From Natronobacterium texcoconense (GTDB lineage Archaea; Halobacteriota; Halobacteria; Halobacteriales; Natrialbaceae): 64,000 bases of DNA. The notes beneath the pieces are model-generated. The model had not been told where the DNA came from. It did no database searches and worked only from the letters and a program-made list of their open reading frames with translations. Positions 1 to 64,000 of the stretch are shown one piece after another. The number at the start of each line of letters is the position of its first letter. Position 1 is the stretch's first letter. The DNA lies in contig NZ_FNLC01000003.1 in assembly GCF_900104065.1 (NCBI RefSeq), positions 310,001 to 374,000 on the forward strand, in the 5' to 3' direction. The translations under genes and the position numbers were made by a program.

Positions 1-1
1 C

Positions 2-808
2 GAGGCGGTGCTGATCGGGTCGCGGTCCGCGCTGTGGGCGTTCGACCGTGACGGCGGGGAGCGACTGTGGCGAACCGACGACTCCCTCTCGCTCGGCACC
101 TTCGACAGCCATCCGAACGCCGACGGGGACCTCGCGATCGGCGGAACGCCGCTGGGCGTCGCCGCATACGACCTCGAGACGGGCGAACGCCGGTGGAGAC
201 GGCAGATCGGGCTCCAGTCGCGGACCGAACCAGCGATCCACGGCGAGACGATCTACCTCGGCGGCGGGGATGCGACGCTGCACGCACTCGAGAGCGAGAC
301 CGGTGAGTGGCGGTGGCGGACCAACGCCGACACCGAGATTCGTGCCGGTCCCGCGGTAACCGACTCACGGATCTTCGTCGGGACGGACGACGGTACGCTG
401 ATCGCGTACGACCACGACGCAGAGCAGCTGTGGCGAACCGATCTCGGCGAAGGGCGGGCCGACGAACTCGCGGTCGGGAACGGAGTCGTCTGCGCGGCGA
501 CGGAAGACGACGCGCTCACCGCCGTCGACCCCGCCAGCGGCGACCGCGCCTGGCGGTCCCAGCGGTACGTCTCGACGTACGCGAACGGGCCAACCGTCGG
601 CGGTGGCCTGGTGTTCGGAACCGTCCAGAGCGACGACGTGCGCCACAGCCGCGGAGGAGAAAGAATCGGTGCGTTCGACGCCGAGACGGGCGACCTCGAG
701 TGGGAATCGGAGGAAACCGGACTCGAGAACGGGCCAGCGATAGTCGACGGAGGGCTCTACGTGACGGGACGAATGGACCGGGAGTCCACCGTCGCAAAAC
801 TCTCCTGA
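2..808 (+). CDS. PQQ-like beta-propeller repeat protein (5' end outside window)
   Basis: The reading frame is open from the first bases of the window, so the gene begins upstream and only the C-terminal ~268 residues are seen. These hold about five beta-propeller blades of the PQQ-binding-like type, recognisable by repeated aspartate-x-x-x-glycine followed by a tryptophan (for example LETGERRW, SETGEWRW, PASGDRAW, AETGDLEW), each followed by a GPAV/GPTV-like strand. Haloarchaeal proteins of this family are usually exported and are rarely true quinoprotein dehydrogenases; here the role is probably a scaffold, which is inference. Any signal peptide is outside the window. Convergent with the next gene, with a 3-bp gap. 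Confidence 0.85.
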   Translation, partial: EAVLIGSRSALWAFDRDGGERLWRTDDSLSLGTFDSHPNADGDLAIGGTPLGVAAYDLETGERRWRRQIGLQSRTEPAIHGETIYLGGGDATLHALESETGEWRWRTNADTEIRAGPAVTDSRIFVGTDDGTLIAYDHDAEQLWRTDLGEGRADELAVGNGVVCAATEDDALTAVDPASGDRAWRSQRYVSTYANGPTVGGGLVFGTVQSDDVRHSRGGERIGAFDAETGDLEWESEETGLENGPAIVDGGLYVTGRMDRESTVAKLS

Positions 809-811
809 CGG

Positions 812-1447
812 TTACGTGTCTTCGTCTCCGTCGGTTTCGGTCTGCTCGTACCACCGCGTATCGTCCTCGAGTACCCGGTCGGTCTCGTCTCGAGTGTCGG
901 CACGACCGGCCGCGGAATCGGTGCGGTCGACGAACGGTTCGTCCGGATCGGTGTACGAACGTTCCGCACTGTAGCGGTCGTCGACGGATTCCGGCCGTCC
1001 CTCCCGCGGAACCGACGGTTCTTGGTTGGGAGGTGTTGGTTCTTCCATACCGATCGTCCGGCGCGTGTTCGCCCGTTTCTGTGGATACTCTCGTGCCAGA
1101 TACGACCCGAGGTAACCACCGACCAGCGAGAGGCCGACGGTATAGAGCGCGGCGAACGTCCCGAGGACGAGCAAGGCGAAGACGACGAACGCGACGCCCT
1201 CGACCGGAGCGGCAGCGACGCCGATCGCGAAGCCGAAGAAAGCGAAGAGAGCCACTGCACCGACAGCGAACGGGAGGAACGCGATCAAGCCGGCCAGCGC
1301 ACCGACGACCGCCCCGTCACGGCCGTCCGGCCCCTCGAGAAAGCCGGCGGCGGCACCGCCGATGACGGTCGAGAGCGGGATAAACGAGAGGACGATGCCG
1401 ACGACGGCACCGATGATCGCGTGGATGAGAGTCCGGCCAGTCACCAT
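812..1447 (-). CDS. DUF5518-like small membrane protein
   Basis: This 211-residue protein has four to five hydrophobic, glycine/alanine-rich segments in residues 1-130 (starting AIIGAVVGIVLSFIPLS) and a charged, disordered C-terminal tail of about 80 residues. The N-terminal pattern of a short membrane segment followed by GGAAAGFLEG matches the haloarchaeal DUF5518 family; its function is unknown. A TATA-like run (CTTTTCTT on the minus strand near 1473) lies about 26 bases upstream of the ATG, consistent with a leaderless transcript. Stand-alone gene, convergent with the preceding beta-propeller gene. Confidence 0.75.
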   Translation of the reverse strand: MVTGRTLIHAIIGAVVGIVLSFIPLSTVIGGAAAGFLEGPDGRDGAVVGALAGLIAFLPFAVGAVALFAFFGFAIGVAAAPVEGVAFVVFALLVLGTFAALYTVGLSLVGGYLGSYLAREYPQKRANTRRTIGMEEPTPPNQEPSVPREGRPESVDDRYSAERSYTDPDEPFVDRTDSAAGRADTRDETDRVLEDDTRWYEQTETDGDEDT

Positions 1448-1517
1448 ACTGGTTCGACGACGGGCAGGAAGAAAAGTCTCTGTGATCGTTCACGAAGAGA
1501 CCGCTGGAAACGCGGCC

Positions 1518-2711
1518 TCAATCGGCTACCTGCGATTCCAATTCTTCCACGGTCGACTCCGTTTCGTCCGACGCGTCAGCCGTCTCGGGTTCGGTGTCCG
1601 ACTCGAAAGCGAGTTCGGAGTCTCCGGTCTCGCCCCGTGCGAGTTCGGCGAAATCGGCATCCCCGTTGACTTCGTCGGCAAGGATATCGACGGCTTCGAC
1701 GAAGACGGCGACGATCAGGGGCCCGACGACGATTCCGATCGCTCCCAGCGTAAAGAGCCCGCCAGTGAACCCGACGAAGTAGAGGCTCCCGGGAAGTCCG
1801 GCGGAGCGGCGAGCGAGACGCGGACGAATGCCGACGTCGGGGAACCAGGCGATGAGTGTGACCCCGAGGACGCCGACGAGGACCGCAGCGGCGAGTTCGC
1901 CCGCTGCGACGTGGTAGATGACGATCGGTGCAATGAGCAGGCTGGGGCCGATGATCGGGACGAACTGCAAGATTGCGGCGAAGAGCGCGAGGGTAAACGC
2001 CATCTCGTAGCCGAGCGCCCAGAACAGCGGGTAACCGATCAGAAGCGTCGCGACGGACGTCGCGAGTTGGAGGACGTAGATCGCGTACAGCGTCTCTCGA
2101 GCCCGACGCGCCAGGGCGTAGACGACGTCTCTGTACTCGCGTGGAACGGGAGCGACCGCGGCCTGTCCCGCGGCATCGCCCTTGAGCAAGATCGCAAACA
2201 GCAGGATGACGAACAGCGCGAACTTGATCGCGAGCACCGGCAGCGACGAAGCGATCGAGACGGCGACGTCCTGCAGGTAGCCGATTACGAGCGTCTGGAC
2301 CTCGGCGACCTCGATGACCAACGTCTCGTCGAGCACTGTCACTGGAATCTCCCGTGGCAGTCCCTCGATGATCGCGATTATCTCCTCGAGTCGGAAGTAC
2401 AGCGTCGCGAAGATCGGCGAGAAGACGGCGATTGCGCTGGCGAACCCGATCAGGGTCGCTGCTACGGCCGCCAACCGTTCGGAGAGACCGCGCCTGTCCA
2501 GCCAGTTTTTGACCGGCAAGAGGACGTACGCGACCGTCAGTGCAAGCATGATCGTACCGAGTACCTCGAGAAGAATCGCACCGGTCAGAATCCCGAGTGC
2601 GCCGACGACACCCGCCAGGACGTAGCGGCGAGTACTTGTCCCACCCACGTGAGGGTCCTCGTCCGGATCCGATTCCGGATCGTGGACGCCCCCGTTCGCG
2701 TTCGCTGTCAC
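1518..2711 (-). CDS. AI-2E family transporter (PerM-like permease)
   Basis: The 397-residue protein has the usual size and hydrophobicity pattern of the AI-2E/UPF0118 family: two to three N-terminal membrane segments (about 30-95), a central region, and a C-terminal group of segments containing FVPIIGPSLL and the family-typical GPLIVAVFVEAVDIL. The last ~55 residues form an acidic tail. The substrate cannot be read from sequence; family members include quorum-signal exporters and sodium/proton antiporters. A TATA-like box (CTTTATCC on the minus strand, about 2733-2740) lies 26 bases before the ATG, so the mRNA is probably leaderless. No partner gene is adjacent. Confidence 0.9.
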   Translation of the reverse strand: MTANANGGVHDPESDPDEDPHVGGTSTRRYVLAGVVGALGILTGAILLEVLGTIMLALTVAYVLLPVKNWLDRRGLSERLAAVAATLIGFASAIAVFSPIFATLYFRLEEIIAIIEGLPREIPVTVLDETLVIEVAEVQTLVIGYLQDVAVSIASSLPVLAIKFALFVILLFAILLKGDAAGQAAVAPVPREYRDVVYALARRARETLYAIYVLQLATSVATLLIGYPLFWALGYEMAFTLALFAAILQFVPIIGPSLLIAPIVIYHVAAGELAAAVLVGVLGVTLIAWFPDVGIRPRLARRSAGLPGSLYFVGFTGGLFTLGAIGIVVGPLIVAVFVEAVDILADEVNGDADFAELARGETGDSELAFESDTEPETADASDETESTVEELESQVAD

Positions 2712-3698
2712 ACAGGTGAATCTCAGTGGAAGGATAAAGTCCTTCGGTCGGGTCGATGGGCCTTCGAACTATCCGAGTATGCCGAAAAACTCGTTAGACA
2801 GGTCTCGAAGGTATAGTGTTAGGTGTACTAGTGTCATTCGTGTCGAACATATAGGGTAGTGTTCGTATACCACTTACTGGATTCGAGTACGATTTCGCCC
2901 CATATTGGGGATAGTCGTACGTATTCAGGGACGGTTCGGACGATATAGGAGGAATATGTGATACACATACTCGATATACCCGGCCAAACCGGAGTGTCGG
3001 GCCGCAATTATCGATACCTGGTTCGTTATAGACAGCGTGGCATGACCGGTCCGAGAAGTGTATGGAACATACATATGATTTTTTATACTACACGGAAGCA
3101 GCTAGTATGTTTAGATATTTCGAGATAGGTCGTAAACGCGGCTCACGGGCGAGTGATAGCCTTCGTTCTTCGCCACTGCCCTGATACTCGAGCACCTACA
3201 CTCTCCATTTCCGTCTGCAAGCACAGTGATAGCGACGTATCTGGACCGGCAGCCTGTGTTCGCGAGCGGCCGTTCACCGATAGGGGAACACGAGAGTAGC
3301 CGAAAGTTAAATTACAGGTGTACATATGTAATCACAGACGTACAGCCACGAACAGACAGATGGATTTCCGAGTATACCGGAATAAACTTCGTGCATCGCC
3401 ACCCCGATTGACGTCATTGCTGCCCGATTTGGTCCGATACAAGGACTACCGAACGGAATTCGGACCCCACGATCGAAAGGCAGTCTCCTCGAGGATCTCG
3501 CAGTCGCCTCGAGCAGACGATAGACGAGGAGTCGAAAACGGATCGAACACGAGACGAGATGTGACGATAGAAGGGACGACCGGACGAGTTCGCGTACGAC
3601 TCAGCCCGTTCAGTCGAAGAAGCGTCCGGTAAACTCGGAAGAAATGCCCTGTTATTGGGTTACGGAAGCGTCCCTGAGCGACCGAGCCGTCGACCGCG
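2712..3698. other. 987-bp intergenic region, AT-richer, no supported gene
   Basis: No reading frame here has haloarchaeal codon bias, an acidic product or a start with a promoter, so I annotate no protein. The DNA is clearly AT-richer than its surroundings and carries small dyads: CGAACA (2844-2849) with TGTTCG (2860-2865), and TATGTG-ATA-CACATA (2955-2969) flanked by two direct copies of CGATATA (2941-2947 and 2972-2978). The first ~45 bases hold the promoter of the AI-2E transporter gene. The rest could contain an untranslated RNA or regulatory sites. Confidence 0.6.
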
Positions 3699-4682
3699 CT
3701 ATGCTGATCCCAGGGGAGCGAACGCCTCGATCGTCGGTTCGGCTACCTCGTCGGCGGCCTGTTCCGGGATCGTGATCAGCGGTCGATCGACGATGGTCTC
3801 CGAGACGAGAGTTCGAAGCTTCTCGCGTGCCTGTTCGGGCGTGCCGGCGACGCCGAGTTCGTCGACCATCTCGTCGGTGACGAGGTCGGCAGCCTCGCTG
3901 CGGTTTCCGTTCTGCCAGGCGTCGGCGACGCGTTCGACGCGATCCGGGAACGCGGTCGCGATGGCGTTCCGGTAGCCGTCGGCGCTGCCCGCGTAGTAAG
4001 CGATATGGCCTCTAACGGCGTCGTAAGCCGTCTCGGGATCGTCGCTCACCGCTGCAGGGACGTACGGAGCGATCGTGATCGCGTCGGGGTCGCGGTCGCG
4101 CTCTCGAGCGGCATCCGCGACGACCTCGAACGCGTCGTCGAGCCCGGAAAAGGGGATATTGTGCGGGATCCAGCCGTCACAGAGCCGGCCCACGACGCGT
4201 CTGTTTGCCGACCCGAGCGCTGCCTGGTAGATCGGGATCTCCCTGTCCAGCGGCGGAACGCCGGTGACCGAGACCAGTTCGCCGTCGTAGGAGACCGGTT
4301 CGTCGCCCGTCAGAATCCGGCCGACTACCTCGATCGTCTCGTGGGACCGGCGAATCGGCCGCTCGAAGTCGATTCCGTGGACGTTCTCGATGGCGGTCGG
4401 CGTACTCGTTCCCAGTCCGAGCGCGGCGCGACCGTCCGAGACGTCGTCGAGCGTCGCCGCCGTCATCGCGAGGACGGCCGGACTGCGCGAAAAGACGTTG
4501 ACGATCGCGGTCCCGAGTTCGACGGTGTCCGTTCGCGTCGCGATTTCGGTGAGTTTGACCACCGAACTCGTTCCCCAGAGTTCGCCCATCCAGACGGAGT
4601 CGTATCCCAGTTCCTCCGCGGTGACAGCGAGGTCCGTCGGATCGTGTGCGGCAATTCGTGGAACGACCAGACCGAGGTGCAT
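3699..4682 (-). CDS. F420-dependent LLM-class oxidoreductase (TIGR04024-like)
   Basis: A 327-residue luciferase-like (TIM barrel) flavin/F420-type oxidoreductase: it begins MHLGLVVPRIAAHDPTDLAV, has the EELGYDSVWMGEL strand-helix signature near residue 28 and ends with a typical regulator-like tail (TPEQAREKLR). The haloarchaeal F420-dependent subgroup is of this length. I chose the ATG at 4682 because the frame's longer start is a TTG and a TATA-like box (GGTTTACC, minus strand, about 4705-4712) lies 26 bases upstream. It leads a run of acyl-CoA catabolism genes, so a role in lipid or acyl-group redox chemistry is possible, but its substrate is unknown. Confidence 0.85.
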   Translation of the reverse strand: MHLGLVVPRIAAHDPTDLAVTAEELGYDSVWMGELWGTSSVVKLTEIATRTDTVELGTAIVNVFSRSPAVLAMTAATLDDVSDGRAALGLGTSTPTAIENVHGIDFERPIRRSHETIEVVGRILTGDEPVSYDGELVSVTGVPPLDREIPIYQAALGSANRRVVGRLCDGWIPHNIPFSGLDDAFEVVADAARERDRDPDAITIAPYVPAAVSDDPETAYDAVRGHIAYYAGSADGYRNAIATAFPDRVERVADAWQNGNRSEAADLVTDEMVDELGVAGTPEQAREKLRTLVSETIVDRPLITIPEQAADEVAEPTIEAFAPLGSA

Positions 4683-4741
4683 ACGCAACCGTGTGACGTG
4701 GTACGGTAAACCAGTATCGCTGTCGGCAGCGCAGTCGTGCG

Positions 4742-5530
4742 CTATCGACCGACGAACTCGGGGTCGCCGTCACCGAAGAACGCCTCGAGTCCCCGTTCGT
4801 AATCCTCCGTTTGCGCAGCCTCGGCGAGGGCGTCGGCTTCCGCCGAGAGGTGGCCTTCGAGTCCGTGTTCGTAGCTGTCGGTCAGCAGCCGCGTCAGGGC
4901 TCCGAGTGCCTGTGTCGGGCCGGATGCGATCTCCGTCGCGAGTTCCTCGAGTCGTTCGTCGAACTCGCCGGCGGGAGCGACCTCGGTGGCCAGTCCGAGG
5001 TCGACGGCCTTCTCGGGGCCGATCGGTTCGTCCCGGAGGACGATCTCTTTCGCGGTCCGGAGTCCGACCAGCCGCGGGAGGAAGAACGTCGACCCGCCGT
5101 CGCCAGTGAGTCCGATGCCGGGATAGGCGAACTGCAGCGTCGCGTCCTCACCGAGGACGACCAGGTCAGGCATCAGCGCGAAGCTGAAGCCGATTCCGGC
5201 CGCGGTGCCGTTCACACCGCCGACGACCGGCGTCTCCGTCCGATGGAAGTGGACGATCGCTTCGTGGGCGCGGCTTGCCAGTTCACGGAGGCGCGGCGCG
5301 TCGGAAGCGTCGCCCTCGAGTTGCGAGAGGTCGGCACCCGAGCCGAAAAAGGGCCCCTCGTGCGTGAGGACGATACACCGCGTCTCGGGGTCGTCGCCGA
5401 GCGTCGACGCGACCGAAGCGAGTTCGTTCGCCATCTCGAGGGTGAGTGCGTTCCGGCCGGCAGTGCTCTCGAGCGTTACCGTCGCGACGCCGTCGTCGTG
5501 ATCGACGGACAGGTTCTCGTAGGTCGACAT
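4742..5530 (-). CDS. Enoyl-CoA hydratase/isomerase family protein
   Basis: This 262-residue crotonase-fold protein should hydrate 2-enoyl-CoA in beta-oxidation. It has the expected layout: GRNALTLEMANEL near residue 20, the oxyanion-hole region (GSGADLSQL), the second oxyanion segment GGVNGTAAGIGFSFAL, and FAYPGIGLTGDGGSTFFLPRLVG with the GDGG loop. The reading frame runs open far upstream over the next gene on the other strand; I chose the ATG at 5530 because the crotonase domain begins there (MSTYENLSVDHDDGVATVTL) and a TATA-like GATTACC lies about 26 bases before it. Divergent from the acyl-CoA dehydrogenase gene. Confidence 0.9.
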   Translation of the reverse strand: MSTYENLSVDHDDGVATVTLESTAGRNALTLEMANELASVASTLGDDPETRCIVLTHEGPFFGSGADLSQLEGDASDAPRLRELASRAHEAIVHFHRTETPVVGGVNGTAAGIGFSFALMPDLVVLGEDATLQFAYPGIGLTGDGGSTFFLPRLVGLRTAKEIVLRDEPIGPEKAVDLGLATEVAPAGEFDERLEELATEIASGPTQALGALTRLLTDSYEHGLEGHLSAEADALAEAAQTEDYERGLEAFFGDGDPEFVGR

Positions 5531-5671
5531 ACAGGTCACGGGTTCGTCACGCCGAAGGTAATCCTTGTCCATCGACGGCGGAAGCTGAACGATGCGTCCC
5601 TCGAGATCGGATTCGCTATCCGATCGTGGGGACATCGTACGCTTTAGTATCCGACTCACGAATGTCGGGGC

Positions 5672-6802
5672 ATGGAACTCACGAACGAGCAGGAACTCAT
5701 CCGGGATACGGTCCGCGATTTCGTCGCGAACGAGGTCGGCGAGGACGTCCGGGAACTCGACGACCGCCAGGAGTTCCCCGAGGACGTCTGGGACGGCCTC
5801 GCGGAACTGGACTTCACAGGGATGACCGTCCCCGAGGAGTACGGCGGCCTGGACGTCGACGAGGTCACCTACAGCATCGTCAACGAGGAACTGGCCTACG
5901 GCCACCTCGCGGTCGCGACCGCGCTGTCGGTTCACTGTCTCGCGACCTCCTGCATCCGACAGTTCGGCTCCGAGGAGCACAAAGAAGAGTGGCTCCCGAA
6001 GATGGTCGACGGTCGACCCGTCGGCGCATTCGCTCTGTCGGAACCCCACGCGGGCTCGAACCCTGCCGAGATGAGTACCGAGGCGCGACTCGACGAGGAC
6101 GCCGGCGAGTACGTCATCAACGGCAAGAAACAGTGGATCACGAACGGCGAACGCGCCGGCGTCGTAATCCTGTTCGCCAAGACCGACCGCGACGACCCGG
6201 ACACCGTCACCCAGTTCCTCGTGCCGAAAGACGTCGACGGCCTCGAGGTCGGCAAGAAGGAGGACAAACTCGGCCTGCGGGCAAGCGACACGACGACGCT
6301 GATCTTCGACGACGTCCGCATCCCCGAAGAGAACCGGCTGACGGAGGTCGGCGCAGGGCTGAAGGCCGCGTTCTCGATCCTCACGGGCGGCCGGATCGCC
6401 ATCGCGAGCCAGGCTGTCGGTGTCGCACAGGCAGCCCTCGACGCTGCAGTCGCGTACGCCAACGAGCGCGAACAGTTCGGCCAGCCGATCATCGAACACC
6501 AGTCGATCGGCCAGAAACTCGCGGACATGCAGACGGACGTCCAGGCGGCTCGACTGCTCACTCGAGACGCCGCAGGCAAGAACGAAGACGGCGTCGACCC
6601 GATGTCGGCGGCGATGGCGAAGTACTTCGCCAGCGAGACGGCCGTCGACGTGGCGAACGAGGCCGTCCAGGTCCACGGCGGCTACGGCTACACGAAGGAC
6701 TTCGACGTCGAACGCTACTACCGCGACGCGAAGATCACGACGATCTACGAGGGAACGAGCGAGATCCAGAAGAAGATCATCGCTCGCCATCTCAAGGAGT
6801 AG
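5672..6802 (+). CDS. Acyl-CoA dehydrogenase
   Basis: A 376-residue FAD-dependent acyl-CoA dehydrogenase that makes the alpha-beta double bond of acyl-CoA thioesters. Both family signatures are visible: ALSEPHAGSNPAEM in the middle domain (near residue 122) and the C-terminal QVHGGYGYTKDFDVERYYRD. The catalytic base is expected to be the glutamate of IYEGTSEIQ (residue 360), the position used by short- and branched-chain enzymes. A TATA-like box (GCTTTAGTATCC, about 5640-5651) precedes the ATG by about 26 bases. Divergent from the enoyl-CoA hydratase gene; a paralogue lies at 12104-13246. Confidence 0.95.
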   Translation: MELTNEQELIRDTVRDFVANEVGEDVRELDDRQEFPEDVWDGLAELDFTGMTVPEEYGGLDVDEVTYSIVNEELAYGHLAVATALSVHCLATSCIRQFGSEEHKEEWLPKMVDGRPVGAFALSEPHAGSNPAEMSTEARLDEDAGEYVINGKKQWITNGERAGVVILFAKTDRDDPDTVTQFLVPKDVDGLEVGKKEDKLGLRASDTTTLIFDDVRIPEENRLTEVGAGLKAAFSILTGGRIAIASQAVGVAQAALDAAVAYANEREQFGQPIIEHQSIGQKLADMQTDVQAARLLTRDAAGKNEDGVDPMSAAMAKYFASETAVDVANEAVQVHGGYGYTKDFDVERYYRDAKITTIYEGTSEIQKKIIARHLKE

Positions 6803-7104
6803 AGCCGTACTTAACACGGAATGGCGCACGCTGGCAGTCAGCCGAGCAATAGCGAGGCTGCCTGATAAAATCGTGCGAGGGATGAGCGAGTGAACACCGC
6901 GAACGAGCGAATCGGCTGGGGAGGGTGTGGTGACTCCCTGTTGTCACGATAGCAGGACGCTTCGTTCCGACGATCACCTCAAAGACACCGATCCATGCAC
7001 CTCGAGGACGCTGATCCACGTACCTCGAATACGTCTGGTACACGAGTATCTGTAGCAAGCGGTAGCGCCACGAAAACAGGTGTCTGAATCCTCAACAGCG
7101 CCGA
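6803..7104. other. 302-bp intergenic region holding a dispersed repeat copy
   Basis: No gene is supported. The middle of this spacer carries one copy of a short repeat (annotated separately, 6874-6932) that recurs inverted near 56015-56068. The right half holds two partial direct repeats, GATCCATGCACCTCGAGGA and GATCCACGTACCTCGAATA-like (about 6991-7030). Confidence 0.55.
6874..6932 (+). repeat. Dispersed intergenic repeat, copy 1
   Basis: This stretch (TGCGAGGG... to ...GAGGGTGTGGTG) resembles the reverse complement of 56015-56068. The best-conserved block is the 16-mer TCGGCTGGGGAGGGTG at 6912-6927, identical to the minus strand at 56018-56033; the GCGAGGGA-type block and GAACGA-rich middle also match loosely. 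Both copies lie in spacers, so this looks like a family of dispersed non-coding elements. Confidence 0.5.
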
Positions 7105-7959
7105 CTAGTCGTACTCGTAGAACCCCTTCCCCGTCTTCTTGCCGAGTTCTCCCGCCTCTACTTTGCGCTTGAGGAGGTAGGCCGGCTTGTACCGGTCGCC
7201 CAGTTCCTCGTGGAGCGTCTCGGAGGCGTGCAGACAGACGTCCAGTCCGATGTGGTCGGCAAGCGTCAGCGGCCCCATTGGGACGTTCGTTCCGAGTTCC
7301 ATTCCTGCGTCGATGTCGTCCTTGCTCGCGACGCCCTCGTCGTAGGCGCGGATGCCCTCGTTGATCCAGGGCATGAGGATGCGGTTCGTGACGAAACCGG
7401 GTTTGTCGTCGGACTCCCAGGTCGTCTTCTCGAGCGCCGCCGAGAAATCGTGGGCGAAGTCGACGACCGCGGGATCGGTCTTCTCGCCGACGACGACCTC
7501 GACGCCCTCCATGATCGGGACGGGATTCATGAAGTGGAGGCCGACGACCTGCTCGGGTCGGTCGGTCGCGCTCGCGATCGAGGTGATCGAGAGCGTGCTC
7601 GTGTTCGTCGCCAGCACGGCGTCGTCGTCCGTGACCTCGTCCAGATCCCCGAAGATGTCTTTCTTTACCTCGAGGTTCTCGACGGCGGCCTCGACGACGA
7701 CGTCGCAGTCCGCGAGGTCCGCGAGGTCGGTCGTCCCCTCGATCCGGCCGCGGATCGTCTCGGGGTCGTCCTCCAGGGCGTCCTTGCCGTCGAGGCGCTC
7801 GAGACTCGAGTCGATCGAGTCGAAGCCGCTCTCGACGAACTCCGCTTTGATGTCCCGCATCACGACGTCGTAGCCGTTCGTGGCGGCGACCTGTGCGATA
7901 CCGCTTCCCATCGTACCCGCGCCGACGACGCCGACGCGGTCTACCGTCTCGAGGTCCAT
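7105..7959 (-). CDS. 3-hydroxyacyl-CoA dehydrogenase
   Basis: A 284-residue single-domain dehydrogenase of the HBD/FadB type that oxidises 3-hydroxyacyl-CoA with NAD+, the third step of beta-oxidation. The Rossmann motif GAGTMGSG sits at residues 13-20, the catalytic histidine is in GLHFMNPVPIMEGVEVV, and the C-terminal domain carries FVTNRILMPWINEG and ends KTGKGFYEYD, all family-typical. The length matches stand-alone short-chain enzymes (about 285). A TATA-like CTTATTATC (minus strand, about 7982-7990) lies 26 bases upstream. It is transcribed in the same direction as the upstream acyl-CoA ligase gene. Confidence 0.95.
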   Translation of the reverse strand: MDLETVDRVGVVGAGTMGSGIAQVAATNGYDVVMRDIKAEFVESGFDSIDSSLERLDGKDALEDDPETIRGRIEGTTDLADLADCDVVVEAAVENLEVKKDIFGDLDEVTDDDAVLATNTSTLSITSIASATDRPEQVVGLHFMNPVPIMEGVEVVVGEKTDPAVVDFAHDFSAALEKTTWESDDKPGFVTNRILMPWINEGIRAYDEGVASKDDIDAGMELGTNVPMGPLTLADHIGLDVCLHASETLHEELGDRYKPAYLLKRKVEAGELGKKTGKGFYEYD

Positions 7960-8013
7960 CAGAGAATCCTGTTCTCACGACGATAATAAGTGTGGCGCTC
8001 CCCCGAAGCGGGA

Positions 8014-9642
8014 TCAGCCGTGTTTTTCCTGTTCCTGCTGCCGCAGTTCGACCCGTCGGATCTTGCCACTCGAGGTCTTGGGTAGTTCGTCGACGAACTC
8101 GATGCGCCGCGGATATTTGTAGGGGGCCGTCTCTGCTTTCATATACTTCTGAAGTTCGTCCTGTAGCTCCTCGCTTCCCTCGTAGCCGTCGGCGAGAATC
8201 ACGTAGGTCTTGACGACGCTGCCGCGTTCCTCGTGTGGACTGTCGACTGCAGCGGCCTCGGCGACCGCCTCGTGACTGACCAGGGCGTCTTCGACCTCGA
8301 ACGGGCCGATCCGGTAGCCAGCGGAGATGATGACGTCGTCGGCCCGTCCCTCGAAGAAGAAGTAGCCGTCCTCGTCGCGGGTCGCGAGGTCGCCGGTGCG
8401 GTAGTAATCGCCGGACAGTTTCTTCTCGTCGAGTTCCGGCTTCTCGTAGTAGCCGTCGAAGATCGCCGGCGAGTCCACGGGAACGGCGATCTCACCGATC
8501 TCGCCGGGCTTGGCTTCTTCGTCCTCGTCGAGGTCGACGATCGTCGCGCCGACGCCCGGCGTCGGCTTCCCCATGCTGCCGGATTTGACGTCGATCCCCG
8601 GATAGTTCGTCACGAGCGCGACCGTCTCGGTCTGCCCGTAGCCGTCGCGTGGCGTGACGCCCCAGGCGTCCTCGATACGCTCGATCGGTTCCTGGTTCAG
8701 CGGTTCACCCGCCGACAGCGCGTCGGTGAGGTCGACGTCGTAGTCCTCGAGGTCGGCGCTGGCGAACATCCGGTACTGCGTCGGGACGGCACAGAGCCTG
8801 GTGACGCCTTCCGACTCGAGGATCTCGAGGAAGGTTTCGGGTTCGAACTCGCCGTCGTAGATGAGTTGGGTTGCGCCGGTCGTCAGGCCGACGCCGACCG
8901 GACTCCAGAACCACTTCGCCCAGCCGGTGCCGGTCGTCGCCCACAGCAGTTCCTCTTCGAGGTCGGCGTCCGCGTCGATTCCCCACCAGAAAGGGGCGTT
9001 GATCCGGTTGAAACAGTACTGCCAGCGGTGTTTGTGCAGGACCGGCTTCGGTTTGCCGGTCGTCCCGCTGGTGTAGTTGATCGACATCGGGTCCTCGACA
9101 CCAAGGTCTGGACCGTCGTACTCAGTCGGCTGCCCGTCGACGACGGACTCGTATGTCCGAAAGCGGTCGTCCTCGCGCTCGTCGCCGTCGAGGACGATCA
9201 CGCGCTCGAGGGGCGTCTCCTCGAGGGCGGATTCGACCATCTCGGTGAGGCTCTCGTGGACGACGGCCGTCGTCGCCGAACAGTCGGTCGCCCGGAACTC
9301 GATGTCCGACGCACGCAGCATCGACGAACACGGAACGAGCAACGCACCGGTCGAGAGCGCACCCAGCTGGATCGCAAAGGCCTCGGGATGACGGGGGAAC
9401 AGGTGCATCACCCGGTCGCCTTTCCCGACGCCGAGTTCCTCGAGGCCGTTCGCGAACCGATTCTTGTCGTCCCGGATATCGGCGTAGGTTCGTTCGGTTC
9501 GATTACCGTTCTCGTCGAGGAAGTGAACGGCGACCCGGTCGCCGAATGCCTCGGCGTGGGACTCGACGGCCGACGCGACCGTGTACGACTCCGGGATGTC
9601 CCACTCGAACGTCTCCACTGTGGTATCGTACGACACACCCAT
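8014..9642 (-). CDS. Acyl-CoA synthetase (AMP-forming)
   Basis: A 542-residue ANL-superfamily ligase that activates a carboxylic acid to its CoA thioester with ATP. The phosphate-binding loop YTSGTTGKPKPVLHKH, the GYGQTE motif, the YRTGDLATRDEDGYFFFEGR hinge region and the C-terminal catalytic lysine in KTSSGKIRRVELR are all present. The close fit to the acetyl-CoA-synthetase-like medium-chain subgroup (ends EFVDELPKTSSGKI) suggests a short- or medium-chain fatty acid substrate. A TATA-like CGTTATTACC lies about 26 bases upstream of the ATG. It probably feeds the surrounding beta-oxidation and methylmalonyl-CoA genes. Confidence 0.95.
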   Translation of the reverse strand: MGVSYDTTVETFEWDIPESYTVASAVESHAEAFGDRVAVHFLDENGNRTERTYADIRDDKNRFANGLEELGVGKGDRVMHLFPRHPEAFAIQLGALSTGALLVPCSSMLRASDIEFRATDCSATTAVVHESLTEMVESALEETPLERVIVLDGDEREDDRFRTYESVVDGQPTEYDGPDLGVEDPMSINYTSGTTGKPKPVLHKHRWQYCFNRINAPFWWGIDADADLEEELLWATTGTGWAKWFWSPVGVGLTTGATQLIYDGEFEPETFLEILESEGVTRLCAVPTQYRMFASADLEDYDVDLTDALSAGEPLNQEPIERIEDAWGVTPRDGYGQTETVALVTNYPGIDVKSGSMGKPTPGVGATIVDLDEDEEAKPGEIGEIAVPVDSPAIFDGYYEKPELDEKKLSGDYYRTGDLATRDEDGYFFFEGRADDVIISAGYRIGPFEVEDALVSHEAVAEAAAVDSPHEERGSVVKTYVILADGYEGSEELQDELQKYMKAETAPYKYPRRIEFVDELPKTSSGKIRRVELRQQEQEKHG

Positions 9643-9797
9643 GTCCGGCGGCTACCACAGCCCCGGTAATAACGTTCGGGTTCAGTTCTCCGCAACGGTA
9701 TTCAGGCGGTGAATATCGACCGACTCGAGGGCGGAACCACCGATTGTTCAATAACCAATAACAAGACTTTAGAATCTTGGCATACACGATCGTACTA

Positions 9798-11498
9798 ATG
9801 TTCGATCAGAAAGAACTCGAGGGAATCCGCGAGCAGCGGGAGCGGTGGGAGAGCGAGCGACTCGATCCCACGCTCGAGGCCCACGGGGAGCGACAGGATC
9901 GCTTCGCGACGGTCTCGAACCACGAGGTCGATCGACTCTACACGCCGGAGGATATCACGGACCTGGAGTATCTCGAGGATCTGGGCTTTCCCGGTGAACC
10001 GCCGTACACGCGGGGAGCCTACCCGACGATGTATCGTGGCCGGACCTGGACGATGCGCCAGTTCGCCGGCTTCGGCACCGCCGAGGAGACGAACGAACGG
10101 TTCCACTACCTGATCGATCAGGGTCAGACCGGGCTCTCGACGGCGTTCGACATGCCGTCGCTGATGGGGATCGACTCCGATCACCCGATGAGCGAGGGTG
10201 AGGTCGGCAAGGAGGGCGTCGCGGTCGACACGCTGCGCGACATGGAGATCCTGTTCGACGGGATCGACATCGGCGAGGTCTCGACCTCCTTTACGATCAA
10301 CCCCTCGGCGGCCGTCATCTACGCGATGTACATCGCGCTGGCCGACCAGCAGGGCGTCCCCCGCGACGAGGTACGGGGAACTCTCCAGAACGACATGCTC
10401 AAGGAGTTCATCGCCCAGAAAGAGTGGGTCATCCCGCCCCGTCCCTCGCTGGATATCGTCACCGACACCATCGAGTTCGCCGTCGAGGAGACGCCGAAGT
10501 TCCACCCCGTCTCCATCTCCGGCTACCACATCCGCGAAGCCGGTTCGACCGCCGCACAGGAGGCCGCCTTTACCCTCGCCGACGGCTTCGCCTACGTCGA
10601 GGACTGCCTGGATCGTGGCCTCGAGGTCGACGAGTTCGCCCCCCTTCTATCGTTCTTCTTCAACTCCCACAACTCCATCTTCGAGGAGATCGCCAAGTTC
10701 CGCGCCTCGAGGCGGATCTACGCCCGTGTGATGGAAGACTGGTACGGTGCCGAAAAGGACGAGTCCAAGCGGCTGAAGTTCCACACCCAGACCGCCGGCC
10801 AGTCGCTGACCGCCCAGCAGCCGCTGAACAACATCGTCCGCGTCACGATCCAGGCGCTTGCCGGCGTGTTCGGCGGCACCCAGTCGCTGCACACCAACAG
10901 CTTCGACGAGGCGTTGGCCCTGCCCAGCGAGAAGGCCGTCCGCGTCGCGCTCCGGACCCAGCAGATCATCGCCGACGAGTCGGGCGCGGCCGACATCGTC
11001 GACCCGATGGGCGGCAGTTTCGCCATCGAGAAACTCACAAACGAGATGGAAGCCGAGATCATGGGCTACATCGAGGAGATCAAGGAGAAAGGCGACGGCT
11101 CCGTCCGCGACGGCGTCCTCGACGGCATCGACCAGGGCTACTTCCAGCGCGAGATCCAGGAGTCCAGCTACGAGTACCAGCAACGCGTCGAACGCGGCGA
11201 GGAAGTCGTCGTCGGCGTCAACGAGTACACCATCGAGGAGGATACCTCCCCCGAGATCCTCAAGATCGACGAGACCACCCGCGACCGCCAGCTCGAGCGC
11301 CTCGAGTCGGTCAAGGAAGAACGTGACGACGAGGAAGTCGAGGCCACCCTCGAGGCCCTCTCCGATGCGATCGAGAGCGACGAGAACGTCATGCCGTACA
11401 TCGTCGACGCGGTGAAGGCGTACGCGACGATGGGCGAGATCATGGAGATCTTCGAGGATCACCACGGCGCGTATCAGGAAGAACTCAGTCCGGTCTGA
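9798..11498 (+). CDS. mcmA1: Methylmalonyl-CoA mutase, catalytic (large) subunit
   Basis: This 566-residue protein is the alpha-type catalytic TIM-barrel domain of adenosylcobalamin-dependent methylmalonyl-CoA mutase, interconverting methylmalonyl-CoA and succinyl-CoA in propionyl-CoA assimilation. It shows RGAYPTMYRGRTWTMRQFAGFG near residue 75, GTGGTQSLHTNSFDEAL-like FGGTQSLHTNSFDEALALP and the DPMGGSFAIE segment. The B12-binding domain is absent: in archaea it is a separate small subunit, not seen in this window. I prefer the ATG at 9798 over one seven codons upstream because the conserved FDQKELEGI starts there and CTTTAGAA (9767-9774) is a well-placed TATA box. Its 3' end overlaps the convergent acetyltransferase gene by 14 bp. 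Confidence 0.95.
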   Translation: MFDQKELEGIREQRERWESERLDPTLEAHGERQDRFATVSNHEVDRLYTPEDITDLEYLEDLGFPGEPPYTRGAYPTMYRGRTWTMRQFAGFGTAEETNERFHYLIDQGQTGLSTAFDMPSLMGIDSDHPMSEGEVGKEGVAVDTLRDMEILFDGIDIGEVSTSFTINPSAAVIYAMYIALADQQGVPRDEVRGTLQNDMLKEFIAQKEWVIPPRPSLDIVTDTIEFAVEETPKFHPVSISGYHIREAGSTAAQEAAFTLADGFAYVEDCLDRGLEVDEFAPLLSFFFNSHNSIFEEIAKFRASRRIYARVMEDWYGAEKDESKRLKFHTQTAGQSLTAQQPLNNIVRVTIQALAGVFGGTQSLHTNSFDEALALPSEKAVRVALRTQQIIADESGAADIVDPMGGSFAIEKLTNEMEAEIMGYIEEIKEKGDGSVRDGVLDGIDQGYFQREIQESSYEYQQRVERGEEVVVGVNEYTIEEDTSPEILKIDETTRDRQLERLESVKEERDDEEVEATLEALSDAIESDENVMPYIVDAVKAYATMGEIMEIFEDHHGAYQEELSPV

Positions 11499-12000
11499 CG
11501 ACGTAGGTACACTCCGTGTAGCGCTCGTCGCCGATCGAGATTTCCTCGGTCGACTCCCGTTCGAAGCCGAACGACTGGTAGAATTTGTTTCCGAGATCGT
11601 TCTCCTCGAGCACCATCGATTTGACACGGTCGACGCCGCGATCGAACAGTCGGTCGACCGTCGTCTCGAGCAACTGGCCGCCGATCCCCTCGCCGCGGTG
11701 TGCCGGATCGACGTAGACTCGCAGCAGGTGACCCTCGCCGCCCTCTCCGTGAGCCGATTCGTCGTCCGGTTCCCAGATCGCGTGTGCAAAGCCGACGACC
11801 TCGTCGTCGCGGTCGGCGACCAGCAGGAGTGCCTGCGACCAGACGATCGAGTCACGGACCAGTTCCGGCGAGTACCACTCGCCGACGCCCTCTCGGATGG
11901 ATTCGCGGCTCAGCACGTCGGGATAGTCCTGCTCCCAGGATCGTCGTGCGACCTCACGGATGGCGTCGACGTCGTCGGTCGTCGCCTCGCGTACTGCCAT
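11485..12000 (-). CDS. GNAT family N-acetyltransferase
   Basis: A 171-residue GCN5-related N-acetyltransferase. The N-terminal VREATTDDVDAIREVA is the usual beta1-alpha1, and the acetyl-CoA loop is in LLRVYVDPAHRGEGIGGQLLETTVDRLF (Q/RxxGxG/A pattern). The final part (YQSFGFERE) is the typical alpha4-beta7 region. The substrate is unknown. The ATG at 12000 is chosen over a longer start because the GNAT fold begins there. It overlaps the end of mcmA1 by 14 bp tail to tail. Confidence 0.88.
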   Translation of the reverse strand: MAVREATTDDVDAIREVARRSWEQDYPDVLSRESIREGVGEWYSPELVRDSIVWSQALLLVADRDDEVVGFAHAIWEPDDESAHGEGGEGHLLRVYVDPAHRGEGIGGQLLETTVDRLFDRGVDRVKSMVLEENDLGNKFYQSFGFERESTEEISIGDERYTECTYVVRPD

Positions 12001-12103
12001 GTGGTAGCGAACCACAAGTAGCGACTAATGGGTTTCCCTCGTTCGGTCGGCGTCTACGAAACTGCGAAAAACGGTCCCACGGAAACCGTAACGAAAGGGC
12101 CGA

Positions 12104-13246
12104 TCAGTCGAGCAGGTCCTGTGCGATCGTGTTCCGGAGGACTTCGCTCGTCCCCTCGTAGATCTCGTTGAGTTTGGCGTCGCGGTAGTAGCGTTCGACC
12201 GGGAAGTCCTTCGTATAGCCGTAGCCGCCGTGGATCTGGATGCCCTCGTTTGCGACCTCGCGAGAGATTTCGCTGGCGTAGAGTTTCGCCTGTGCAGCCT
12301 CCTTGATGAAGGATTCGCCGCGGATCTTCTTGTCTGCGGCGTCGTGCATCAAGAGCCGTGCGGCGCGGATCTTCGTGTCCATGTCGGCGATCTTGTGCTG
12401 GATGGACTGGAACTCCGAGATCGACTGGCCGAACTGCTCGCGGTCCTGGCTGTACTCGAGGGCTGCGTCGAGTGCCGCCTGTGCGATACCGATCGAACGG
12501 GCAGCGATCGTGATCCGACCGCCGTTGAGGGTCTTCAGTGCCTGGACGAAGCCGTCGCCTTCCTCGCCGAGCAGTCGATCCTCGGGGACCCACAGGTCGT
12601 CGAACCGAAGTTCGGCCGTGGGACAGCCCTTGTCGCCGAGTTTGTCCTCCGTTCCCTCGACGATGAAGCCGTCGTCGTCCTCGGGTCGGACGATGAAGGA
12701 GCTAATGCCTCTGTTGCCGGCCTCGGGATCGGTCTTCGCGAACACCGTCACCGTGTCGGCGACCGAACCGTTCGAAATCCAGAGTTTGCCGCCGTTGATC
12801 AGGTAGCCGTCGCCGTCCTTCTCCGCGGTCGTCTCCATCGACGGGACGTCACTGCCAGCACCCGCTTCAGAAAGGGCGAACGCGCCGATATCCGTCCCTT
12901 CCGCAAGCGGCGTCAGGTACTCCTCCTTCTGTGATTCGTCACCGAACGCATAGACCATGTTACCTGCAAGGGAGATGTGGGCGGCGACGATCGTTCCCAG
13001 GCCGCCGGAGCCGCGTGCAATCTCCTCGAGTGCGGCGGGATAGGCGTGATAGTCCAGTCCGGCACCGCCATACTCCTCGGGGAACGGCATCCCCATCAGG
13101 CCGAGTTCGGCGAGTTCGTCGACGAGGTCGTGGGGGAACTCGTCGGTCTTGTCGATCTCGTCGGCGACGGGAACGACCTCCTCGTCGACGAAATCGCTGA
13201 CCATCTCCGTGATCTGGCGTTGTTCGTCCGTGAGACTGAAGTCCAT
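12104..13246 (-). CDS. Acyl-CoA dehydrogenase
   Basis: A 380-residue FAD-dependent acyl-CoA dehydrogenase and paralogue of the one at 5672-6802. It has ALSEAGAGSDVPSM in the middle domain and QIHGGYGYTKDFPVERYYRDAK near the C-terminus, with the likely catalytic glutamate in IYEGTSEV (residue 364). The length and motifs fit short-chain or branched-chain enzymes. TCTATAGGGA on the minus strand about 26 bases upstream (near 13272) is a good TATA box for a leaderless mRNA. It closes the acyl-CoA gene cluster. Confidence 0.95.
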   Translation of the reverse strand: MDFSLTDEQRQITEMVSDFVDEEVVPVADEIDKTDEFPHDLVDELAELGLMGMPFPEEYGGAGLDYHAYPAALEEIARGSGGLGTIVAAHISLAGNMVYAFGDESQKEEYLTPLAEGTDIGAFALSEAGAGSDVPSMETTAEKDGDGYLINGGKLWISNGSVADTVTVFAKTDPEAGNRGISSFIVRPEDDDGFIVEGTEDKLGDKGCPTAELRFDDLWVPEDRLLGEEGDGFVQALKTLNGGRITIAARSIGIAQAALDAALEYSQDREQFGQSISEFQSIQHKIADMDTKIRAARLLMHDAADKKIRGESFIKEAAQAKLYASEISREVANEGIQIHGGYGYTKDFPVERYYRDAKLNEIYEGTSEVLRNTIAQDLLD

Positions 13247-13857
13247 ACCTACGGCTTTGCCGATTATCCCTATAGATGTTCCCCTTCGACGAAACTATCC
13301 TCGAGAGCACTAGTACACGCCCCTAACGTGATAGACTACGGGCACCCCATCGACGGAAACGTCGGCCATCACGATTAATACGGCAAAATCAAAACGTCAA
13401 TCGGAATCGTTCCCGTGCTCGAGGACGACGATTCGAATAGACCATACGCACAAATGACAGATACACAGTAGTGTCTGGATTGTTATAGTCGGAAACTTCA
13501 GAAACCGAACGAACAGACTGAAACGGTTCCCTCTGCGTGACGAACGACTCGTCGATCGGGTCGTCCTTCCAGTTTCGAGACGGAACTCGTACCAGTATCT
13601 AGCGTCTGCAGAAGTTCACTGTACGAGTGGAAATTTCAAGGATTCGAGGCCGTTCGGCACGGAATGCGTAGAGAAACCGACGAAACGAATCGATGTATAT
13701 TCGTTATACAGATCTGTTAATTTAGTTGATGAGACGGTTTTCTGCCACGACTACCTCCGGCAAAAGCGGACGATCCGGACGGACGAAAACGGCCCACTCG
13801 TCGAGCCTCGAGTACGGGGACACGAACCTTAAGCCATCCCGGTGTGAGGTGCAAACG
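13247..13857. other. 611-bp intergenic region
   Basis: No protein gene is supported. Two divergent promoters lie at the edges: a TATA-like box near 13272 (minus strand) and CCTTAAGCC near 13827-13835 for the thiamine-type binding protein. A dyad TGTATA-N5-TATACA lies at 13694-13710 in an AT-rich patch, a possible regulator site. Confidence 0.55.
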
Positions 13858-14964
13858 ATGAGACGACGGACGTTCGTCCGTGGCGTCGGTGCGGGTTCGA
13901 CCGTCGGAGTCGCCGGTCTCGCCGGTTGTCTCGAGCGCGAGACCGACGAGGAGGAAGAACCCGCACCTCCAGACGAGGACGAGGATACGCTCCGGGTCGC
14001 GACCTACACCTCGATGGTGACCGGAGAGTCGCCGGCCGGGACGTGGCTCGCCGAGGCGTTCGAGGAGGAACACGAGGACGCCGAAATCGTCTGGACGGTC
14101 CCGGAAGCGGGAATCGAGAACTACGTCCGTCGTGCAGAACTCGAGGCACCGATCGACGCCGACGTCTACCTCGGACTCACGCTCGGCGAACTCGTCTACG
14201 CCGACGAGAACCTGGAAGACGACCGGCTCTTCGAACGCCTACAGCGGGATCGACTCACGAACGACGACCGCGTTCGCGAGGATCTGACGTTCGACGACCC
14301 ACACGACCGAATACTGCCGTTCGATACGGGATACGTCACGCTCGTCGCCGACGAGGCCGAACTCGAGGAGGAGGTTCCCGATTCCTTCGAGGCGTTGCTC
14401 GAGTCCGAGTACGATCACAGCCTGCTCGCACAGGATCCCCGTCGGTCCGATCCCGGTCTCGCCTTTCTGCTGTGGACGGTCGCCGAGTACGGCGACGACT
14501 ACCTGGCGTACTGGCACGATCTCCTGGACAACGGCATTCGCGTGCTGGACGGCTGGACAGAATCGTACCGTGAGGCGTACCTCGAGGGTGAACGCCCGCT
14601 CGTCGTCTCGTACTCGACGGACCGGATCGGCGCGAGTGCGGCCGGGAGAGAACTTCGACGACACGTCGTCAGTCCGTTCGACGGGCAGGGATACCGGAAC
14701 ACCGAAGGGGCCGCCGTCTTCGCGGACACTCCCCGGACCGAACTCGCCTACGAGTTCGTCGACTTCGTGCTCTCGCGGCCGGTCCAGAGTCAGATCGTCG
14801 CCCGAAACGTCCAGTTTCCGGCCGTCGAGGAGGAGTACGTCGACCTCGAAGAGCGGTTCCGCGAGCACGCACGCGAGCCCGAGGAGGCAGTAACGTTCAC
14901 CTACGACGACCTTCACGGAACGGTTACCGGCCTGTTAGCGGAGTGGGGGGACGAAATCGGCTAG
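13858..14964 (+). CDS. Thiamine-type ABC transporter substrate-binding lipoprotein
   Basis: A 368-residue periplasmic-binding-protein-like lipoprotein. The N-terminus MRRRTFVRG with GVAGLAGC gives a Tat signal plus lipobox, so it should be exported folded and lipid-anchored at Cys23. The mature part (LRVATYTSMV, then GYVTLVADEAEL and FVDFVLSRPVQSQI) resembles the TbpA/thiamine-binding and iron-binding class of solute-binding proteins. No permease or ATPase gene follows, so the rest of the transporter must be elsewhere, or the protein is an orphan. The ATG at 13858 directly follows a TATA-like CCTTAAGCC 26 bases upstream; longer in-frame starts lack a signal peptide. Confidence 0.85.
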   Translation: MRRRTFVRGVGAGSTVGVAGLAGCLERETDEEEEPAPPDEDEDTLRVATYTSMVTGESPAGTWLAEAFEEEHEDAEIVWTVPEAGIENYVRRAELEAPIDADVYLGLTLGELVYADENLEDDRLFERLQRDRLTNDDRVREDLTFDDPHDRILPFDTGYVTLVADEAELEEEVPDSFEALLESEYDHSLLAQDPRRSDPGLAFLLWTVAEYGDDYLAYWHDLLDNGIRVLDGWTESYREAYLEGERPLVVSYSTDRIGASAAGRELRRHVVSPFDGQGYRNTEGAAVFADTPRTELAYEFVDFVLSRPVQSQIVARNVQFPAVEEEYVDLEERFREHAREPEEAVTFTYDDLHGTVTGLLAEWGDEIG

Positions 14965-15030
14965 TACAGCAGTCGACGGCTCGCACCCTCGACGCAGTTT
15001 TATCACAGGGAACGTGGTACGTCGGTGCGC

Positions 15031-15393
15031 ATGGCACTGCGACAGCTACTCAGTGGCGACCCATCGAAACAGTCGAAGCTCTATCTCGCGATCGGCGCCC
15101 TCTCGCTCGTGAAGGCGATCGCGGTCCGAAACGACCCCGACCGGTTCCGTCGGGAACTGTTAGACGCCGGCCTCTTTCTCGGCGTCGGCATCGTACTACG
15201 GCGGTACAGCCAGCTCAAAGAGGAGAAACGAGCCGAACTCGAGTCGGGGCTGCCCGACTGGGTCACCGGTCAGGGGACGGGCGGCGAAACCGGCCTCGAG
15301 ACGGTCGTGAACCGGCTGACGAGTGGCACGCACGCCGAACCCGAACCGGAACCGACGCTCCGGGACCGCGCTCGGGGCGTTATCTCGAGCTAG
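15031..15393 (+). CDS. Conserved small haloarchaeal protein
   Basis: A 120-residue protein with one moderately hydrophobic helix (LLDAGLFLGVGIVLRRY) and a short proline/glutamate tail. I do not recognise a characterised family. The ATG at 15031 is preferred over a GTG two codons upstream because GTTTTATC (14997-15004) sits 27 bases before it as a TATA box. It overlaps the 3' end of the convergent tryptophanase-like gene by 4 bp. Confidence 0.7.
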   Translation: MALRQLLSGDPSKQSKLYLAIGALSLVKAIAVRNDPDRFRRELLDAGLFLGVGIVLRRYSQLKEEKRAELESGLPDWVTGQGTGGETGLETVVNRLTSGTHAEPEPEPTLRDRARGVISS

Positions 15394-16733
15394 GAGAGCG
15401 GCCGAAGTTCCGCGGTGAAGTGGCGGATCTCCGGCATCTCGGGTTCGGTCGCGAGTTCGAGCCCCGGAACGTCCGTTCCCTTTTCCAGCACCGTTTCGAC
15501 GGTGTCGGCGACGTGTTCGAAGTGTTCCCGGTGGTAGGTACGGCGCGGGACGGCGAGCCGGACCAGTTCCGGCCGGTCGGTGTCGGGGAACGCGAAGCTC
15601 CCGAGTTCGACGCCGCGAACGCCGCCTTCCCGGTAGAGTTCGCAGACGAGCGCCTGCCCGGGGAAGGCCTCGTCCGGGAGGTGTGAGAGCGCAGCGCCGG
15701 CGTCGAGGTAGACCGCGTGGCCCCCGACCGGCTGGTAGATCGGCACGCCGGCGTCCTCGAGCAGCGAGCCGAACTCCTGGATCTGTTCGATGCGGTCCGC
15801 GAGGTACTCGCGCTCGACGGCCTCCCGGAGTCCGACGGCGAGTGCAGCGACGTCACGGCCGGCCATTCCGCCATAGGTCGGAAAGCCTTCGTAGAGGATC
15901 GCCCGCTGTTTGCACCGTTCGTAGAGCCGGTCGTCGTCGGTCGCGACGAAGCCGCCGGCGTTGACGAGGCCGTCTTTCTTGCCACTCATTACGATGGCGT
16001 CGGCGTATCCGAGCTGTTCGCGGGCGATCTCGGCGATCGAGACCTCGGCGTACTCGTCTTCGCGTTGCTGGACGAAGTAGGCGTTCTCCGCGAACCGACA
16101 GGCGTCGATCACGAACCGTGCGTCGATTTCGTCGGCGAACTCCCGGACTCGGCGCGTGTTCTCGACGCTGACCGGCTGGCCCGCCGCCGAGTTGTTCGTG
16201 ATCGTCTGGACGACCACCGGTACGCGGTCGGCTCCGACCTCGTCGACGACCGCGCGGGCCCGCTCGAGCGAGAGGTTCCCCTTGAACGGCTCCATCGACG
16301 ACGGGTCGTGCGCTTCCGCGACCGGGCAGTCGACCGGATCGGCTCCCTGGTTGGCGACGTGGGCCCGCGTCGTATCGAAGTGGGTGTTGTTCGGGACGAC
16401 GTCACCGTCCTCGAGCAGCGTGCCGTAGAGGACGTTCTCCGCGCCACGGCCCTGGTGGGCCGGGACGACGTGGTCGAACCCCATGACGTCGGCGACGGCC
16501 GACTCGAGTTCGTCGAAACTGCGCGAGCCGGCGTAGGCTTCGTCTCCGCGGACGAGTGCCGCCCACTGCGCGTCGCTCATCGCACCCGTGCCACTGTCGG
16601 TCAACAGATCGACGAAAACCTCGTCGGCGTCGAGATTGAAGACGTTGTAACCTGCCGCCTCGAGGTTGCGTTCGCGCTGTGCTCTGGCGGGCAGGGAGAT
16701 CCGTTCGACCATCTTCGACTTGTACGCGACCAT
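15390..16733 (-). CDS. tnaA: Tryptophanase / tyrosine phenol-lyase family beta-eliminating lyase
   Basis: A 447-residue PLP-dependent lyase. It carries the family segments LTDSGTGAMSDAQWAALVRGDEAYAGSRSF, PAHQGRGAENVLYGTLL, TNNSAAGQPVS, the aspartate of FVIDACRFAENAYF that contacts the PLP ring nitrogen, and the Schiff-base lysine in VMSGKKDGLVN. These enzymes split tryptophan to indole, pyruvate and ammonia, or tyrosine to phenol; the two cannot be separated safely by eye, and tryptophanase is the usual haloarchaeal assignment. The ATG at 16733 is chosen over a GTG two codons upstream. It is monocistronic in view. Confidence 0.88.
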   Translation of the reverse strand: MVAYKSKMVERISLPARAQRERNLEAAGYNVFNLDADEVFVDLLTDSGTGAMSDAQWAALVRGDEAYAGSRSFDELESAVADVMGFDHVVPAHQGRGAENVLYGTLLEDGDVVPNNTHFDTTRAHVANQGADPVDCPVAEAHDPSSMEPFKGNLSLERARAVVDEVGADRVPVVVQTITNNSAAGQPVSVENTRRVREFADEIDARFVIDACRFAENAYFVQQREDEYAEVSIAEIAREQLGYADAIVMSGKKDGLVNAGGFVATDDDRLYERCKQRAILYEGFPTYGGMAGRDVAALAVGLREAVEREYLADRIEQIQEFGSLLEDAGVPIYQPVGGHAVYLDAGAALSHLPDEAFPGQALVCELYREGGVRGVELGSFAFPDTDRPELVRLAVPRRTYHREHFEHVADTVETVLEKGTDVPGLELATEPEMPEIRHFTAELRPLS

Positions 16734-17217
16734 ACCCACTCTCCAGTCGCCGGATAGTTCAAATCGAGTGACGGAACGTGGATACTCGGGAATCGACTCG
16801 CAACACAGCCGACGAGTTCGAGCAGCGATGCACAGGTCCGGTGGACATCGAATCGATAAAGAACGAGCGTCTCGCGGTGAGCGTCGATTGCGGTATAATC
16901 AGTCGAAACCGGCCGTGTGGAAAGCGGCCGGCCGAACGAGCTCCCAAACGGGTGATCGGGAAGACGCGGCGGCGGTCCCGCCGCAGCAAACTGTTACTGG
17001 CGGGATACGATCGCTCGCCATACGGGAGTGATCGTGGCAACGACTGAAACCCCCCATCCCGCCAGTTCGACTATTCTGCCCCTCGACAGGTAAATCTATC
17101 GGCTATTTGAATTATAGCATTCGGTTACAGGTTTTCGAGATTCAAGCCACAAGACACTTGTTTACGGCGTTTGAGCGAGCGCGAGTCGAACACGGCGGAA
17201 GAACGGAACCTGCGCGG
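16734..17217. other. 484-bp intergenic region
   Basis: No gene is supported. A GC hairpin (GCGGCGG at 16969-16975, CCGCCGC at 16978-16984) and an AT-rich patch around 17095-17165 are the only visible structures. The region is the upstream side of the tryptophanase-like gene and the downstream side of lysC. Confidence 0.5.
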
Positions 17218-18396
17218 TCAGACGATGTCCTGGGTCAACTCGAGCGTCTTCTCGCGGTCGTCCCAGTCGACGAACAGCGCGACGCTGGTCGCGCTCGTGA
17301 TGACGTCCTGAAGGTGAATCCGCTCCTCGGCGATCGGGTTGACGATTTCGCTGACGATTCCCGGCCTGCTGGGGAGTTCACCGCCGGTGACCCGGACGAC
17401 GGCGACCGGCGAGTCGACGGTGACACTCGAGAGTTCGTCGCGCGCGATGACCTCCCTGTGAAGGATGTTTTCGGCGCGTTCGGCCTCGCTTTCGTCGATG
17501 TAGAACGTGACCGAGTCCATCCCGCTCGCGACCGCGTCGATGTTGATGTCGCTTTCCGAGAGTGCCTGCGAGAGGTGGTGAAAGACGCCGGACTGGTTGC
17601 GAATCGCCCGGCCCGCGACGGTCAGGCAGGCAAGCGGTTGCTCGCGCAGGTCGACGAGATTCTCGAACTCGCCTTCGATGCTGGTACCGCCCGAGAGCAG
17701 GTCGCCGTGCTGGTAGTGAACGACGCGGACGTCGAGATCAGTGTCCTTGTACGAAAGCGCCGACGGTGCGACGACCTCCGCGCCGCGAAACGAGAGATTT
17801 CGCAGTTCGTCGACCGAAATCTCGCCGACGTTGCGTGCACCTTCGACGACGTTCGGGTCGCCGGTCATGACGCCCTCGACGTCGGTGACGATGACGACCT
17901 CGTCGGCCTCCATGTACTTGCCCATCATGACCGCCGTGGTGTCGCTCCCGCCGCGACCGAGCGTCGTGATCGAACCGTCCGGCCCTTCCGCGAGAAAGCC
18001 CGTGATGACCGGCACCGTGTCCTCGAGATCTTCCGCGACCTCGCTCGCTCGTCGCTGACTCTCCTCGACGTCGACCTCGCCGTACTCGTCGGTGACGACG
18101 GGCCAGTTCTCCGTTCCGGGCTCCAGAAACCGGGCGTCGATCCCTCGAGCGGACAGCGCCGCCTTGAGCATCCGAACCGACGTTCGTTCGCCCATGCTGA
18201 CGATCTGTGCGCGGTCCTGTTCGTCGGTCTCGAAGGTGATCTCCTCTAGCAGATCGTCGGTCGTCGAACCCATCGCGCTCGCGACGACGGCGATCTCGTG
18301 ACCTCCCTCGACGGCGGCGGCGATCGAGTCCGCCGCGCGATTGATTCGGTCGCCGCTGCCGAGACTCGTTCCGCCGAACTTGGTTACTACACGCAT
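17218..18396 (-). CDS. lysC: Aspartate kinase
   Basis: A 392-residue aspartokinase, catalysing the first step from aspartate to lysine, threonine and methionine precursors. The N-terminal VTKFGGTSLGSGDRINRAA is the kinase signature, LGRGGSDTTAVMMGKYMEADEVVIVTDVEG is the nucleotide and substrate region, and the last ~130 residues form paired ACT domains (LTVAGRAIRNQSGVFHHLSQALSESDINIDAV) for allosteric control. The length is about 50-70 residues shorter than many bacterial enzymes but normal for haloarchaea. An inverted pair GACACC/GGTGTC flanks the region just upstream of the ATG. Confidence 0.95.
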   Translation of the reverse strand: MRVVTKFGGTSLGSGDRINRAADSIAAAVEGGHEIAVVASAMGSTTDDLLEEITFETDEQDRAQIVSMGERTSVRMLKAALSARGIDARFLEPGTENWPVVTDEYGEVDVEESQRRASEVAEDLEDTVPVITGFLAEGPDGSITTLGRGGSDTTAVMMGKYMEADEVVIVTDVEGVMTGDPNVVEGARNVGEISVDELRNLSFRGAEVVAPSALSYKDTDLDVRVVHYQHGDLLSGGTSIEGEFENLVDLREQPLACLTVAGRAIRNQSGVFHHLSQALSESDINIDAVASGMDSVTFYIDESEAERAENILHREVIARDELSSVTVDSPVAVVRVTGGELPSRPGIVSEIVNPIAEERIHLQDVITSATSVALFVDWDDREKTLELTQDIV

Positions 18397-18636
18397 ACTG
18401 ACACCCCGTGGCTGTGGCTGGTTCGCGTACCGGTGTCGTGGATCATACTAAGCCGTTACCAGAGCGGGCAAATAACTGTGTTCCATTCGGCGTATATTGA
18501 CCGTGTCGGTCGGTAAATCGGACGATCGATGGTGTCAATTCGTACGTTATTCTTTTGGAAGGAACCATGAGGAATAAAGGAATGTGTTCCCGTCCCGGGC
18601 TGGATTTATGTTCGTGGGTGGCATTGACACACCGTA

Positions 18637-19074
18637 ATGAACGTACGGGATGCACTCGAGGCCGACGCGGACGCGCTGGCGTCGATCGCCGACTCACCGA
18701 CGGACGTCATGCGAAATCTCGTCCACGACCGGACGGTACGCGTCGCGGAAGACGGCAGTCACGACCCCAACGCCGACGTCTCGGGGTCACAGTACAACGG
18801 CTCGGATCCCGAGGACCTGTTGGGATTCGTCAGCTTCGACGCGCGAGAGGACACCGTCCACGTCACCCAGCTCGACGGCACGGACGACGCCTGTAAGCGA
18901 CTGCTCGCGGAGCCGATCCGGTTTGCCGAACGCGAATCGATGGCGGTCGAAGTGCTGGTCTCTCGAGAGACGGAGACGATCGCCGACGCCGCCGAAGAGC
19001 TAGGGTTCGAACGCAGCGGTTCGGGGCCGCGGTTCGAAGGATCGTCGACGGTACGGTTTCGGATGGAACCGTAG
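18637..19074 (+). CDS. GNAT-like N-acetyltransferase family protein
   Basis: A 145-residue protein with the start (MNVRDALEADADALASIAD) and end (ETIADAAEELGFERSGSGPRFEG) of a GNAT fold. The middle lacks a clear Q/RxxGxG/A acetyl-CoA loop, so it may be a divergent or inactive member. It ends 4 bp before the convergent ABC permease gene. Confidence 0.65.
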   Translation: MNVRDALEADADALASIADSPTDVMRNLVHDRTVRVAEDGSHDPNADVSGSQYNGSDPEDLLGFVSFDAREDTVHVTQLDGTDDACKRLLAEPIRFAERESMAVEVLVSRETETIADAAEELGFERSGSGPRFEGSSTVRFRMEP

Positions 19075-19078
19075 TCTG

Positions 19079-19972
19079 CTACTGGACGTCCGAACTCGAG
19101 GCCTGGTTCAGGAAGTAGACGGCGACGGCACCCAGCACGACGTCGAGAACGAGCAAGACGCCGAGTGCGGGGACGAGCGTGTTCCACACGCCCGTAAAGC
19201 TCGTCACCTCGATGACCGTCATGACGTCCTGGTTCAGCATCAGCGCACGAGCGGCGTCGACGCCGTACGTGATCGGATTGAGTGCAGCGACGGTCTGGAC
19301 CCATCCCGGAAGCGCCTCGACGGGGAGGAACGCACTCGAGAGGAAGAGCAGCGGGAACTGCAACACGTTGACTGCGATGATGGTCGACTCCTGGTCGCGC
19401 GTGACGAGTGCCACGATGTTCGAGATGGCGGTGAACCAGATCGAAAACAGGATGGCGACGAGGACGATTCCGACCGCGCCGAGCAAGCCGGTCGCGACGT
19501 AGTCGGTCGGCGACGCGCCCGTGTTTAGGTAGAGCAGGACGTAGCCGAGCGCGAGGACGATCCCGACCTGAATAACGATCCTGATGATCTCGGAGAGGGA
19601 CTTCCCGAGAAACACCGCTCCGCGGTGCAGCGGGGAGACGAGCATCTTCTCGAACATCCCGCTCTCGATGTCCTCGACCTGGCCGATTCCGGAGGTCGTC
19701 GCGGCGATCAGTGCCGTCTGGATCACGATCGCCGGCACGAGGAAGGTGACGTAGTTCACCTCCGCGCCGAGGTTCTGGCCGATTGCACCCTCCGCGATTC
19801 CACCGAACACCTCCGTAAACAGGACCAGGAAGACGATCGGATTCAACAGTGACGAGGTCAGCACGAACGGGTTCCGGACCGTCTTCACCAGCCACCGCTT
19901 CAGGATGATCCACGTGTCCCTGGCGAAGCCGTTGCCGGACGTCTTCCGTCCGATCGTCGACTCCCCGCTCAT
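19079..19972 (-). CDS. ABC-2 type transporter permease
   Basis: A 297-residue membrane protein with six predicted hydrophobic segments and the ABC-2/DrrB signature around NPFVLTSSLLNPIVFLVLFTEVFGG and FLSSAFLPVEALPGWVQTVAALNPITYGVDAARAL. It should form the membrane channel of an exporter with the ATPase encoded just upstream; their genes overlap by 4 bp (ATGA), indicating translational coupling. Daunorubicin-type efflux pumps have this two-gene form. The substrate is unknown. Confidence 0.92.
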   Translation of the reverse strand: MSGESTIGRKTSGNGFARDTWIILKRWLVKTVRNPFVLTSSLLNPIVFLVLFTEVFGGIAEGAIGQNLGAEVNYVTFLVPAIVIQTALIAATTSGIGQVEDIESGMFEKMLVSPLHRGAVFLGKSLSEIIRIVIQVGIVLALGYVLLYLNTGASPTDYVATGLLGAVGIVLVAILFSIWFTAISNIVALVTRDQESTIIAVNVLQFPLLFLSSAFLPVEALPGWVQTVAALNPITYGVDAARALMLNQDVMTVIEVTSFTGVWNTLVPALGVLLVLDVVLGAVAVYFLNQASSSDVQ

Positions 19973-20997
19973 CGGTCCACCTCCGTGGTCGCCACTGGAT
20001 CAGCGGGCTCGTTGCCCGAGTCGGGTCCGGCTTCCTCGTCGTCGAGTCCCTCACCCGTAATCGCGAGGAAGACGTCGTCGAGCGTCGGATCGCGGACGTT
20101 GAACCCGACGACGGGAACGTCGGCCTCGTGCAACGCGACGAGCAGTTCCGGGCCGCGACGACGGGCCGCCGGCGATCGGACGCTGAGCCCCTCCTCGGTG
20201 CGTTCGATCGGCGCATCGTCGAACAGATCAGCCTCGAGTGCGACGTCCCGGGCACGGTCCAAAATTTCGTCGTCGGGATCGTCGATCTCGATCTCGAGGA
20301 CGGCCCCGCCGACGCGATCCTTGAGTTCGGACGGCGACCCTGACGCGACGATCTCGCCGTCCCGGAGGACGCCGATCCGGTCACAGAGGTGGTCGGCTTC
20401 CTCGAGGTACTGGGTCGTCAGGAAGACCGTCGTCCCGCGGTCGTTGATCCGTTCGAAGTAGTCCCAGAGACGGTTGCGTGCCTTCGGGTCGAGGCCGGTC
20501 GTCGGCTCGTCCAGAAAGACGATCGGCGGTTCGTGGACCAGCGCGGTCGCGGCGTCGAGACGCTTCTGCATCCCGCCGGAGAACCCCTTGGCCTGCTTGT
20601 CCGCGACGCCGGCGAGGTCGACGAGATCGAGCAAGTCGTCGATCCGTTCGTCACGATCGTCACCCGAAACACCGTACGCTTCGCAGGCGAACTGGATGTT
20701 CTCGCGAGCCGTGAGTTCGGGATCGATACTGGTTTCCTGGGCCATGTAGCCGATCGACTCCCGCACCGCACGCGAGTCCGATCGAACGTCGTAGCCGTTT
20801 ACTGTCACCTCACCCGCGGTCGGCTCGAGCAACGTCGTCAACACCTTGATCGTCGTCGTCTTCCCGGCCCCGTTCGCGCCGAGGAAGCCGAAGAACTCAC
20901 CTTCCGGAACCTCGAGCGTCACGTCGGTGACGGCCTCCGTCCCGTCCGCGTAGGTCAGTTCGACGTGCTGGGCGTCGATCGCGTTCGTCTTGCTCAC
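19969..20997 (-). CDS. ABC transporter ATP-binding protein (DrrA-like)
   Basis: A 342-residue ATPase with Walker A GANGAGKTTT, a signature FSGGMQKRLDAA, Walker B IVFLDEPTTGLDP, the H-loop region TTQYLEEADHLCDRIGVL and a C-terminal extension typical of drug/antibiotic exporters. I chose the GTG at 20997 (MSKTNAIDAQHVEL): upstream residues in the same frame are translated from the divergent promoter and operator and are unlikely to be real. The TATA-like GTATATAGC at 21021-21029 is placed 26 bases upstream. It is the first gene of a two-gene operon divergent from the TetR-type regulator. Confidence 0.9.
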   Translation of the reverse strand: MSKTNAIDAQHVELTYADGTEAVTDVTLEVPEGEFFGFLGANGAGKTTTIKVLTTLLEPTAGEVTVNGYDVRSDSRAVRESIGYMAQETSIDPELTARENIQFACEAYGVSGDDRDERIDDLLDLVDLAGVADKQAKGFSGGMQKRLDAATALVHEPPIVFLDEPTTGLDPKARNRLWDYFERINDRGTTVFLTTQYLEEADHLCDRIGVLRDGEIVASGSPSELKDRVGGAVLEIEIDDPDDEILDRARDVALEADLFDDAPIERTEEGLSVRSPAARRRGPELLVALHEADVPVVGFNVRDPTLDDVFLAITGEGLDDEEAGPDSGNEPADPVATTEVDR

Positions 20998-21020
20998 AGC
21001 CGATCTGTCGAAGTGGCAAG

Positions 21021-21029
21021 GTATATAGC
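21021..21029. promoter_or_regulatory. Shared, near-symmetric TATA box for divergent genes
   Basis: GTATATAGC is nearly the same on both strands. It lies about 26-28 bases upstream of the TetR-type gene start at 21053 and also about 26 bases upstream of the ABC ATPase start at 20997, so one box could position both leaderless transcripts. Confidence 0.55.
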
Positions 21030-21032
21030 TTG

Positions 21033-21050
21033 TGAATGAATATTCATTCA
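21033..21050. promoter_or_regulatory. 18-bp perfect palindrome, likely TetR operator
   Basis: TGAATGAATATTCATTCA is a perfect 18-bp palindrome. It lies between the shared TATA box and the TetR-type start codon (ends 3 bp before the ATG at 21053), where a bound dimer would block the regulator's own transcript and sit just upstream of the TATA box for the exporter operon. Size and symmetry fit TetR-family operators. Confidence 0.7.
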
Positions 21051-21052
21051 TA

Positions 21053-21670
21053 ATGAGCGATCAGGGCCCGTTCGCGTCGGCGCCGAACGAGACGCACACA
21101 CAGATCATGCGAGCGACCTACGAGGCGCTGCGAAAACACGGCTACTCGGAACTAACGATACAGCGTATCGGTGACGAGTTTCCAAAGAGCAAGTCGCTGA
21201 TCTACCAACACTACGACGGGAAGGACGAACTCCTCGTGGCTTTCCTCGAGTTTCTCCTCGAGCGGTTCAGGGCGGACGTCCCGACCGAGGAGTTCGACGA
21301 CGCTCGCGAGCACCTCGAGACCATCATCGACCACGGTCTCCCGGAATCGCTCGGCGAGGAAGACGAGGCGTTTACGACTGCAGTCGAGGCGCTGCGCGGA
21401 CAGGCACCCCACGACGAGACCTACCGCGAACAGTACGCCAGGATCAACGAGTTCTATCGGGAGCGTACCGCCGACGTGATCCACAGGGGCATCGAGCAGG
21501 GCGTATTCCGCGAGGTCGACCCGGAGCAGGCTGCCGGATTCATCGTCGCGACCATCCACGGGGCACGCAGCCAGCGTGTCTCGACGGGCGACCACGAGCC
21601 AGTGCTTGCGGCACGGCGCGAACTCGAGGAATACGTTCGAACGCGACTGCTCGTCGAGGAGAATCGATAG
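21053..21670 (+). CDS. TetR/AcrR family transcriptional regulator
   Basis: A 205-residue TetR-type repressor. The N-terminal helix-turn-helix is TYEALRKHGYSELTIQRIGDEFPKSKSLIYQHYDGKDELL (about residues 22-62), followed by an all-helical ligand domain ending LAARRELEEYVRTRLL. The ATG at 21053 is chosen because an in-frame GTG seven codons upstream lies inside the operator palindrome. It probably controls its own gene and the divergent ABC exporter, the usual arrangement for drug-sensing TetR repressors. Confidence 0.93.
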   Translation: MSDQGPFASAPNETHTQIMRATYEALRKHGYSELTIQRIGDEFPKSKSLIYQHYDGKDELLVAFLEFLLERFRADVPTEEFDDAREHLETIIDHGLPESLGEEDEAFTTAVEALRGQAPHDETYREQYARINEFYRERTADVIHRGIEQGVFREVDPEQAAGFIVATIHGARSQRVSTGDHEPVLAARRELEEYVRTRLLVEENR

Positions 21671-21680
21671 CCGAGTTCGT

Positions 21681-23240
21681 CTAGCTGAACTTCTGGACCG
21701 TCACGTCTAGCGTATCCAGATCGACGATCGGTGCGTACCCCGAGTCGGGGTCGATGTTGACGCTCTTCTGGAAGTCGGTCTGGGCCTGCCAGCAACCGGA
21801 GTTGATCGCGAGCACGTTGTGGTACTTGCCGAAGCCGAGTTTGTGGACGTGGCCGGTGTGGAAAATGTCGGGGACCTCGTCGATGACGAGATAGTCCTCC
21901 TCTTCGGGTGCAAGCCGGGTGTGGCCCCCGAACTGCGGCGCGACGTGGCGTTTCTTCAGAAGCTGGTACATCGCCTTGTGCGGATCGTCGTAACTCGCCT
22001 TCTCCTCCGGAAGTTCGGCGATGACCTCGTCCAGGGAGACGCCGTGGTACATCAGGACCGAGACGCCCTCGATGGTGACTGTGGAGGGGTTGCTGACGAT
22101 GCGGGGATCGTGGGCCGACATGATCTCCCGGAGCTCCTCGTCGAACCCTGGCTGGGGTTCGGCGAGTCGAACCGCGTCGTGGTTGCCCGGGATCATGACG
22201 ATCTCTAAGTCGCCGGGAACCTGCTTCAGGTGCTCGTTGAACGCCTCGTACTGGTCGTAGATGTCGACGATCTCGAGTTCGTCGTCCTGGTCGGGATAGA
22301 CACCGACACCCTCGACCATGTCGCCCGCGATCAGCAGGTACTCGACGTGCTGGGCCTCCGCGGTGTGGAGCCAGTCGGCAAAGCGGTTCCAGGCCTCGGC
22401 CATGAACTCGTCGCTGCCGACGTGGACGTCGCTGATCAACGCGGCCTGGACGTGTCGGTCGGCCGTCGACGGCTCGTACGTACGGGGGACGTCCGGGAAG
22501 TACATCGAGTCGACGAAGCCGATTCCTGCGTCGTCCGAGAGCGTTCCCTCCATCGCCAGCGCCTCGTCACAGAGCAGTTCGTTCACCAGGTCGGCGTACT
22601 CTCGGTCCTTCATCACCAGCCAGGGGAACGTTCCGGTAGCGTCCTCGAGCTCGATCAACCAGTGGCCGCTGGCGGTCGACCGGACGTCGTTGACCAGCCC
22701 GACCATCGCGGCCTCGCTCCCGCCGGGCATGTTCTGGATGGCCGTCGCCGGCCGGTGGTTGACTCGACCGCGTAGCTTCGACCCCAGTCGGTCGAGACGG
22801 TCGCGAAACACCGAGACGAAATCCTCGTACTCCCCCGTCCCGGTACTGTCGCCGGTCATGTCGCCGACGATCTCGAGGGAGCGTTTCTCGGGATCGACCG
22901 ATCGATTTGCGGCCTCCGTAGACCCCTCTGTTTCAACTGGAGACGAGACACCCGATCCGCCAGTGGGCGTGGAAGCAGCTCCAGTTGAAACAGGGGGGTC
23001 TGGCGGCGAGGAATCAGTCGACGAAGCGGCGGGTGACGGAGACGATTCGGTAGCCGTCAGTGCGGCGTCGACGTGTTCGGTCCGGACCACCAGCGCGTCG
23101 TCCGGAACCTCCTCTAAGACTCGCTCGAGGGCCGCGGCATTGTCGTCCGTCGCTGCGAGACGGGTTACAGCCTCGCGTTCCGCGTTGTAGCCGCGGCTCG
23201 TGAGTTCGCTGACGATCCGGGCGGGGCCCTCGAGTGGCAC
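21681..23240 (-). CDS. polB: DNA polymerase D small subunit (DP1, 3'-5' exonuclease)
   Basis: A 519-residue small subunit of the archaeal replicative polymerase D. After an N-terminal helical part (1-60) comes a Ser/Pro/Thr/Glu-rich linker (about 62-130), an OB-fold region, then the Mre11-like phosphoesterase domain with its metal ligands in ISDVHVGSDEF, IAGDMVEG, IPGNHDAVRL, MYHGVS and HTGHVHKLGF. The start is the GTG at 23240 (MPLEGPARIV), with a TATA-like CTTTTTTCT about 26 bases upstream; earlier codons in frame lack family similarity. Two origin-recognition-box-like sequences lie within the linker-coding part. The catalytic large subunit DP2 is not in the window. Confidence 0.95.
   Translation of the reverse strand: MPLEGPARIVSELTSRGYNAEREAVTRLAATDDNAAALERVLEEVPDDALVVRTEHVDAALTATESSPSPAASSTDSSPPDPPVSTGAASTPTGGSGVSSPVETEGSTEAANRSVDPEKRSLEIVGDMTGDSTGTGEYEDFVSVFRDRLDRLGSKLRGRVNHRPATAIQNMPGGSEAAMVGLVNDVRSTASGHWLIELEDATGTFPWLVMKDREYADLVNELLCDEALAMEGTLSDDAGIGFVDSMYFPDVPRTYEPSTADRHVQAALISDVHVGSDEFMAEAWNRFADWLHTAEAQHVEYLLIAGDMVEGVGVYPDQDDELEIVDIYDQYEAFNEHLKQVPGDLEIVMIPGNHDAVRLAEPQPGFDEELREIMSAHDPRIVSNPSTVTIEGVSVLMYHGVSLDEVIAELPEEKASYDDPHKAMYQLLKKRHVAPQFGGHTRLAPEEEDYLVIDEVPDIFHTGHVHKLGFGKYHNVLAINSGCWQAQTDFQKSVNIDPDSGYAPIVDLDTLDVTVQKFS
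22922..22942 (-). repeat. ORB-like sequence inside polB, left copy
   Basis: Read on the minus strand this is CTCCAGTTGAAACAGAGGGG followed by T. It matches the oriC box at 27917-27939 at 18 of 21 positions. It codes for linker residues SPVETEGS (about 100-107) of the polymerase subunit. Confidence 0.6.
22979..22999 (+). repeat. ORB-like sequence inside polB, right copy
   Basis: Read on the plus strand this begins CTCCAGTTGAAACAGGGG and ends in GGT, sharing the first 15 bases with the left copy but in opposite orientation, 36 bp away. It encodes a different peptide (PPVSTGA, about residues 82-88), so the resemblance is at DNA level and not due to a repeated protein motif. Confidence 0.6.
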
Positions 23241-23341
23241 ACAACTCGTATTCGTGACCGGAGAAAAAAGGGTAGCGAATCGCGGACCGATCGATGGAAC
23301 GAGCAGAAGGTTGATTGCGACCCCCGGCAAAAAACCGGGCA

Positions 23342-24262
23342 ATGAGCGGTCCCGACGCCGGCGGTTCCGACGAGCACGACGAGCAGGAACGCGGATTTTC
23401 CACGTCGCCGTCGGAAACCGACGTATCGAACGATCCTCCCGACGACGGCGTAACGATCGAAGACGACGGACCCGTCCGCTGGTTTCTCGAGAGCGACGAC
23501 GAGACCGTCGTCCTCGCCCGGGACGTGGTCAGCAGCGTCGCGATCGTCGCCGTCATCGGCCTGTTGCTGTTCGCAATCAGCGGCGTCTGGCCGCCGCTGG
23601 TCGCCGTCGAGAGCGGCAGTATGGAACCGAACATGGAACGTGGCGACCTGATCTTCGTCGTCGACGAAGAGCGATTCGTCGGCGACGACCCCGTCGATGG
23701 CACCGGCGTCGTCACGCTCGAGGACGGCCAGAACGGAGGTCACGAGACGTTCGGCGAGCCAGGTGACGTCATCGTCTTCAAACCCGACGGCAGCGAGTTA
23801 CAGACGCCGGTGATACATCGGGCTCACTTCTGGGTCGAGGAAGACGAGAACTGGGTCGATACCAGGGCGGAAGAGGAGTATATCGGCGGCGCGACCTGTG
23901 ACGACGTCCCCACCTGTCCCGCGAACCACGACGGGTTCGTGACGAAAGGCGACGCCAACGCCGGCTACGATCAGTACCAGGGTGGCGCCAGGACCGACGT
24001 CGTCAAACCGGAGTGGGTCACCGGGAAAGCCTCGTTCCGCATCCCGTGGCTCGGTCACGTCCGGCTGATCTTCGACGAGATGCTCACCGGTATCCTCGTT
24101 CCGTCCGCGACAGTCGACGGAGTCGCCTCGGCGACGGGTGAAACCGCAGTCGGAGACACCAACGGGAACGGTAGCGACACGCTCGCCACCGCAGGGACGA
24201 TCGGCGTCGCCGGTGGTGCAGGAGTCGCGATCGCAGGGGTAGGTATCGCGCGGCGGTACTGA
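23342..24262 (+). CDS. Signal peptidase I (S26B, Sec11-like)
   Basis: A 306-residue membrane peptidase that removes Sec signal peptides. A membrane segment (about 60-85) is followed by the catalytic serine in ESGSMEPNMERGDL (Ser93) and the histidine in TPVIHRAHFWV (about His159), the Ser-His type used by archaeal and ER enzymes instead of Ser-Lys; TKGDANAGYDQ supplies the family's conserved acidic residues. A second C-terminal membrane segment (GTIGVAGGAGVAIAGVGIARRY-like) anchors the other end. The ATG at 23342 is chosen over one nine codons upstream because the acidic haloarchaeal N-terminus starts there. Divergent from polB. Confidence 0.92.
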   Translation: MSGPDAGGSDEHDEQERGFSTSPSETDVSNDPPDDGVTIEDDGPVRWFLESDDETVVLARDVVSSVAIVAVIGLLLFAISGVWPPLVAVESGSMEPNMERGDLIFVVDEERFVGDDPVDGTGVVTLEDGQNGGHETFGEPGDVIVFKPDGSELQTPVIHRAHFWVEEDENWVDTRAEEEYIGGATCDDVPTCPANHDGFVTKGDANAGYDQYQGGARTDVVKPEWVTGKASFRIPWLGHVRLIFDEMLTGILVPSATVDGVASATGETAVGDTNGNGSDTLATAGTIGVAGGAGVAIAGVGIARRY

Positions 24263-24374
24263 CTCGGTTTCGGCTCCGTTCTAACTCGGCTTCGGCTCCG
24301 CTCGAGACGAATTTCCGGGCGTCCGAGACGTCCGGAGACCCCGACGAACGACGCATCGTGACGACCATCGCCGA

Positions 24375-24746
24375 CTACTCCTCGGTCTCCGTCGTAACCT
24401 CGAGGGAGAGCGAGTCACCGTCGTGAAGCCGTCGGTCGGTCGGATCGACTTCCTCGCCGTCGACCTCGAACGTGATCTCGGTGCCGGAATCGCGCTCGTC
24501 GTAGGTCGTTCCGTCGGTCGTGACCACGTGATCGCCGTCGACGACGACTTCGATATCGCCGCTCTCGTGGCCGTCGATCTCGTCGCCCTCGAGGAGGCAA
24601 CCGGAGAGGGAACCGACGACGAAACCTGCAGTCGAAGCGAGGGCCGTTCGTCGGCGCACGGACGAATCGTCGCTGCCTTCGTATATCGATCCTTCGCCGG
24701 ATTCGACCGGGTCGGGTGACCGGATGAGCAACTTCGGATCCCCCAC
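24375..24746 (-). CDS. Small putative lipoprotein
   Basis: A 123-residue acidic protein with RRRTALASTAGFVVGSLSGC (residues 31-50), i.e. a twin-arginine signal and a lipobox ending at the cysteine, followed by about 70 residues rich in beta-strand patterns (IEVVVDGDHVVTTDGTTYDERD). The N-terminal 29 residues before the signal suggest the true start may be the GTG at residue 30. I do not recognise a family. It is likely a surface lipoprotein. Confidence 0.6.
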   Translation of the reverse strand: MGDPKLLIRSPDPVESGEGSIYEGSDDSSVRRRTALASTAGFVVGSLSGCLLEGDEIDGHESGDIEVVVDGDHVVTTDGTTYDERDSGTEITFEVDGEEVDPTDRRLHDGDSLSLEVTTETEE

Positions 24747-24869
24747 GGAATGGACCGACGGGCAGTTGGGACGGCGTTCGAGTTCGTCCCGCAGAACTGG
24801 CTGGACTACGACAACCGCTGTTTGGGCTGCGACGCCACGATTATGTCGTCACCGGTAATAACGGCGAAT

Positions 24870-25082
24870 ATGGGGTTCTCGACGAGTAGCGATCCGAAGC
24901 CCGAGGGGATCTTCGCCCTCGAGATGCTGGCGCTTCTCCTAGTCCCGCCGCTGGTACTCGGCGTCGTCGTCGGTGTCGTCGCTTCGATAGAAGAGGCAGC
25001 GCTCGCGTTCCTGATCGGGTTCATCGTCGGTGTCGGACTGGCGTCGCTCAGACGCGAGATTCGGGGGTTTCGAACCGAATGA
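24870..25082 (+). CDS. Small two-segment membrane protein
   Basis: About 70 residues starting MGFSTSSDPKPEG, with two hydrophobic helices (LEMLALLLVPPLVLGVVVGVVA and AALAFLIGFIVGVGLA) and a basic C-terminus. Longer in-frame starts exist at 24750 and 24843; I prefer 24870 because an ATTATG-like TATA lies about 27 bases upstream and the extra N-terminal residues look untranslated. No family recognised. Confidence 0.5.
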   Translation: MGFSTSSDPKPEGIFALEMLALLLVPPLVLGVVVGVVASIEEAALAFLIGFIVGVGLASLRREIRGFRTE

Positions 25083-25100
25083 AAGAGTCGCCAGTGAGCG

Positions 25101-26822
25101 TCAGTTCTCGAATCGCGCCTGAACGAACGGCTGGACGTCGTCGATGTCGGAGAGCCGGGAGTCCGACAGCAGGACTGCTTCGGTCTCTTCCTGTGGGACG
25201 GAGAGGCTGATCTCCTTCGTTCGCCCGTACCGGCCCTTCGAGACGACGACGGCGTTGACGATCCCGAGCATGTCGAGTTCGCTGATGAGGTCGGTGACGC
25301 GACGCTGAGTGAGCACGTCGGCGTCGATCTCCTCGCAGAGGCGCTTGTAGATGTTGAACACCTCGCCGGTGTTGATGCTGTGGACGCCGTTTTTCTCGAG
25401 CAGGATGATCGAGAAGAGGACGAGCTTGCTCTGGGTGGGGAGCGTACGGACGACCTCGACGACCCGATCGAGTTCGATCTTGTCCTGGGCCTGCCGGACG
25501 TGTTCCTCGACGATGGTCTCGGCCTGGGAGCGTTCGGCGAGTTCGCCAGCGGTCCGCAACAGGTCGAGCGCGCGTCGCGCGTCGCCGTGTTCCTGTGCTG
25601 CGAACGCGGCACAGAGCGGGATCACGTCGTCCGAAAGAGCACCCCCTTTGAACGCGACATCCGAGCGATGTTCCAGAATGTCCCGGAGCTGGTTCGCGTC
25701 GTACGGTGGGAAGACGATCTCCTCCTCGCCCAGCGAGGACTTGACGCGCGGATCGAGGAAGTCGGTGAACTTCAGGTCGTTCGAGATGCCGATAATCGAG
25801 ACTCGCGAATTCTCGAGTTCGGAGTTCATCCGCGAGAGGTTATAGAGCGTGTCGTCACCGCTTTTCTCGACGAGTTTGTCGATCTCGTCTAACATGATGA
25901 CGACGACGCGTTCGTCGTAGTCGACCGCGTCGAAGAAAACGCTGTAGACCCGGTCGGTCGGCCAGCCGGTCATCGGAACCTCCTCGAAGGAGTCTCTGTC
26001 CTCCTCGAGACTCTCGATTTGCTCTTCGACTTCCTCCCGGGAGTCGAACGGCGTCGACTCGAGTGGATGGTCCGGCGGGAGCGTCGCGTCGACACTATCG
26101 TCGGTTTCGTGGCCGGGTTCGGCGTCGGTCGACGCACCGGTGAACGACCCCTCCGTTTCGTCTGTAGAATCGCTAGACGGAGTTTCGCCACCCTCTCCAG
26201 TCGAAGTTGAGGTGTTTGCGTCCGTCGAGACGGGTTCTACCTCCGGCGGCTCGAAGAGGTCGCCCTCCGTTTCGTCTCCGGCGGCATCCGCGGCGTCGGA
26301 ACGTTCGTCGTACTCCTCGAGAGCGTCGAGACGGTCCTCGAGCGAGTCGATTCGGTCGTCGATCCGGCGCTGGTTCTTCTCGATGAACTTGTTGGCAAGC
26401 TGTGCGAGGACGCGATACTGGGTGTCGGTCACCTCGCAGTTGATGTACTCGACGTCACACGGGACGCTGTACTTCTGGGACGTGCTCTCGAGTTCCTTGC
26501 TGACGAACTTCGCGCTGGCGGTTTTCCCGGTCCCTGTCTTCCCGTAGATGAGGATATTCGAGGGGGTTTCGCCACGAAGTGCGGCGACGAGAATCGTCGC
26601 CATCTTGTTGATCTGGTCGCTTCGGTGTGGTAACTCGTGTGGCGTATAGGAAGGGCGCAGCACCTCCTTGTTCTCGAAGATAGGCTCGCCGCTGAGCAGG
26701 TCGTCGAACAGTCCTTGCTTGGGTTCGTCGTCGCCGAGATCGGTTCCCTCGAGATCGGTCGAGAATCCGTCTATACCGCCGACGTCGTCCGAACCAGTCG
26801 TTTCCGTATCCTCGTCTGACAT
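25101..26822 (-). CDS. orc1: Orc1/Cdc6 replication initiator with a long acidic insertion
   Basis: A 573-residue origin-binding AAA+ protein. The AAA+ part has Walker A GKTGTGKTAS (about residue 96) and Walker B VVIMLDEIDKL (about 315), sensor-1 SIIGISNDLKF, the lid region, and a C-terminal winged helix (LTQRRVTDLISELDMLGIV) that binds origin boxes. Typical haloarchaeal Orc1 proteins are about 400-420 residues; the excess is a disordered acidic Ser/Thr/Glu-rich insertion between Walker A and Walker B (about residues 160-290), starting with a coiled-coil-like RRIDDRIDSLEDRLDALEEYDER. The gene faces away from the adjacent origin, as in the conserved haloarchaeal oriC1 locus. An origin-box-like sequence sits immediately upstream of its ATG, where it could mediate autoregulation. 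Confidence 0.95.
   Translation of the reverse strand: MSDEDTETTGSDDVGGIDGFSTDLEGTDLGDDEPKQGLFDDLLSGEPIFENKEVLRPSYTPHELPHRSDQINKMATILVAALRGETPSNILIYGKTGTGKTASAKFVSKELESTSQKYSVPCDVEYINCEVTDTQYRVLAQLANKFIEKNQRRIDDRIDSLEDRLDALEEYDERSDAADAAGDETEGDLFEPPEVEPVSTDANTSTSTGEGGETPSSDSTDETEGSFTGASTDAEPGHETDDSVDATLPPDHPLESTPFDSREEVEEQIESLEEDRDSFEEVPMTGWPTDRVYSVFFDAVDYDERVVVIMLDEIDKLVEKSGDDTLYNLSRMNSELENSRVSIIGISNDLKFTDFLDPRVKSSLGEEEIVFPPYDANQLRDILEHRSDVAFKGGALSDDVIPLCAAFAAQEHGDARRALDLLRTAGELAERSQAETIVEEHVRQAQDKIELDRVVEVVRTLPTQSKLVLFSIILLEKNGVHSINTGEVFNIYKRLCEEIDADVLTQRRVTDLISELDMLGIVNAVVVSKGRYGRTKEISLSVPQEETEAVLLSDSRLSDIDDVQPFVQARFEN
26147..26167 (-). repeat. Weak ORB-like sequence inside orc1
   Basis: On the minus strand it contains GACGAAACGGAGGGGT, one base from the box core GAAACGAAGGGGT. 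About 30-40 bp to the right (near 26196-26216, plus strand) is CTCCAGTCGAAGTTGAGGTG, a poorer inverted partner. It lies in the acidic-insertion coding region (STDETEGS). The ETEG codons alone could create the core, so this is tentative. Confidence 0.3.
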
Positions 26823-26835
26823 TCGTCGTACACGT

Positions 26836-26856
26836 ACCCCCTCGTTTCGAGTGGAA
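26836..26856 (-). repeat. Origin recognition box A
   Basis: Minus strand reads TTCCACTCGAAACGAGGGGG then T, matching the box family (TTCCA-N3-GAAACGAAGGGGT). It starts 14 bp upstream of the orc1 ATG, so Orc1 bound here would cover its own promoter. Confidence 0.7.
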
Positions 26857-27181
26857 TACCGGACCCGAAATCAGGAATGGTGCGAGATAGATGGTCTATA
26901 ACGACACATCTACGATTCCAGTAACCCAACCTGGGTCCAGTTGATGCAAACGAAACAGAGGAACACCATGGTATTAAATTCTTCCCTTCGTTCATCAGTG
27001 CTGCCGGGAGAGGGAAATTGCAGCGCTGTGAGGGAGTCTACGGCCCGTTTCTACGAGAGGGGTAGATCGGCCGAAAGCAAAGGCACGTTTCGGGTCGATA
27101 CACGATGTTGTCCTCGATCAGGTTCGGACGTTCTTTCGGTCTCCAGCACTCCGGCTCACTTCGGTTCGCACGCACGAAGAC

Positions 27182-27306
27182 AAAAGGGGATAGAAGTGGA
27201 GGGTGGTGGGAGAAGTGGAGGGTGGAGGGTGGTGGGAGAAGTGAGGGAAGTGAAGAGAGGAGAGTGAGGGGAGAGGAGTGAAGGGAATGAGGGAAGTGAA
27301 AACGAG
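27182..27306 (+). repeat. Polypurine tract with tandem repeats in oriC1
   Basis: About 125 bases of the plus strand contain almost only A and G with scattered T and practically no C. The first half holds imperfect tandem copies of a GAAGTGGAGGGTGGTGGGA-type unit (27193-27213 and about 27212-27240), the second half irregular GAGG/GAAG repeats. A second, looser purine-rich stretch follows at about 27361-27455. Confidence 0.8.
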
Positions 27307-27610
27307 CAGTGCTGACCCAGGGAGCTGGCGTCCCGGAGTTGGTCCTGATTCTGGCAGCCAACGAAGAGAGAAGTAGGTCAGAAAAAGGAAGATAATGAGG
27401 AGAGGTGGAAGAGAGGAAGGATAACAAAGGGGAGAGGGTGAACGGATGGAGAAGTCGAACTGTGGATCGAACCTCGAGGGCGAACGGAGACTGGTCTCCA
27501 GTAACGAGATGGTGGTTGCCCCGTCCGTAGTGGGACGAAACCAGAATTGTAAGATAATAGATGTATCTCGTCGTCCGATGAATTTTGTTAGATGAGCTCC
27601 GGAACCCCCC

Positions 27611-27633
27611 ACCCCTTCGTTTCAGGTGGAACT
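27611..27633 (-). repeat. Origin recognition box B
   Basis: Minus strand carries TTCCACCTGAAACGAAGGGG then T, continued by a run of G (27605-27610), the G-string typical of haloarchaeal boxes. It matches box E at 21 of 23 bases in inverted orientation. Confidence 0.85.
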
Positions 27634-27634
27634 G

Positions 27635-27680
27635 TTCGAAGGAGGGGTGGGGGTGGAACCCCCTCTCTAGAAACGAGTGG
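27635..27680. repeat. Variant origin boxes next to box B
   Basis: TTCGAAGGAGGGGT (plus, 27635-27648) mirrors the 3' half of box B, and 27657-27680 read on the minus strand begins CCACTCG and ends AGAGGGGGTT, a variant with a changed centre. A similar GTTTCTACGAGAGGGGT occurs at about 27049-27065. These may be weak Orc1 sites. Confidence 0.45.
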
Positions 27681-27916
27681 TTTTATTAGGGTGGGTCAGA
27701 AACCATATCCGTAGCACTAGCAGAATGAATTATTTGCTAGAGGAGTTGGTTTTAGTTACTAGATCCAACTAGATCGACGTCCCTCAGCGGGTTCTGTTAC
27801 TAGAAGCGTCTTTCTTGCCGAATTCGTCCGTCTGATCGCCTCTCTTTCCGTCTCGAGTCGAAATAAGGGGCTATCTCTTCCTCCACGGGTCAACTCCATC
27901 CCCCGGAGGGTCGATC

Positions 27917-27939
27917 AGTTCCAGTTGAAACGAAGGGGT
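27917..27939 (+). repeat. Origin recognition box E
   Basis: Plus strand carries TTCCAGTTGAAACGAAGGGG then T, followed by GGGGG (27940-27944). It is the inverted partner of box B across about 280 bp containing an AT-rich stretch. Confidence 0.85.
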
Positions 27940-28123
27940 GGGGGCCACGGCGTCGCCTATGTGTAAAGTTATCATCCACCAGGTGAACTAACATCATGAC
28001 AGTATCTCTGCGAACCTAATCAGTACGGTAGCTGGTAACTCATTTCTGTCTGTTAGTTAACACGTCTGACGTAGGCTTAAGTGAATTCAGTCAGTAGTAG
28101 ATTCAGATGCACCCCGCGGTGCT

Positions 28124-28129
28124 GGAGGG
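28124..28129 (+). promoter_or_regulatory. Shine-Dalgarno sequence of oapA
   Basis: GGAGGG ends 9 bases before the oapA ATG. With a TATA-like GCTTAAG near 28074-28080 this suggests a leadered mRNA of about 35 bases, unlike the leaderless promoters elsewhere in the window. Confidence 0.5.
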
Positions 28130-28138
28130 CCCCTAAGG

Positions 28139-28777
28139 ATGGGACTGTTCACAGAACTCAAAGATAGTATCTCTCGCGCTAGGGACCGCCTGTTCTCCGA
28201 ACAGGAGCCAAAACGTATCGGTATCTACGGTCCGCCCAACGCCGGGAAGACGACGCTTGCAAATCGTATCGCACGGGACTGGACCGGTGACGCAGTCGGC
28301 ACGGAGAGTCACATTCCACACGAAACGCGCCGAGCTCGCCGGAAGGAAAACGTCGAGATCGAACGCGACGGGAAGTCGGTAACGATCGATATCGTCGACA
28401 CGCCCGGCGTGACGACGAAGGTCGATTACGAGGAGTTCACCGACGAGATGGAGGAAGACGACGCCATCCGTCGCTCCCGCGAAGCGACCGAGGGTGTCGC
28501 GGAAGCGATGCACTGGCTCCGCGAAGACGTCGACGGCGTCATCTACGTACTCGACAGCGCGGAGGATCCGATCACGCAGGCCAACACGATGCTGATCGGC
28601 ATCATCGAATCCCGTGATCTCCCCGTGCTCATCTTCGCGAACAAGATCGATCTCGAGGAAGCGAGCGTCAAACGGATCGAAGACGCCTTCCCACAGCACA
28701 AAACCGTCCCGCTGTCGGCCAAGGAAGGCGACAACATGGACGAAGTCTACGACAATATCGCGGATTACTTCGGGTGA
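28139..28777 (+). CDS. oapA: Era-like GTPase OapA/ArvA
   Basis: A 212-residue small GTPase. G1 is GPPNAGKTTL (about 31-40), G3 is DTPGV (about 86), G4 is ANKIDL and G5 is LSAKEG. It is the first of the origin-associated genes oapA-oapB-oapC found beside oriC1 across haloarchaea; the Haloferax homologue (ArvA) is reported to drive extracellular vesicle formation, so a link to replication itself is uncertain. The next gene follows after 4 bp, and the three genes form an operon reading away from the origin. Confidence 0.92.
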   Translation: MGLFTELKDSISRARDRLFSEQEPKRIGIYGPPNAGKTTLANRIARDWTGDAVGTESHIPHETRRARRKENVEIERDGKSVTIDIVDTPGVTTKVDYEEFTDEMEEDDAIRRSREATEGVAEAMHWLREDVDGVIYVLDSAEDPITQANTMLIGIIESRDLPVLIFANKIDLEEASVKRIEDAFPQHKTVPLSAKEGDNMDEVYDNIADYFG

Positions 28778-28781
28778 TACG

Positions 28782-29183
28782 ATGCCAAAGACAACCAACG
28801 CGGACGACCAGGACGGTCCGGACGGCGTCCAGATCGATCTGATAAGCGGCGAGCGAATGGAGGGAATGGCCTCCATGGAGAAGATCCGGATGATCCTGGA
28901 TGGCGTCCACGACGGCAACATCGTCATCCTAGAGGAGGGGCTGACTCCCGACGAAGAGAGTCAGCTCATCGAGGTGACGATGGCCGAGATCAGCCCCGAC
29001 GAGTTCAACGGGATCGAGATCGAGACCTACCCGAAACCGGGTGGCGGTGACTCGTCGCTACTCGGTCGGATCATGGGATCCGACGATTCGGACGCGAAGC
29101 TGACGGTGATCGGGCCGGCCAACAGAATCGAAACGCTCCACAAGGACGAAACGCTGATCAGCGCGCTCGTGTCTCACAACTAA
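28782..29183 (+). CDS. oapB: OapB/ArvB family protein (DUF2073)
   Basis: A 133-residue protein of the DUF2073 family: VQIDLISGERMEGMASMEKIRMILDGVHDGNIVILEEGLTPDEE is its hallmark first half. No catalytic motif is evident. It sits between the GTPase and the zinc-ribbon protein of the conserved oap/arv operon; its stop overlaps the next start (TAATG). The start at 28782 is chosen because the longer frame runs back through oapA. Confidence 0.92.
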   Translation: MPKTTNADDQDGPDGVQIDLISGERMEGMASMEKIRMILDGVHDGNIVILEEGLTPDEESQLIEVTMAEISPDEFNGIEIETYPKPGGGDSSLLGRIMGSDDSDAKLTVIGPANRIETLHKDETLISALVSHN

Positions 29184-30226
29184 TGCCTCACGAATGTACG
29201 AACTGTGGCCGCACGTTCCCGGACGGCTCCAAGGAGATGCTGTCGGGCTGTCCCGACTGCGCCGGGAACAAGTTCCAGTTCGTGCCGTCCGGAACGCTCT
29301 CGACGTCCGGCGCCGACGCTGACCGGACGAGCGAGCCGGCCTCGAGCACCAGTCCCAGTTCACCGGCTTCGGAGTCGACCCCGGATCCAGCTGCAGTCGA
29401 CGGCCGTCCACCCGAAACGGAGGGTGATTCTAGCCCCGCGAACACTCGAGCCGAACGGACGGCAACCTCCGCATCCGAGCCCGATTCCGGCTCCGACAGC
29501 GTTCGAACGCGAGCGAAAGACACCGTTCGCGAGTGGATGTCGTCGGACTCGACGGACGAAACCGAACAGGACGAGACGAGCGACGGATTCACCGAGTGGC
29601 CCGATTCGGCGCGCCGACCCGAGGACCGTTCGACAGCTGAACCGAACCGGGACGATACATCGTCTCCATCTGACGCTACGCCGTCGACTTCTTCACCGCA
29701 GTCGAGCACACCTTCGTCGGCTCCATCACCGCCGGACACTCCTTCACCGACCTCATCACAGTCGAACACCGCTTCGTCGAGCCCACCAGGATCGAACGCG
29801 GCTTCCTCGACTTCACCGGAGCCGTCTCGAGAAGAAACGACGACGATCGCCGACAGTGAGAACTCCGCACAGGCAGACGCCAGAAGCGAGGTCGTCCGTC
29901 GCGACGATCTTCCTTCGGACGTCGGCGGAGATACCGAGAACACTCGAGCGAACGCGGCTGCCGATCCCGTTTCGAACGAGGAGCCAGCCGCCGAACCGCC
30001 GTCTAACGGTCGTGTCGTCAGTGAACCCTCCGGTTCGGAGCTGTCGATGGAGCAACTGCGGGCTGAGCTCAACGAACAGTTCGAGAGCATCAAGATCCTG
30101 CGCCCGGGACAGTACGAACTCAACCTGATGGAGCTGTACGACCGCGAGGAGTACATCATCTCCCTGCAAGACGACGGTCGGTACGTCATCGACGTCCCCG
30201 ACTCCTGGCGCGAGTCCGAGGAGTAG
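29183..30226 (+). CDS. oapC: OapC/ArvC family zinc-ribbon protein
   Basis: A 347-residue three-part protein. Residues 1-35 form a zinc ribbon with CTNC and CPDC pairs (ECTNCGRTFPDG, SGCPDCAGN). Residues about 40-275 are a disordered Ser/Pro/Thr/Glu-rich linker with many SS-P-S repeats. The last ~55 residues (MEQLRAELNEQFESIKILRPGQYELNLMELYDREEY) are a conserved helical and beta unit. Third gene of the origin-associated operon. Function unknown; the ribbon suggests nucleic-acid or protein binding. Confidence 0.92.
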   Translation: MPHECTNCGRTFPDGSKEMLSGCPDCAGNKFQFVPSGTLSTSGADADRTSEPASSTSPSSPASESTPDPAAVDGRPPETEGDSSPANTRAERTATSASEPDSGSDSVRTRAKDTVREWMSSDSTDETEQDETSDGFTEWPDSARRPEDRSTAEPNRDDTSSPSDATPSTSSPQSSTPSSAPSPPDTPSPTSSQSNTASSSPPGSNAASSTSPEPSREETTTIADSENSAQADARSEVVRRDDLPSDVGGDTENTRANAAADPVSNEEPAAEPPSNGRVVSEPSGSELSMEQLRAELNEQFESIKILRPGQYELNLMELYDREEYIISLQDDGRYVIDVPDSWRESEE

Positions 30227-30269
30227 TCCGTCGTCATCCTCGTTCGGCTGACGGGAGTCAGACAGATGG

Positions 30270-30276
30270 ATTTAAG
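30270..30276 (+). promoter_or_regulatory. TATA box of the 29-codon gene
   Basis: ATTTAAG lies about 26-30 bases before the ATG at 30301, the leaderless spacing seen elsewhere in the window. It supports transcription starting at this very small gene. Confidence 0.5.
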
Positions 30277-30300
30277 CGACGTGCGTGATACCTCTCGACT

Positions 30301-30390
30301 ATGAGCACTGCAACCAAGATCGTTCTCGGCACGATCGCTGCATCGGCGCTGCTGTCAGTCCTGCTGATCTTCCAGACCGCACTCGCCTGA
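30301..30390 (+). CDS. 29-residue single-helix membrane microprotein
   Basis: The reading frame encodes MSTATKIVLGTIAASALLSV followed by LLIFQTALA: a short polar start and one hydrophobic helix. The gene has a well-placed TATA box (30270-30276), and its TGA overlaps the ATG of the next gene (TGATG, 30388-30392), which indicates translational coupling. It is too short for usual gene finders. Function unknown; a small membrane anchor or leader for the next protein is possible. Confidence 0.7.
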   Translation: MSTATKIVLGTIAASALLSVLLIFQTALA

Positions 30391-31172
30391 TGTTCGAGCC
30401 TCGCGAGCTCTCGAGCCCGGTCGAACGGATCCGGGACGAACACGCTCCAGAGGCGCTCGTTTTCGACTGCGACCGGGACTTCGAGACGTTACCACCGGCA
30501 CAGGCCGAAGAACTCGGGCTCGTCGTCGACTCCCTCGAGCCCGCGAGCTATCCGTCGTCGTGGCTCCCCGAGGACGCGCCGACGCTGCTCGATCGCTACG
30601 CGAGTTCGGACCTCACGATCGGCATGCCCGGAGACGGCAGCATCGCCTGGACTCGCCAGACGGATCCGCCGATCGTCCTCGTCAAACCGCGAGTCGAGGG
30701 GACGCCCGAGTTGTTCCTCGATTTCCTGCTCGCGGAGGCGTTCGTCGAACTCGGACTCGAGGTGCCCGAACACTTCATCGGTTTCTTCGAGGACGCCTAT
30801 CCTGATCTGGACCGAGCGGTCGCGTTAGATCCCGGCGGCACCTATCAGGTCGCGGCGGCGCTGTACGACGGCTGGGTCGGACTCGGGAGCCGCGAGGTGT
30901 TCGCCGAGTGGCACGGCGACGAACCGGAACTGGCCGACGCCTGGCAGGACGCAGGAGGTCGCCTCGAGGGTCGAGTTTCGGGACTCCCGCGGGCGGTCGC
31001 TCGCGGCGAGACGGAGTTTGCCGACGCGACGGAACTCGCGTGTGCAGCGATCAAACACGCGATCGAACTGCCCGCGCCGTTCGCCGCGCTCGATACTGAC
31101 GCCTATCACGAGCACGGGCCCGACTACGCGGTCAGGTGGGCCGAGAAAACGTTCGAGTCGCTGGCGGAGTGA
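30390..31172 (+). CDS. Conserved haloarchaeal protein (DUF7089-like)
   Basis: A 260-residue soluble acidic protein beginning MFEPRELSSPVERIRDEH. Patterns include LVVDSLEPASYP, GDGSIAWTRQTDPPIVLVKPR and a helical C-terminal half. I recognise it only as a conserved neighbour of haloarchaeal oriC1 loci, tentatively DUF7089; no enzymatic motif is visible. Its start overlaps the stop of the 29-codon gene, which fixes the start against longer alternatives. Confidence 0.8.
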   Translation: MFEPRELSSPVERIRDEHAPEALVFDCDRDFETLPPAQAEELGLVVDSLEPASYPSSWLPEDAPTLLDRYASSDLTIGMPGDGSIAWTRQTDPPIVLVKPRVEGTPELFLDFLLAEAFVELGLEVPEHFIGFFEDAYPDLDRAVALDPGGTYQVAAALYDGWVGLGSREVFAEWHGDEPELADAWQDAGGRLEGRVSGLPRAVARGETEFADATELACAAIKHAIELPAPFAALDTDAYHEHGPDYAVRWAEKTFESLAE

Positions 31173-31253
31173 TCGCCACCGAAAACGGTGTAATTGCCCC
31201 TCGAGTTTTTCGATCGGTTCCGACGTTCGTCCTCGCAGTTTCGCGGCCGATAC

Positions 31254-31832
31254 TCAGAACTCTGCGTCGACGGTGCCGTCCTCGTCCAGATCGATTACGC
31301 CGTCGAACTGGGCACGGAACTCGTCGACGACGTCCGGGTTGTGAGGCTCTTCCGAGAGATGAAAGAGGCCGACAGCGTCGTGTTCCTCGAGCAGTTCGCG
31401 AATGCGTTCGACGGCCTCGAGCGCCTGTTCGTCACCGGCGTAGTAGGCGAGTTCGGTGACGGAGTCGAAGCTGATGCGGAGTTTACCGTCGTTGTTCGCG
31501 AGGAAACCGTCGATGTGCTCGACGATTCCGTCGACGTCGTCGGGGGCGGCGACGTAGTGGATGGTGTCGGTCTTCCGTCGCGAGTAGCCGCGTTCGATCG
31601 ATAGCGTGTCGAGGATCTCCGCGCGTTCCTCGTCGACGTCGTAGTGCTCGAGTTTCTGTTTGACTTCGCGTGCGGTCGTCCGGGTAGAAATAACGAGGAA
31701 GTGGTCGGTGTCGGTCTTGAGGAAGTCGGTGTCGATGCGATCCGTTTCGCCGGTACTCGGATGAAGCAAGAGAATCCCAGTCCCCCCTGGTACCGTCTCC
31801 GGTGTCCCATCTATCTCGAGCGTGTAGTCCAT
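31254..31832 (-). CDS. Conserved haloarchaeal protein, RecA/KaiC-like remnant (DUF7090-like)
   Basis: A 192-residue protein. It begins MDYTLEIDGTPETVPGGTGILLLHPSTGETDRIDTDFL, which resembles the start of KaiC/RecA-superfamily ATPases, but the Walker A GxxGxGKT is replaced by HPSTGETD, so it probably does not hydrolyse ATP. The C-terminal half (ELAYYAGDEQALEAVERIRELLEEHDAVGLFHLSEE) keeps the RecA-like helix-strand layout. Tentatively DUF7090. A TATA-like box (about 31859-31866, minus strand) precedes the ATG. Convergent with the preceding gene. Confidence 0.75.
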   Translation of the reverse strand: MDYTLEIDGTPETVPGGTGILLLHPSTGETDRIDTDFLKTDTDHFLVISTRTTAREVKQKLEHYDVDEERAEILDTLSIERGYSRRKTDTIHYVAAPDDVDGIVEHIDGFLANNDGKLRISFDSVTELAYYAGDEQALEAVERIRELLEEHDAVGLFHLSEEPHNPDVVDEFRAQFDGVIDLDEDGTVDAEF

Positions 31833-31898
31833 ACTGGCCTGAACAACTTTCGGGATCGACTTAATAGTGCGGATATACCGGTCGTTACCGAGTATCGT

Positions 31899-33530
31899 TC
31901 AACTGAGTTTGCTGTCCTCCTGGAGCAACAAGACCAGCATCGAGAGCCCGGAGATAAGGATGAGAAGCAACGCGGGGATCGCTGCGTATCGGTAGGCGAG
32001 CGCGTCCTGGGCGTTCCAGATGATGCTGACGAGTGTCTCCATCCCGATGGGTCTGAGCATCAACGTGACCGGTAGCTCCTTCATCGTCGTCAGGAAGACG
32101 AGCACGCCGCCGGCGATCACGCCGGGCATGATGAGTGGTAACGTCACGCGCCGAAACGCCTCGAATCGGCTGGCGTTGAGCGTGCGTGCGGCCTCGATGG
32201 TCTTGTCGTTGACCTGCAGGACCGAGGATCGGACGGTGCCGACAGCCTGTGGCAGGAACCGGACGACGTAGGCGAATACGAGCAACGCGACGCCCTGCCT
32301 GTACAGCGAGGGAAGTGCCCGGTTGCCCAGGAACACTAGTGCGAGCCCGATGACGACACCCGGGACAGCGAATCCGACGTAGGTCGCTCGCTCGAGTACC
32401 CTCGAGAGCAGAGAGTTTGCCCGTCCGGAATAGTACGCGACTGGCAGGGCAAAGAGACACGCGACCAGTGCGGCCAACAGTGCGAGCCGAACCGAGTTGT
32501 ACGCGAACGCCCACTGGAACTCGTAGGATGGGATTGGATCGCCTTCGCTTCGGAACAGCCAGCTCGTGAAGATGGTGACCGGGACGACGAGCGTGACGAG
32601 GCCGAGCAGTGAGACGAACCCCATCGCGGGCCACTTCCAGTTGCCGAGTTGGATCGTACTCCCGCTTCCGCCGCCACCTGTGGCGTCTTCGTCGCGGCCG
32701 ATCCCGGCTTCGATGACGAGGACGATGGCGACGATGGCGATCAACTGGAGTGCGAGGAGGGCGGCGTACTCGCGGCCGAACTCGGTGGCCTCCCAGTAGA
32801 TCCTGCTCGTGAAGACGTTCGCCCCCATGAACGCGGGTGTCCCGAAGTCCGAAATCGCGTACAGACCGGCGAGCAAGGCGCCTGCGGCGATCCCGGGTCT
32901 GATCTGAGGGAACGTGACCCGCCGGAACGCCTCGAGCGGTCCGGCATTGAGCGTGCGGGCGGCGTCGACGATCGAACTATCCATCGACAGCAACGCGGCC
33001 CTGGTTGTCAGGAACACGTAGGGGTAGGTGTACAGCGTGATGATGAGAATTGCACCGGGGAGGCCGTCGATGGAGGGAATGGTCGTTCCAAAGAGTGAGT
33101 CCACTTCACCACCGGAGCCGAACATCCCGACGAACGCGATCGCACCGATATAGCTCGGGATAACCAGCGGGAGCGCGGCGACGACGGTCCAGACTCGAGG
33201 ATACGGGAGGTCGGTCCGAGTCGTCAACACGGCCAGTGGAACGCCGAGAACGATCGAGAACAGCGTGACCAGCGCCATCAGGACGATACTGTTGATCGTG
33301 ATCCAGGCAGTTCGTGAGGAGACGATGAGGTCGTACGCACGCGAGGGTTCGACTTCGACTGCCCGTAAGACGAGCCAGAGCATCGGCGAGATAACGAGCA
33401 GGGCGACGATGGTGCTCGCGACCGCCAGCATAGCTGTCGACCGATCGGTCTCGGCGAGCCGATCACGGACCGATCGCGAAGAATCCGGATGGGTAGTGAG
33501 TGGTTTCATTGTACTCGTCCGATCCGTCAT
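31899..33530 (-). CDS. Iron(III)-type ABC transporter permease (double domain)
   Basis: A 543-residue FbpB-like permease with two fused copies of the binding-protein-dependent transport domain, about 12 membrane helices in all. Each half carries an EAA loop: DAARTLNAGPLEAFRRVTFPQIRPG and EAARTLNASRFEAFRRVTLPLIMPG, where the ATPase docks. It is transcribed after the binding-protein gene with a 107-bp gap containing its own iron-box-like operator. The ATPase gene is not adjacent. It likely imports ferric iron or a ferric complex. Confidence 0.92.
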   Translation of the reverse strand: MTDRTSTMKPLTTHPDSSRSVRDRLAETDRSTAMLAVASTIVALLVISPMLWLVLRAVEVEPSRAYDLIVSSRTAWITINSIVLMALVTLFSIVLGVPLAVLTTRTDLPYPRVWTVVAALPLVIPSYIGAIAFVGMFGSGGEVDSLFGTTIPSIDGLPGAILIITLYTYPYVFLTTRAALLSMDSSIVDAARTLNAGPLEAFRRVTFPQIRPGIAAGALLAGLYAISDFGTPAFMGANVFTSRIYWEATEFGREYAALLALQLIAIVAIVLVIEAGIGRDEDATGGGGSGSTIQLGNWKWPAMGFVSLLGLVTLVVPVTIFTSWLFRSEGDPIPSYEFQWAFAYNSVRLALLAALVACLFALPVAYYSGRANSLLSRVLERATYVGFAVPGVVIGLALVFLGNRALPSLYRQGVALLVFAYVVRFLPQAVGTVRSSVLQVNDKTIEAARTLNASRFEAFRRVTLPLIMPGVIAGGVLVFLTTMKELPVTLMLRPIGMETLVSIIWNAQDALAYRYAAIPALLLILISGLSMLVLLLQEDSKLS

Positions 33531-33560
33531 CGAGAGTCGAATCTGGTTGATCGCTTGGAG

Positions 33561-33574
33561 TTAGGTTGCCCTAA
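33561..33574. promoter_or_regulatory. Iron-box-like operator before the permease gene
   Basis: TTAGGTTGCCCTAA fits the dyad TTAGG-N4-CCTAA. Minus strand GATTTAGGG just upstream may be the TATA box, so a repressor here would block the permease promoter. DtxR/IdeR-type iron regulators of haloarchaea bind sites of this kind. Confidence 0.65.
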
Positions 33575-33637
33575 ATCCTCCGGACCGTCCTACGGCGTAA
33601 GAAGTGACGAAAACAGACGACGGAAGCGCCGACGGTG

Positions 33638-34807
33638 CTATACCCCCAGTCCTTCCTCGTCGATCAGGTCTCCTGCCTCCTGCAGGTCCATGTCGAAGTC
33701 GCTCAGGTCGAACTCCGGTGGGTTGATCTCCTCGAGGTCGGGCAGCGGCCCGACGTAGTCGACGCCCTCGACGACGGGGTACTCGCCGTTCGCGTCCATC
33801 ATGAACTCCTGCCCTTCCTCCGCCAGCAGGTGACGGACGAACTCGGCGACGAGTTCGGCGTCGTTGACGTCGTTCAGGACGCCGACGCCGGCGACGCTGA
33901 ACAGACAGCCCGCGTCGTTTTCCGTGTACGTCGTTCGGATCGGTGCGTCGGGATCCTCGTTGAGGATACGGGCCGCGTAGTAGCTGTTCCCGAGTGCGAC
34001 GATCGGGTCGTCGTCGCCGCCCCGGTTGACGGCTTCGGCCTGGTCGGAGCCGCCGGTAAAGATCTCGGCGTTCTGGTCGTCGGCCATCGCCTGGACCCAC
34101 TCGCGGGTCTCTTCTTCACCCTCGAGTTCGACCATCGCCTGGATGAACCCGCGGAAGGTTCCGGAGTTGGGTCGGGTCGAGATGATGTCTTCGAATCGGT
34201 CGTCGTGGGCGTACTCCATAATGTCGGTCGGCAGCTCGTCCCAGCTGTCGAACGGCGTCTCGTCGAGCCGGTCGCTGTTGTACTGGATCGAACGGGTTCG
34301 TCCAGTGACGCCGGTCCAGTAGCCGTCGTTGTGCTGGTAGCTGCCGGGGACCGCGTCGACGACGTCGTCCGGAAGCGGCTGGAGGACGTCGTTGTTGTAC
34401 AGTTCGTTCAGTGCACCCGGGTCCTGGGAATACATCAGGTCTGCCGGATGCGTTTCTTCCTCGAGGATCTGGTTGACCTGGACGTCGTTGTCGTCGTAGT
34501 CGGTGCTGACGGTGAAGTCGTCGTACTCGTCTTCCAGTGCCTGAAAGACGGGGTCGATCTGGTCGGGCGTTCGTCCCGAGTAGACGGTGATTTCGCCCTC
34601 GAGGTCGCCGAGGTCGTCCCACGAGACTGCGGTCGAGCCAATCGACTGTGCCATCGGTTCGACGTCAGCGATCGGTGTGCTGTCGCCGCTGTCGCCGAGA
34701 CAGCCTGCGAGTCCCGAGATACCGGCGACGGAAACGCCCGTGGCGGCGAGGAATCGTCGTCGGCCGATCGTCGACTGCTGCGTCGAACTGCTGTCGCGCT
34801 GTTGCAT
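33638..34807 (-). CDS. Iron(III)-type ABC transporter binding lipoprotein
   Basis: A 389-residue extracellular binding protein of the FbpA class. GRRRFLAATGVSVAGISGLAGC gives a Tat signal plus lipobox (cysteine near residue 36). The mature part has ITVYSGRTPDQIDPVFQALED, the first-strand pattern of ferric-binding proteins, and RTRSIQYNSDRLDETPFDSWDELP. CTATATGT on the minus strand about 26-32 bases upstream of the ATG is a TATA box, with an iron-box-like operator wedged between it and the start codon. It works with the permease encoded downstream. Confidence 0.93.
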   Translation of the reverse strand: MQQRDSSSTQQSTIGRRRFLAATGVSVAGISGLAGCLGDSGDSTPIADVEPMAQSIGSTAVSWDDLGDLEGEITVYSGRTPDQIDPVFQALEDEYDDFTVSTDYDDNDVQVNQILEEETHPADLMYSQDPGALNELYNNDVLQPLPDDVVDAVPGSYQHNDGYWTGVTGRTRSIQYNSDRLDETPFDSWDELPTDIMEYAHDDRFEDIISTRPNSGTFRGFIQAMVELEGEEETREWVQAMADDQNAEIFTGGSDQAEAVNRGGDDDPIVALGNSYYAARILNEDPDAPIRTTYTENDAGCLFSVAGVGVLNDVNDAELVAEFVRHLLAEEGQEFMMDANGEYPVVEGVDYVGPLPDLEEINPPEFDLSDFDMDLQEAGDLIDEEGLGV

Positions 34808-34813
34808 ATCTAG

Positions 34814-34831
34814 TTTTAGGCTGACCTAAAA
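34814..34831. promoter_or_regulatory. Iron-box-like operator before the binding-protein gene
   Basis: TTTTAGG-CTGA-CCTAAAA is a perfect 7+7 dyad with a 4-base centre. It lies directly downstream of the TATA box and 6 bp upstream of the start, where binding would block transcription initiation. Confidence 0.75.
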
Positions 34832-34911
34832 TACATATAGCTTCCGATTGTTGCCGGAGATACAGGAGTAAAACGGACGCACTACGGCCTATTCGTGCAA
34901 GCCACCGTTGG

Positions 34912-34927
34912 TTTCGGGTGGCCTAAA
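34912..34927. promoter_or_regulatory. Imperfect iron-box-like operator
   Basis: TTTCGG-GTGG-CCTAAA differs from TTTAGG-N4-CCTAAA at one base. It lies between the divergent binding-protein and methyltransferase genes. Confidence 0.5.
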
Positions 34928-34943
34928 CTCTCAGCAATATCTT

Positions 34944-34959
34944 TTTAGGCCACCCTAAA
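34944..34959. promoter_or_regulatory. Iron-box-like operator before the methyltransferase gene
   Basis: TTTAGG-CCAC-CCTAAA is a perfect 6+6 dyad directly after a plus-strand TATA-like AATATCTTT (about 34936-34944). Initiation would fall near 34965-34970, leaving a leader of about 60 bases with GGAGG at 35011-35015 before the methyltransferase ATG. Confidence 0.65.
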
Positions 34960-35029
34960 GAGACTGTCGGTCCTTCCAGTCGCGTCGGAAGCCGAACCCG
35001 TTTTGCGGTCGGAGGACGACCCTGTGTGT

Positions 35030-35710
35030 ATGAGCGTGCGTGAAGAGTTCGACGAGTGGGCCGAAGCGGGCAAGGACAAGGGTATGGAAGAACGCCACTG
35101 GCACACGGCGAAACACGCGCTCGCGCGCATGCCAGTCGAGGAAGGCGACACGATTCTCGACCTGGGAACCGGATCGGGATACGCGCTGCGAGCACTCCGA
35201 GAAACGGCGAACACGGGTCCGTCGTACGGACTCGACGGCTCACCCGAGATGGTCCGAAACGCTCGCGACTACACCGACGAGGACGACATCGAGTACGTCT
35301 GTGGCGACTTCGACGACCTCCCGTTCGAAGACGACTCGATCGACCACGTCTGGACGATGGAGGCGTTCTATTACGCCGCCAATCCCCACAACACCCTCGA
35401 GGAAATCGCCCGCATCCTCCGACCGGGCGGGACCTTCTACTGTGCGGTCAACTACTACGAGGAGAACGTCCACTCCCACGAGTGGCAGGAGAAGATTTCC
35501 GTCGAGATGACCCGCTGGGATCGCGAGCAGTACCGCGAAGCGTTCCGGGAAGCCGGCCTTCACGTCGCCGAACAGGACAACATCCCGGACCTCGAGATCA
35601 CGATCCCGGGCGAAGCCGAGTTTCCGACGGAAGACTGGGACACCCGCGAGGAGATGGTCGAACGCTACCGCGAGTACGGCACGCTGTTGACGGTCGGCGT
35701 CGCCCCCTAA
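35030..35710 (+). CDS. Class I SAM-dependent methyltransferase
   Basis: A 226-residue Rossmann-fold methyltransferase. SAM-binding motif I is ILDLGTGSGYALRAL (about residue 43), motif II region YGLDGSPEMV, then CGDFDDLPFEDDSIDHVWTMEAFYYA and ARILRPGGTFYCAVNYYEENVHSHEW. The substrate is unknown; the layout resembles ubiquinone/menaquinone or small-molecule methyltransferases. Two iron-box-like operators upstream suggest it belongs to the iron-starvation response together with the divergent iron transporter. Confidence 0.9.
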   Translation: MSVREEFDEWAEAGKDKGMEERHWHTAKHALARMPVEEGDTILDLGTGSGYALRALRETANTGPSYGLDGSPEMVRNARDYTDEDDIEYVCGDFDDLPFEDDSIDHVWTMEAFYYAANPHNTLEEIARILRPGGTFYCAVNYYEENVHSHEWQEKISVEMTRWDREQYREAFREAGLHVAEQDNIPDLEITIPGEAEFPTEDWDTREEMVERYREYGTLLTVGVAP

Positions 35711-35748
35711 TTTCGACTCGAGACAGCCGTTCTCGGTTCGATACCTCG

Positions 35749-36102
35749 CTAGGGAGCCGACTCTGGCGTCTCGGATCGTTCGTCGGCTCGTTTTCGCTGT
35801 CCCCAGAACCCCTCGCCTTTCGTCACTTCGAGGTCGCCGAGCACTTCGGTCTGGCAGGACAGTCGCAGTCCCTCACGGCCCCGTAGTGGCGGCATCGAGA
35901 GCCGTCGCCGTTCGGCCGGCGTCGGTTCACCGACCTCGCCTTCGACTCGAACGGCACAGGTACCACAGGTCGCGTGACCGCCACAGTTGATCCTGTCAGC
36001 CATCCCGTTGTGTGGTGACAGCCCCGCGTCTAGCAGTACGTCCCGGAGGTTCGCGCCGCGTTCGCACTCGATCCGCTCGCCGTCGTACTCTATCGTCAGC
36101 AT
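35749..36102 (-). CDS. 2Fe-2S ferredoxin
   Basis: A 117-residue plant-type ferredoxin. The cluster ligands are CGGHATCGTC (C-x5-C-x2-C) and the distal cysteine in LRLSCQTEV. The ATG at 36102 (MLTIEYDGERIECERG) is chosen because the ferredoxin fold starts there; upstream codons lack similarity. It lacks the long acidic N-terminal insertion of the main haloarchaeal ferredoxin, so it is probably a specialised electron carrier. Its position beside the iron genes may be coincidental. Confidence 0.9.
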   Translation of the reverse strand: MLTIEYDGERIECERGANLRDVLLDAGLSPHNGMADRINCGGHATCGTCAVRVEGEVGEPTPAERRRLSMPPLRGREGLRLSCQTEVLGDLEVTKGEGFWGQRKRADERSETPESAP

Positions 36103-36144
36103 ACACTGTCCTACGATACCAGAGAACAAAGAGCTGCAGGGGCT

Positions 36145-36738
36145 CTACTCGAACCGTTCCCCGGCCGGAATCGTCACCTCGAGCCAGTTCTCTTCCGGCG
36201 GCAGCGGACAGTCGAACGTCTCGCTGTAGGCACAGAAGGGCGTGTACGCGAGGTTGAAGTCGACGACGAGTTCGTCTCCATCCGCGAGTTCGCGGTCGGA
36301 CGCCAGTTCCATGTACCGACCGCCCTGGTAGGTCTGCTGGCCCGTCGTCTTGTCCCGGAACGGGACGAAAAGCGGCTCCGGCTGCTCGCTGCCGGGTCGT
36401 TCCTGCTGGTAGGCCGCCAACTCGTACGTGCCGTCCTCGAGGTCGTCGTCCTCACGCTCGAGGTCGAAGGTAAGCGTGACGGTCCGGAGATAGCGCATCT
36501 CTCGGCCCGTCGTCGTGTCCATCAGGACGACTTCGGGGTCGTCGTGGACCGTCGCGGTCGCGGTCACGCGGTAGTCGGCATCCGGATCGAAGTAATCGAG
36601 TCCGTCGAACCCGTCGCGCTCCTCGGGCGGAATCGGCGACTGTGGGTGCTCGCCAAAGAAACCGTCTTTCTCCTCGCGTTTCGACTCGAGTTCCGCGCGC
36701 CACTGATCGACGTCGAAATCGGCGTCCGTCTCGCTCAT
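36145..36738 (-). CDS. DUF1684 family protein
   Basis: A 197-residue protein. Hallmarks of DUF1684 are the start WRAELESKREEKDGFFGEHPQSPIPPEER, the middle LFVPFRDKTTGQQTYQGGRYME and the C-terminal FNLAYTPFCAYSETFDCPLPPEENWL with its NPYCAY-like TPFCAYS. The function is unknown. The ATG at 36738 is chosen over a much longer in-frame extension that lacks family similarity. It lies 42 bp upstream of the ferredoxin gene in the same direction, so they may be co-transcribed. Confidence 0.9.
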   Translation of the reverse strand: MSETDADFDVDQWRAELESKREEKDGFFGEHPQSPIPPEERDGFDGLDYFDPDADYRVTATATVHDDPEVVLMDTTTGREMRYLRTVTLTFDLEREDDDLEDGTYELAAYQQERPGSEQPEPLFVPFRDKTTGQQTYQGGRYMELASDRELADGDELVVDFNLAYTPFCAYSETFDCPLPPEENWLEVTIPAGERFE

Positions 36739-37045
36739 ACCGTCGTTTGGCGGCCCACACTCGAGTGCGTTGCGTTCGCTGATTCGATCGGACTCCCCGC
36801 GAGCTAAATGCTCGGTGCTATTGCGCTGGCGACGAACAGGTCCGCGAGAAACAGGACGAACGCGAAAAAACCGTCGAACTGGTGGTCTTCGGACTGATGC
36901 GTAGACGTAGGCTGCCAGTGCGAGAACCATACCTGTGATTTCGTGTATTTCAACTACTATGTTTCTGTAGCGCGAGTCGTCCGCCACCGTTCACTCGCTG
37001 AGAGCAGGGCGAACCCACTTCCCTGCCCTTCGGCTATCGACGACC
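36739..37045. other. 307-bp intergenic region
   Basis: Divergent promoter region between the DUF1684 gene and the hydrolase-like membrane gene. An AT-rich patch (about 36937-36965, TTCGTGTATTTCAACTAC...) is the only notable element. No gene seen. Confidence 0.5.
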
Positions 37046-37675
37046 ATGTGGCCCTGGGAACACGCGATCGTCGGCTACCTCGCGTACTCGCTGTTCTGTC
37101 ACGCCTACTACCGCGAGTCGCCGGGCGGCCTCGAGGCGTTCGCAGTCGTCTTCGCCTCCGTTCTCCCCGATATCATCGACAAACCACTGGCCTGGGAGTA
37201 CGGCGTCTTCGAGACCGGATACGCGCTCGGTCACTCGATCTTCTTCGCGATCCCGCTGGCGATCGTCGTCGGCTTTCTCGCGCGCTCGTGGGGCCGAACG
37301 CGTACAGGAGTTGCCTTCGGCCTAGGCTATCTGCTTCACCTGCCGGCAGACGTCGTCGACGGCTACGTCAGGGGTGGCGAGCTCGAGTGGGGGATCGTCC
37401 TCTGGCCGGTCGCGCCGGTCGAGACACCCCCGACGCACACTCACGAAGGGTTTCTCGCCGAGTTCACGCGGTTGTTCGCCGGCTATTTCGACCAACTTCT
37501 TGCCGGCGACCTCTCGACGTATCTGTGGCTCCAGGTCGGGATCGCCGTCCTGACGGCTCTCCTGTGGGTCTACGACGGCGTGCCTGTCGTGCGCGAGTGT
37601 CTGCTGTGGGCTAAACGAGTGCTGTCGTCGGTCGGGGCGGCTATTCGTGGACTGACGAACTCCCAGCGACGATAA
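37046..37675 (+). CDS. Membrane-bound metal-dependent hydrolase-like protein (YdjM/DUF457)
   Basis: A 209-residue membrane protein. It starts MWPWEHAIVGYLAYSLFCHAYY, with the early histidine plus ASVLPDIIDKPLAW and YALGHSIFFAIPLAIV histidines and aspartates that define the YdjM-type putative metal-dependent hydrolases. Later LGYLLHLPADVVDGYV adds another His/Asp cluster. Four to five helices are predicted. The substrate is unknown. Confidence 0.8.
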   Translation: MWPWEHAIVGYLAYSLFCHAYYRESPGGLEAFAVVFASVLPDIIDKPLAWEYGVFETGYALGHSIFFAIPLAIVVGFLARSWGRTRTGVAFGLGYLLHLPADVVDGYVRGGELEWGIVLWPVAPVETPPTHTHEGFLAEFTRLFAGYFDQLLAGDLSTYLWLQVGIAVLTALLWVYDGVPVVRECLLWAKRVLSSVGAAIRGLTNSQRR

Positions 37676-37680
37676 CCAGT

Positions 37681-37944
37681 TCACTCGCCCGCGTCGCCTT
37701 CGATCGTCAACACGCCGTTGTGAACGGTCACGTCGTTCGCCGTCGCCGGAAGATCGAACTCGAGTTGTCGGTCGCCCGCGACGACGATGACTCTCGAGTC
37801 GAGGACGTCGATCGAGACGCCGTCGTCGGTCGCCACGTTCTGTCCGAAGTCGACGACGACGAGGTCCTCGCGGTCGTCGTACTCGAAACTGCGGACGAGC
37901 GAATCCTGACCGTCGGCTTCTCGAAGTGGTTCTGGTACGTTCAC
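37681..37944 (-). CDS. Small HSP20-like beta-sandwich protein (DUF7127-like)
   Basis: About 87 acidic residues with a run of beta strands (DLVVVDFGQNVATDDGVSIDVLDSRVIVVAG, then LEFDLPATANDVTVHNGVLTIEGD). The ending, FDLPATA followed by GVLTI, is the alpha-crystallin/HSP20 C-terminal pattern (LP...NGVLTI). The first credible start is the GTG at 37944; a longer TTG start at 38016 is less likely. Tentatively the haloarchaeal DUF7127 family. Possibly a small chaperone-like protein. Confidence 0.65.
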   Translation of the reverse strand: MNVPEPLREADGQDSLVRSFEYDDREDLVVVDFGQNVATDDGVSIDVLDSRVIVVAGDRQLEFDLPATANDVTVHNGVLTIEGDAGE

Positions 37945-38077
37945 GTTCGTCTCGAGGGATGGATGACCGGTAAGGGGTCGGCCAGCAACGGCCTGCCGCC
38001 GTGGTCTGGGACGCAACGCTTATTCGTTCCCACGAAATCTACTCAGCCATGTTACACTACGACTGTTCACCGACGTT

Positions 38078-38084
38078 GGAGGTG
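38078..38084 (+). promoter_or_regulatory. Strong Shine-Dalgarno before the CPBP gene
   Basis: GGAGGTG is a perfect complement to the haloarchaeal 16S 3' end and lies 11 bases before the GTG start at 38096. With a TATA-like GCTTATTCG at 38018-38026 it defines a leadered mRNA of about 50 bases. Confidence 0.6.
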
Positions 38085-38095
38085 CCGTCGACGCC

Positions 38096-39055
38096 GTGAA
38101 CGATCGTCGACCGCTTCTCGTCTTTCTCGGGTCTCTCGTGGCGCTCTCTGGTGGTTTCGTCGCTATCTCGTGGCTCGCCGACGTCAGTATGCTCGTACTC
38201 TTGCCCGCGTACATGTTCACGCCGATGCTCGCCGGAATCGTCACCTGCATCGCTGGTGGCCCGTCGTTCGAGGCGGCAGGGCTCCGGTTTCCCCACGGAC
38301 GCTTTCGCTGGCTCGCGGTCGCCGCGGCCGTTCCGATCCTCCTCGTGTTGGTCGGGACGGCGATCGCACTCGCGATTCCGGGCGTCGAGTTCGTCCCCGA
38401 CGCGAACCCGCTGACCGGCGAGGGGACCGAGTTCGCCGAGACCCAGACACAGGACGGTGAGGCTGCCGCTGGACCGGACCTTCCCGGCTGGCCCTGGAAC
38501 CTGCTGATTACGATCGTCGCCGCACTCGTCTTCGGCGTGACGATCAACGCCGTCCTCGCGTTCGGCGAGGAGTTCGGCTGGCGCGGCGTCCTCCTGACCG
38601 AACTCGCACCGTTTGGCTTCTGGGGTGCCTCGGCGATCATCGGCGTACTCTGGGGTCTCTGGCACGCGCCGGGGATCCTCGAGGGATACAACTACCCGAA
38701 CTACCCCGTCGTCGGCGCCGGAGTGATGACCCTCGCCTGCCTCGCGATGTCGCCGGTCTACACGTACGTCACGATGCAAGCGAAGTCGGTGCTCGCGCCG
38801 ACGATCCTGCACGGGACGTTCAACGGCTTCGCGGCGACGATGCTGGTCTTCGCACAGGGTGGCCACGAACTCCTCGTTAACTCCGTCGGCGGAATGGGGA
38901 TTCTGGCCTTCGGCCTCGCTGCAGTCGTGATCGCCGTTCGCGGTGCGCCCGATCTCGAGCGGGAGTGGGCGCTCCCTGACGAAGGTACTGCGGGCGAAGG
39001 CGAAACTAGAGATCGAGATTCAGGCCCGCTCGAGGCGTCGCCACCCGAGGAGTGA
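38096..39055 (+). CDS. CPBP family intramembrane metalloprotease
   Basis: A 319-residue protein of the CAAX-prenyl-protease-like (Abi) family with about eight membrane helices. The catalytic motifs are FGEEFGWRGVLLTEL (EExxxR type, about residue 163), FxxxH-like GLWHAPGIL and the late histidine in PTILHGTFNGFAA. Substrates are unknown; prokaryotic members act on membrane peptides or bacteriocin-like targets. The start is a GTG backed by the strong GGAGGTG, and it overlaps the stop of a 16-codon upstream frame (38049-38099) by GTGA. Confidence 0.9.
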   Translation: MNDRRPLLVFLGSLVALSGGFVAISWLADVSMLVLLPAYMFTPMLAGIVTCIAGGPSFEAAGLRFPHGRFRWLAVAAAVPILLVLVGTAIALAIPGVEFVPDANPLTGEGTEFAETQTQDGEAAAGPDLPGWPWNLLITIVAALVFGVTINAVLAFGEEFGWRGVLLTELAPFGFWGASAIIGVLWGLWHAPGILEGYNYPNYPVVGAGVMTLACLAMSPVYTYVTMQAKSVLAPTILHGTFNGFAATMLVFAQGGHELLVNSVGGMGILAFGLAAVVIAVRGAPDLEREWALPDEGTAGEGETRDRDSGPLEASPPEE

Positions 39056-39136
39056 GAACTGCGCGGGTTTATCACCGAAGCCGCGACGAGTTCGGTCCGT
39101 CAACGCTATGGACGACCGGAGAGGAGTACTGACAGC

Positions 39137-41506
39137 ATGACGGACTGGCGCCCGATCTTCGGCCACGACGAGCCCTACGACGAACAGGTCGACGGGATCG
39201 AGACGGCCATCCAAACCGCCCGCGAGGGCGGCTACACCGTCGTCGAGGGAGCCTGTGGCACCGGGAAGACGATGCTCGCGCTCACGGCTGGGATCGACCT
39301 CGTGCGCGACCCCGACAGCGACTACGAGCGCGTGTTCGTCCTCACGAGCGTCAAGCAACAGCTGCGCCAGTTCGAAGAAGATCTGGAGACGATAAACGAG
39401 AACCTGCCCGACGACTGGCAGCCCGTCTCGGGGCTCACGCTGGTCGGCAAGGCCGACGTCTGTCCGTACAACCGCGAGGGCGCGGCGGGGATCGACGACG
39501 GCAACGTCTACGACCGCTGTGAGACGCTGCGGGATCGGACCCGAGACCTCGTGGGAGAGGGTGGCGAGACGACCGCGGGGACCCTGGCCGCACGCGCCCG
39601 CAGCCAGCAGATCGGACTCGCCGACAGCGGGAGTTCGACCAGCAGCAACTTTCTCGAGACGGCCGGCGAACCAACGCCGTACCCGCCCGACATGCCGGCA
39701 TACAGCGACGGCGGACCGGTGAGTGCCGAAACCGAGTACTGTCCGTTCTACGCACAGTATCTCGAGGATCTGCCCGACGGCGAAGACGGCGACCCGGCCG
39801 AGGCCGTCCCCTACGACTTCACCGAGGCCGGAATGGTCACGCCCGAGGATCTCGTGGCCCGTGCAGCCCGGAACGGTACCTGCCCGCACTCGGTGATGGG
39901 CGCGGTGCTGGGGCAGGTCGAGGTCGTCGTCGGCAACTACTACCACGCGTTCGATCCCCGGACGACCGGCTCCTTTACGGGTGCCTTGCTCGACGACTCG
40001 ACGTTCGTCGTCTGCGACGAGGCGCACATGCTCGAGCCTCGCGTTCGCGACCTGGTCAGCGACGGTGTCGCCGACCGGACGCTTCGGGACGCCGAGACCG
40101 AACTCTCGCGAGTCATCCAGCCGGTCAAGTTCGAACGCGAGGGCCGGAACGCCCAGGGTGGGTCGAAGACCGCCGACGCCGACCTCGTACGCGCCGAACT
40201 GAACGACAGCGACGTCTCCTACGAGGAACTGAACCGTACCCTCGAGTTCGTCCAGGATCTCCGCGTGGAACTCGACCGCAGAGTAACTGCCCACCTCGAC
40301 CGGAACCACAGGGGGTGGGAGTCGAACCTGACGGATCTCGAAGACGAGGAGATCCCTCTCCGTGATCCTGCCGAACCTGCCGAAGACGAGATCACAGAGT
40401 GGGCTCGCGAGGCCGGCTACGGCGACGTCGAGTGGGTCCGCGCCGAGTCCGTCGGTGCCGTCGTCGCTCGCATTCTGAACGAGGCCGAAGACGAAGAACG
40501 AACCCGTGCCGCGCCAGCGGTCGGCCGCGTGCTCGGCGAGTGGTATCGCTGCGACCACACCGACTACTTCCGGGAGATCGAACTCGAGCGCACCTGGGAC
40601 GACACCGAACCCGCCGACTCCTGGCGACGGGCCTACAACGCTCGCCTCGCACTGCACAACTGCGTCCCCAGTGACGCCATCGGTGAGCGACTCGGGACTT
40701 TCGGCGGCGGCGTGTTGATGAGTGCGACGCTCGAGCCGATGGCGGCGTTTACCGAGGTGACGGGCCTCGAGTACCTCGAGCGCGAGGCAGACAGACCGGT
40801 CGTCGAACGTCGGTACGGACTGCACTTCCCCGAGGAGAACCGCGAGAGCTTCGCGGTCGCCGCGCCAAAGTACACGTACGATAACCGCGGGCGTCCGGGA
40901 GAGGAGAATCAGACCAGAACGCACTACGCCGATGCCGTCTCGCAGGTTGCCGGCCTCCCCGGAAACGTTCTCGTCGGCATGCCGAGTTACGCCGAGGCCG
41001 AGTGGATCGCCGGCGAACTCGAGGAACGGGTCGACAAACCCGTTCTGCTGGATGCCTCGAGCGACGACGAGACCACCCAGTCGCTGAAATCCGAGTTCTT
41101 CGCGGGCGAGGGGAAGGTACTCGTGACGAGTCTCCGGGGAACGCTGACGGAGGGCGTCGACTACAGCGGCGACCGCCTTTCGGCCGCCGTGGTCTGTGGC
41201 GTTCCGATCGTCAACACCTCGAGTCCGCGGACGAAGGCCGTCAGGCGAGCCTACGACGACGCCTTTGGCGACGGCTTCGAGTACGCGCTGACGATTCCCG
41301 CAGTCCGGAAGGCACGGCAGGCGATCGGCCGTGTCATCCGGAGTCCGGAAGACATGGGCGTCCGGGTACTGCTCGACGAACGCTACGCTCGCGATAGCTG
41401 GGATTCCGTTCGCGGCTACCTGCCGGACGACGGTGAGTTCCAGTCCGTGAGCCCCGACATGCTCGACCTCGGACTCGACCGATTCCGATCGAAACTCGAG
41501 TCGTAG
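39137..41506 (+). CDS. XPD/Rad3-type ATP-dependent DNA helicase with Fe-S cysteines
   Basis: A 789-residue superfamily 2 helicase. Motif I is EGACGTGKTMLAL (about residue 37), motif II is VVCDEAHMLEPR, and late motifs include VLVTSLRGTLTEGVDYSGD and AIGRVIRSPEDMGVRVLLDER (motif VI). Four cysteines that would hold the XPD-type iron-sulfur cluster appear between motifs I and II: KADVCPYNRE, YDRCETL, TEYCPFYAQYL and NGTCPHSVMG. It likely unwinds DNA 5' to 3' in repair or transcription. Its ATG overlaps the stop (ATGA) of a 10-codon upstream frame. Confidence 0.92.
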   Translation: MTDWRPIFGHDEPYDEQVDGIETAIQTAREGGYTVVEGACGTGKTMLALTAGIDLVRDPDSDYERVFVLTSVKQQLRQFEEDLETINENLPDDWQPVSGLTLVGKADVCPYNREGAAGIDDGNVYDRCETLRDRTRDLVGEGGETTAGTLAARARSQQIGLADSGSSTSSNFLETAGEPTPYPPDMPAYSDGGPVSAETEYCPFYAQYLEDLPDGEDGDPAEAVPYDFTEAGMVTPEDLVARAARNGTCPHSVMGAVLGQVEVVVGNYYHAFDPRTTGSFTGALLDDSTFVVCDEAHMLEPRVRDLVSDGVADRTLRDAETELSRVIQPVKFEREGRNAQGGSKTADADLVRAELNDSDVSYEELNRTLEFVQDLRVELDRRVTAHLDRNHRGWESNLTDLEDEEIPLRDPAEPAEDEITEWAREAGYGDVEWVRAESVGAVVARILNEAEDEERTRAAPAVGRVLGEWYRCDHTDYFREIELERTWDDTEPADSWRRAYNARLALHNCVPSDAIGERLGTFGGGVLMSATLEPMAAFTEVTGLEYLEREADRPVVERRYGLHFPEENRESFAVAAPKYTYDNRGRPGEENQTRTHYADAVSQVAGLPGNVLVGMPSYAEAEWIAGELEERVDKPVLLDASSDDETTQSLKSEFFAGEGKVLVTSLRGTLTEGVDYSGDRLSAAVVCGVPIVNTSSPRTKAVRRAYDDAFGDGFEYALTIPAVRKARQAIGRVIRSPEDMGVRVLLDERYARDSWDSVRGYLPDDGEFQSVSPDMLDLGLDRFRSKLES

Positions 41507-41507
41507 T

Positions 41508-42042
41508 TCAGTACTGCACCGGAGACGCCTGCCGTGCTCGCTCGCGAACTCGTTCTTTGATCGCGCTGCTCGAGTAGCGCCGTTCCCCGTCGGCCTCGAG
41601 GCCGCTCGCGCGTTCGACGCGACAGTCGACTCCCCAGTCCGTGAGCATAGCTTCGACCTCGCGTTCGTCGTGGTGCTGGTCGTGGCCGAGGACGAGCACG
41701 TCCGGATCGATTTCGCGAATCGGTACCGAGAAGTCCTCGGGATGGCCCAGATGTGCGCGATCGACTATCTCGAGGGCGTCCACGACCTCACGGCGCTGTT
41801 CGGCGGGGAGGACGGGAGCCGGTTTGTGCGTGATACTCTCCGATCGGGCGACGATCACGTGCAGTTCCTCGCCCATGGCTGCGGCCTCCTCGAGATAGTG
41901 GACGTGACCGGGATGGAGTATAGTAGCTACTGCAAGTCAATGCACACCTGATCGCACGACAACTGTGCGATCAGTGTGTAAATAGTTGCAGTTGTTACTA
42001 TCGGTCGAAGGTACCCTGGGCGACGACGCGGGTCGCGGTCAT
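41508..42042 (-). pseudogene. ribL: FAD synthase (RibL-type) gene split by an 82-bp palindromic insertion
   Basis: The gene starts at 42042 with MTATRVVAQGTFD and then runs into a stop (TAG, 41998-42000) in inserted DNA. The rest resumes in another frame at 41918 with [21 protein letters not shown] and continues normally to [16 protein letters not shown] and the stop at 41508. Removing 82 bases (for example 41921-42002) restores TTCGAC-CTA-CTC-CAT, i.e. FDLLHPGH, the nucleotide-binding motif of this cytidylyltransferase family (FDILHPGH if cut one base later). A downstream ATG at 41876 would give a product without HPGH, so it should be inactive. The enzyme makes FAD from FMN. The ATG overlaps the stop of the upstream gene (ATGA), confirming the start. 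Confidence 0.85.
41920..42001. mobile_element. 82-bp MITE-like palindromic insertion in the FAD synthase gene
   Basis: The element starts ATAGT-AGCT-ACTGCAA (41920-41935) and ends TTGCAGT-TGTT-ACTAT (41986-42001), i.e. terminal inverted repeats of 16 bases with 12-13 matches. Inside lies a second near-perfect hairpin, CACACCTGATCGCAC (41943-41957) with GTGCGATCAGTGTG (41965-41978), around a 7-base loop. No coding capacity. It is AT-richer than the host gene. Target-site duplication is not obvious. No second copy is seen in the window. Confidence 0.7.
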
Positions 42043-42350
42043 CCCGATCCCCTGACCCGGAGGGTCGTCGTGGTCGTCGTCTCGGTGTACAGCGAGTACA
42101 GCAAGACTGCGAAGCCGCCGGCGGTAAACGAACTCTGGATGGCGACGCCGAGCGCGACGTTCCCGCCGAGCAGGTGAGCGAGGCCGCCGACGACCGATCC
42201 GGCGAGAATGAAGCTGAACCCGATGGTGACTGCTCGCAGTGCTCGAGAACCGGTTCGACGGAACGCTCGGTAGGCGAGCAACGCGACCGCGCCGCCGAGC
42301 AGTAGCGTCGCAGCGTTTGCCGCCGCGATGAGTGGCGTGTATTCGTTCAT
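42039..42350 (-). CDS. Small membrane protein (DUF7521-like)
   Basis: A 103-residue protein with three helices (IAAANAATLLLGGAVALLAYRAF, AVTIGFSFILAGSVVGGLAHLL, GVAIQSSFTAGGFAVLLYSLY) and a threonine-rich end. It matches the haloarchaeal DUF7521 type. Its stop overlaps the start of the interrupted FAD synthase gene (ATGA), so the two were translationally coupled. Confidence 0.75.
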   Translation of the reverse strand: MNEYTPLIAAANAATLLLGGAVALLAYRAFRRTGSRALRAVTIGFSFILAGSVVGGLAHLLGGNVALGVAIQSSFTAGGFAVLLYSLYTETTTTTTLRVRGSG

Positions 42351-42472
42351 GAGTTCGATCGGGGACTGTTGTCACGACCTGTGCTACTCGAGCACTTCAG
42401 TCGGTCAGCCGGTTCCCACTCACTGGAATCGCCAGGAACATGTTCGGATAGTATAGCGGTTGTCGTTTGCTG

Positions 42473-42898
42473 TTACTCGTCGACGATCACGCCTCGATGA
42501 CGCTGCTCGTCGACCGGTTCGACGGTAAACCCGAGCGACTCGTAGAACGGTCGAACGCCGTCGTCGAAGCGTGCGGTAAGCCGTCCCTCGCGCTCGAGTG
42601 CGCGCTCGATCAGGAGTCGCCCGATCCCGTTTCCTCGATGGCGGCGACGGACGCCGATGGCCGAGACGTGGGCTCCCCCGTCGACGTCCTGTGGCTCGAG
42701 GACGGCGGTACCGAGGATCCGTTCGGCCGTTTCGTCCGATCCTGAATTCGATCGACCACCGCGTCGGTCACCCGCGACGAGGACGTCGCTGGCGTCGATC
42801 CGGGTTTCGACGTCGCCCGGTTCGAGCATCGCGGCGTCGAGGATGCGCCTGACCTCGAGGGCGTCGTCCGGCCGAGCGGTGCGAACGAACGGTGACAT
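42473..42898 (-). CDS. GNAT family N-acetyltransferase
   Basis: A 141-residue acetyltransferase. VRTARPDDALEVRRILDAAML opens the fold; SAIGVRRRHRGNGIGRLLIERAL is the acetyl-CoA loop (RxxGxG), and FYESLGFTVEPV the C-terminal part. A Gly/Ser-rich low-complexity loop (GDRRGGRSNSGSDETAE) interrupts the middle strands. The substrate is unknown. Confidence 0.85.
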   Translation of the reverse strand: MSPFVRTARPDDALEVRRILDAAMLEPGDVETRIDASDVLVAGDRRGGRSNSGSDETAERILGTAVLEPQDVDGGAHVSAIGVRRRHRGNGIGRLLIERALEREGRLTARFDDGVRPFYESLGFTVEPVDEQRHRGVIVDE

Positions 42899-43150
42899 CG
42901 TTACTGGCGACCCGTGAACCGAGCGATCGGCAGGGAGAGTGATCTCGGTCGGCTCGTGATCCGGTCGAGACGTCGGTAGACGTGTGTTCCCGCCATTACT
43001 GAGTGGACTCCGTGTTCGGGGGGCAAAACTCTCCGGCTTTCTGGCTCACCTGTGTGGACGACTACCTGTGTCTGTCAGCCGTCCTATCGACGTCAGTATC
43101 TCGCGAGGAACGAACCATTATTTGCCCCTGCGCAAATATTGCGTCAAGGA

Positions 43151-44389
43151 ATGACTGGCACCCACGACGCCGTTACGTTCGCCGACATCGAGGCGGCCCG
43201 CGATCGGTTCGACGACGACTCGGTCGTCAAACGCACGCCCGTCGAACGGAGTACGTCGCTGGACGAGATAACCGGCGGCGAGGTCCACCTCAAGATGGAA
43301 CACCTCCAGTGGACGGGCTCGTTCAAGACGCGTGGCGCGTACAACAAGATCGCCAAGTCCGTCGCGGAAGGCGACGTCGGACGCGTCGTCGCCGCAAGCG
43401 CCGGCAACCACGCACAGGGCGTCGCGCTCGCGGCGACGAAACTCGACGTCGAGTCGACCATCGTGATGCCCCGGACCGCACCCCAGGCCAAGGTCGACGC
43501 GACGCGGGAGTACGGAGCCGAGGTCGAACTCGTCGGCACCGACTTCCGGGAGGCGATGGCCCACGCTCAGGAACTCAGTTCGGGAGACGACGACGTCGAG
43601 TTCGTCCACGCCTACGACGACCCCGCGATCGTCGCCGGCCAGGGAACGCTGGGCGTCGAGATGTACGAGGACCTCCCCGAGGTCGACACCATCGTCGTCC
43701 CGATCGGCGGCGGCGGGCTCATCTCGGGAATCGCGACCGCGTTCGCCGAACTCTCGCCGGACACCCGCGTCGTCGGTGTTCAGGCCTCGGGTGCCGCGAC
43801 GGTTCCGGACAGCCTCCAGAAAGGGATCCCGGTCTCGCTCGAGTCGGTCGACACGATCGCCGACGGGATCGCTACCGGCGGCATCTCCGATCTCACGCTC
43901 TCGCTGATCGAGGACCACGTCGACGAAATCGTGACGGTGACCGACGGCGAGATTGCGCGGGCGATCCTCCTCTTGCTCGAGCGAGCGAAACAGGTCGTCG
44001 AGGGTGCGGGGGCAGCGTCGGTCGCGGCCATCATCAGCGAGGAACTCGACGTCTCCGGCGAGACCGTGATGCCGCTTCTGTGTGGTGGCAACCTCGATAT
44101 GACGATGCTCCAGACGGTGCTCGTCCACGCACTTTCCGATCGCGAACAACTGCTACGGCTGCGCGTCCGGATCGACGATCAGGCGGGGAAGATGGAGGAG
44201 ATCTCGGGCCTGATCGCGAAACACAACGCCAACATCCAGACGGTCCGCCACGACCGGTCGGCGCCCGAACTCGACGTCGGCGAGGCTCACCTGGTCTTCG
44301 AAATCGAAACGAGCGGTGCAGGGCAAGCGCGGGCGATCATCCGCTCGATCCGGGACACCGGCTACGAGGTCAAACACGTCAACGCCTGA
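43151..44389 (+). CDS. ilvA: Threonine ammonia-lyase (threonine deaminase)
   Basis: A 412-residue PLP enzyme converting threonine to 2-oxobutanoate, the entry to isoleucine synthesis. The Schiff-base lysine is in TGSFKTRGAYNKI (about residue 60), the phosphate-binding glycines are in PIGGGGLISGIA, and the C-terminal ~75 residues form a single ACT domain (RLRVRIDDQAGKMEEISGLIAKHNANI). The short one-ACT form is closer to the catabolic/TdcB-like class than to the long biosynthetic enzyme. The ATG at 43151 is chosen because the upstream in-frame part lacks similarity. Confidence 0.92.
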   Translation: MTGTHDAVTFADIEAARDRFDDDSVVKRTPVERSTSLDEITGGEVHLKMEHLQWTGSFKTRGAYNKIAKSVAEGDVGRVVAASAGNHAQGVALAATKLDVESTIVMPRTAPQAKVDATREYGAEVELVGTDFREAMAHAQELSSGDDDVEFVHAYDDPAIVAGQGTLGVEMYEDLPEVDTIVVPIGGGGLISGIATAFAELSPDTRVVGVQASGAATVPDSLQKGIPVSLESVDTIADGIATGGISDLTLSLIEDHVDEIVTVTDGEIARAILLLLERAKQVVEGAGAASVAAIISEELDVSGETVMPLLCGGNLDMTMLQTVLVHALSDREQLLRLRVRIDDQAGKMEEISGLIAKHNANIQTVRHDRSAPELDVGEAHLVFEIETSGAGQARAIIRSIRDTGYEVKHVNA

Positions 44390-44400
44390 CTGCTCGCCCG

Positions 44401-44607
44401 CTATCCGCCCTTGATCAGCCGCAACACCGTCACCTCGTCGCTCTCGACGGGCTGATCCTCCGGAACGGGTCGACCGTCGACGAGAACGCTCACCTCGTGA
44501 GGACTCAGATCGACCTCCCGGAGCAGGCCAGCGTAGGTCCGCTCCTCGAGTTCCTCGAGATCGATCTCGTGGGTCCCCTCGCCTTTGACGTCGACGGTGA
44601 CGTGCAT
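44401..44607 (-). CDS. samp2: Ubiquitin-like small archaeal modifier protein SAMP2
   Basis: A 68-residue beta-grasp protein ending in the diglycine KGG. LSPHEVSVLVDGRPVPEDQ and VTVLRLIKGG match Haloferax SAMP2 very closely. SAMP2 is attached to lysines of target proteins by UbaA and also donates sulfur for tRNA thiolation. The frame is open far upstream through rfcS; the short ATG start at 44607 is set by the family length. It converges on ilvA with an 11-bp gap. Confidence 0.93.
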   Translation of the reverse strand: MHVTVDVKGEGTHEIDLEELEERTYAGLLREVDLSPHEVSVLVDGRPVPEDQPVESDEVTVLRLIKGG

Positions 44608-44919
44608 ATCCGCAGTTACGACGGCGTGGACTTGAGCGCGTCGCTCGGTGCCGACTCGCTCCTCGCCGCCTGAACTGGTACAGGTTCGATACACTCGGAA
44701 AAGCGGGCCGGGACGGCCCATAGACGGTCTTCTGGTGCCGATCGGGTGAGGTGAATACGTGAACGGCAAGCGTAGATCAGTTCCTGTGACGAGTAAATAG
44801 CGTAGTACGTCCTTCGAAAGTGGGAATCGTCGAGAGGTGGTATACTCGAGCGGGACCGAGCAGGGCGTTTCGACGACGACCTTCGGTCGATTTATTTCCG
44901 CCCCACGCGTTGGGCCGGT
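44608..44919. other. 312-bp intergenic region
   Basis: Divergent promoter region between SAMP2 and rfcS. CGATTTATTT (44888-44897) is a well-placed TATA box 26 bases before rfcS. The rest shows no gene. Confidence 0.55.
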
Positions 44920-45918
44920 ATGAGCGAGGCCGACGCAGAGGCGGCGGAGCCGACACCCGGCAAGACCGAAGTCTGGATCGAGAAGTACCGGCCGGAACGG
45001 CTCGACGAGATCAAGGGCCACGAGAACATCGTGCCGCGGCTGAAACGGTACGTCGAGCAGGACGACCTGCCGCACCTCATGTTCGCAGGGCCGGCGGGAA
45101 CCGGTAAAACCACGGCTGCACAGGCTATCGCCCGCGAAGTCTACGGCGACGACTGGCAGGAGAACTTCCTCGAGTTGAACGCCTCCGACCAGCGCGGGAT
45201 CGACGTCGTCCGCGACCGGATCAAGGACTTCGCACGTTCCTCCTTCGGCGGCTACGACCACCGCATCATCTTTCTGGACGAGGCCGACGCACTCACGAGC
45301 GACGCCCAGTCCGCACTGCGTCGGACGATGGAGCAGTTCTCGAACAACACCCGCTTCATCCTCTCGTGTAACTACTCGAGTCAGATCATCGACCCGATCC
45401 AGTCTCGCTGTGCGGTCTTCCGTTTTACCGAACTCACGGAGGACGCAGTCGAGGCCCAGGTCCGCGAAATCGCGGCTAACGAGGGCATCGAGGTCACCGA
45501 CGACGGCGTGGACGCACTGATCTACGCGGCCGACGGCGACATGCGAAAGGCGATCAACGGTCTGCAGGCCGCGGCCGTCATGGGCGAGACCGTCGACGAG
45601 GAGACCGTCTTCGCGATCACTTCCACCGCTCGCCCCGAGGAGGTCGAGGAGATGGTCGAACACGCCATCGACGGCGACTTTACCGCCGCCCGCGCCGCAC
45701 TCGAGGACCTGCTCATGGACCGCGGACTCGCCGGTGGCGACGTCATCGACCAGCTTCATCGGTCCGCCTGGCAGTTCGACATTCCCGAGCAGGCGACCGT
45801 GCGGCTGCTCGAGCGACTCGGCGAAGTCGACTTCCGCATTACGGAGGGTGCGAACGAGCGCCTGCAACTCGAGGCGATGCTGGCGTCGCTGGCGCTGGAA
45901 AACGAATCGTCTGCGTAA
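44920..45918 (+). CDS. rfcS: Replication factor C small subunit
   Basis: A 332-residue AAA+ clamp-loader subunit that loads PCNA. It has [20 protein letters not shown] at the N-terminus, Walker [13 protein letters not shown] (about residue 53), Walker [11 protein letters not shown], the SRC arginine-finger motif in [12 protein letters not shown], and the C-terminal collar domain. The length is standard and there is no intein. TATA box at 44888-44897, leaderless start. Confidence 0.97.
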
Positions 45919-45987
45919 CTGTTCGCTTCACTTTTACTTTCGCTCCGTTCGGCGAGCCTTGTAGTGCCAGCCAGACGAACTCGAGCT

Positions 45988-46530
45988 ATGCGATCGCCAC
46001 TCGAGATCGTCGACGAAGAGACGTACTGGATCCGCAGCCGCGACGTCAGTGACTCCCCGGCCATCGGCGGGGACGACTACTTCTCCGAACACGACGTGTC
46101 GCGTCCGTCGGAGGTAACCACTGACGACCTGCCGCCCGCCGAGAGCGACGCCGTCGCCGCGATCGATCGCGAGGCGCTCGAGCGCGAGAAGACGATCGGC
46201 AAGTGGCAGGTGACCGGCTCGGGCGAACGGATCGCGGAGCTGTGGCCCGAGTTCGTCGCCGACGCGGAAGACGGCATCATCTGGGCGACGAAGGCGATGA
46301 CGACGTACGGATACGAACACCTCGAGATGTACGACGACTATCTCCTGACGGTCTACACGCCGAACTACTTCGCGAAACACGACGTCGACCGCGTCAGAGC
46401 GTACCTTCGAGAGGAGTACGGCATCACGCACGAACTGTACTACAAACCGGACATCTACACGAGCAAGGGGATCGTTGCGGAGTCGGCCGCGGAGTTCGGG
46501 CTCTCGGTACCGGCCAGGTACGTAGCCTGA
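45988..46530 (+). CDS. DUF1917 / putative phosphothreonine-lyase-domain protein
   Basis: A 180-residue protein. The core GKWQVTGSGERIAELWPEFVADAEDGIIWATKAMTTYG (about 71-108) and DDYLLTVYTPNYFAKHDVDRVRAYLREEYGI, with YYKPDIYTSKGI at the end, is the haloarchaeal form of the DUF1917 (putative phosphothreonine lyase-like) family. The activity is not proven. It follows rfcS in the same direction after 69 bp. The ATG at 45988 gives the family start. Confidence 0.82.
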   Translation: MRSPLEIVDEETYWIRSRDVSDSPAIGGDDYFSEHDVSRPSEVTTDDLPPAESDAVAAIDREALEREKTIGKWQVTGSGERIAELWPEFVADAEDGIIWATKAMTTYGYEHLEMYDDYLLTVYTPNYFAKHDVDRVRAYLREEYGITHELYYKPDIYTSKGIVAESAAEFGLSVPARYVA

Positions 46531-46534
46531 GCTG

Positions 46535-48676
46535 TCAGGTCAGATCCAGCGCTTCGACGCCGCGGAACGCGAACGCCGTCCCGTCGTCGTCCTCCGCGAC
46601 GCCGACGTCCCAGCCGTGGTCGGCGGCGATCTCCTCGACGTGATCCAGTTGCATCGCACTCCCATCGGTTCCGTTCAGTCGACCGGGCGTCGGCGCGCCC
46701 TGCCGTCCGTCGGAGCCGGTCGCCGTCGGTCTGTCGCCGACGACGTAGAAGCCGTCGTCCGTCGCGCCGACGGTGACGGTGACCGGATCGGTGCCGTTCT
46801 CGCTTTCGGTGCCGGTATCGATCGCGGTCTCGAGGACGTTCTCGAACAACTCGCGTAGCCGATCCCTGTTGGCCTCGAGGATGAGGTCGCTCTCGGTGAC
46901 CAGTCGTGCGCCGTCGGCCTCGACGGTCGTCCAGGCGTGGCGTGCGACGTCGCTGACCGCGACCGGTTCGACCTCCTCGCCCTCAGTGCCGACGGTCTCG
47001 AGCAGTTCGTCGAGTGCGATCTCGAGTTCCTCGTGGGACTCCTCGATCGTCTCGAAATACTCCTCTTTGCCGCTTTTCTGGGCGAGTTCGAGATAGCTTC
47101 GCGCGACGGTCAACTGTGGTTCGATATCGTCGTCGGCGAGTTCGGCGATACTCTCGAGGCGCTTCGTGGCGGCTGCGTGCTCGAGTTCGCGACGTTTGCG
47201 GTCGGTGACGTCGTCGTAGACGAGCAGTCCGGCTTTGGTTCGTTCGCCGCCCTCGTCCCCGTCGTCGACCGTCTGGAGCGGGACGACGGTCAACACGAAG
47301 TCGCGCGTCCCGTCGACGGTGTCGCGGCGGTGGATGAGCAGTTGCTGTTTTCCGGCGCGGAGCGCCTCGTCGAGCGCGGCCGTCCGCTCCTCGAGACCGT
47401 CGGGGACGGTGTACTCTGCGAGCGCCTCGCCGACGACCGTCTCGTCGTCGCCGAACGTCTCGTTGAAGGCGTCGTTGACGGTTCGAACGACCGGCGTTCC
47501 GTCCGTGACCTCGTATCGGACCGCAGGGTCCGGGAACCGTTCGAACAGGGTCTGGAGTCGGTCGCGTTCGTTCTCGAGCTGTCTGCAGGCGTCGGCGAAC
47601 AGGTTCTGTTTGTCCGCGAGCCGATCGCGCTGTCGTCTGATCCGGTCGCGGTCGTTGATCAGGCCGAGTTCCGTCCAGTTTCGCTCGAGGATCGTCGCGG
47701 TGTAGCCACACAGCGACTCGAGCATCTCGAGGTCGGACTCGGCGGAGGAGTTTTCGCTGCCGGTGTCGACGACGACCTGCAGTACGCCGACGTCGCCGAC
47801 CGGGATGCTGTACAGCAAGCGGTCGGTATCGCCGGCACCACCGAGCACGTCGTGGCCCGCGAGGTCGATGTGCGTCGGCTTGCCGGATCGGAACGCTTCC
47901 CCGAACGGGCTCCGAACCGGCGTGTCGCCGAGCGCTTGCTCGGGGACTGCCGGCGAGGACGCCCGGGGCACGAGGTCGCCGAAGTTGACGGTCGCGAGCC
48001 AACAGTAGTCGAAGCCGAGCACGTCGACGACTTCGTCGATCAGTTGCTCGAAGAGAATCTCGCGGTCGCGACAGTCGGCGATTCGAGCGGCGGCCTGTAG
48101 CAGGGTCGTCGTCCGCGAGGACGTCTCGCCTGCCGACCGCGAACTCCCGTCGTCGATCCGTCGTGACCGGCGGTCGCGGTCCGATCGCGATCCGCCCTCG
48201 AGTTCCTCGAGTGACTTCGACTTGCTAGTCTCCGTGGAGTCCTCGATGACGGCCGCGTGATAGACTTTCGCGACTTCGTCGGCGAGGTGGACGAGCGCGT
48301 CGTCCGTGTTCCGGCGGACGTAGCCGTCGATTTCGTCGGCCGAGCGGGCAGTCGCCGACGCGTAGGACTCGTCCGTATAGAGGACAAAGGGCGTCGTTCC
48401 ACAGCGGTTGACCACCTCGAGCAGGTCCGTGGTCGTCGCGGCGTCGGTGTCGTCGTCGGAACCCACTTCTGCGAAGACGACGCAGTCGGCCTGTGGCGCG
48501 AGTTCGCCGAGGTCCGCGAGCGAACTGACAGCGTGGATCGTCGACTTCGACTCCGTTCCGGGGGCAGTATCCGCCAGTGCGTGCTCCAGTGCGGCCGCTC
48601 CGTCGCGGGCCATCGCTTCGGTCTGGGCCGCATAGAGAATCGTTTGGGGCCGGGGACGCGTTGACGAGTATGCCAT
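46535..48676 (-). CDS. GAF/PAS sensor with degenerate histidine-kinase domain
   Basis: A 713-residue cytoplasmic protein: a receiver-like N-terminus without a clear phospho-Asp site (1-150), a low-complexity linker, GAF (about 190-345), coiled coil (345-395), PAS (about 390-500), then a HisKA-like dimerisation region and an ATPase-like domain (about 600-710). In the HisKA region the usual SHDLRNPL is replaced by DDDIEPQL (about 515-522), so the phospho-accepting histidine is missing. In the ATP-binding part the N box reads LFENVLETAIDT and the G1 box VGDRPTATGS, lacking key residues. It is probably a pseudokinase that senses and scaffolds. Confidence 0.8.
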   Translation of the reverse strand: MAYSSTRPRPQTILYAAQTEAMARDGAAALEHALADTAPGTESKSTIHAVSSLADLGELAPQADCVVFAEVGSDDDTDAATTTDLLEVVNRCGTTPFVLYTDESYASATARSADEIDGYVRRNTDDALVHLADEVAKVYHAAVIEDSTETSKSKSLEELEGGSRSDRDRRSRRIDDGSSRSAGETSSRTTTLLQAAARIADCRDREILFEQLIDEVVDVLGFDYCWLATVNFGDLVPRASSPAVPEQALGDTPVRSPFGEAFRSGKPTHIDLAGHDVLGGAGDTDRLLYSIPVGDVGVLQVVVDTGSENSSAESDLEMLESLCGYTATILERNWTELGLINDRDRIRRQRDRLADKQNLFADACRQLENERDRLQTLFERFPDPAVRYEVTDGTPVVRTVNDAFNETFGDDETVVGEALAEYTVPDGLEERTAALDEALRAGKQQLLIHRRDTVDGTRDFVLTVVPLQTVDDGDEGGERTKAGLLVYDDVTDRKRRELEHAAATKRLESIAELADDDIEPQLTVARSYLELAQKSGKEEYFETIEESHEELEIALDELLETVGTEGEEVEPVAVSDVARHAWTTVEADGARLVTESDLILEANRDRLRELFENVLETAIDTGTESENGTDPVTVTVGATDDGFYVVGDRPTATGSDGRQGAPTPGRLNGTDGSAMQLDHVEEIAADHGWDVGVAEDDDGTAFAFRGVEALDLT

Positions 48677-48958
48677 CGATGTGTTCGAGCGAATTGGTCG
48701 CCTACATACACTGTCCGGAAGACCGGGGTAAAGATTCTTCGGCCACGTCTGACGCTAATTTCTACCAGTAGCAGAAAATAACTAGTCGATGTCGTCGAAA
48801 CGAGGTCGCTACCTCGCCGTCTGGCGGTTCTCGAGCGGATTTCTGCCGTTCGTCTCCGGACGTCGAACGCGATCGACCGATCCCTACGCTATCCGGTGAT
48901 TCTCCAGCGGTGAACGTTGCGGAACTGTTTTAGGCGCTGGCTGGCCAACACAACTATA

Positions 48959-51733
48959 ATGAGTGACCTGGCGGACGAGTACCGCCTCGAGTACTTCGAG
49001 GAGGAAGGATTCGTGCGAACGGAGTGTCCCGGATGTGGGAACCACTTCTGGACGCGCGATACGGACCGGGAGACCTGCGGTGAGCCGCCGTGTGAGGAGT
49101 ACGACTTCATCGGCGACCCCGGCTTCGACGAGGAGTACAGTCTCGAGGAGATGCGAGAGGCGTTCCTCTCGTTCTTCGAGGAGCACGACCACGAACGGAT
49201 CGACCCCTATCCCGTCGCCGCCAACCGCTGGCGCGACGACGTCTTGCTGACCCAGGCGTCGATCTACGACTTCCAGCCGCTCGTCACCTCGGGGGAGACG
49301 CCGCCGCCGGCAAACCCCCTCACGGTGAGCCAGCCCTGCATCCGGATGCAGGACATCGACAACGTCGGCAAGACGGGGCGGCACACGATGGCCTTCGAGA
49401 TGATGGCCCATCACGCGTTCAACAGCCGCGAGGACACCGACGCCGAGTACGCCTACGAAGGCGAGGTCTACTGGAAGAACCGGACCGTCGAACTCTGTGA
49501 CACCCTGCTCGACGAGATGGGCGCGGACATCACGGACGTCACCTACATCGAAGACCCCTGGGTCGGCGGCGGCAACGCCGGCCCCGCGATCGAGGTCATC
49601 TACAGGGGCCTCGAGCTCGCGACGCTCGTCTTCATGTGCATGGAGCAGGATCCCGACGGCGAGTACGAGCTCAAGGACGGGAACCGCTACTCCTTCATGG
49701 ACACGTACATCGTCGACACAGGCTACGGCCTCGAGCGCTGGACCTGGATGAGCCAGGGGACGCCGACGGTCTACGAGGCGATCTACCCCGACATGATCGA
49801 CTTCCTGAAGGACAACGCAGGGATCGATCACACCGACGAGGAGGCCGAACTCGTCGGCCGCGCCGCTCGTCTCTCCGGAAACCTGGACATCGACGACGTC
49901 GACGACGTCGAAGCGGCTCGCGGCGACATCGCCGACCAGCTCGACGTCTCGGTCGACGAACTTCGGGAGCTGGTCGAACCGCTCGAGGACGTCTACGCCA
50001 TCGCCGACCACTGTCGCACCCTCGCGTACATGCTCGGCGACGGCATCGTTCCCTCGAACGTCGGCACGGGTTACCTCGCACGAATGGTCCTTCGCCGCAC
50101 GAAACGGCTCTGTGACAACGTCGGCGTCGACGCCCCGCTGGACGAACTCGTCGACATGCAGGCCGATCGCCTGGGCTACGAGAACCGCGATACGATCCGC
50201 GACATCGTCCGTACCGAGGTCGAGAAATATCGCGAGACGTTAGAGCGTGGCGGTCGTCGCGTCGAGACGCTGGCCGAGGAGTACGCCGAGAAAGGCGAGT
50301 CGATCCCGACCGACGAACTGATCGAACTCTACGACTCCCACGGCATCCAGCCCGATATGGTCGAAGAGATCGCCGCCGAAGCCGGCGCCGACGTCGCGGT
50401 CCCTGACGACTTCTACAGTCTCGTCGCGGACCGTCACGACACCGTCGAGGCGGTCGAGGAGGCGACCGAGGAGGAAGACGAGCGGTTCGCCGACCTCCCC
50501 GAGACCGAGAAGCTCTACTACGACGATCAGCAGCGAACCCACTTCGAGGCGGTCGTACTGGACGTCTTCGAGCGTGAGGACGGCTACGACGTCGTGCTCG
50601 ACCAGACGATGTTCTACCCCGAAGGCGGCGGCCAGCCTGCCGACACGGGAACGCTCTCGACCGACGACACGACCGTCGAGGTCGAGGACGTCCAGATCGA
50701 GGACGGCGTCATCCTCCATCGGACCGACGAGAACCCCGGCAAGGGCGAGTTCGTCAACGGCCGGATCGACGCCGATCGCCGCCGACAGCTCATGCGCCAT
50801 CACACGGCGACACACATCGTCATCCACTCGGCCCGCCAGGTGCTCGGCGATCACGTCCGCCAGGCCGGTGCCCAGAAGGGCGTCGACTCCTCGCGGATCG
50901 ACCTGCGTCACTACGACCGGATCTCTCGTGAGGACGTCAAGGCGATCGAACGTCGCGCAAACGAGATCGTGATGGAAAACACTGCGGTCAGCCAGGAGTG
51001 GCCCGACCGCCACGACGCCGAGGCCGAACACGGCTTCGACCTCTACCAGGGTGGCATCCCGCCGGGCGAACAGATCCGGCTCATTCACGTCGACGAGGAC
51101 GTCCAGGCCTGCGGTGGCACCCACGTCGCCCGCACCGGCGACGTCGGATCGATCAAGGTCCTCTCGACCGAGCGCGTCCAGGACGGTGTCGAACGAATTA
51201 CGTTCGCCGCTGGCGAGGCCGCACTCGAGGCGACCCAGCGCAAGGAAGACGCCCTCTACGGGGCCGCCGAGGTTCTCGACGTCACGCCCGACGAAGTACC
51301 CGATACCGCCGAACGGTTCTTCGAGGAGTGGAAAGACCGGGGGAAGCAGATCGAGGACCTGAAAGAACAGCTCGCGGCGGCCCGTGCGGGTGGCGGCGGT
51401 GACGCCGAGGAAATCGATCTCGGTGACACGACCGCTGTCGTCGACCGCATCGACGCCGACATGGACGAACTCCGTCCAACGGCAACTGCGATCGCCGACG
51501 AAGGACAGATCGCTGTCCTCGGTAGTGGCACCGATAGCGCCCAGTTCGTCGTTGCCGTTCCCGACGACGTCGGCGTCAACGCCGGCGAGGTCGTCGGCGA
51601 ACTCGCCGCCAGGGTCGGCGGCGGCGGTGGCGGCCCACCGGACTTCGCACAAGGTGGTGGCCCCAACGTCGAGGATCTGGACGACGCACTCGAGGACGCG
51701 CCGGACGTGTTACGGCAAGTCCTCGACGCCTGA
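48959..51733 (+). CDS. alaS: Alanyl-tRNA synthetase
   Basis: A 924-residue archaeal-type enzyme. An N-terminal extension with a zinc-like CPGCGNHFW and CGEPPC leads into the catalytic domain (class II motif 1 near [13 protein letters not shown], then [13 protein letters not shown]). The editing domain has HHTATHIV and the CGGTH zinc/catalytic motif ([13 protein letters not shown]). The C-terminal domain contains the glycine-rich stretch [15 protein letters not shown]. Start ATG 48959 with a TATA-like GTTTTAGG (48927-48934) 26 bases upstream. It charges tRNA-Ala. Confidence 0.97.
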
Positions 51734-51842
51734 TTGTCGTCGGTCGCGATTCCTGCTCTACTGGATTCTCCTATTCTGGTTCTCGTTTTCTCGACCGTTC
51801 ACCCTACTCTGTGTCAGTTCTCTGCAGGATGCACGAAACACT

Positions 51843-51868
51843 TGTATGCAGTGCATACATTGTATACA
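51843..51868. promoter_or_regulatory. Palindromic operator/promoter of the toxin-antitoxin pair
   Basis: TGTATGCA-G-TGCATACA (51843-51859) is a perfect 8+8 dyad, followed by TGTATACA (51861-51868), another 8-bp palindrome sharing TGTAT/ATACA half-sites. It ends 2 bp before the antitoxin ATG and covers the expected TATA position, so it is a likely autoregulatory operator. Confidence 0.65.
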
Positions 51869-51870
51869 GT

Positions 51871-52161
51871 ATGGGGACGATTTCGACGCGAGTACCAGAT
51901 GATCTCGAGGCCGAACTCGAGGACTATCTCGAAGCAGAACGCCTCGACCGAAGTACAGCCGTTCGAAAACTGCTTGCTGAAGGCCTCGAAGAGTGGCGGC
52001 GCGAACAGGCTCTCGATCGTCTCGAAGACGGCGAGGTAACGTTCACACGGGCAGCCGAAATTGCAGGAGTGTCAACCTGGGAGTTCGCTTCCCTCGCTGA
52101 AGACCGAGGCATTATATGGGTCTCGAGTGAGCATCTCGAATCGGATCTCGACGATCTATAA
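51871..52161 (+). CDS. UPF0175 family antitoxin
   Basis: A 96-residue protein with a ribbon-helix-helix N-terminus (MGTISTRVPDDLEAELEDYL, DRSTAVRKLLAEGLEEW) and the UPF0175 C-terminal half (ALDRLEDGEVTFTRAAEIAGVSTWEFASLAEDRGI). It probably binds the palindromic operator just upstream and neutralises the PIN protein, whose start codon follows its stop without a gap. Codon usage is a little AT-richer than in the neighbouring alaS. Confidence 0.88.
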   Translation: MGTISTRVPDDLEAELEDYLEAERLDRSTAVRKLLAEGLEEWRREQALDRLEDGEVTFTRAAEIAGVSTWEFASLAEDRGIIWVSSEHLESDLDDL

Positions 52162-52674
52162 ATGTGGGTCTTCGACGCAACACCGCTCATCTATCTCGCA
52201 AAAGTCGAGCAACTCGAGTTAGCGTCACATCTGGACGGCTCGTGCCGTATTCCCGAACTCGTATACGACGAAGTCGTAACCACTGGTCTCGAAGAAGGAT
52301 ATCCCGATGCGCGCCGTATCGAGCAACGTGTCGACGATGGAACCTTCGACGTAGTGTCAGTCGACGAGACGCCACTTGTCGATCGCCTCCAGCGAAATCC
52401 GAACGTAAGCGACGCTGACGTCGCAGTCATTGCGTATGCTGAGTCGTTCGATGCAACTGCCGTACTGGACGAGGCTACTGGACGACGAGTCGCAACTGTC
52501 GAAGGAATCGAGACGCGAGGGACAGGGTATCTCATTCTCCTGTGTGCGAAACGGGGCGCTATTTCTCTCTCAGAAGCACGCGAAACGCTCGATGCTATGA
52601 TCGATGCTGGGTGGTATTGTTCGCCCGACCTCTATGCGAAACTCGTTCGAAAGCTCGAGTCGTTCGAGACCTGA
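52162..52674 (+). CDS. PIN-domain toxin (DUF3368-like)
   Basis: A 170-residue PIN-fold putative RNase. It starts MWVFDATPLIYLAKVEQLEL (Asp5 as first metal ligand), continues with PELVYDEVV, SDADVAVIAYAESFDA (acidic ligand) and AVLDEATGRRVA. The ATG directly abuts the antitoxin stop, giving tight translational coupling. DUF3368 proteins paired with UPF0175 form a known toxin-antitoxin class. A complete, apparently intact module. Confidence 0.88.
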   Translation: MWVFDATPLIYLAKVEQLELASHLDGSCRIPELVYDEVVTTGLEEGYPDARRIEQRVDDGTFDVVSVDETPLVDRLQRNPNVSDADVAVIAYAESFDATAVLDEATGRRVATVEGIETRGTGYLILLCAKRGAISLSEARETLDAMIDAGWYCSPDLYAKLVRKLESFET

Positions 52675-52835
52675 GGAAGCCACGATCTGTGGAACCGAAG
52701 CCGTCACCCTCCATCGAGGACCCGACCGACGCCCTCGAGGACCACGTTCTCGAAGGTGGCTGTCGGCTACTTTCGGACGGAACCTGTCCGCGAGAAACCA
52801 TAAAGAACGTATAGAGTCGGCGGGTTGGCGAACGT

Positions 52836-54332
52836 ATGCGTCGCCCGCTCGTTTCACGTCCGTACCTCGGGGCGTGGCTCGTCCTCCTGTGGAGTGCTGC
52901 CCTCGCGTACAGCACCTACGTCAATTTCCTCGGACTCTCTTTCCGACCGCTCGAGTGGAGTCCCGACGATCGACTCGGCGTCAACTACTACGTCTACCAC
53001 TACTCGGCCGAAGCATTGCTCGCCGGTGAAGACTTCTACGCCGCGACGCCACCCGGCTTCGGCGACCACTACACCTATCTCTACCCGCCGGTCACGATCC
53101 TCACCTGGGTACCGTTTACCGCACTCGAGTCGTTCCACGGCTTCCTCCTCCTGACCGCCATCACGATCGCGGTGTCGGCGGCGTCGGCGGTTGCGATCGT
53201 CCGGTTCGTCGAGGACGGCTGGGATCGAACGCTGGGATGGCTCGACGTCGGTGCGATCTTCCTCTTTTTCCTGGGTATCCACTCGACGGGAACGCTCAAC
53301 TTCGGCAACATCAATCTCCTGCTGGCTGCCGGGATCGTCTTCGGCTTCCTCGCGCTCGATCGGGGCCGGGAGGTCACGGCCGGCGTGCTCTTCGGTGCGG
53401 TCGCGCTGATGAAGGTGTTTCCGGCGCTTGTCGGCCTCTACCTGCTGCGAATCCGGTCGTGGGCGGCCATCGCGGGTGCGACGGCGACCGGACTCGGCGG
53501 GCTGGCAGCCTCGGCGATCGTCTTCGGTCCCGACACGCTCTATCGCTTTTTCTTCGAGATTCTACTGCCACGCAGCGACACGGCCGCGTTCGTCGGTGGC
53601 TATCCCCCGGACGGCACCTACTACGTGACGATCCAGCGCCCGCTCTCCCACATCATCTGGAACGTCTACCCCGACGCACCCGCCGCCGTCCTCCCGATCG
53701 CTGCCGCGCTCGTCCTCGGGGCCGTCCTCGCGTACTGCTATCTGGGCCTCGAGACGAAGACCGACCACCTCGTCGCGATCCACGCGACGCTGACGGCGAC
53801 CGTGATCTTCATGTCCTCGTTCCGGTTCTACCTGGCGCTCGTGTTCCTCTCGTGGGTCCCGCTGCTGTACGTCTGGCACGAGGAACCCGACGACCAGCGA
53901 CGGGGACAGGCGGTCGTCCTCGGGGTTGGCCTTCTCGCCGTCGCGTACCTCTGGTACGCTCCGCTGATCTGGTCGTACTGGCCGCTCGTCGTCGCGTTCT
54001 TCGCCGCTGGAGTCGGCGTCGTCTACGCCTGGTACGAGGACGTCGTGCCGACGCTGTTCGTCCTCGGCGGACTGATCGCCAGCATCACCAGCCGTCCCTC
54101 GTCGATGGTCTCGAACGTCCAGGAGTATCCCGGCCCGCTGTCGACGCTGCTCGAACCGCTCGTTACCGTGGGAACGCTCCAGTTGTACGGCCTGCTGGTC
54201 ATGCTCGCGGCCTGTCTGCTCTACAAGTACCGGCAGGGGGTCGGCGTCGCGGACGTCCGCGAGGCAGGACGGGTGCTCCGGACCGACCTCGAGGAGGGCA
54301 CGCGAACGGTTCGAGCACGCCTGAACGGCTGA
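52836..54332 (+). CDS. GT87-like (DUF2029) polytopic membrane glycosyltransferase
   Basis: A 498-residue protein with about 12 membrane helices of the GT87/PIG-M-like GT-C type. An extracellular loop after the first helix (YTYLYPPVTILTWVPF, GVNYYVYHYSAEALLAGEDFY) has the family pattern. NFGNINLLLAAGIVFGFLALDRGREVTAG is characteristic of DUF2029. It would transfer a mannosyl-type sugar from a polyprenyl phosphate; the acceptor is unknown. A TATA-like CCATAAAG precedes the start. Confidence 0.85.
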   Translation: MRRPLVSRPYLGAWLVLLWSAALAYSTYVNFLGLSFRPLEWSPDDRLGVNYYVYHYSAEALLAGEDFYAATPPGFGDHYTYLYPPVTILTWVPFTALESFHGFLLLTAITIAVSAASAVAIVRFVEDGWDRTLGWLDVGAIFLFFLGIHSTGTLNFGNINLLLAAGIVFGFLALDRGREVTAGVLFGAVALMKVFPALVGLYLLRIRSWAAIAGATATGLGGLAASAIVFGPDTLYRFFFEILLPRSDTAAFVGGYPPDGTYYVTIQRPLSHIIWNVYPDAPAAVLPIAAALVLGAVLAYCYLGLETKTDHLVAIHATLTATVIFMSSFRFYLALVFLSWVPLLYVWHEEPDDQRRGQAVVLGVGLLAVAYLWYAPLIWSYWPLVVAFFAAGVGVVYAWYEDVVPTLFVLGGLIASITSRPSSMVSNVQEYPGPLSTLLEPLVTVGTLQLYGLLVMLAACLLYKYRQGVGVADVREAGRVLRTDLEEGTRTVRARLNG

Positions 54333-54350
54333 CCGAAACCGTCGGTTTTC
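54333..54350 (+). terminator. Possible terminator after the GT87-like gene
   Basis: ACCGA-AACCG-TCGGT followed by TTTTC, a 5-bp stem with a short T run immediately after the gene. Archaeal termination needs mainly the T run, so confidence is low. Confidence 0.3.
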
Positions 54351-54375
54351 TCCCACTCGCTCGCGTAGCGAGCGT

Positions 54376-55155
54376 ATGCCAACTGCGTCGAACGGAGACG
54401 TCTCGCTGTTCTACGAACGCGAGGGCGAGGGCGAAACCGTCGTCTTCGTCCCGGAAGCCGGCCTCGGCGGCTGGTCGTGGGGCTGGCAACACGCCGCGCT
54501 TGCCGGTCCCTTCGAGGTCGTCGTCTGGGACCTCCGGGGAACTGGGCGCTCGGACGCGCCACCAGGACCGTACGACCTCGAGACGCTCGCAGACGACCTC
54601 GAGGCGGTACTGGCCGACTGCAATGCACGCAACGTCCACGTCGTCGGGCTCGGACTCGGCGGCGCGATCGCACTCGAGGCCGCCCGGACCTCGAGTCGCG
54701 TCGAGACACTTGCGCTGATCGGCACCGCTGCCCGCGAGTCGGAATTCGATCTCGAGGGACTGTTCGCTCCGCCGGACGACCGGGAGGGGCTTCGAGAGTC
54801 GCTCGAGACGGCTCTCTCGGCAGAGTTCCGCGAGGACCAACCGGAGGTCGTCGACGGAATCGTCGACTGGCGGGCGGACGGCGACGCCGACCGCGCAGGC
54901 TGGGAGGCACAGGTCGGCGCGCTCGAGGGGTTCGACGCGACCGACTGGCTCGTCGAGGTAACTCAGCCAGCGCGGGTCTTGCACGGAACCGACGACGCAC
55001 TGGTTCCTGCGTCGGCCGGTCGAGAACTGGCCCGAGGGCTGCCGCGTGGCGAGTACGTCGAACTCGAGGGGGCGGGCCACCTCGCGACGATCGAGCAGTC
55101 GCGGACGGTCAACGATTTGCTCGTGGGGTTTCTCGAGGAGTGGACGGACGACTAG
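54376..55155 (+). CDS. Alpha/beta hydrolase
   Basis: A 259-residue alpha/beta-hydrolase. The oxyanion/strand-3 pattern VVFVPEAGLGGWSWGWQHAALAG is followed by VVVWDLRGTGRSDAP and the nucleophile elbow VVGLGLGGAIALEAA, where the usual GxSxG serine is replaced by leucine-glycine (GLGLGG). The aspartate LHGTDDALVPASAG and histidine LEGAGHLATIEQ are present. With the nucleophile missing it may have another activity or be non-hydrolytic. A 7-bp GC hairpin (54358-54374) lies just upstream. Confidence 0.85.
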   Translation: MPTASNGDVSLFYEREGEGETVVFVPEAGLGGWSWGWQHAALAGPFEVVVWDLRGTGRSDAPPGPYDLETLADDLEAVLADCNARNVHVVGLGLGGAIALEAARTSSRVETLALIGTAARESEFDLEGLFAPPDDREGLRESLETALSAEFREDQPEVVDGIVDWRADGDADRAGWEAQVGALEGFDATDWLVEVTQPARVLHGTDDALVPASAGRELARGLPRGEYVELEGAGHLATIEQSRTVNDLLVGFLEEWTDD

Positions 55156-55182
55156 GTGCGCTCCGTCTCTGTTTTCGCTGCG

Positions 55183-55524
55183 TCAGTCAGTCCCTTCCGT
55201 TTCGTCCAGGCGATCGCTCAAGCCCTCGAACACCGATTTCGTTCCGTCGGGACCGGTGATAGTCAGCCACGTCTCCTCGTACGGCGGCGAGACGTCGATG
55301 GCGTACTCGGCGAACGAGCAGCACTGTCGTTCGTTCGCGACGAACGTCGCGAGAGCGGCCAGCGTCTCGTCGCTGCCGTCGAAGCGCAGGGTGTAGCCGT
55401 TCTCGCGTTCGGTGACGCCCTCGTAGCGGTCGCCGAGAGCGGATCGGATGTGCTCGGCGCGTTCCGTTCGTTCGTCGGCACTCAACGTGCACTCGATCGA
55501 TGGTGTCGAATCTGATTCCGTCAT
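55183..55524 (-). CDS. Conserved small protein with CC motif
   Basis: A 113-residue acidic protein. The central segment ALATFVANERQCCSFAEYAIDVSPPYEETWLTITGPDGTK resembles small proteins found beside metal- or redox-responsive regulators, with a vicinal cysteine pair that could bind metal or form a disulfide. The specific function is unknown. It is divergent from the HxlR-like regulator gene, which itself has a CCC motif. Confidence 0.7.
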   Translation of the reverse strand: MTESDSTPSIECTLSADERTERAEHIRSALGDRYEGVTERENGYTLRFDGSDETLAALATFVANERQCCSFAEYAIDVSPPYEETWLTITGPDGTKSVFEGLSDRLDETEGTD

Positions 55525-55562
55525 ACTGCGCTTTCGCTTTGCATAGCGAAGTGCTTAAGCTG

Positions 55563-55599
55563 TCGAGTCCGAAGTATTGGAGTAACTTCGACTGCTCGA
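55563..55599. promoter_or_regulatory. Nested dyad between divergent HxlR-like and CC-motif genes
   Basis: An inner dyad CGAAGT (55570-55575) / ACTTCG (55585-55590) lies inside an outer pair TCGAG (55563-55567) / CTCGA (55595-55599). It lies just upstream of the regulator's ATG at 55604, overlapping its expected TATA area (AAGTATTGG), and is a plausible operator. Confidence 0.5.
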
Positions 55600-55603
55600 A
55601 TCT

Positions 55604-55972
55604 ATGTCCGAGAATCCAACGTCGACCGATACCGGCCGTCAGAAACCGGCCGAAAACGCCAGCTGTTGTTGTCCGATCGGCGGAGTACTGGACCTGCTGA
55701 GCAGGAAATACGCGATCCAGGTGATCTGCGTCGTCGGCGCGCTAGAACCGGTCAGGTACGGCGAGATCGAAGACGCGTTCGGTGACGTCAGCAGTTCGAC
55801 GCTGTCGGCACGACTGAACGAGTTGACCGACGCCGACCTCTTAGAGCGCGAGCAACACGATACGATCCCGCCGCAGGTCGAGTATCGGCTCACCACCGAC
55901 GGCACGGAACTTTGCGAGTTGCTGCAGCCGCTGGTGCGGTGGGCCGAGGACCGGTCACTCTCCGAACAGTGA
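55604..55972 (+). CDS. HxlR family winged-helix regulator
   Basis: A 122-residue HxlR-type transcription factor. ASCCCPIGGVLDLLSRKYAIQVICVVGALEPVRYGEIEDAF starts the winged helix; SSSTLSARLNELTDADLLEREQ is the recognition helix region, and PPQVEYRLTTDGTELCELL the wing. The CCC near residue 25 could sense thiol-reactive compounds or metal, as for related redox-sensing HxlR/HypR proteins. It likely controls the divergent CC-motif gene. Confidence 0.88.
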   Translation: MSENPTSTDTGRQKPAENASCCCPIGGVLDLLSRKYAIQVICVVGALEPVRYGEIEDAFGDVSSSTLSARLNELTDADLLEREQHDTIPPQVEYRLTTDGTELCELLQPLVRWAEDRSLSEQ

Positions 55973-56014
55973 TGTCTCGAGTTTGAACCTCTCGATCCGT
56001 GGCAACGACGAGTA

Positions 56015-56068
56015 CCGCACCCTCCCCAGCCGACTCTCTCCCTCACTCTGTTCGTTCGTCCCTCGCGG
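56015..56068 (-). repeat. Dispersed intergenic repeat, copy 2
   Basis: On the minus strand this matches 6874-6932, with the 16-mer TCGGCTGGGGAGGGTG (minus, 56018-56033) identical and the GCGAGGGA block and GAACGA-like centre similar. It lies in the spacer between the HxlR-like gene and the AMP-binding gene. Confidence 0.5.
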
Positions 56069-56156
56069 TTTTCGCGCTGCGATTCGCTGTCGCTTATCGC
56101 ACCGCAGCGCGCCATCGTCGAACGAAGTCACGCTCACTGGTTGACGATCCTCGACA

Positions 56157-57422
56157 GTGCTTGCTATCGAGCCCCTACCTACTACGACCGTCGACGTCGA
56201 AACAGTAGACGTGACTCTCTCGCTGGCCAGCCGAGCCGACCGATTTCCGGCCCGAACTGCTGTCGTCGACGTCTCGGAGGAGAAACTGTACGCGCCGGCG
56301 GAGACGATCGACGAGAAGGCGGTCACCTACGCTGAACTCTCGAGGGCGGCCGACAGGACGGCAGCACGACTCGCGAAACTCGGGATCGGAGCCGGCGATA
56401 CGGTTTCCTTTCTGAGCCGGAATCGCGTCGCCACGCTGTCGGCGTTCTTCGCGTGTCGTCGACTTGGCGCAACGTTCGCGCCGATTTCGCACTGGCTGAC
56501 GCCGGCGACGATCGAGCGCCCGGTCGAGGTCCTCGAACCGGATCTCGTCGTCGCCGAACGCGCCCAGTCGGACCTCGTCGGCTCGATCCCGACGGAAGAG
56601 ACCGTGATGCTCGACGAGTTCGTCGATTCAGCGCCCGACGACCTCGAGTTCGACGGAACCGAGACCGACGCGTCCGATCCGTTGCTCGCGCTCCACGGCG
56701 ATGGCGGCCAGCCAGTCGTGACGTTCTCCGAACGCACGCTCGAGTGGAACTGCATCTCGACGCTCGTCGCGTGGGGCATCTCCCGGAACGACGTCGCGCC
56801 GCTCGTATCACCGCTGTTCTCGACCGACGGACTCGTCCGGACCGCGCTTCCGTTGCTGTACGTCGGCGGCGAACTGCTGCTGGATCGGGCGTTCGATCCT
56901 GGGGACACGCTGACCGCGCTCGGTGAACGGGATGCAACGTTACTCGTCGGGCGCGCTCGGTCGCTTCGGGACCTGGGAGCCGATTCACGATTCGGAGAGG
57001 CGCTCGCATCGGTCGATCGGCTGGTCTGTGAAGGCGAGATTCCCGACGGCGTGTTCGAGGCCGCACGCAAGTCGAGCACGTCGATTCTCCGGGCGTACGG
57101 TCGCCTCGAGTGTCCCACGGCGTTTTGCTGGGCCGGTGACGAGAGCGAGGACGCCGGCGTTGGCCGCCCGATGCCTGACTGTCGCGCTCGATTGACCGAC
57201 GACGGGACCGTCCTCGAGGGGCCAGTCGAGGGTCGACTCGAGCTTTCGGGACGGCTCGTAGCCGAGGGCTACGCAAGCGTTACCGGAGGAGACGAGCCAG
57301 CGACGCCCGATACTGGCGACGAGACGGCGGCTCGAGGTCGATTCTCGAACGGCTGGCTCGAAACCGAAGCGTCGTTTCGACGCGACAAACGGGGGAATTA
57401 CCGTCCAGCGCCGTCAGGGTAA
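56157..57422 (+). CDS. Degenerate AMP-binding (ANL) protein
   Basis: A 421-residue protein with the N-terminal domain of acyl-CoA ligases: FPARTAVVDVSEEKLYAPAETIDEKAVTYAELSRAADRTAARLAKLGIGAGD and a later SVDRLVCEGEIPDGVF..RAYGRLECPTAFCWAG. The ATP-binding loop that should read TSGTTG is replaced by LHGDGGQPVVTF, and the C-terminal domain with its catalytic lysine is missing (ends near residue 421 instead of 530-550). It is probably inactive as a ligase. The start is uncertain: GTG at 56157 or, giving a more typical N-terminus, GTG at 56211. Confidence 0.7.
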   Translation: MLAIEPLPTTTVDVETVDVTLSLASRADRFPARTAVVDVSEEKLYAPAETIDEKAVTYAELSRAADRTAARLAKLGIGAGDTVSFLSRNRVATLSAFFACRRLGATFAPISHWLTPATIERPVEVLEPDLVVAERAQSDLVGSIPTEETVMLDEFVDSAPDDLEFDGTETDASDPLLALHGDGGQPVVTFSERTLEWNCISTLVAWGISRNDVAPLVSPLFSTDGLVRTALPLLYVGGELLLDRAFDPGDTLTALGERDATLLVGRARSLRDLGADSRFGEALASVDRLVCEGEIPDGVFEAARKSSTSILRAYGRLECPTAFCWAGDESEDAGVGRPMPDCRARLTDDGTVLEGPVEGRLELSGRLVAEGYASVTGGDEPATPDTGDETAARGRFSNGWLETEASFRRDKRGNYRPAPSG

Positions 57423-57506
57423 CGAGAGTGAACGGCTGTTCTCCAATTGCGGTAATGCCCGCACAGTACAGAAGGTATATTGTCGTCGAGGCTCCAGTAC
57501 TCTTCG

Positions 57507-58247
57507 ATGAGTAAACTTCGTATCGCCGTCCTGAACGCCGCTCATCGGGACGCGAATACGACGCGGAACTTTCGACGCGAACTCGATGCCTCGATCGCCG
57601 AATTCGACGTCACTGACGGCACCGTCCCCGACCACTTCGACTTCGACGGCGTCGTAGTCACGGGATCGCGATCGTCGGTCTACTGGGACGAAGAGTGGAT
57701 CGAGACGACGAAAGACTGGGTCTCCGACGCAATCGACTGCGGACTCCCCTTCCTCGGGGTCTGCTGGGGCCACCAGCTACTCGCCGACGTCCTCGGCGGT
57801 ACCGTCGAGGAGATGGGCGTCTACGAGGTCGGCTACAGTGATATCGAACAGACTGCCGACTCGAGCCTGTTCGACGGCGTTCCCGAGGAGTTTACCGCCT
57901 TCACCAGCCACTTCGATGCAGTCACGGAACTCCCACCCGGCGCCACGCCGATCGCCGAAAACGACTACTCGAACCACGGCTTCCGCCACGAGCACGTCTT
58001 CGGCGTCCAGTTCCACCCCGAGTACGACAGGAAGACCGCCCGCGAACTCGTCGAGCGAAAGGACCTCTCCGAGGAACGCCTCGAGTCGATCCTCGCCGAG
58101 ATCACCCCCGAGAACTATCGCGCCGCCTGTCCTGCAAAACTCGTCTTCGACAACTTCCTCGAGTACGTTCGCGACCTCGAGACGGCTGACGCTCCGGCGG
58201 AGGCGTCCGCCGAGATGGAGACTGCGACGGCGAGTCAACTGGATTGA
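57507..58247 (+). CDS. Class I glutamine amidotransferase-like protein
   Basis: A 246-residue GATase-1 domain. The nucleophile cysteine is in LPFLGVCWGHQLLADVLGG (G-x-C-x-G), and the catalytic His-Glu pair is in VFGVQFHPEYD. The overall form matches stand-alone GMP-synthase-like amidotransferases with unknown acceptors, not the GuaA subunit of purine synthesis. ATG at 57507 with a TATA-like GGTATATTG (57474-57482) about 26-30 bases upstream. Confidence 0.9.
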   Translation: MSKLRIAVLNAAHRDANTTRNFRRELDASIAEFDVTDGTVPDHFDFDGVVVTGSRSSVYWDEEWIETTKDWVSDAIDCGLPFLGVCWGHQLLADVLGGTVEEMGVYEVGYSDIEQTADSSLFDGVPEEFTAFTSHFDAVTELPPGATPIAENDYSNHGFRHEHVFGVQFHPEYDRKTARELVERKDLSEERLESILAEITPENYRAACPAKLVFDNFLEYVRDLETADAPAEASAEMETATASQLD

Positions 58248-58360
58248 GGTTCGTCTAGGCCGAATCTCGTCTCTCCATTCACGTATACTACAGAATAATG
58301 AGCGGGTGGTGGTGAGACGCATCCCGGAAAAGACACAACTCGAAACCAATCAGATTGGCC

Positions 58361-58774
58361 TTATCTGAAAAGAAGGGCAGCCCCGATTCCGGCGGCAAAT
58401 CCTACAAGTGCGATCGGAAGCGAAACGGAGGTCAACATGAGCGAGAATCCGATCCTCGATAGATCGCCGTTGGTTCCTAGAACGACCTGGTAGAGGTACA
58501 TCACGAACCCAGGTGCGATTCCAACACCGATTGCTGCGATCGCCCCGAGACTATACCACCCACAGATCAGTCCTCCGATACCGGGCAGTACACCAAACGC
58601 AATGGTCTCGAGAAGCGACTGACCGCTATCGCCGAGTCCGAGTAGTGGAATCAATCCGAGACTGACTGTTACACCGACACTGATTAGTCCCACGACGAGT
58701 ACGGCAAGTTCGGCATCTTCTCCAGTAACGTATGTCCGGACCAATTCAGTCGATGACGTATGGAGGGCAGCCAT
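58361..58774 (-). CDS. Small polytopic membrane protein, no family recognised
   Basis: A 137-residue protein with four hydrophobic segments (LAVLVVGLISVGVTVSLGLIPLLGLG, ETIAFGVLPGIGGLICGW, SLGAIAAIGVGIAPGFVMYLY, LMLTSVSLPIALVGFAAGIGAALLF). Its GC content is lower than that of the neighbours, which together with the next gene suggests a foreign or fast-evolving patch. Function unknown. Confidence 0.65.
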   Translation of the reverse strand: MAALHTSSTELVRTYVTGEDAELAVLVVGLISVGVTVSLGLIPLLGLGDSGQSLLETIAFGVLPGIGGLICGWYSLGAIAAIGVGIAPGFVMYLYQVVLGTNGDLSRIGFSLMLTSVSLPIALVGFAAGIGAALLFR

Positions 58775-58841
58775 AGTACCAATAAATTCACCTGTTAAAT
58801 GTTTCTTGTGGTTTTTATACTAAATGGGGTCAAGAGATGTG

Positions 58842-59909
58842 TTACCCATCAATAACAATCCCCCAACCGTCGTGGGTATCACCGGGAGCACTAATACCAG
58901 TCGTATTACCTAACCAGATATCCCTGACGGACGTAATTGAGTAGTTCGACCAAAATTCCTCGACTTGGTCTCGGGCTTCCTCATACTCCCACGGCTCCGT
59001 ATCGCCGAGTGGGTTCTGGTTATGGTCACAGGGGTCCCAATGGACGTTCCCGAAAGCGCCGATGGTTGAGTCTTCGAAGTCAAAAACCCGGATGTGGTAT
59101 TGGCTCCAGTGATCCTGATACGGGAAACTACAGGAATCACCATCGTCCTTCTGGATATCATAGTCATGGGAATATATGTTATCCGTCTCGGGATCTTGCG
59201 CATATCGAGTTCCGAACTCGTATCCGGGAATTACATCTTCAATCTCATCTTCAATCGTTTCGTTGTCCCAGGGATCATTATCAGCTCCCCAACCGTTCTC
59301 CATAGCAGAATTAACGCTGGAAGCGTCTCGGTCCTCCCAAACTAAGTTGACTGGTGCCTGTCTCGCTGAAATACCGCCACCGTCCGCATCGTCTTCGGAC
59401 TCGTAGAGGTAAAACGGAATATCGTTTGCTATGTCAGTTCTTGCCTCTACCCTTTGACTAAGATGTTGGTGGGCCTGTTTGTGTTCATTGGGTAGTCCGA
59501 TTACCCGACGGGTCCTTCGCTGCACGGAGACAAGCGTGTTCTCAGTTGTATCTGTGAGGCTCTGATAATGGCTTGGGAGTTCATCAGGACCGTTTAATTC
59601 ATCAGCAGGAATCCACTCTTTTAGAGCATACTCTGGCTCGAATGAAATTACTTCCCGACCATACCGCTCCTGAACGTCATCGCTGAAAAAGTGCTTTTGA
59701 TGTATGTACCCGACGAGTTCATTCGCATCATCGTGAACTGGATCGAAGGTGTGAACCATTGATCCTTTAGCCGAAATAGGAAGCTCTTTGTCGTTATCTA
59801 CGTCTGCTACGTCGACTACTTCATCATCTCGACCGGCCGTAGCCGTAGAAACGCCAGTAATTGTGAAGGTCGATGCACCTAGCCCACTGAGGAATGTCCT
59901 TCGTTTCAT
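58842..59909 (-). CDS. Exported protein of unknown function (Tat signal)
   Basis: A 355-residue protein starting MKRRTFLSGLGASTFTITGVSTATAG, a clear twin-arginine signal without lipobox, so a secreted or wall-attached protein is predicted. The mature part has a helical region (NEHKQAHQHLSQRVEAR) and a Trp/Asp/His-rich C-terminal half (HWSQYHIRVFDFEDSTIGAFGNVHWDPCDHNQNP) with two cysteines. I do not recognise a family. Codon usage is visibly AT-richer than in surrounding genes. The ATG at 59909 places the RR at residues 3-4; a start two codons upstream is also possible. TTTTTAATT upstream acts as TATA box. Confidence 0.7.
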   Translation of the reverse strand: MKRRTFLSGLGASTFTITGVSTATAGRDDEVVDVADVDNDKELPISAKGSMVHTFDPVHDDANELVGYIHQKHFFSDDVQERYGREVISFEPEYALKEWIPADELNGPDELPSHYQSLTDTTENTLVSVQRRTRRVIGLPNEHKQAHQHLSQRVEARTDIANDIPFYLYESEDDADGGGISARQAPVNLVWEDRDASSVNSAMENGWGADNDPWDNETIEDEIEDVIPGYEFGTRYAQDPETDNIYSHDYDIQKDDGDSCSFPYQDHWSQYHIRVFDFEDSTIGAFGNVHWDPCDHNQNPLGDTEPWEYEEARDQVEEFWSNYSITSVRDIWLGNTTGISAPGDTHDGWGIVIDG

Positions 59910-60289
59910 GGGCATCTGAAATTATGGGATAACAAATTAAAAATCTAATGGCTTTATAAATCATACATGTTTTCCATGTATTGATGTATGTAACGGCCTG
60001 AAACAGTAGAACAATCAACGATGCTCTTGTGACATAGATTGTTGTACTCAAACCGCAGTTTTGCGAGTTCTTTGAGGATGAACTGAGCAGTCCAGAAAGA
60101 GTATTTCTATATGGCGACCCCGACAATAGCCATTCAATCTCTCCAAACCCCCACGTCCTAACCGACATTTTCGACCGATATTTTGGCTGAAGGAATTCGC
60201 TCGCCGCCGTTTTCCCCTCCCGTCTTCTATCAACGAATCTGGCTGTGTAGCCGGGATTAATGGATGGAACTACCGTACGTAACCAGGGC
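59910..60289. other. 380-bp AT-rich intergenic region
   Basis: Contains the promoter of the exported protein (about 59933-59943) on the left and GGGATTAATGG (60253-60263), a TATA-like box for the sugar ABC operon, on the right. The low GC continues the AT-rich patch that begins near 58250. No gene seen. Confidence 0.5.
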
Positions 60290-61396
60290 ATGACAGCTGT
60301 TTCCATGGAGGAAGTTAGCAAATACTTCGACGGGGGCGAGACCGTCGCGAACTACCGGGTAAATCTCGAGGCCGAGGACGGCGAGTTCGTCGTCATCCTG
60401 GGGCCCTCTGGCTGTGGGAAGACCACGGCGCTCCGGCTCATCGCCGGCCTCGAGGAGCCCTCGGACGGAGATATCTACTTCGACGACCAGCGGGTCAACA
60501 GGTGGTCGCCGAGCGACCGGAACGTGGCGATGGTGTTCCAGAACTACGCGCTGTACCCACACATGACCGTCCGGGAGAACATCGCCTATCCGCTGAAGGT
60601 GCGGGGTATTCCGCCCGACGAACGGGATCGACGTATCGAGGAGGTAACGGAGTTGCTTCACATCGAGGGACAGATCGCCAAGCGCCCGGCCGCGCTGAGC
60701 GGCGGGCAGCGCCAGCGGGTCGCGCTCGCGCGGGCGATCGTTCGGGAGCCGTCGGTGTTCCTGCTGGACGAACCGCTGTCGAACCTGGACGCGAAACTCC
60801 GCCAGGAGATGCGTAGCGAGCTGAAACGGCTCCAGGACGAACTCGCCATTACGACCATCTACGTCACCCACAATCAGGAGGAGGCGATGAGCATGGCCGA
60901 CACCGTCGTCGTGATGAACCAGGGGACGATCCAGCAGGTCGCGCCACCGGAGGAACTCTACTCCCGACCGCGAACGGAGTGGGTGGCTCGATTCATCGGC
61001 TCGCCGCCGATGAACCTGTTCGAGGGACAGCGGCAGGACGGCTCGATTACTGTCGGCGAGGCCGGAACCGTCAGTCTCGAGGGCGTGGCGGGCGCTCGTG
61101 GAACGGACGGTGACGGCGACGTCTCGCTGGGCGTCCGCCCGGAGGATCTGTTTATCTCGACGGAGCCCCCGGAGAGCGGCAACGCCATCGAGGGGAGGGT
61201 CGACACCGTCGAGCCCCTGGGCGAGTACACGCTCGTCAACGTCGCCGTCAACGACCAGCTCGTGAACGTAAAAGTGGGTGACGCGGCTGTCGGTCGGGGC
61301 GACCGGGTGTACCTGACGTTCGACGACTCGGACGCCTACCTCTACGACGAGGACGGTGAACTGGTCACTCGAACGCCCAGTCCACAGACCACGTAG
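60290..61396 (+). CDS. Sugar ABC transporter ATP-binding protein (MalK/UgpC type)
   Basis: A 368-residue CUT1-class ATPase: Walker A LGPSGCGKTTALRL, Q loop VFQNYALYPHMTV, signature LSGGQRQRVALARAI, Walker B VFLLDEPLSNLDAKLR, H loop YVTHNQEEAM, and a C-terminal TOBE/MalK regulatory domain (VSLGVRPEDLFIS). I chose the ATG at 60290 because the MalK fold begins TAVSMEEVSKYF and the TATA-like GGGATTAATGG precedes it by about 30 bases; a start at 60260 is possible. First gene of the transporter operon; the next gene starts 2 bp after its stop. Confidence 0.93.
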   Translation: MTAVSMEEVSKYFDGGETVANYRVNLEAEDGEFVVILGPSGCGKTTALRLIAGLEEPSDGDIYFDDQRVNRWSPSDRNVAMVFQNYALYPHMTVRENIAYPLKVRGIPPDERDRRIEEVTELLHIEGQIAKRPAALSGGQRQRVALARAIVREPSVFLLDEPLSNLDAKLRQEMRSELKRLQDELAITTIYVTHNQEEAMSMADTVVVMNQGTIQQVAPPEELYSRPRTEWVARFIGSPPMNLFEGQRQDGSITVGEAGTVSLEGVAGARGTDGDGDVSLGVRPEDLFISTEPPESGNAIEGRVDTVEPLGEYTLVNVAVNDQLVNVKVGDAAVGRGDRVYLTFDDSDAYLYDEDGELVTRTPSPQTT

Positions 61397-61398
61397 CC

Positions 61399-62358
61399 AT
61401 GAGCTTACGGGATTACGTCGACGGTCTCGAGGTGACGGATGGCTCCTCCCTGTACCTGGACGTCGACCGCGAGAAAGTGATCGCGCTCGTCGTCTTTCTG
61501 GTGCCAGGGATGACGATCTTCGGGATCTTCTCGGTGGGGCCGATCGTCTACTCGGCGATCGGGAGCTTCTTCTCGTGGGATGCGTTCTCGATGGAGACGT
61601 TCATCGGACTGGACAACTGGATTCGGACGTTCAGGGATCCGCTCGTCATCAACTGGGACAACCTGCGGAGCTGGCAGTTCCCGATGGGTGCGCTCCCCCA
61701 GAACCTCCTCTGGGTAGTGTTGCACGTCCCGATTAGCACCGTTCTGGGACTCGCGGTGGCCCTGCTGTTTGCCGACCTGCGGGGACGGCGTATCCTCCGT
61801 TCGATGGTCTTTCTCGGGTTTACCGTTCCGACGATCGTCATCGGGCTCGTTTTGCTTTTCATCTACGATCCCCAGGCCGGGGTTTTCAACGAACTGCTGC
61901 GCGTGGTCGGACAAGAGGACCTCGTCCGCAACTGGACGCAGTCGCCACAGGTGGCGATCTACGCGCTGATCGCCGGCGGGATCTGGGTCCAGACGGGGTT
62001 CAACATGTTGCTCTATAGCTCGGCGCTCGCCGCGATCGATCCGTCGTTGATCGAGTCGGCGAAAGTCGATGGTGCGGGTCCGTACCGCCGGTTCAGGGAC
62101 ATCATCTGGCCGCTGGTCAAACCCGTGACTGCGGTCGTCGTCATCATGGGCATCATCTGGGTGCTCCGGGTGTTCGACATCGTCTACGCCGCTGGCGGCT
62201 CCGCCGGCGGCCCGAACCACGTCTACTCCGTGCTCGGCATCGAGGTGTACCGGGCCGCGTTCGAACCGCCGATCGACTACGGGAAGGCGATGGTGGTGGC
62301 GCTCGTCCAGCTCGTGATCGTCGCCCCACTCGCCGCCTACATCGCCCGCATGGGCTGA
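61399..62358 (+). CDS. Sugar ABC transporter permease (MalF/UgpA type)
   Basis: A 319-residue inner-membrane permease with six helices and the EAA loop in SLIESAKVDGAGPYRRFRDIIWPLVKP (about residue 220). It forms the channel with the next permease. CUT1 transporters of this kind import di- and oligosaccharides, glycerol phosphate or similar. Six bp separate it from the next gene. Confidence 0.93.
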   Translation: MSLRDYVDGLEVTDGSSLYLDVDREKVIALVVFLVPGMTIFGIFSVGPIVYSAIGSFFSWDAFSMETFIGLDNWIRTFRDPLVINWDNLRSWQFPMGALPQNLLWVVLHVPISTVLGLAVALLFADLRGRRILRSMVFLGFTVPTIVIGLVLLFIYDPQAGVFNELLRVVGQEDLVRNWTQSPQVAIYALIAGGIWVQTGFNMLLYSSALAAIDPSLIESAKVDGAGPYRRFRDIIWPLVKPVTAVVVIMGIIWVLRVFDIVYAAGGSAGGPNHVYSVLGIEVYRAAFEPPIDYGKAMVVALVQLVIVAPLAAYIARMG

Positions 62359-62364
62359 TCCGAC

Positions 62365-63336
62365 ATGAGTGAAGACGACTTCGAACCGACGCAACCGGGC
62401 ACCGATTCCGAACAGGCGGCCGACGGACGAGGCTATCTCTCCGTCGAGGAGGTCCCAGACACCGCACCCGCGAGGGAACTCGACTGGCCGACGCGGATCG
62501 CAAACGCCACGCCGTCGCTGCCGCGACTGCTCAAGTACGCCGTCGCCATCGCAGTCGCGGTCCTCTGGATCGTCCCGTTTCTCGGACTCTTTATGGCCTC
62601 GCTGCGACCGCTCAGCGAGATCATCCAGGGCTGGTGGCACGTAGAGGGGATGACGCTCACCCTCGAGAACTACCGCCAGGCCTGGGACTACCAGACGGCA
62701 CCGATGGGACGAGCGTTGCTCAACACCTTCATCGTTACCGTCCCCTCCGTGCTCGTGGTGATGCTTCTGGGAGCGATGGCGGCCTACCCCTTCGCCCGCT
62801 TCGAGTTCCCGCTGAAGACGACGCTGTTCTTCCTGATCCTGCTGGTGATGGCCGCGCCGCCGGAACTGGTCGCGATGGGCAACTACAACACGCTGCGGGA
62901 GGTGGGCCTGTTCGACACCTACATGGGGCTGATACTGGTCCACATCGGCTGGGGGCTGGGATGGGTCGTGCTTTTCCTGCGGAACTACCTGCTTGGCATT
63001 CCGGAGGAACTCGAGGAAGCCGCACGGATCGACGGCGCGTCTCGGTTCCAGATCTTCCGGACGATCATTCTGCCGCTGTCGGCCCCTGCACTGGTCTCGG
63101 TCGCCGTCATCCAGTTCACCTGGGTCTGGAACGCCTTCTTCTTCCCGCTCGTGTTCATGCGTTCGCCGGAACTCTATCTCGCGCCGCAGGTGCTGCCGCT
63201 AATGAGGGGGCGCATTCAGGTCGAATGGGGGCTCGTCGCCGCCGGATCGGTGCTGACGATGATCGTCCCCATCGTGTTGTTCCTGATGCTCGAGCGGTAC
63301 TACAAGCAGGGGATGGTCGCCGCCGTCACGGACTGA
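62365..63336 (+). CDS. Sugar ABC transporter permease (MalG/UgpE type)
   Basis: A 323-residue permease partner with a disordered N-terminal ~45 residues, then six helices. The EAA loop is EELEEAARIDGASRFQIFRTIILPLSAP (about residue 213). Together with the MalK- and MalF-like genes it makes a complete importer core; the binding protein is probably the one encoded convergently at the window edge. Confidence 0.93.
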   Translation: MSEDDFEPTQPGTDSEQAADGRGYLSVEEVPDTAPARELDWPTRIANATPSLPRLLKYAVAIAVAVLWIVPFLGLFMASLRPLSEIIQGWWHVEGMTLTLENYRQAWDYQTAPMGRALLNTFIVTVPSVLVVMLLGAMAAYPFARFEFPLKTTLFFLILLVMAAPPELVAMGNYNTLREVGLFDTYMGLILVHIGWGLGWVVLFLRNYLLGIPEELEEAARIDGASRFQIFRTIILPLSAPALVSVAVIQFTWVWNAFFFPLVFMRSPELYLAPQVLPLMRGRIQVEWGLVAAGSVLTMIVPIVLFLMLERYYKQGMVAAVTD

Positions 63337-63371
63337 CTTCGACGGTGACGACCGTTCTCTTTCGGCGATGA

Positions 63372-63674
63372 TCACAGCGGCATCAGGTCCGCCCTCGTCG
63401 CGACGACCGTCAGCCCGATCACGAGGAGGTTCGCGACGAAGAACGGCTTCGAGGAGTTCCAGGCGAAGTAGAGCATCGTCGCGAGCGGGAGCGCCGCGAT
63501 CATCGCCGGCCAGAACCCACGAATCGCTAACGTCGCGAGAAACGCCGTCGTGAACACGTACAGCACGTCGACCGCGGTGGCGCTGGCGTTGCGCCGCCGG
63601 AACTCCTCGCCGACGAGGACCAGCGAGTCGACGACCCCGCTGCGGTCACTGTCGCTGCCGCGACTCCCGCTCAC
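63372..63674 (-). CDS. Small two- to three-helix membrane protein
   Basis: A 100-residue protein with helices VLYVFTTAFLATLAIRGFWPAMIAALPLATMLYFAW and FFVANLLVIGLTVVAT after a polar N-terminus. It starts 1 bp after the stop of the sugar-binding protein gene, so it is co-transcribed with it, and it converges on the permease operon. No family recognised; an accessory of the transporter is possible. Confidence 0.7.
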   Translation of the reverse strand: MSGSRGSDSDRSGVVDSLVLVGEEFRRRNASATAVDVLYVFTTAFLATLAIRGFWPAMIAALPLATMLYFAWNSSKPFFVANLLVIGLTVVATRADLMPL

Positions 63675-63675
63675 G

Positions 63676-64000
63676 TTACAGCCCTGGCTCGCCTTCGACG
63701 GTTTCCTGCAGGACGTCGTCGAGTCCCTGGACGAGGCTCTCGACGTCCTGATCCGGCTGTGCCCAGAGGCCGGTCAACGTCGCCCAGAACTCCGACTGGA
63801 ACGGATCGCCGAGCGTGTCGTCGAGGTCGGGGACGAGGTCCACTTCTTCGGCGTGTTCGGCGAGGTCACCCATGATCTCCACCTCGTAGGCCTCCTCGGG
63901 GACGTCGGCGTTCGAGGCGATGAAACCGCCCCGCTCTGCCCAGACCTGCTGGCCGTCCGCGGAGACGAACTCCGCGACGGCCGTCCGTGCCTCCTCGACG
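63676..64000 (-). CDS. ABC transporter sugar-binding protein (C-terminal part; start outside window)
   Basis: The frame is open to the window edge, giving the last ~108 residues: a segment like VEEARTAVAEFVSADGQQVWAERGGF followed by FWATLTGLWAQPDQDVESLVQGLDDVLQETVEGEPGL. The VAEFVSADGQQVWAERGGFIASN pattern is the typical C-terminal lobe of CUT1 solute-binding proteins. It likely delivers substrate to the permeases encoded convergently at 60290-63336. Confidence 0.85.
   Translation of the reverse strand, partial: VEEARTAVAEFVSADGQQVWAERGGFIASNADVPEEAYEVEIMGDLAEHAEEVDLVPDLDDTLGDPFQSEFWATLTGLWAQPDQDVESLVQGLDDVLQETVEGEPGL

Follow-up and report, generated by a model that had tools for sequence, protein, structure and literature searches.

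A fixed-spacing inverted pair of origin recognition box-type sites inside the PolD small-subunit gene of haloarchaea

The gene for the PolD small subunit (DP1) of haloarchaea carries an inverted pair of origin recognition box (ORB)-like sequences. Judged by its sequence and conservation, this pair very probably serves as a binding element for Orc1 that is both ancient and dual-coding, overlapping the DP1 coding sequence. We describe it in a 64,000-nucleotide stretch of the Natronobacterium texcoconense genome (hereafter the window; contig NZ_FNLC01000003.1, positions 310,001 to 374,000) and follow it through other haloarchaea.

The DP1 gene occupies 21681-23240 of the window on the minus strand, has a GTG start and is identified by the NF003116 equivalog model (E=1e-297) and by DNA_pol_E_B. 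First-pass annotation had reported two inverted ORB-like 21-mers in this gene, 36 bp apart. Both are present, at 22922-22942 on the minus strand (CTCCAGTTGAAACAGAGGGGT) and 22979-22999 on the plus strand (CTCCAGTTGAAACAGGGGGGT), and the repeat extends to two 23-bp arms that are 22/23 complementary. The arm at 22920-22942 (minus strand; CTCCAGTTGAAACAGAGGGGTCT), here called box S, is sense to DP1 and codes for PVETEG. Box A, at 22979-23001 (plus strand; CTCCAGTTGAAACAGGGGGGTCT), is antisense to DP1, and its complement codes for DPPVSTG. Each box contains a perfect 14-base ORB core. The 36-bp spacer between them (22943-22978, 67% GC) keeps its length across species but not its sequence. The pair lies 240–320 nt downstream of the GTG start, in the code for a variable linker between the N-terminal part of DP1 and the phosphoesterase domain (Pfam 267-464). 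Its G-strings point outward, as in the oriC1 boxes, and it is ~4.6–5.0 kb from oriC1, in agreement with the orientation and the distance of about 5 kb given earlier. The two boxes are also read in different frames (SPVETEGS versus DPPVSTGA); that they are translated differently had been noted.

A genome-wide motif scan, proposed in the first-pass annotation as a check on the pair, returns few equal matches. The scanned core, TCCA-N3-GAAAC-N3-GGGGT, has 14 specified bases and occurs perfectly 8 times in the 4,009,868-base genome and 13 times at up to one mismatch. The perfect cores are the oriC1 pair (left box 27611-27630, minus strand, and right box 27920-27939, plus strand, which served as reference boxes; 27611-27631 and 27919-27939 as 21-mers), one core 5' of orc1, the two DP1 boxes, two between htpX-like and nmd3-like genes and one at 252 kb of the contig. 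A narrower pattern gave 3 matches in the window against 0.11 expected, and the exact DP1 box pattern, allowing up to three mismatches, matched only the DP1 pair in the whole genome. The htpX-like/nmd3-like cores (155660-155679 and 155813-155832 of contig G000:C3) share one orientation and lie ~180 kb from oriC1, with no orc1-like gene found in the 3-kb locus; the htpX-like gene encodes a protease. The core at 252 kb belongs to an inverted ORB-like pair (252009-252028 and 252681-252700 of the same contig; one box perfect, one mismatched) whose boxes are 672 bp apart. It lies near rhodanese-like and IscU-like genes, again with no orc1-like gene found in the 3-kb locus.

The DP1 boxes were first described as matching the oriC1 boxes at about 18 of 21 bases. 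This holds for the plus-strand oriC1 box (18/21), but identity to the other is ~16/21. Across species, positions 1–4, 8–12 and 16–20 are near-invariant alike in the oriC1 boxes, the box 5' of orc1 and DP1 boxes S and A, and each of the four positions of GGGG is fixed in 87–100% of DP1 boxes. The DP1 pair thus shares with the G-string-bearing oriC1 ORBs the invariant core, the inverted arrangement and the outward G-strings. It differs in lying inside coding sequence and in detail: DP1 boxes prefer CAGT where oriC1 boxes prefer CACC, have G at position 14, follow GGGGT with C and are without the additional TGGG tail that oriC1 boxes carry. From the shared positions we strongly infer that Orc1 binds the DP1 boxes, though its affinity may differ from that for oriC1.

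A role as a second origin is disfavoured by the GC-rich spacer. No 60-bp stretch below 55% GC, as expected of an AT-rich unwinding element, occurs in 22800-23100, compared with 35% GC in oriC1, and spacer GC averages 65% across species. An origin with an unwinding element is therefore rejected on composition, since the 36-bp spacer is short and GC-rich and there is no AT-rich stretch nearby.

Similarity between the boxes could in principle reflect the encoded protein, with PVSTG and PVETEG acting as short interaction motifs and the likeness to ORBs being incidental; in most species the peptides do reappear in an unchanged frame. To avoid circularity, sites were selected from the amino acid sequence alone, as P.E[TA].G and P.[VA]S.G in the linker, before third codon positions were read. 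In box S these were T in 70/70, A in 69/70, A in 70/70, G in 70/70 and G in 68/70 sites; in box A they were C, T, T and A, each in 47/47. The invariant T of box S precedes the proline codon, and the amino acid there may be S, V, A, T, D or G. Several of the fixed codons are otherwise rare in DP1 genes (expected at 5–14%, in a comparison whose sites were picked by box match). Residues also change where the ORB is degenerate (V to P, A or H), and both boxes fit the oriC1 profile. When synonymous codons were resampled under the same proteins, 0.00 genes had a pair at up to one total mismatch, against 43 observed. Because species count as independent in this null, the size of the difference is not a probability; the third-position result stands apart from it. 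A protein motif as the sole cause is rejected by third-position constancy and the synonymous null, and we regard the protein reading as extremely improbable. The third positions are essentially fixed whatever the residue. Chance is rejected by the genome-wide scans together with the synonymous null. It is strongly supported, on these sequence comparisons, that the boxes are ORB-type sites selected as DNA.

Selection on RNA is very improbable. The inverted arms could pair in DP1 mRNA as a conserved hairpin, and those of the window can form a stable fold (predicted −47.8 kcal/mol), but degenerate positions show no covariation across the two arms (3.34/6 matches versus 3.24 ± 0.12 when shuffled, fraction 0.21), the arms match on average at only 16.1/20 positions, and Halorubrum-type genomes keep one arm only. 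An mRNA hairpin as the conserved entity is rejected, given the absence of compensatory changes between arms and a clade with a single arm.

The pair is widespread among haloarchaea and persists in relatives, where the first-pass annotation had asked for its conservation to be checked. It occurs in the same register in 5/5 genomes of the genus and as an inverted pair in DP1 of 29 of the 30 best genomes of the family, almost always with 58-bp spacing. Across the order, 262/392 genomes and 66/95 genera have inverted boxes spaced by exactly 58 bp, while a reversed control pattern gave 0; all 20 of the loci fetched from other families with a 58-bp pair have it inside DP1. This tally understates the spread of the pair, because most apparent absences carry another frame-preserving spacing or one box: among 30 genomes without an exact 58-bp pair, most have a pair at 54–55, 69–70 or 75 bp, or a single box. 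Outside the order, a search pattern without the haloarchaeal G-string found a core-exact pair with a gap of 30–60 bp in 2 of ~240 genomes sampled from the phylum's other orders. That the pair is an oddity of one genome or genus is rejected, as it spans haloarchaeal families.

For an estimate independent of the boxes, we took a census of 80 named haloarchaeal species picked by DP1 homology alone, plus the window (n=81). Box S is present in 79 of these DP1 genes and the full inverted pair in 65, with a start-to-start spacing of 58 bp in 59 of the 65. The linker around the pair varies in length (34 distinct values on the N-terminal side, 24 on the C-terminal side), and the oriC1 boxes are 182–608 bp apart, with 42 different spacings in 60 loci. 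Because its spacing is constant amid a variable linker while that of oriC1 varies, the DP1 pair is, in sequence terms, a fixed-geometry module of its own. The initial view, that a linker free to vary had drifted toward a binding site, is not supported: the pair appears to be ancestral and strongly constrained amid a linker that varies. Box A is absent chiefly from Halorubrum and its relatives, the pair is degraded in Haloferax, Halolamina and Halorussus, and both boxes are wanting in a few DP1 genes (L100, L104, L106), so the pair is not essential everywhere. Extra ORB-like boxes occur near or downstream of the 3' end of DP1 in Haladaptatus, Halorussus and Haloferax species (four loci).

DP1 is commonly beside orc1 and oriC1, and the pair is usually 3–6 kb from oriC1. 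Genomes with unlinked DP1 are few (~8). Haladaptatus-type genomes keep it with DP1 ~12–27 kb from orc1, and Halosegnis has a perfect pair with DP1 ~78 kb away on a single 384,399-bp contig (L242, L275). In L228 DP1 is on another contig. Perfect pairs remain at 14–78 kb from oriC1 or on a separate contig; in L096, where the distance to DP1 is 61 kb, one box is perfect and the other degraded. A single genome of genus g87 that places DP1 and orc1 on different contigs was examined, and it lacks boxes (L104, L272). The pair travels with DP1, and close linkage to oriC1 is not needed. A strict dependence on that linkage is not supported, the pair being kept at 12 to ~80 kb, though the g87 genome is boxless. 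When a long distance separates DP1 from orc1, there is a perfect ORB core shortly downstream of orc1 (position 11605 in L271, 9105 in L275 and 9596 in L276), possibly as a replacement site.

These distances bear on an accessory role at oriC1, in which Orc1 on the DP1 pair would loop to Orc1 on oriC1 (handcuffing) or aid helicase loading. The orientation shared with the oriC1 boxes and the common adjacency of DP1 to orc1 and oriC1 are in keeping with such a role. We consider it improbable nonetheless, because perfect pairs persist far from oriC1 or on a separate contig and because a minimal oriC1 fragment suffices as a plasmid origin (PMC3936714).

Titration of Orc1 is the main rival to the reading that we prefer, and we rate it as rather unlikely. 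The pair would be copied soon after oriC1 fires, bind Orc1 and limit re-initiation, its fixed spacing building a holding or off-switch complex. Proximity to oriC1 in most genomes, an origin-like inverted pair that lacks an unwinding element, and the location here of two perfect sites out of just eight genome-wide are all consistent with sequestration or inactivation, and titration of Cdc6E by an ORB-rich region in Haloarcula hispanica is a precedent (PMC3936714). Two sites are few for this purpose, however, and the pair persists with DP1 tens of kilobases from oriC1. A sink acting in trans would also work without a fixed spacing and outside coding sequence, yet one gene keeps the pair.

Our first choice, put forward tentatively from the sequence pattern, is that the DP1 pair is an intragenic operator for Orc1-dependent control of DP1. 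Two Orc1 molecules would dock on it, G-strings outward, as a complex of fixed geometry. Bound 190–430 nt downstream of the DP1 start, Orc1 would hinder elongation or reshape local chromatin, and expression of DP1, and thus of PolD, would then be set by the amount of free Orc1. The remaining ORBs of the DP1 and orc1 loci cluster at oriC1 and just 5' of orc1. A perfect core lies at 26836-26855 (minus strand), 14 bp upstream of the start codon of orc1/cdc6 (25101-26822, minus strand, adjoining oriC1; NF001625 ORC1-type, E=7.5e-197). It has counterparts in most of the named haloarchaeal loci examined and is likely a site of autoregulation. A small set of Orc1-responsive genes consisting of orc1 and DP1 is the simplest reading.

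Within the orc1 linker-coding region of the window there is also an ORB-like box with one mismatch (26147-26166, minus strand). Most Natrialbaceae have a sense ORB-like box in the orc1 linker code, in the same frame and encoding peptides like SPVETEG, frequently accompanied, 49 bp upstream, by a degraded antisense partner. Together with the 5' box and this intra-orc1 box of Natrialbaceae, the operator proposed for DP1 would form a small Orc1 regulon of the initiator gene and a polymerase gene. It is possible, and held with reserve, that this arrangement is common to haloarchaea, with Orc1 directly controlling DP1 and its own gene via a fixed-spacing intragenic ORB pair and coupling initiation capacity to polymerase supply. 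Several observations weigh against an operator: DP1 promoter regions have no consistent ORB, a location 190–430 nt inside the gene is unusual, some lineages have lost box A, carry a degraded pair or have no box, and persistence at 12–80 kb is compatible with titration, which can act in trans.

Haloarchaea are polyploid and have several origins, and how they adjust initiation is poorly understood; oriC2D, a control element already published, lies in intergenic DNA. A fixed-spacing initiator-like site in a polymerase gene suggests an apparently unreported regulatory contact between the initiator and the replication machinery. That different haloarchaeal families have retained the site, with rare codons fixed as the price, implies that the contact is important. 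The box type is known; the place and the geometry are new. In the open-access literature, to which the search extended (subscription papers lay outside it), we found no earlier report of ORBs in DP1. A published survey of haloarchaeal ORBs was confined to intergenic DNA immediately adjoining orc/cdc6 genes (PMC3528665); this accounts for how a pair within a gene could have escaped it. The portions of a Haloferax replication review drawn on here place DP1 (HVO_0003) close to oriC1 and orc1, describe PolD as little studied there and make no mention of ORBs in DP1 (PMC7776575).

Among known systems, the DP1 pair resembles Haloarcula hispanica oriC2D in having ORBs outside an origin, near an origin–orc pair, that may act as an initiator sink. 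oriC2D consists of 11 ORBs in a 722-bp intergenic region beside cdc6E, whereas DP1 has two boxes inside a gene (PMC3936714), so the pair is not a many-ORB intergenic cluster beside an orc gene of the oriC2D type. Escherichia coli datA, which titrates or inactivates DnaA, likewise groups a few initiator boxes at a distance from the origin (PMC3936714), but it involves another initiator in another domain of life, and the role of the DP1 pair is putative. For control of genes by an archaeal Orc protein, the precedent is the transcription regulator Orc1-2 of Sulfolobales. Orc1-2 is a non-initiator paralogue that acts in the DNA-damage response (PMC9738581), whereas the DP1 pair uses the box type of the true initiator.
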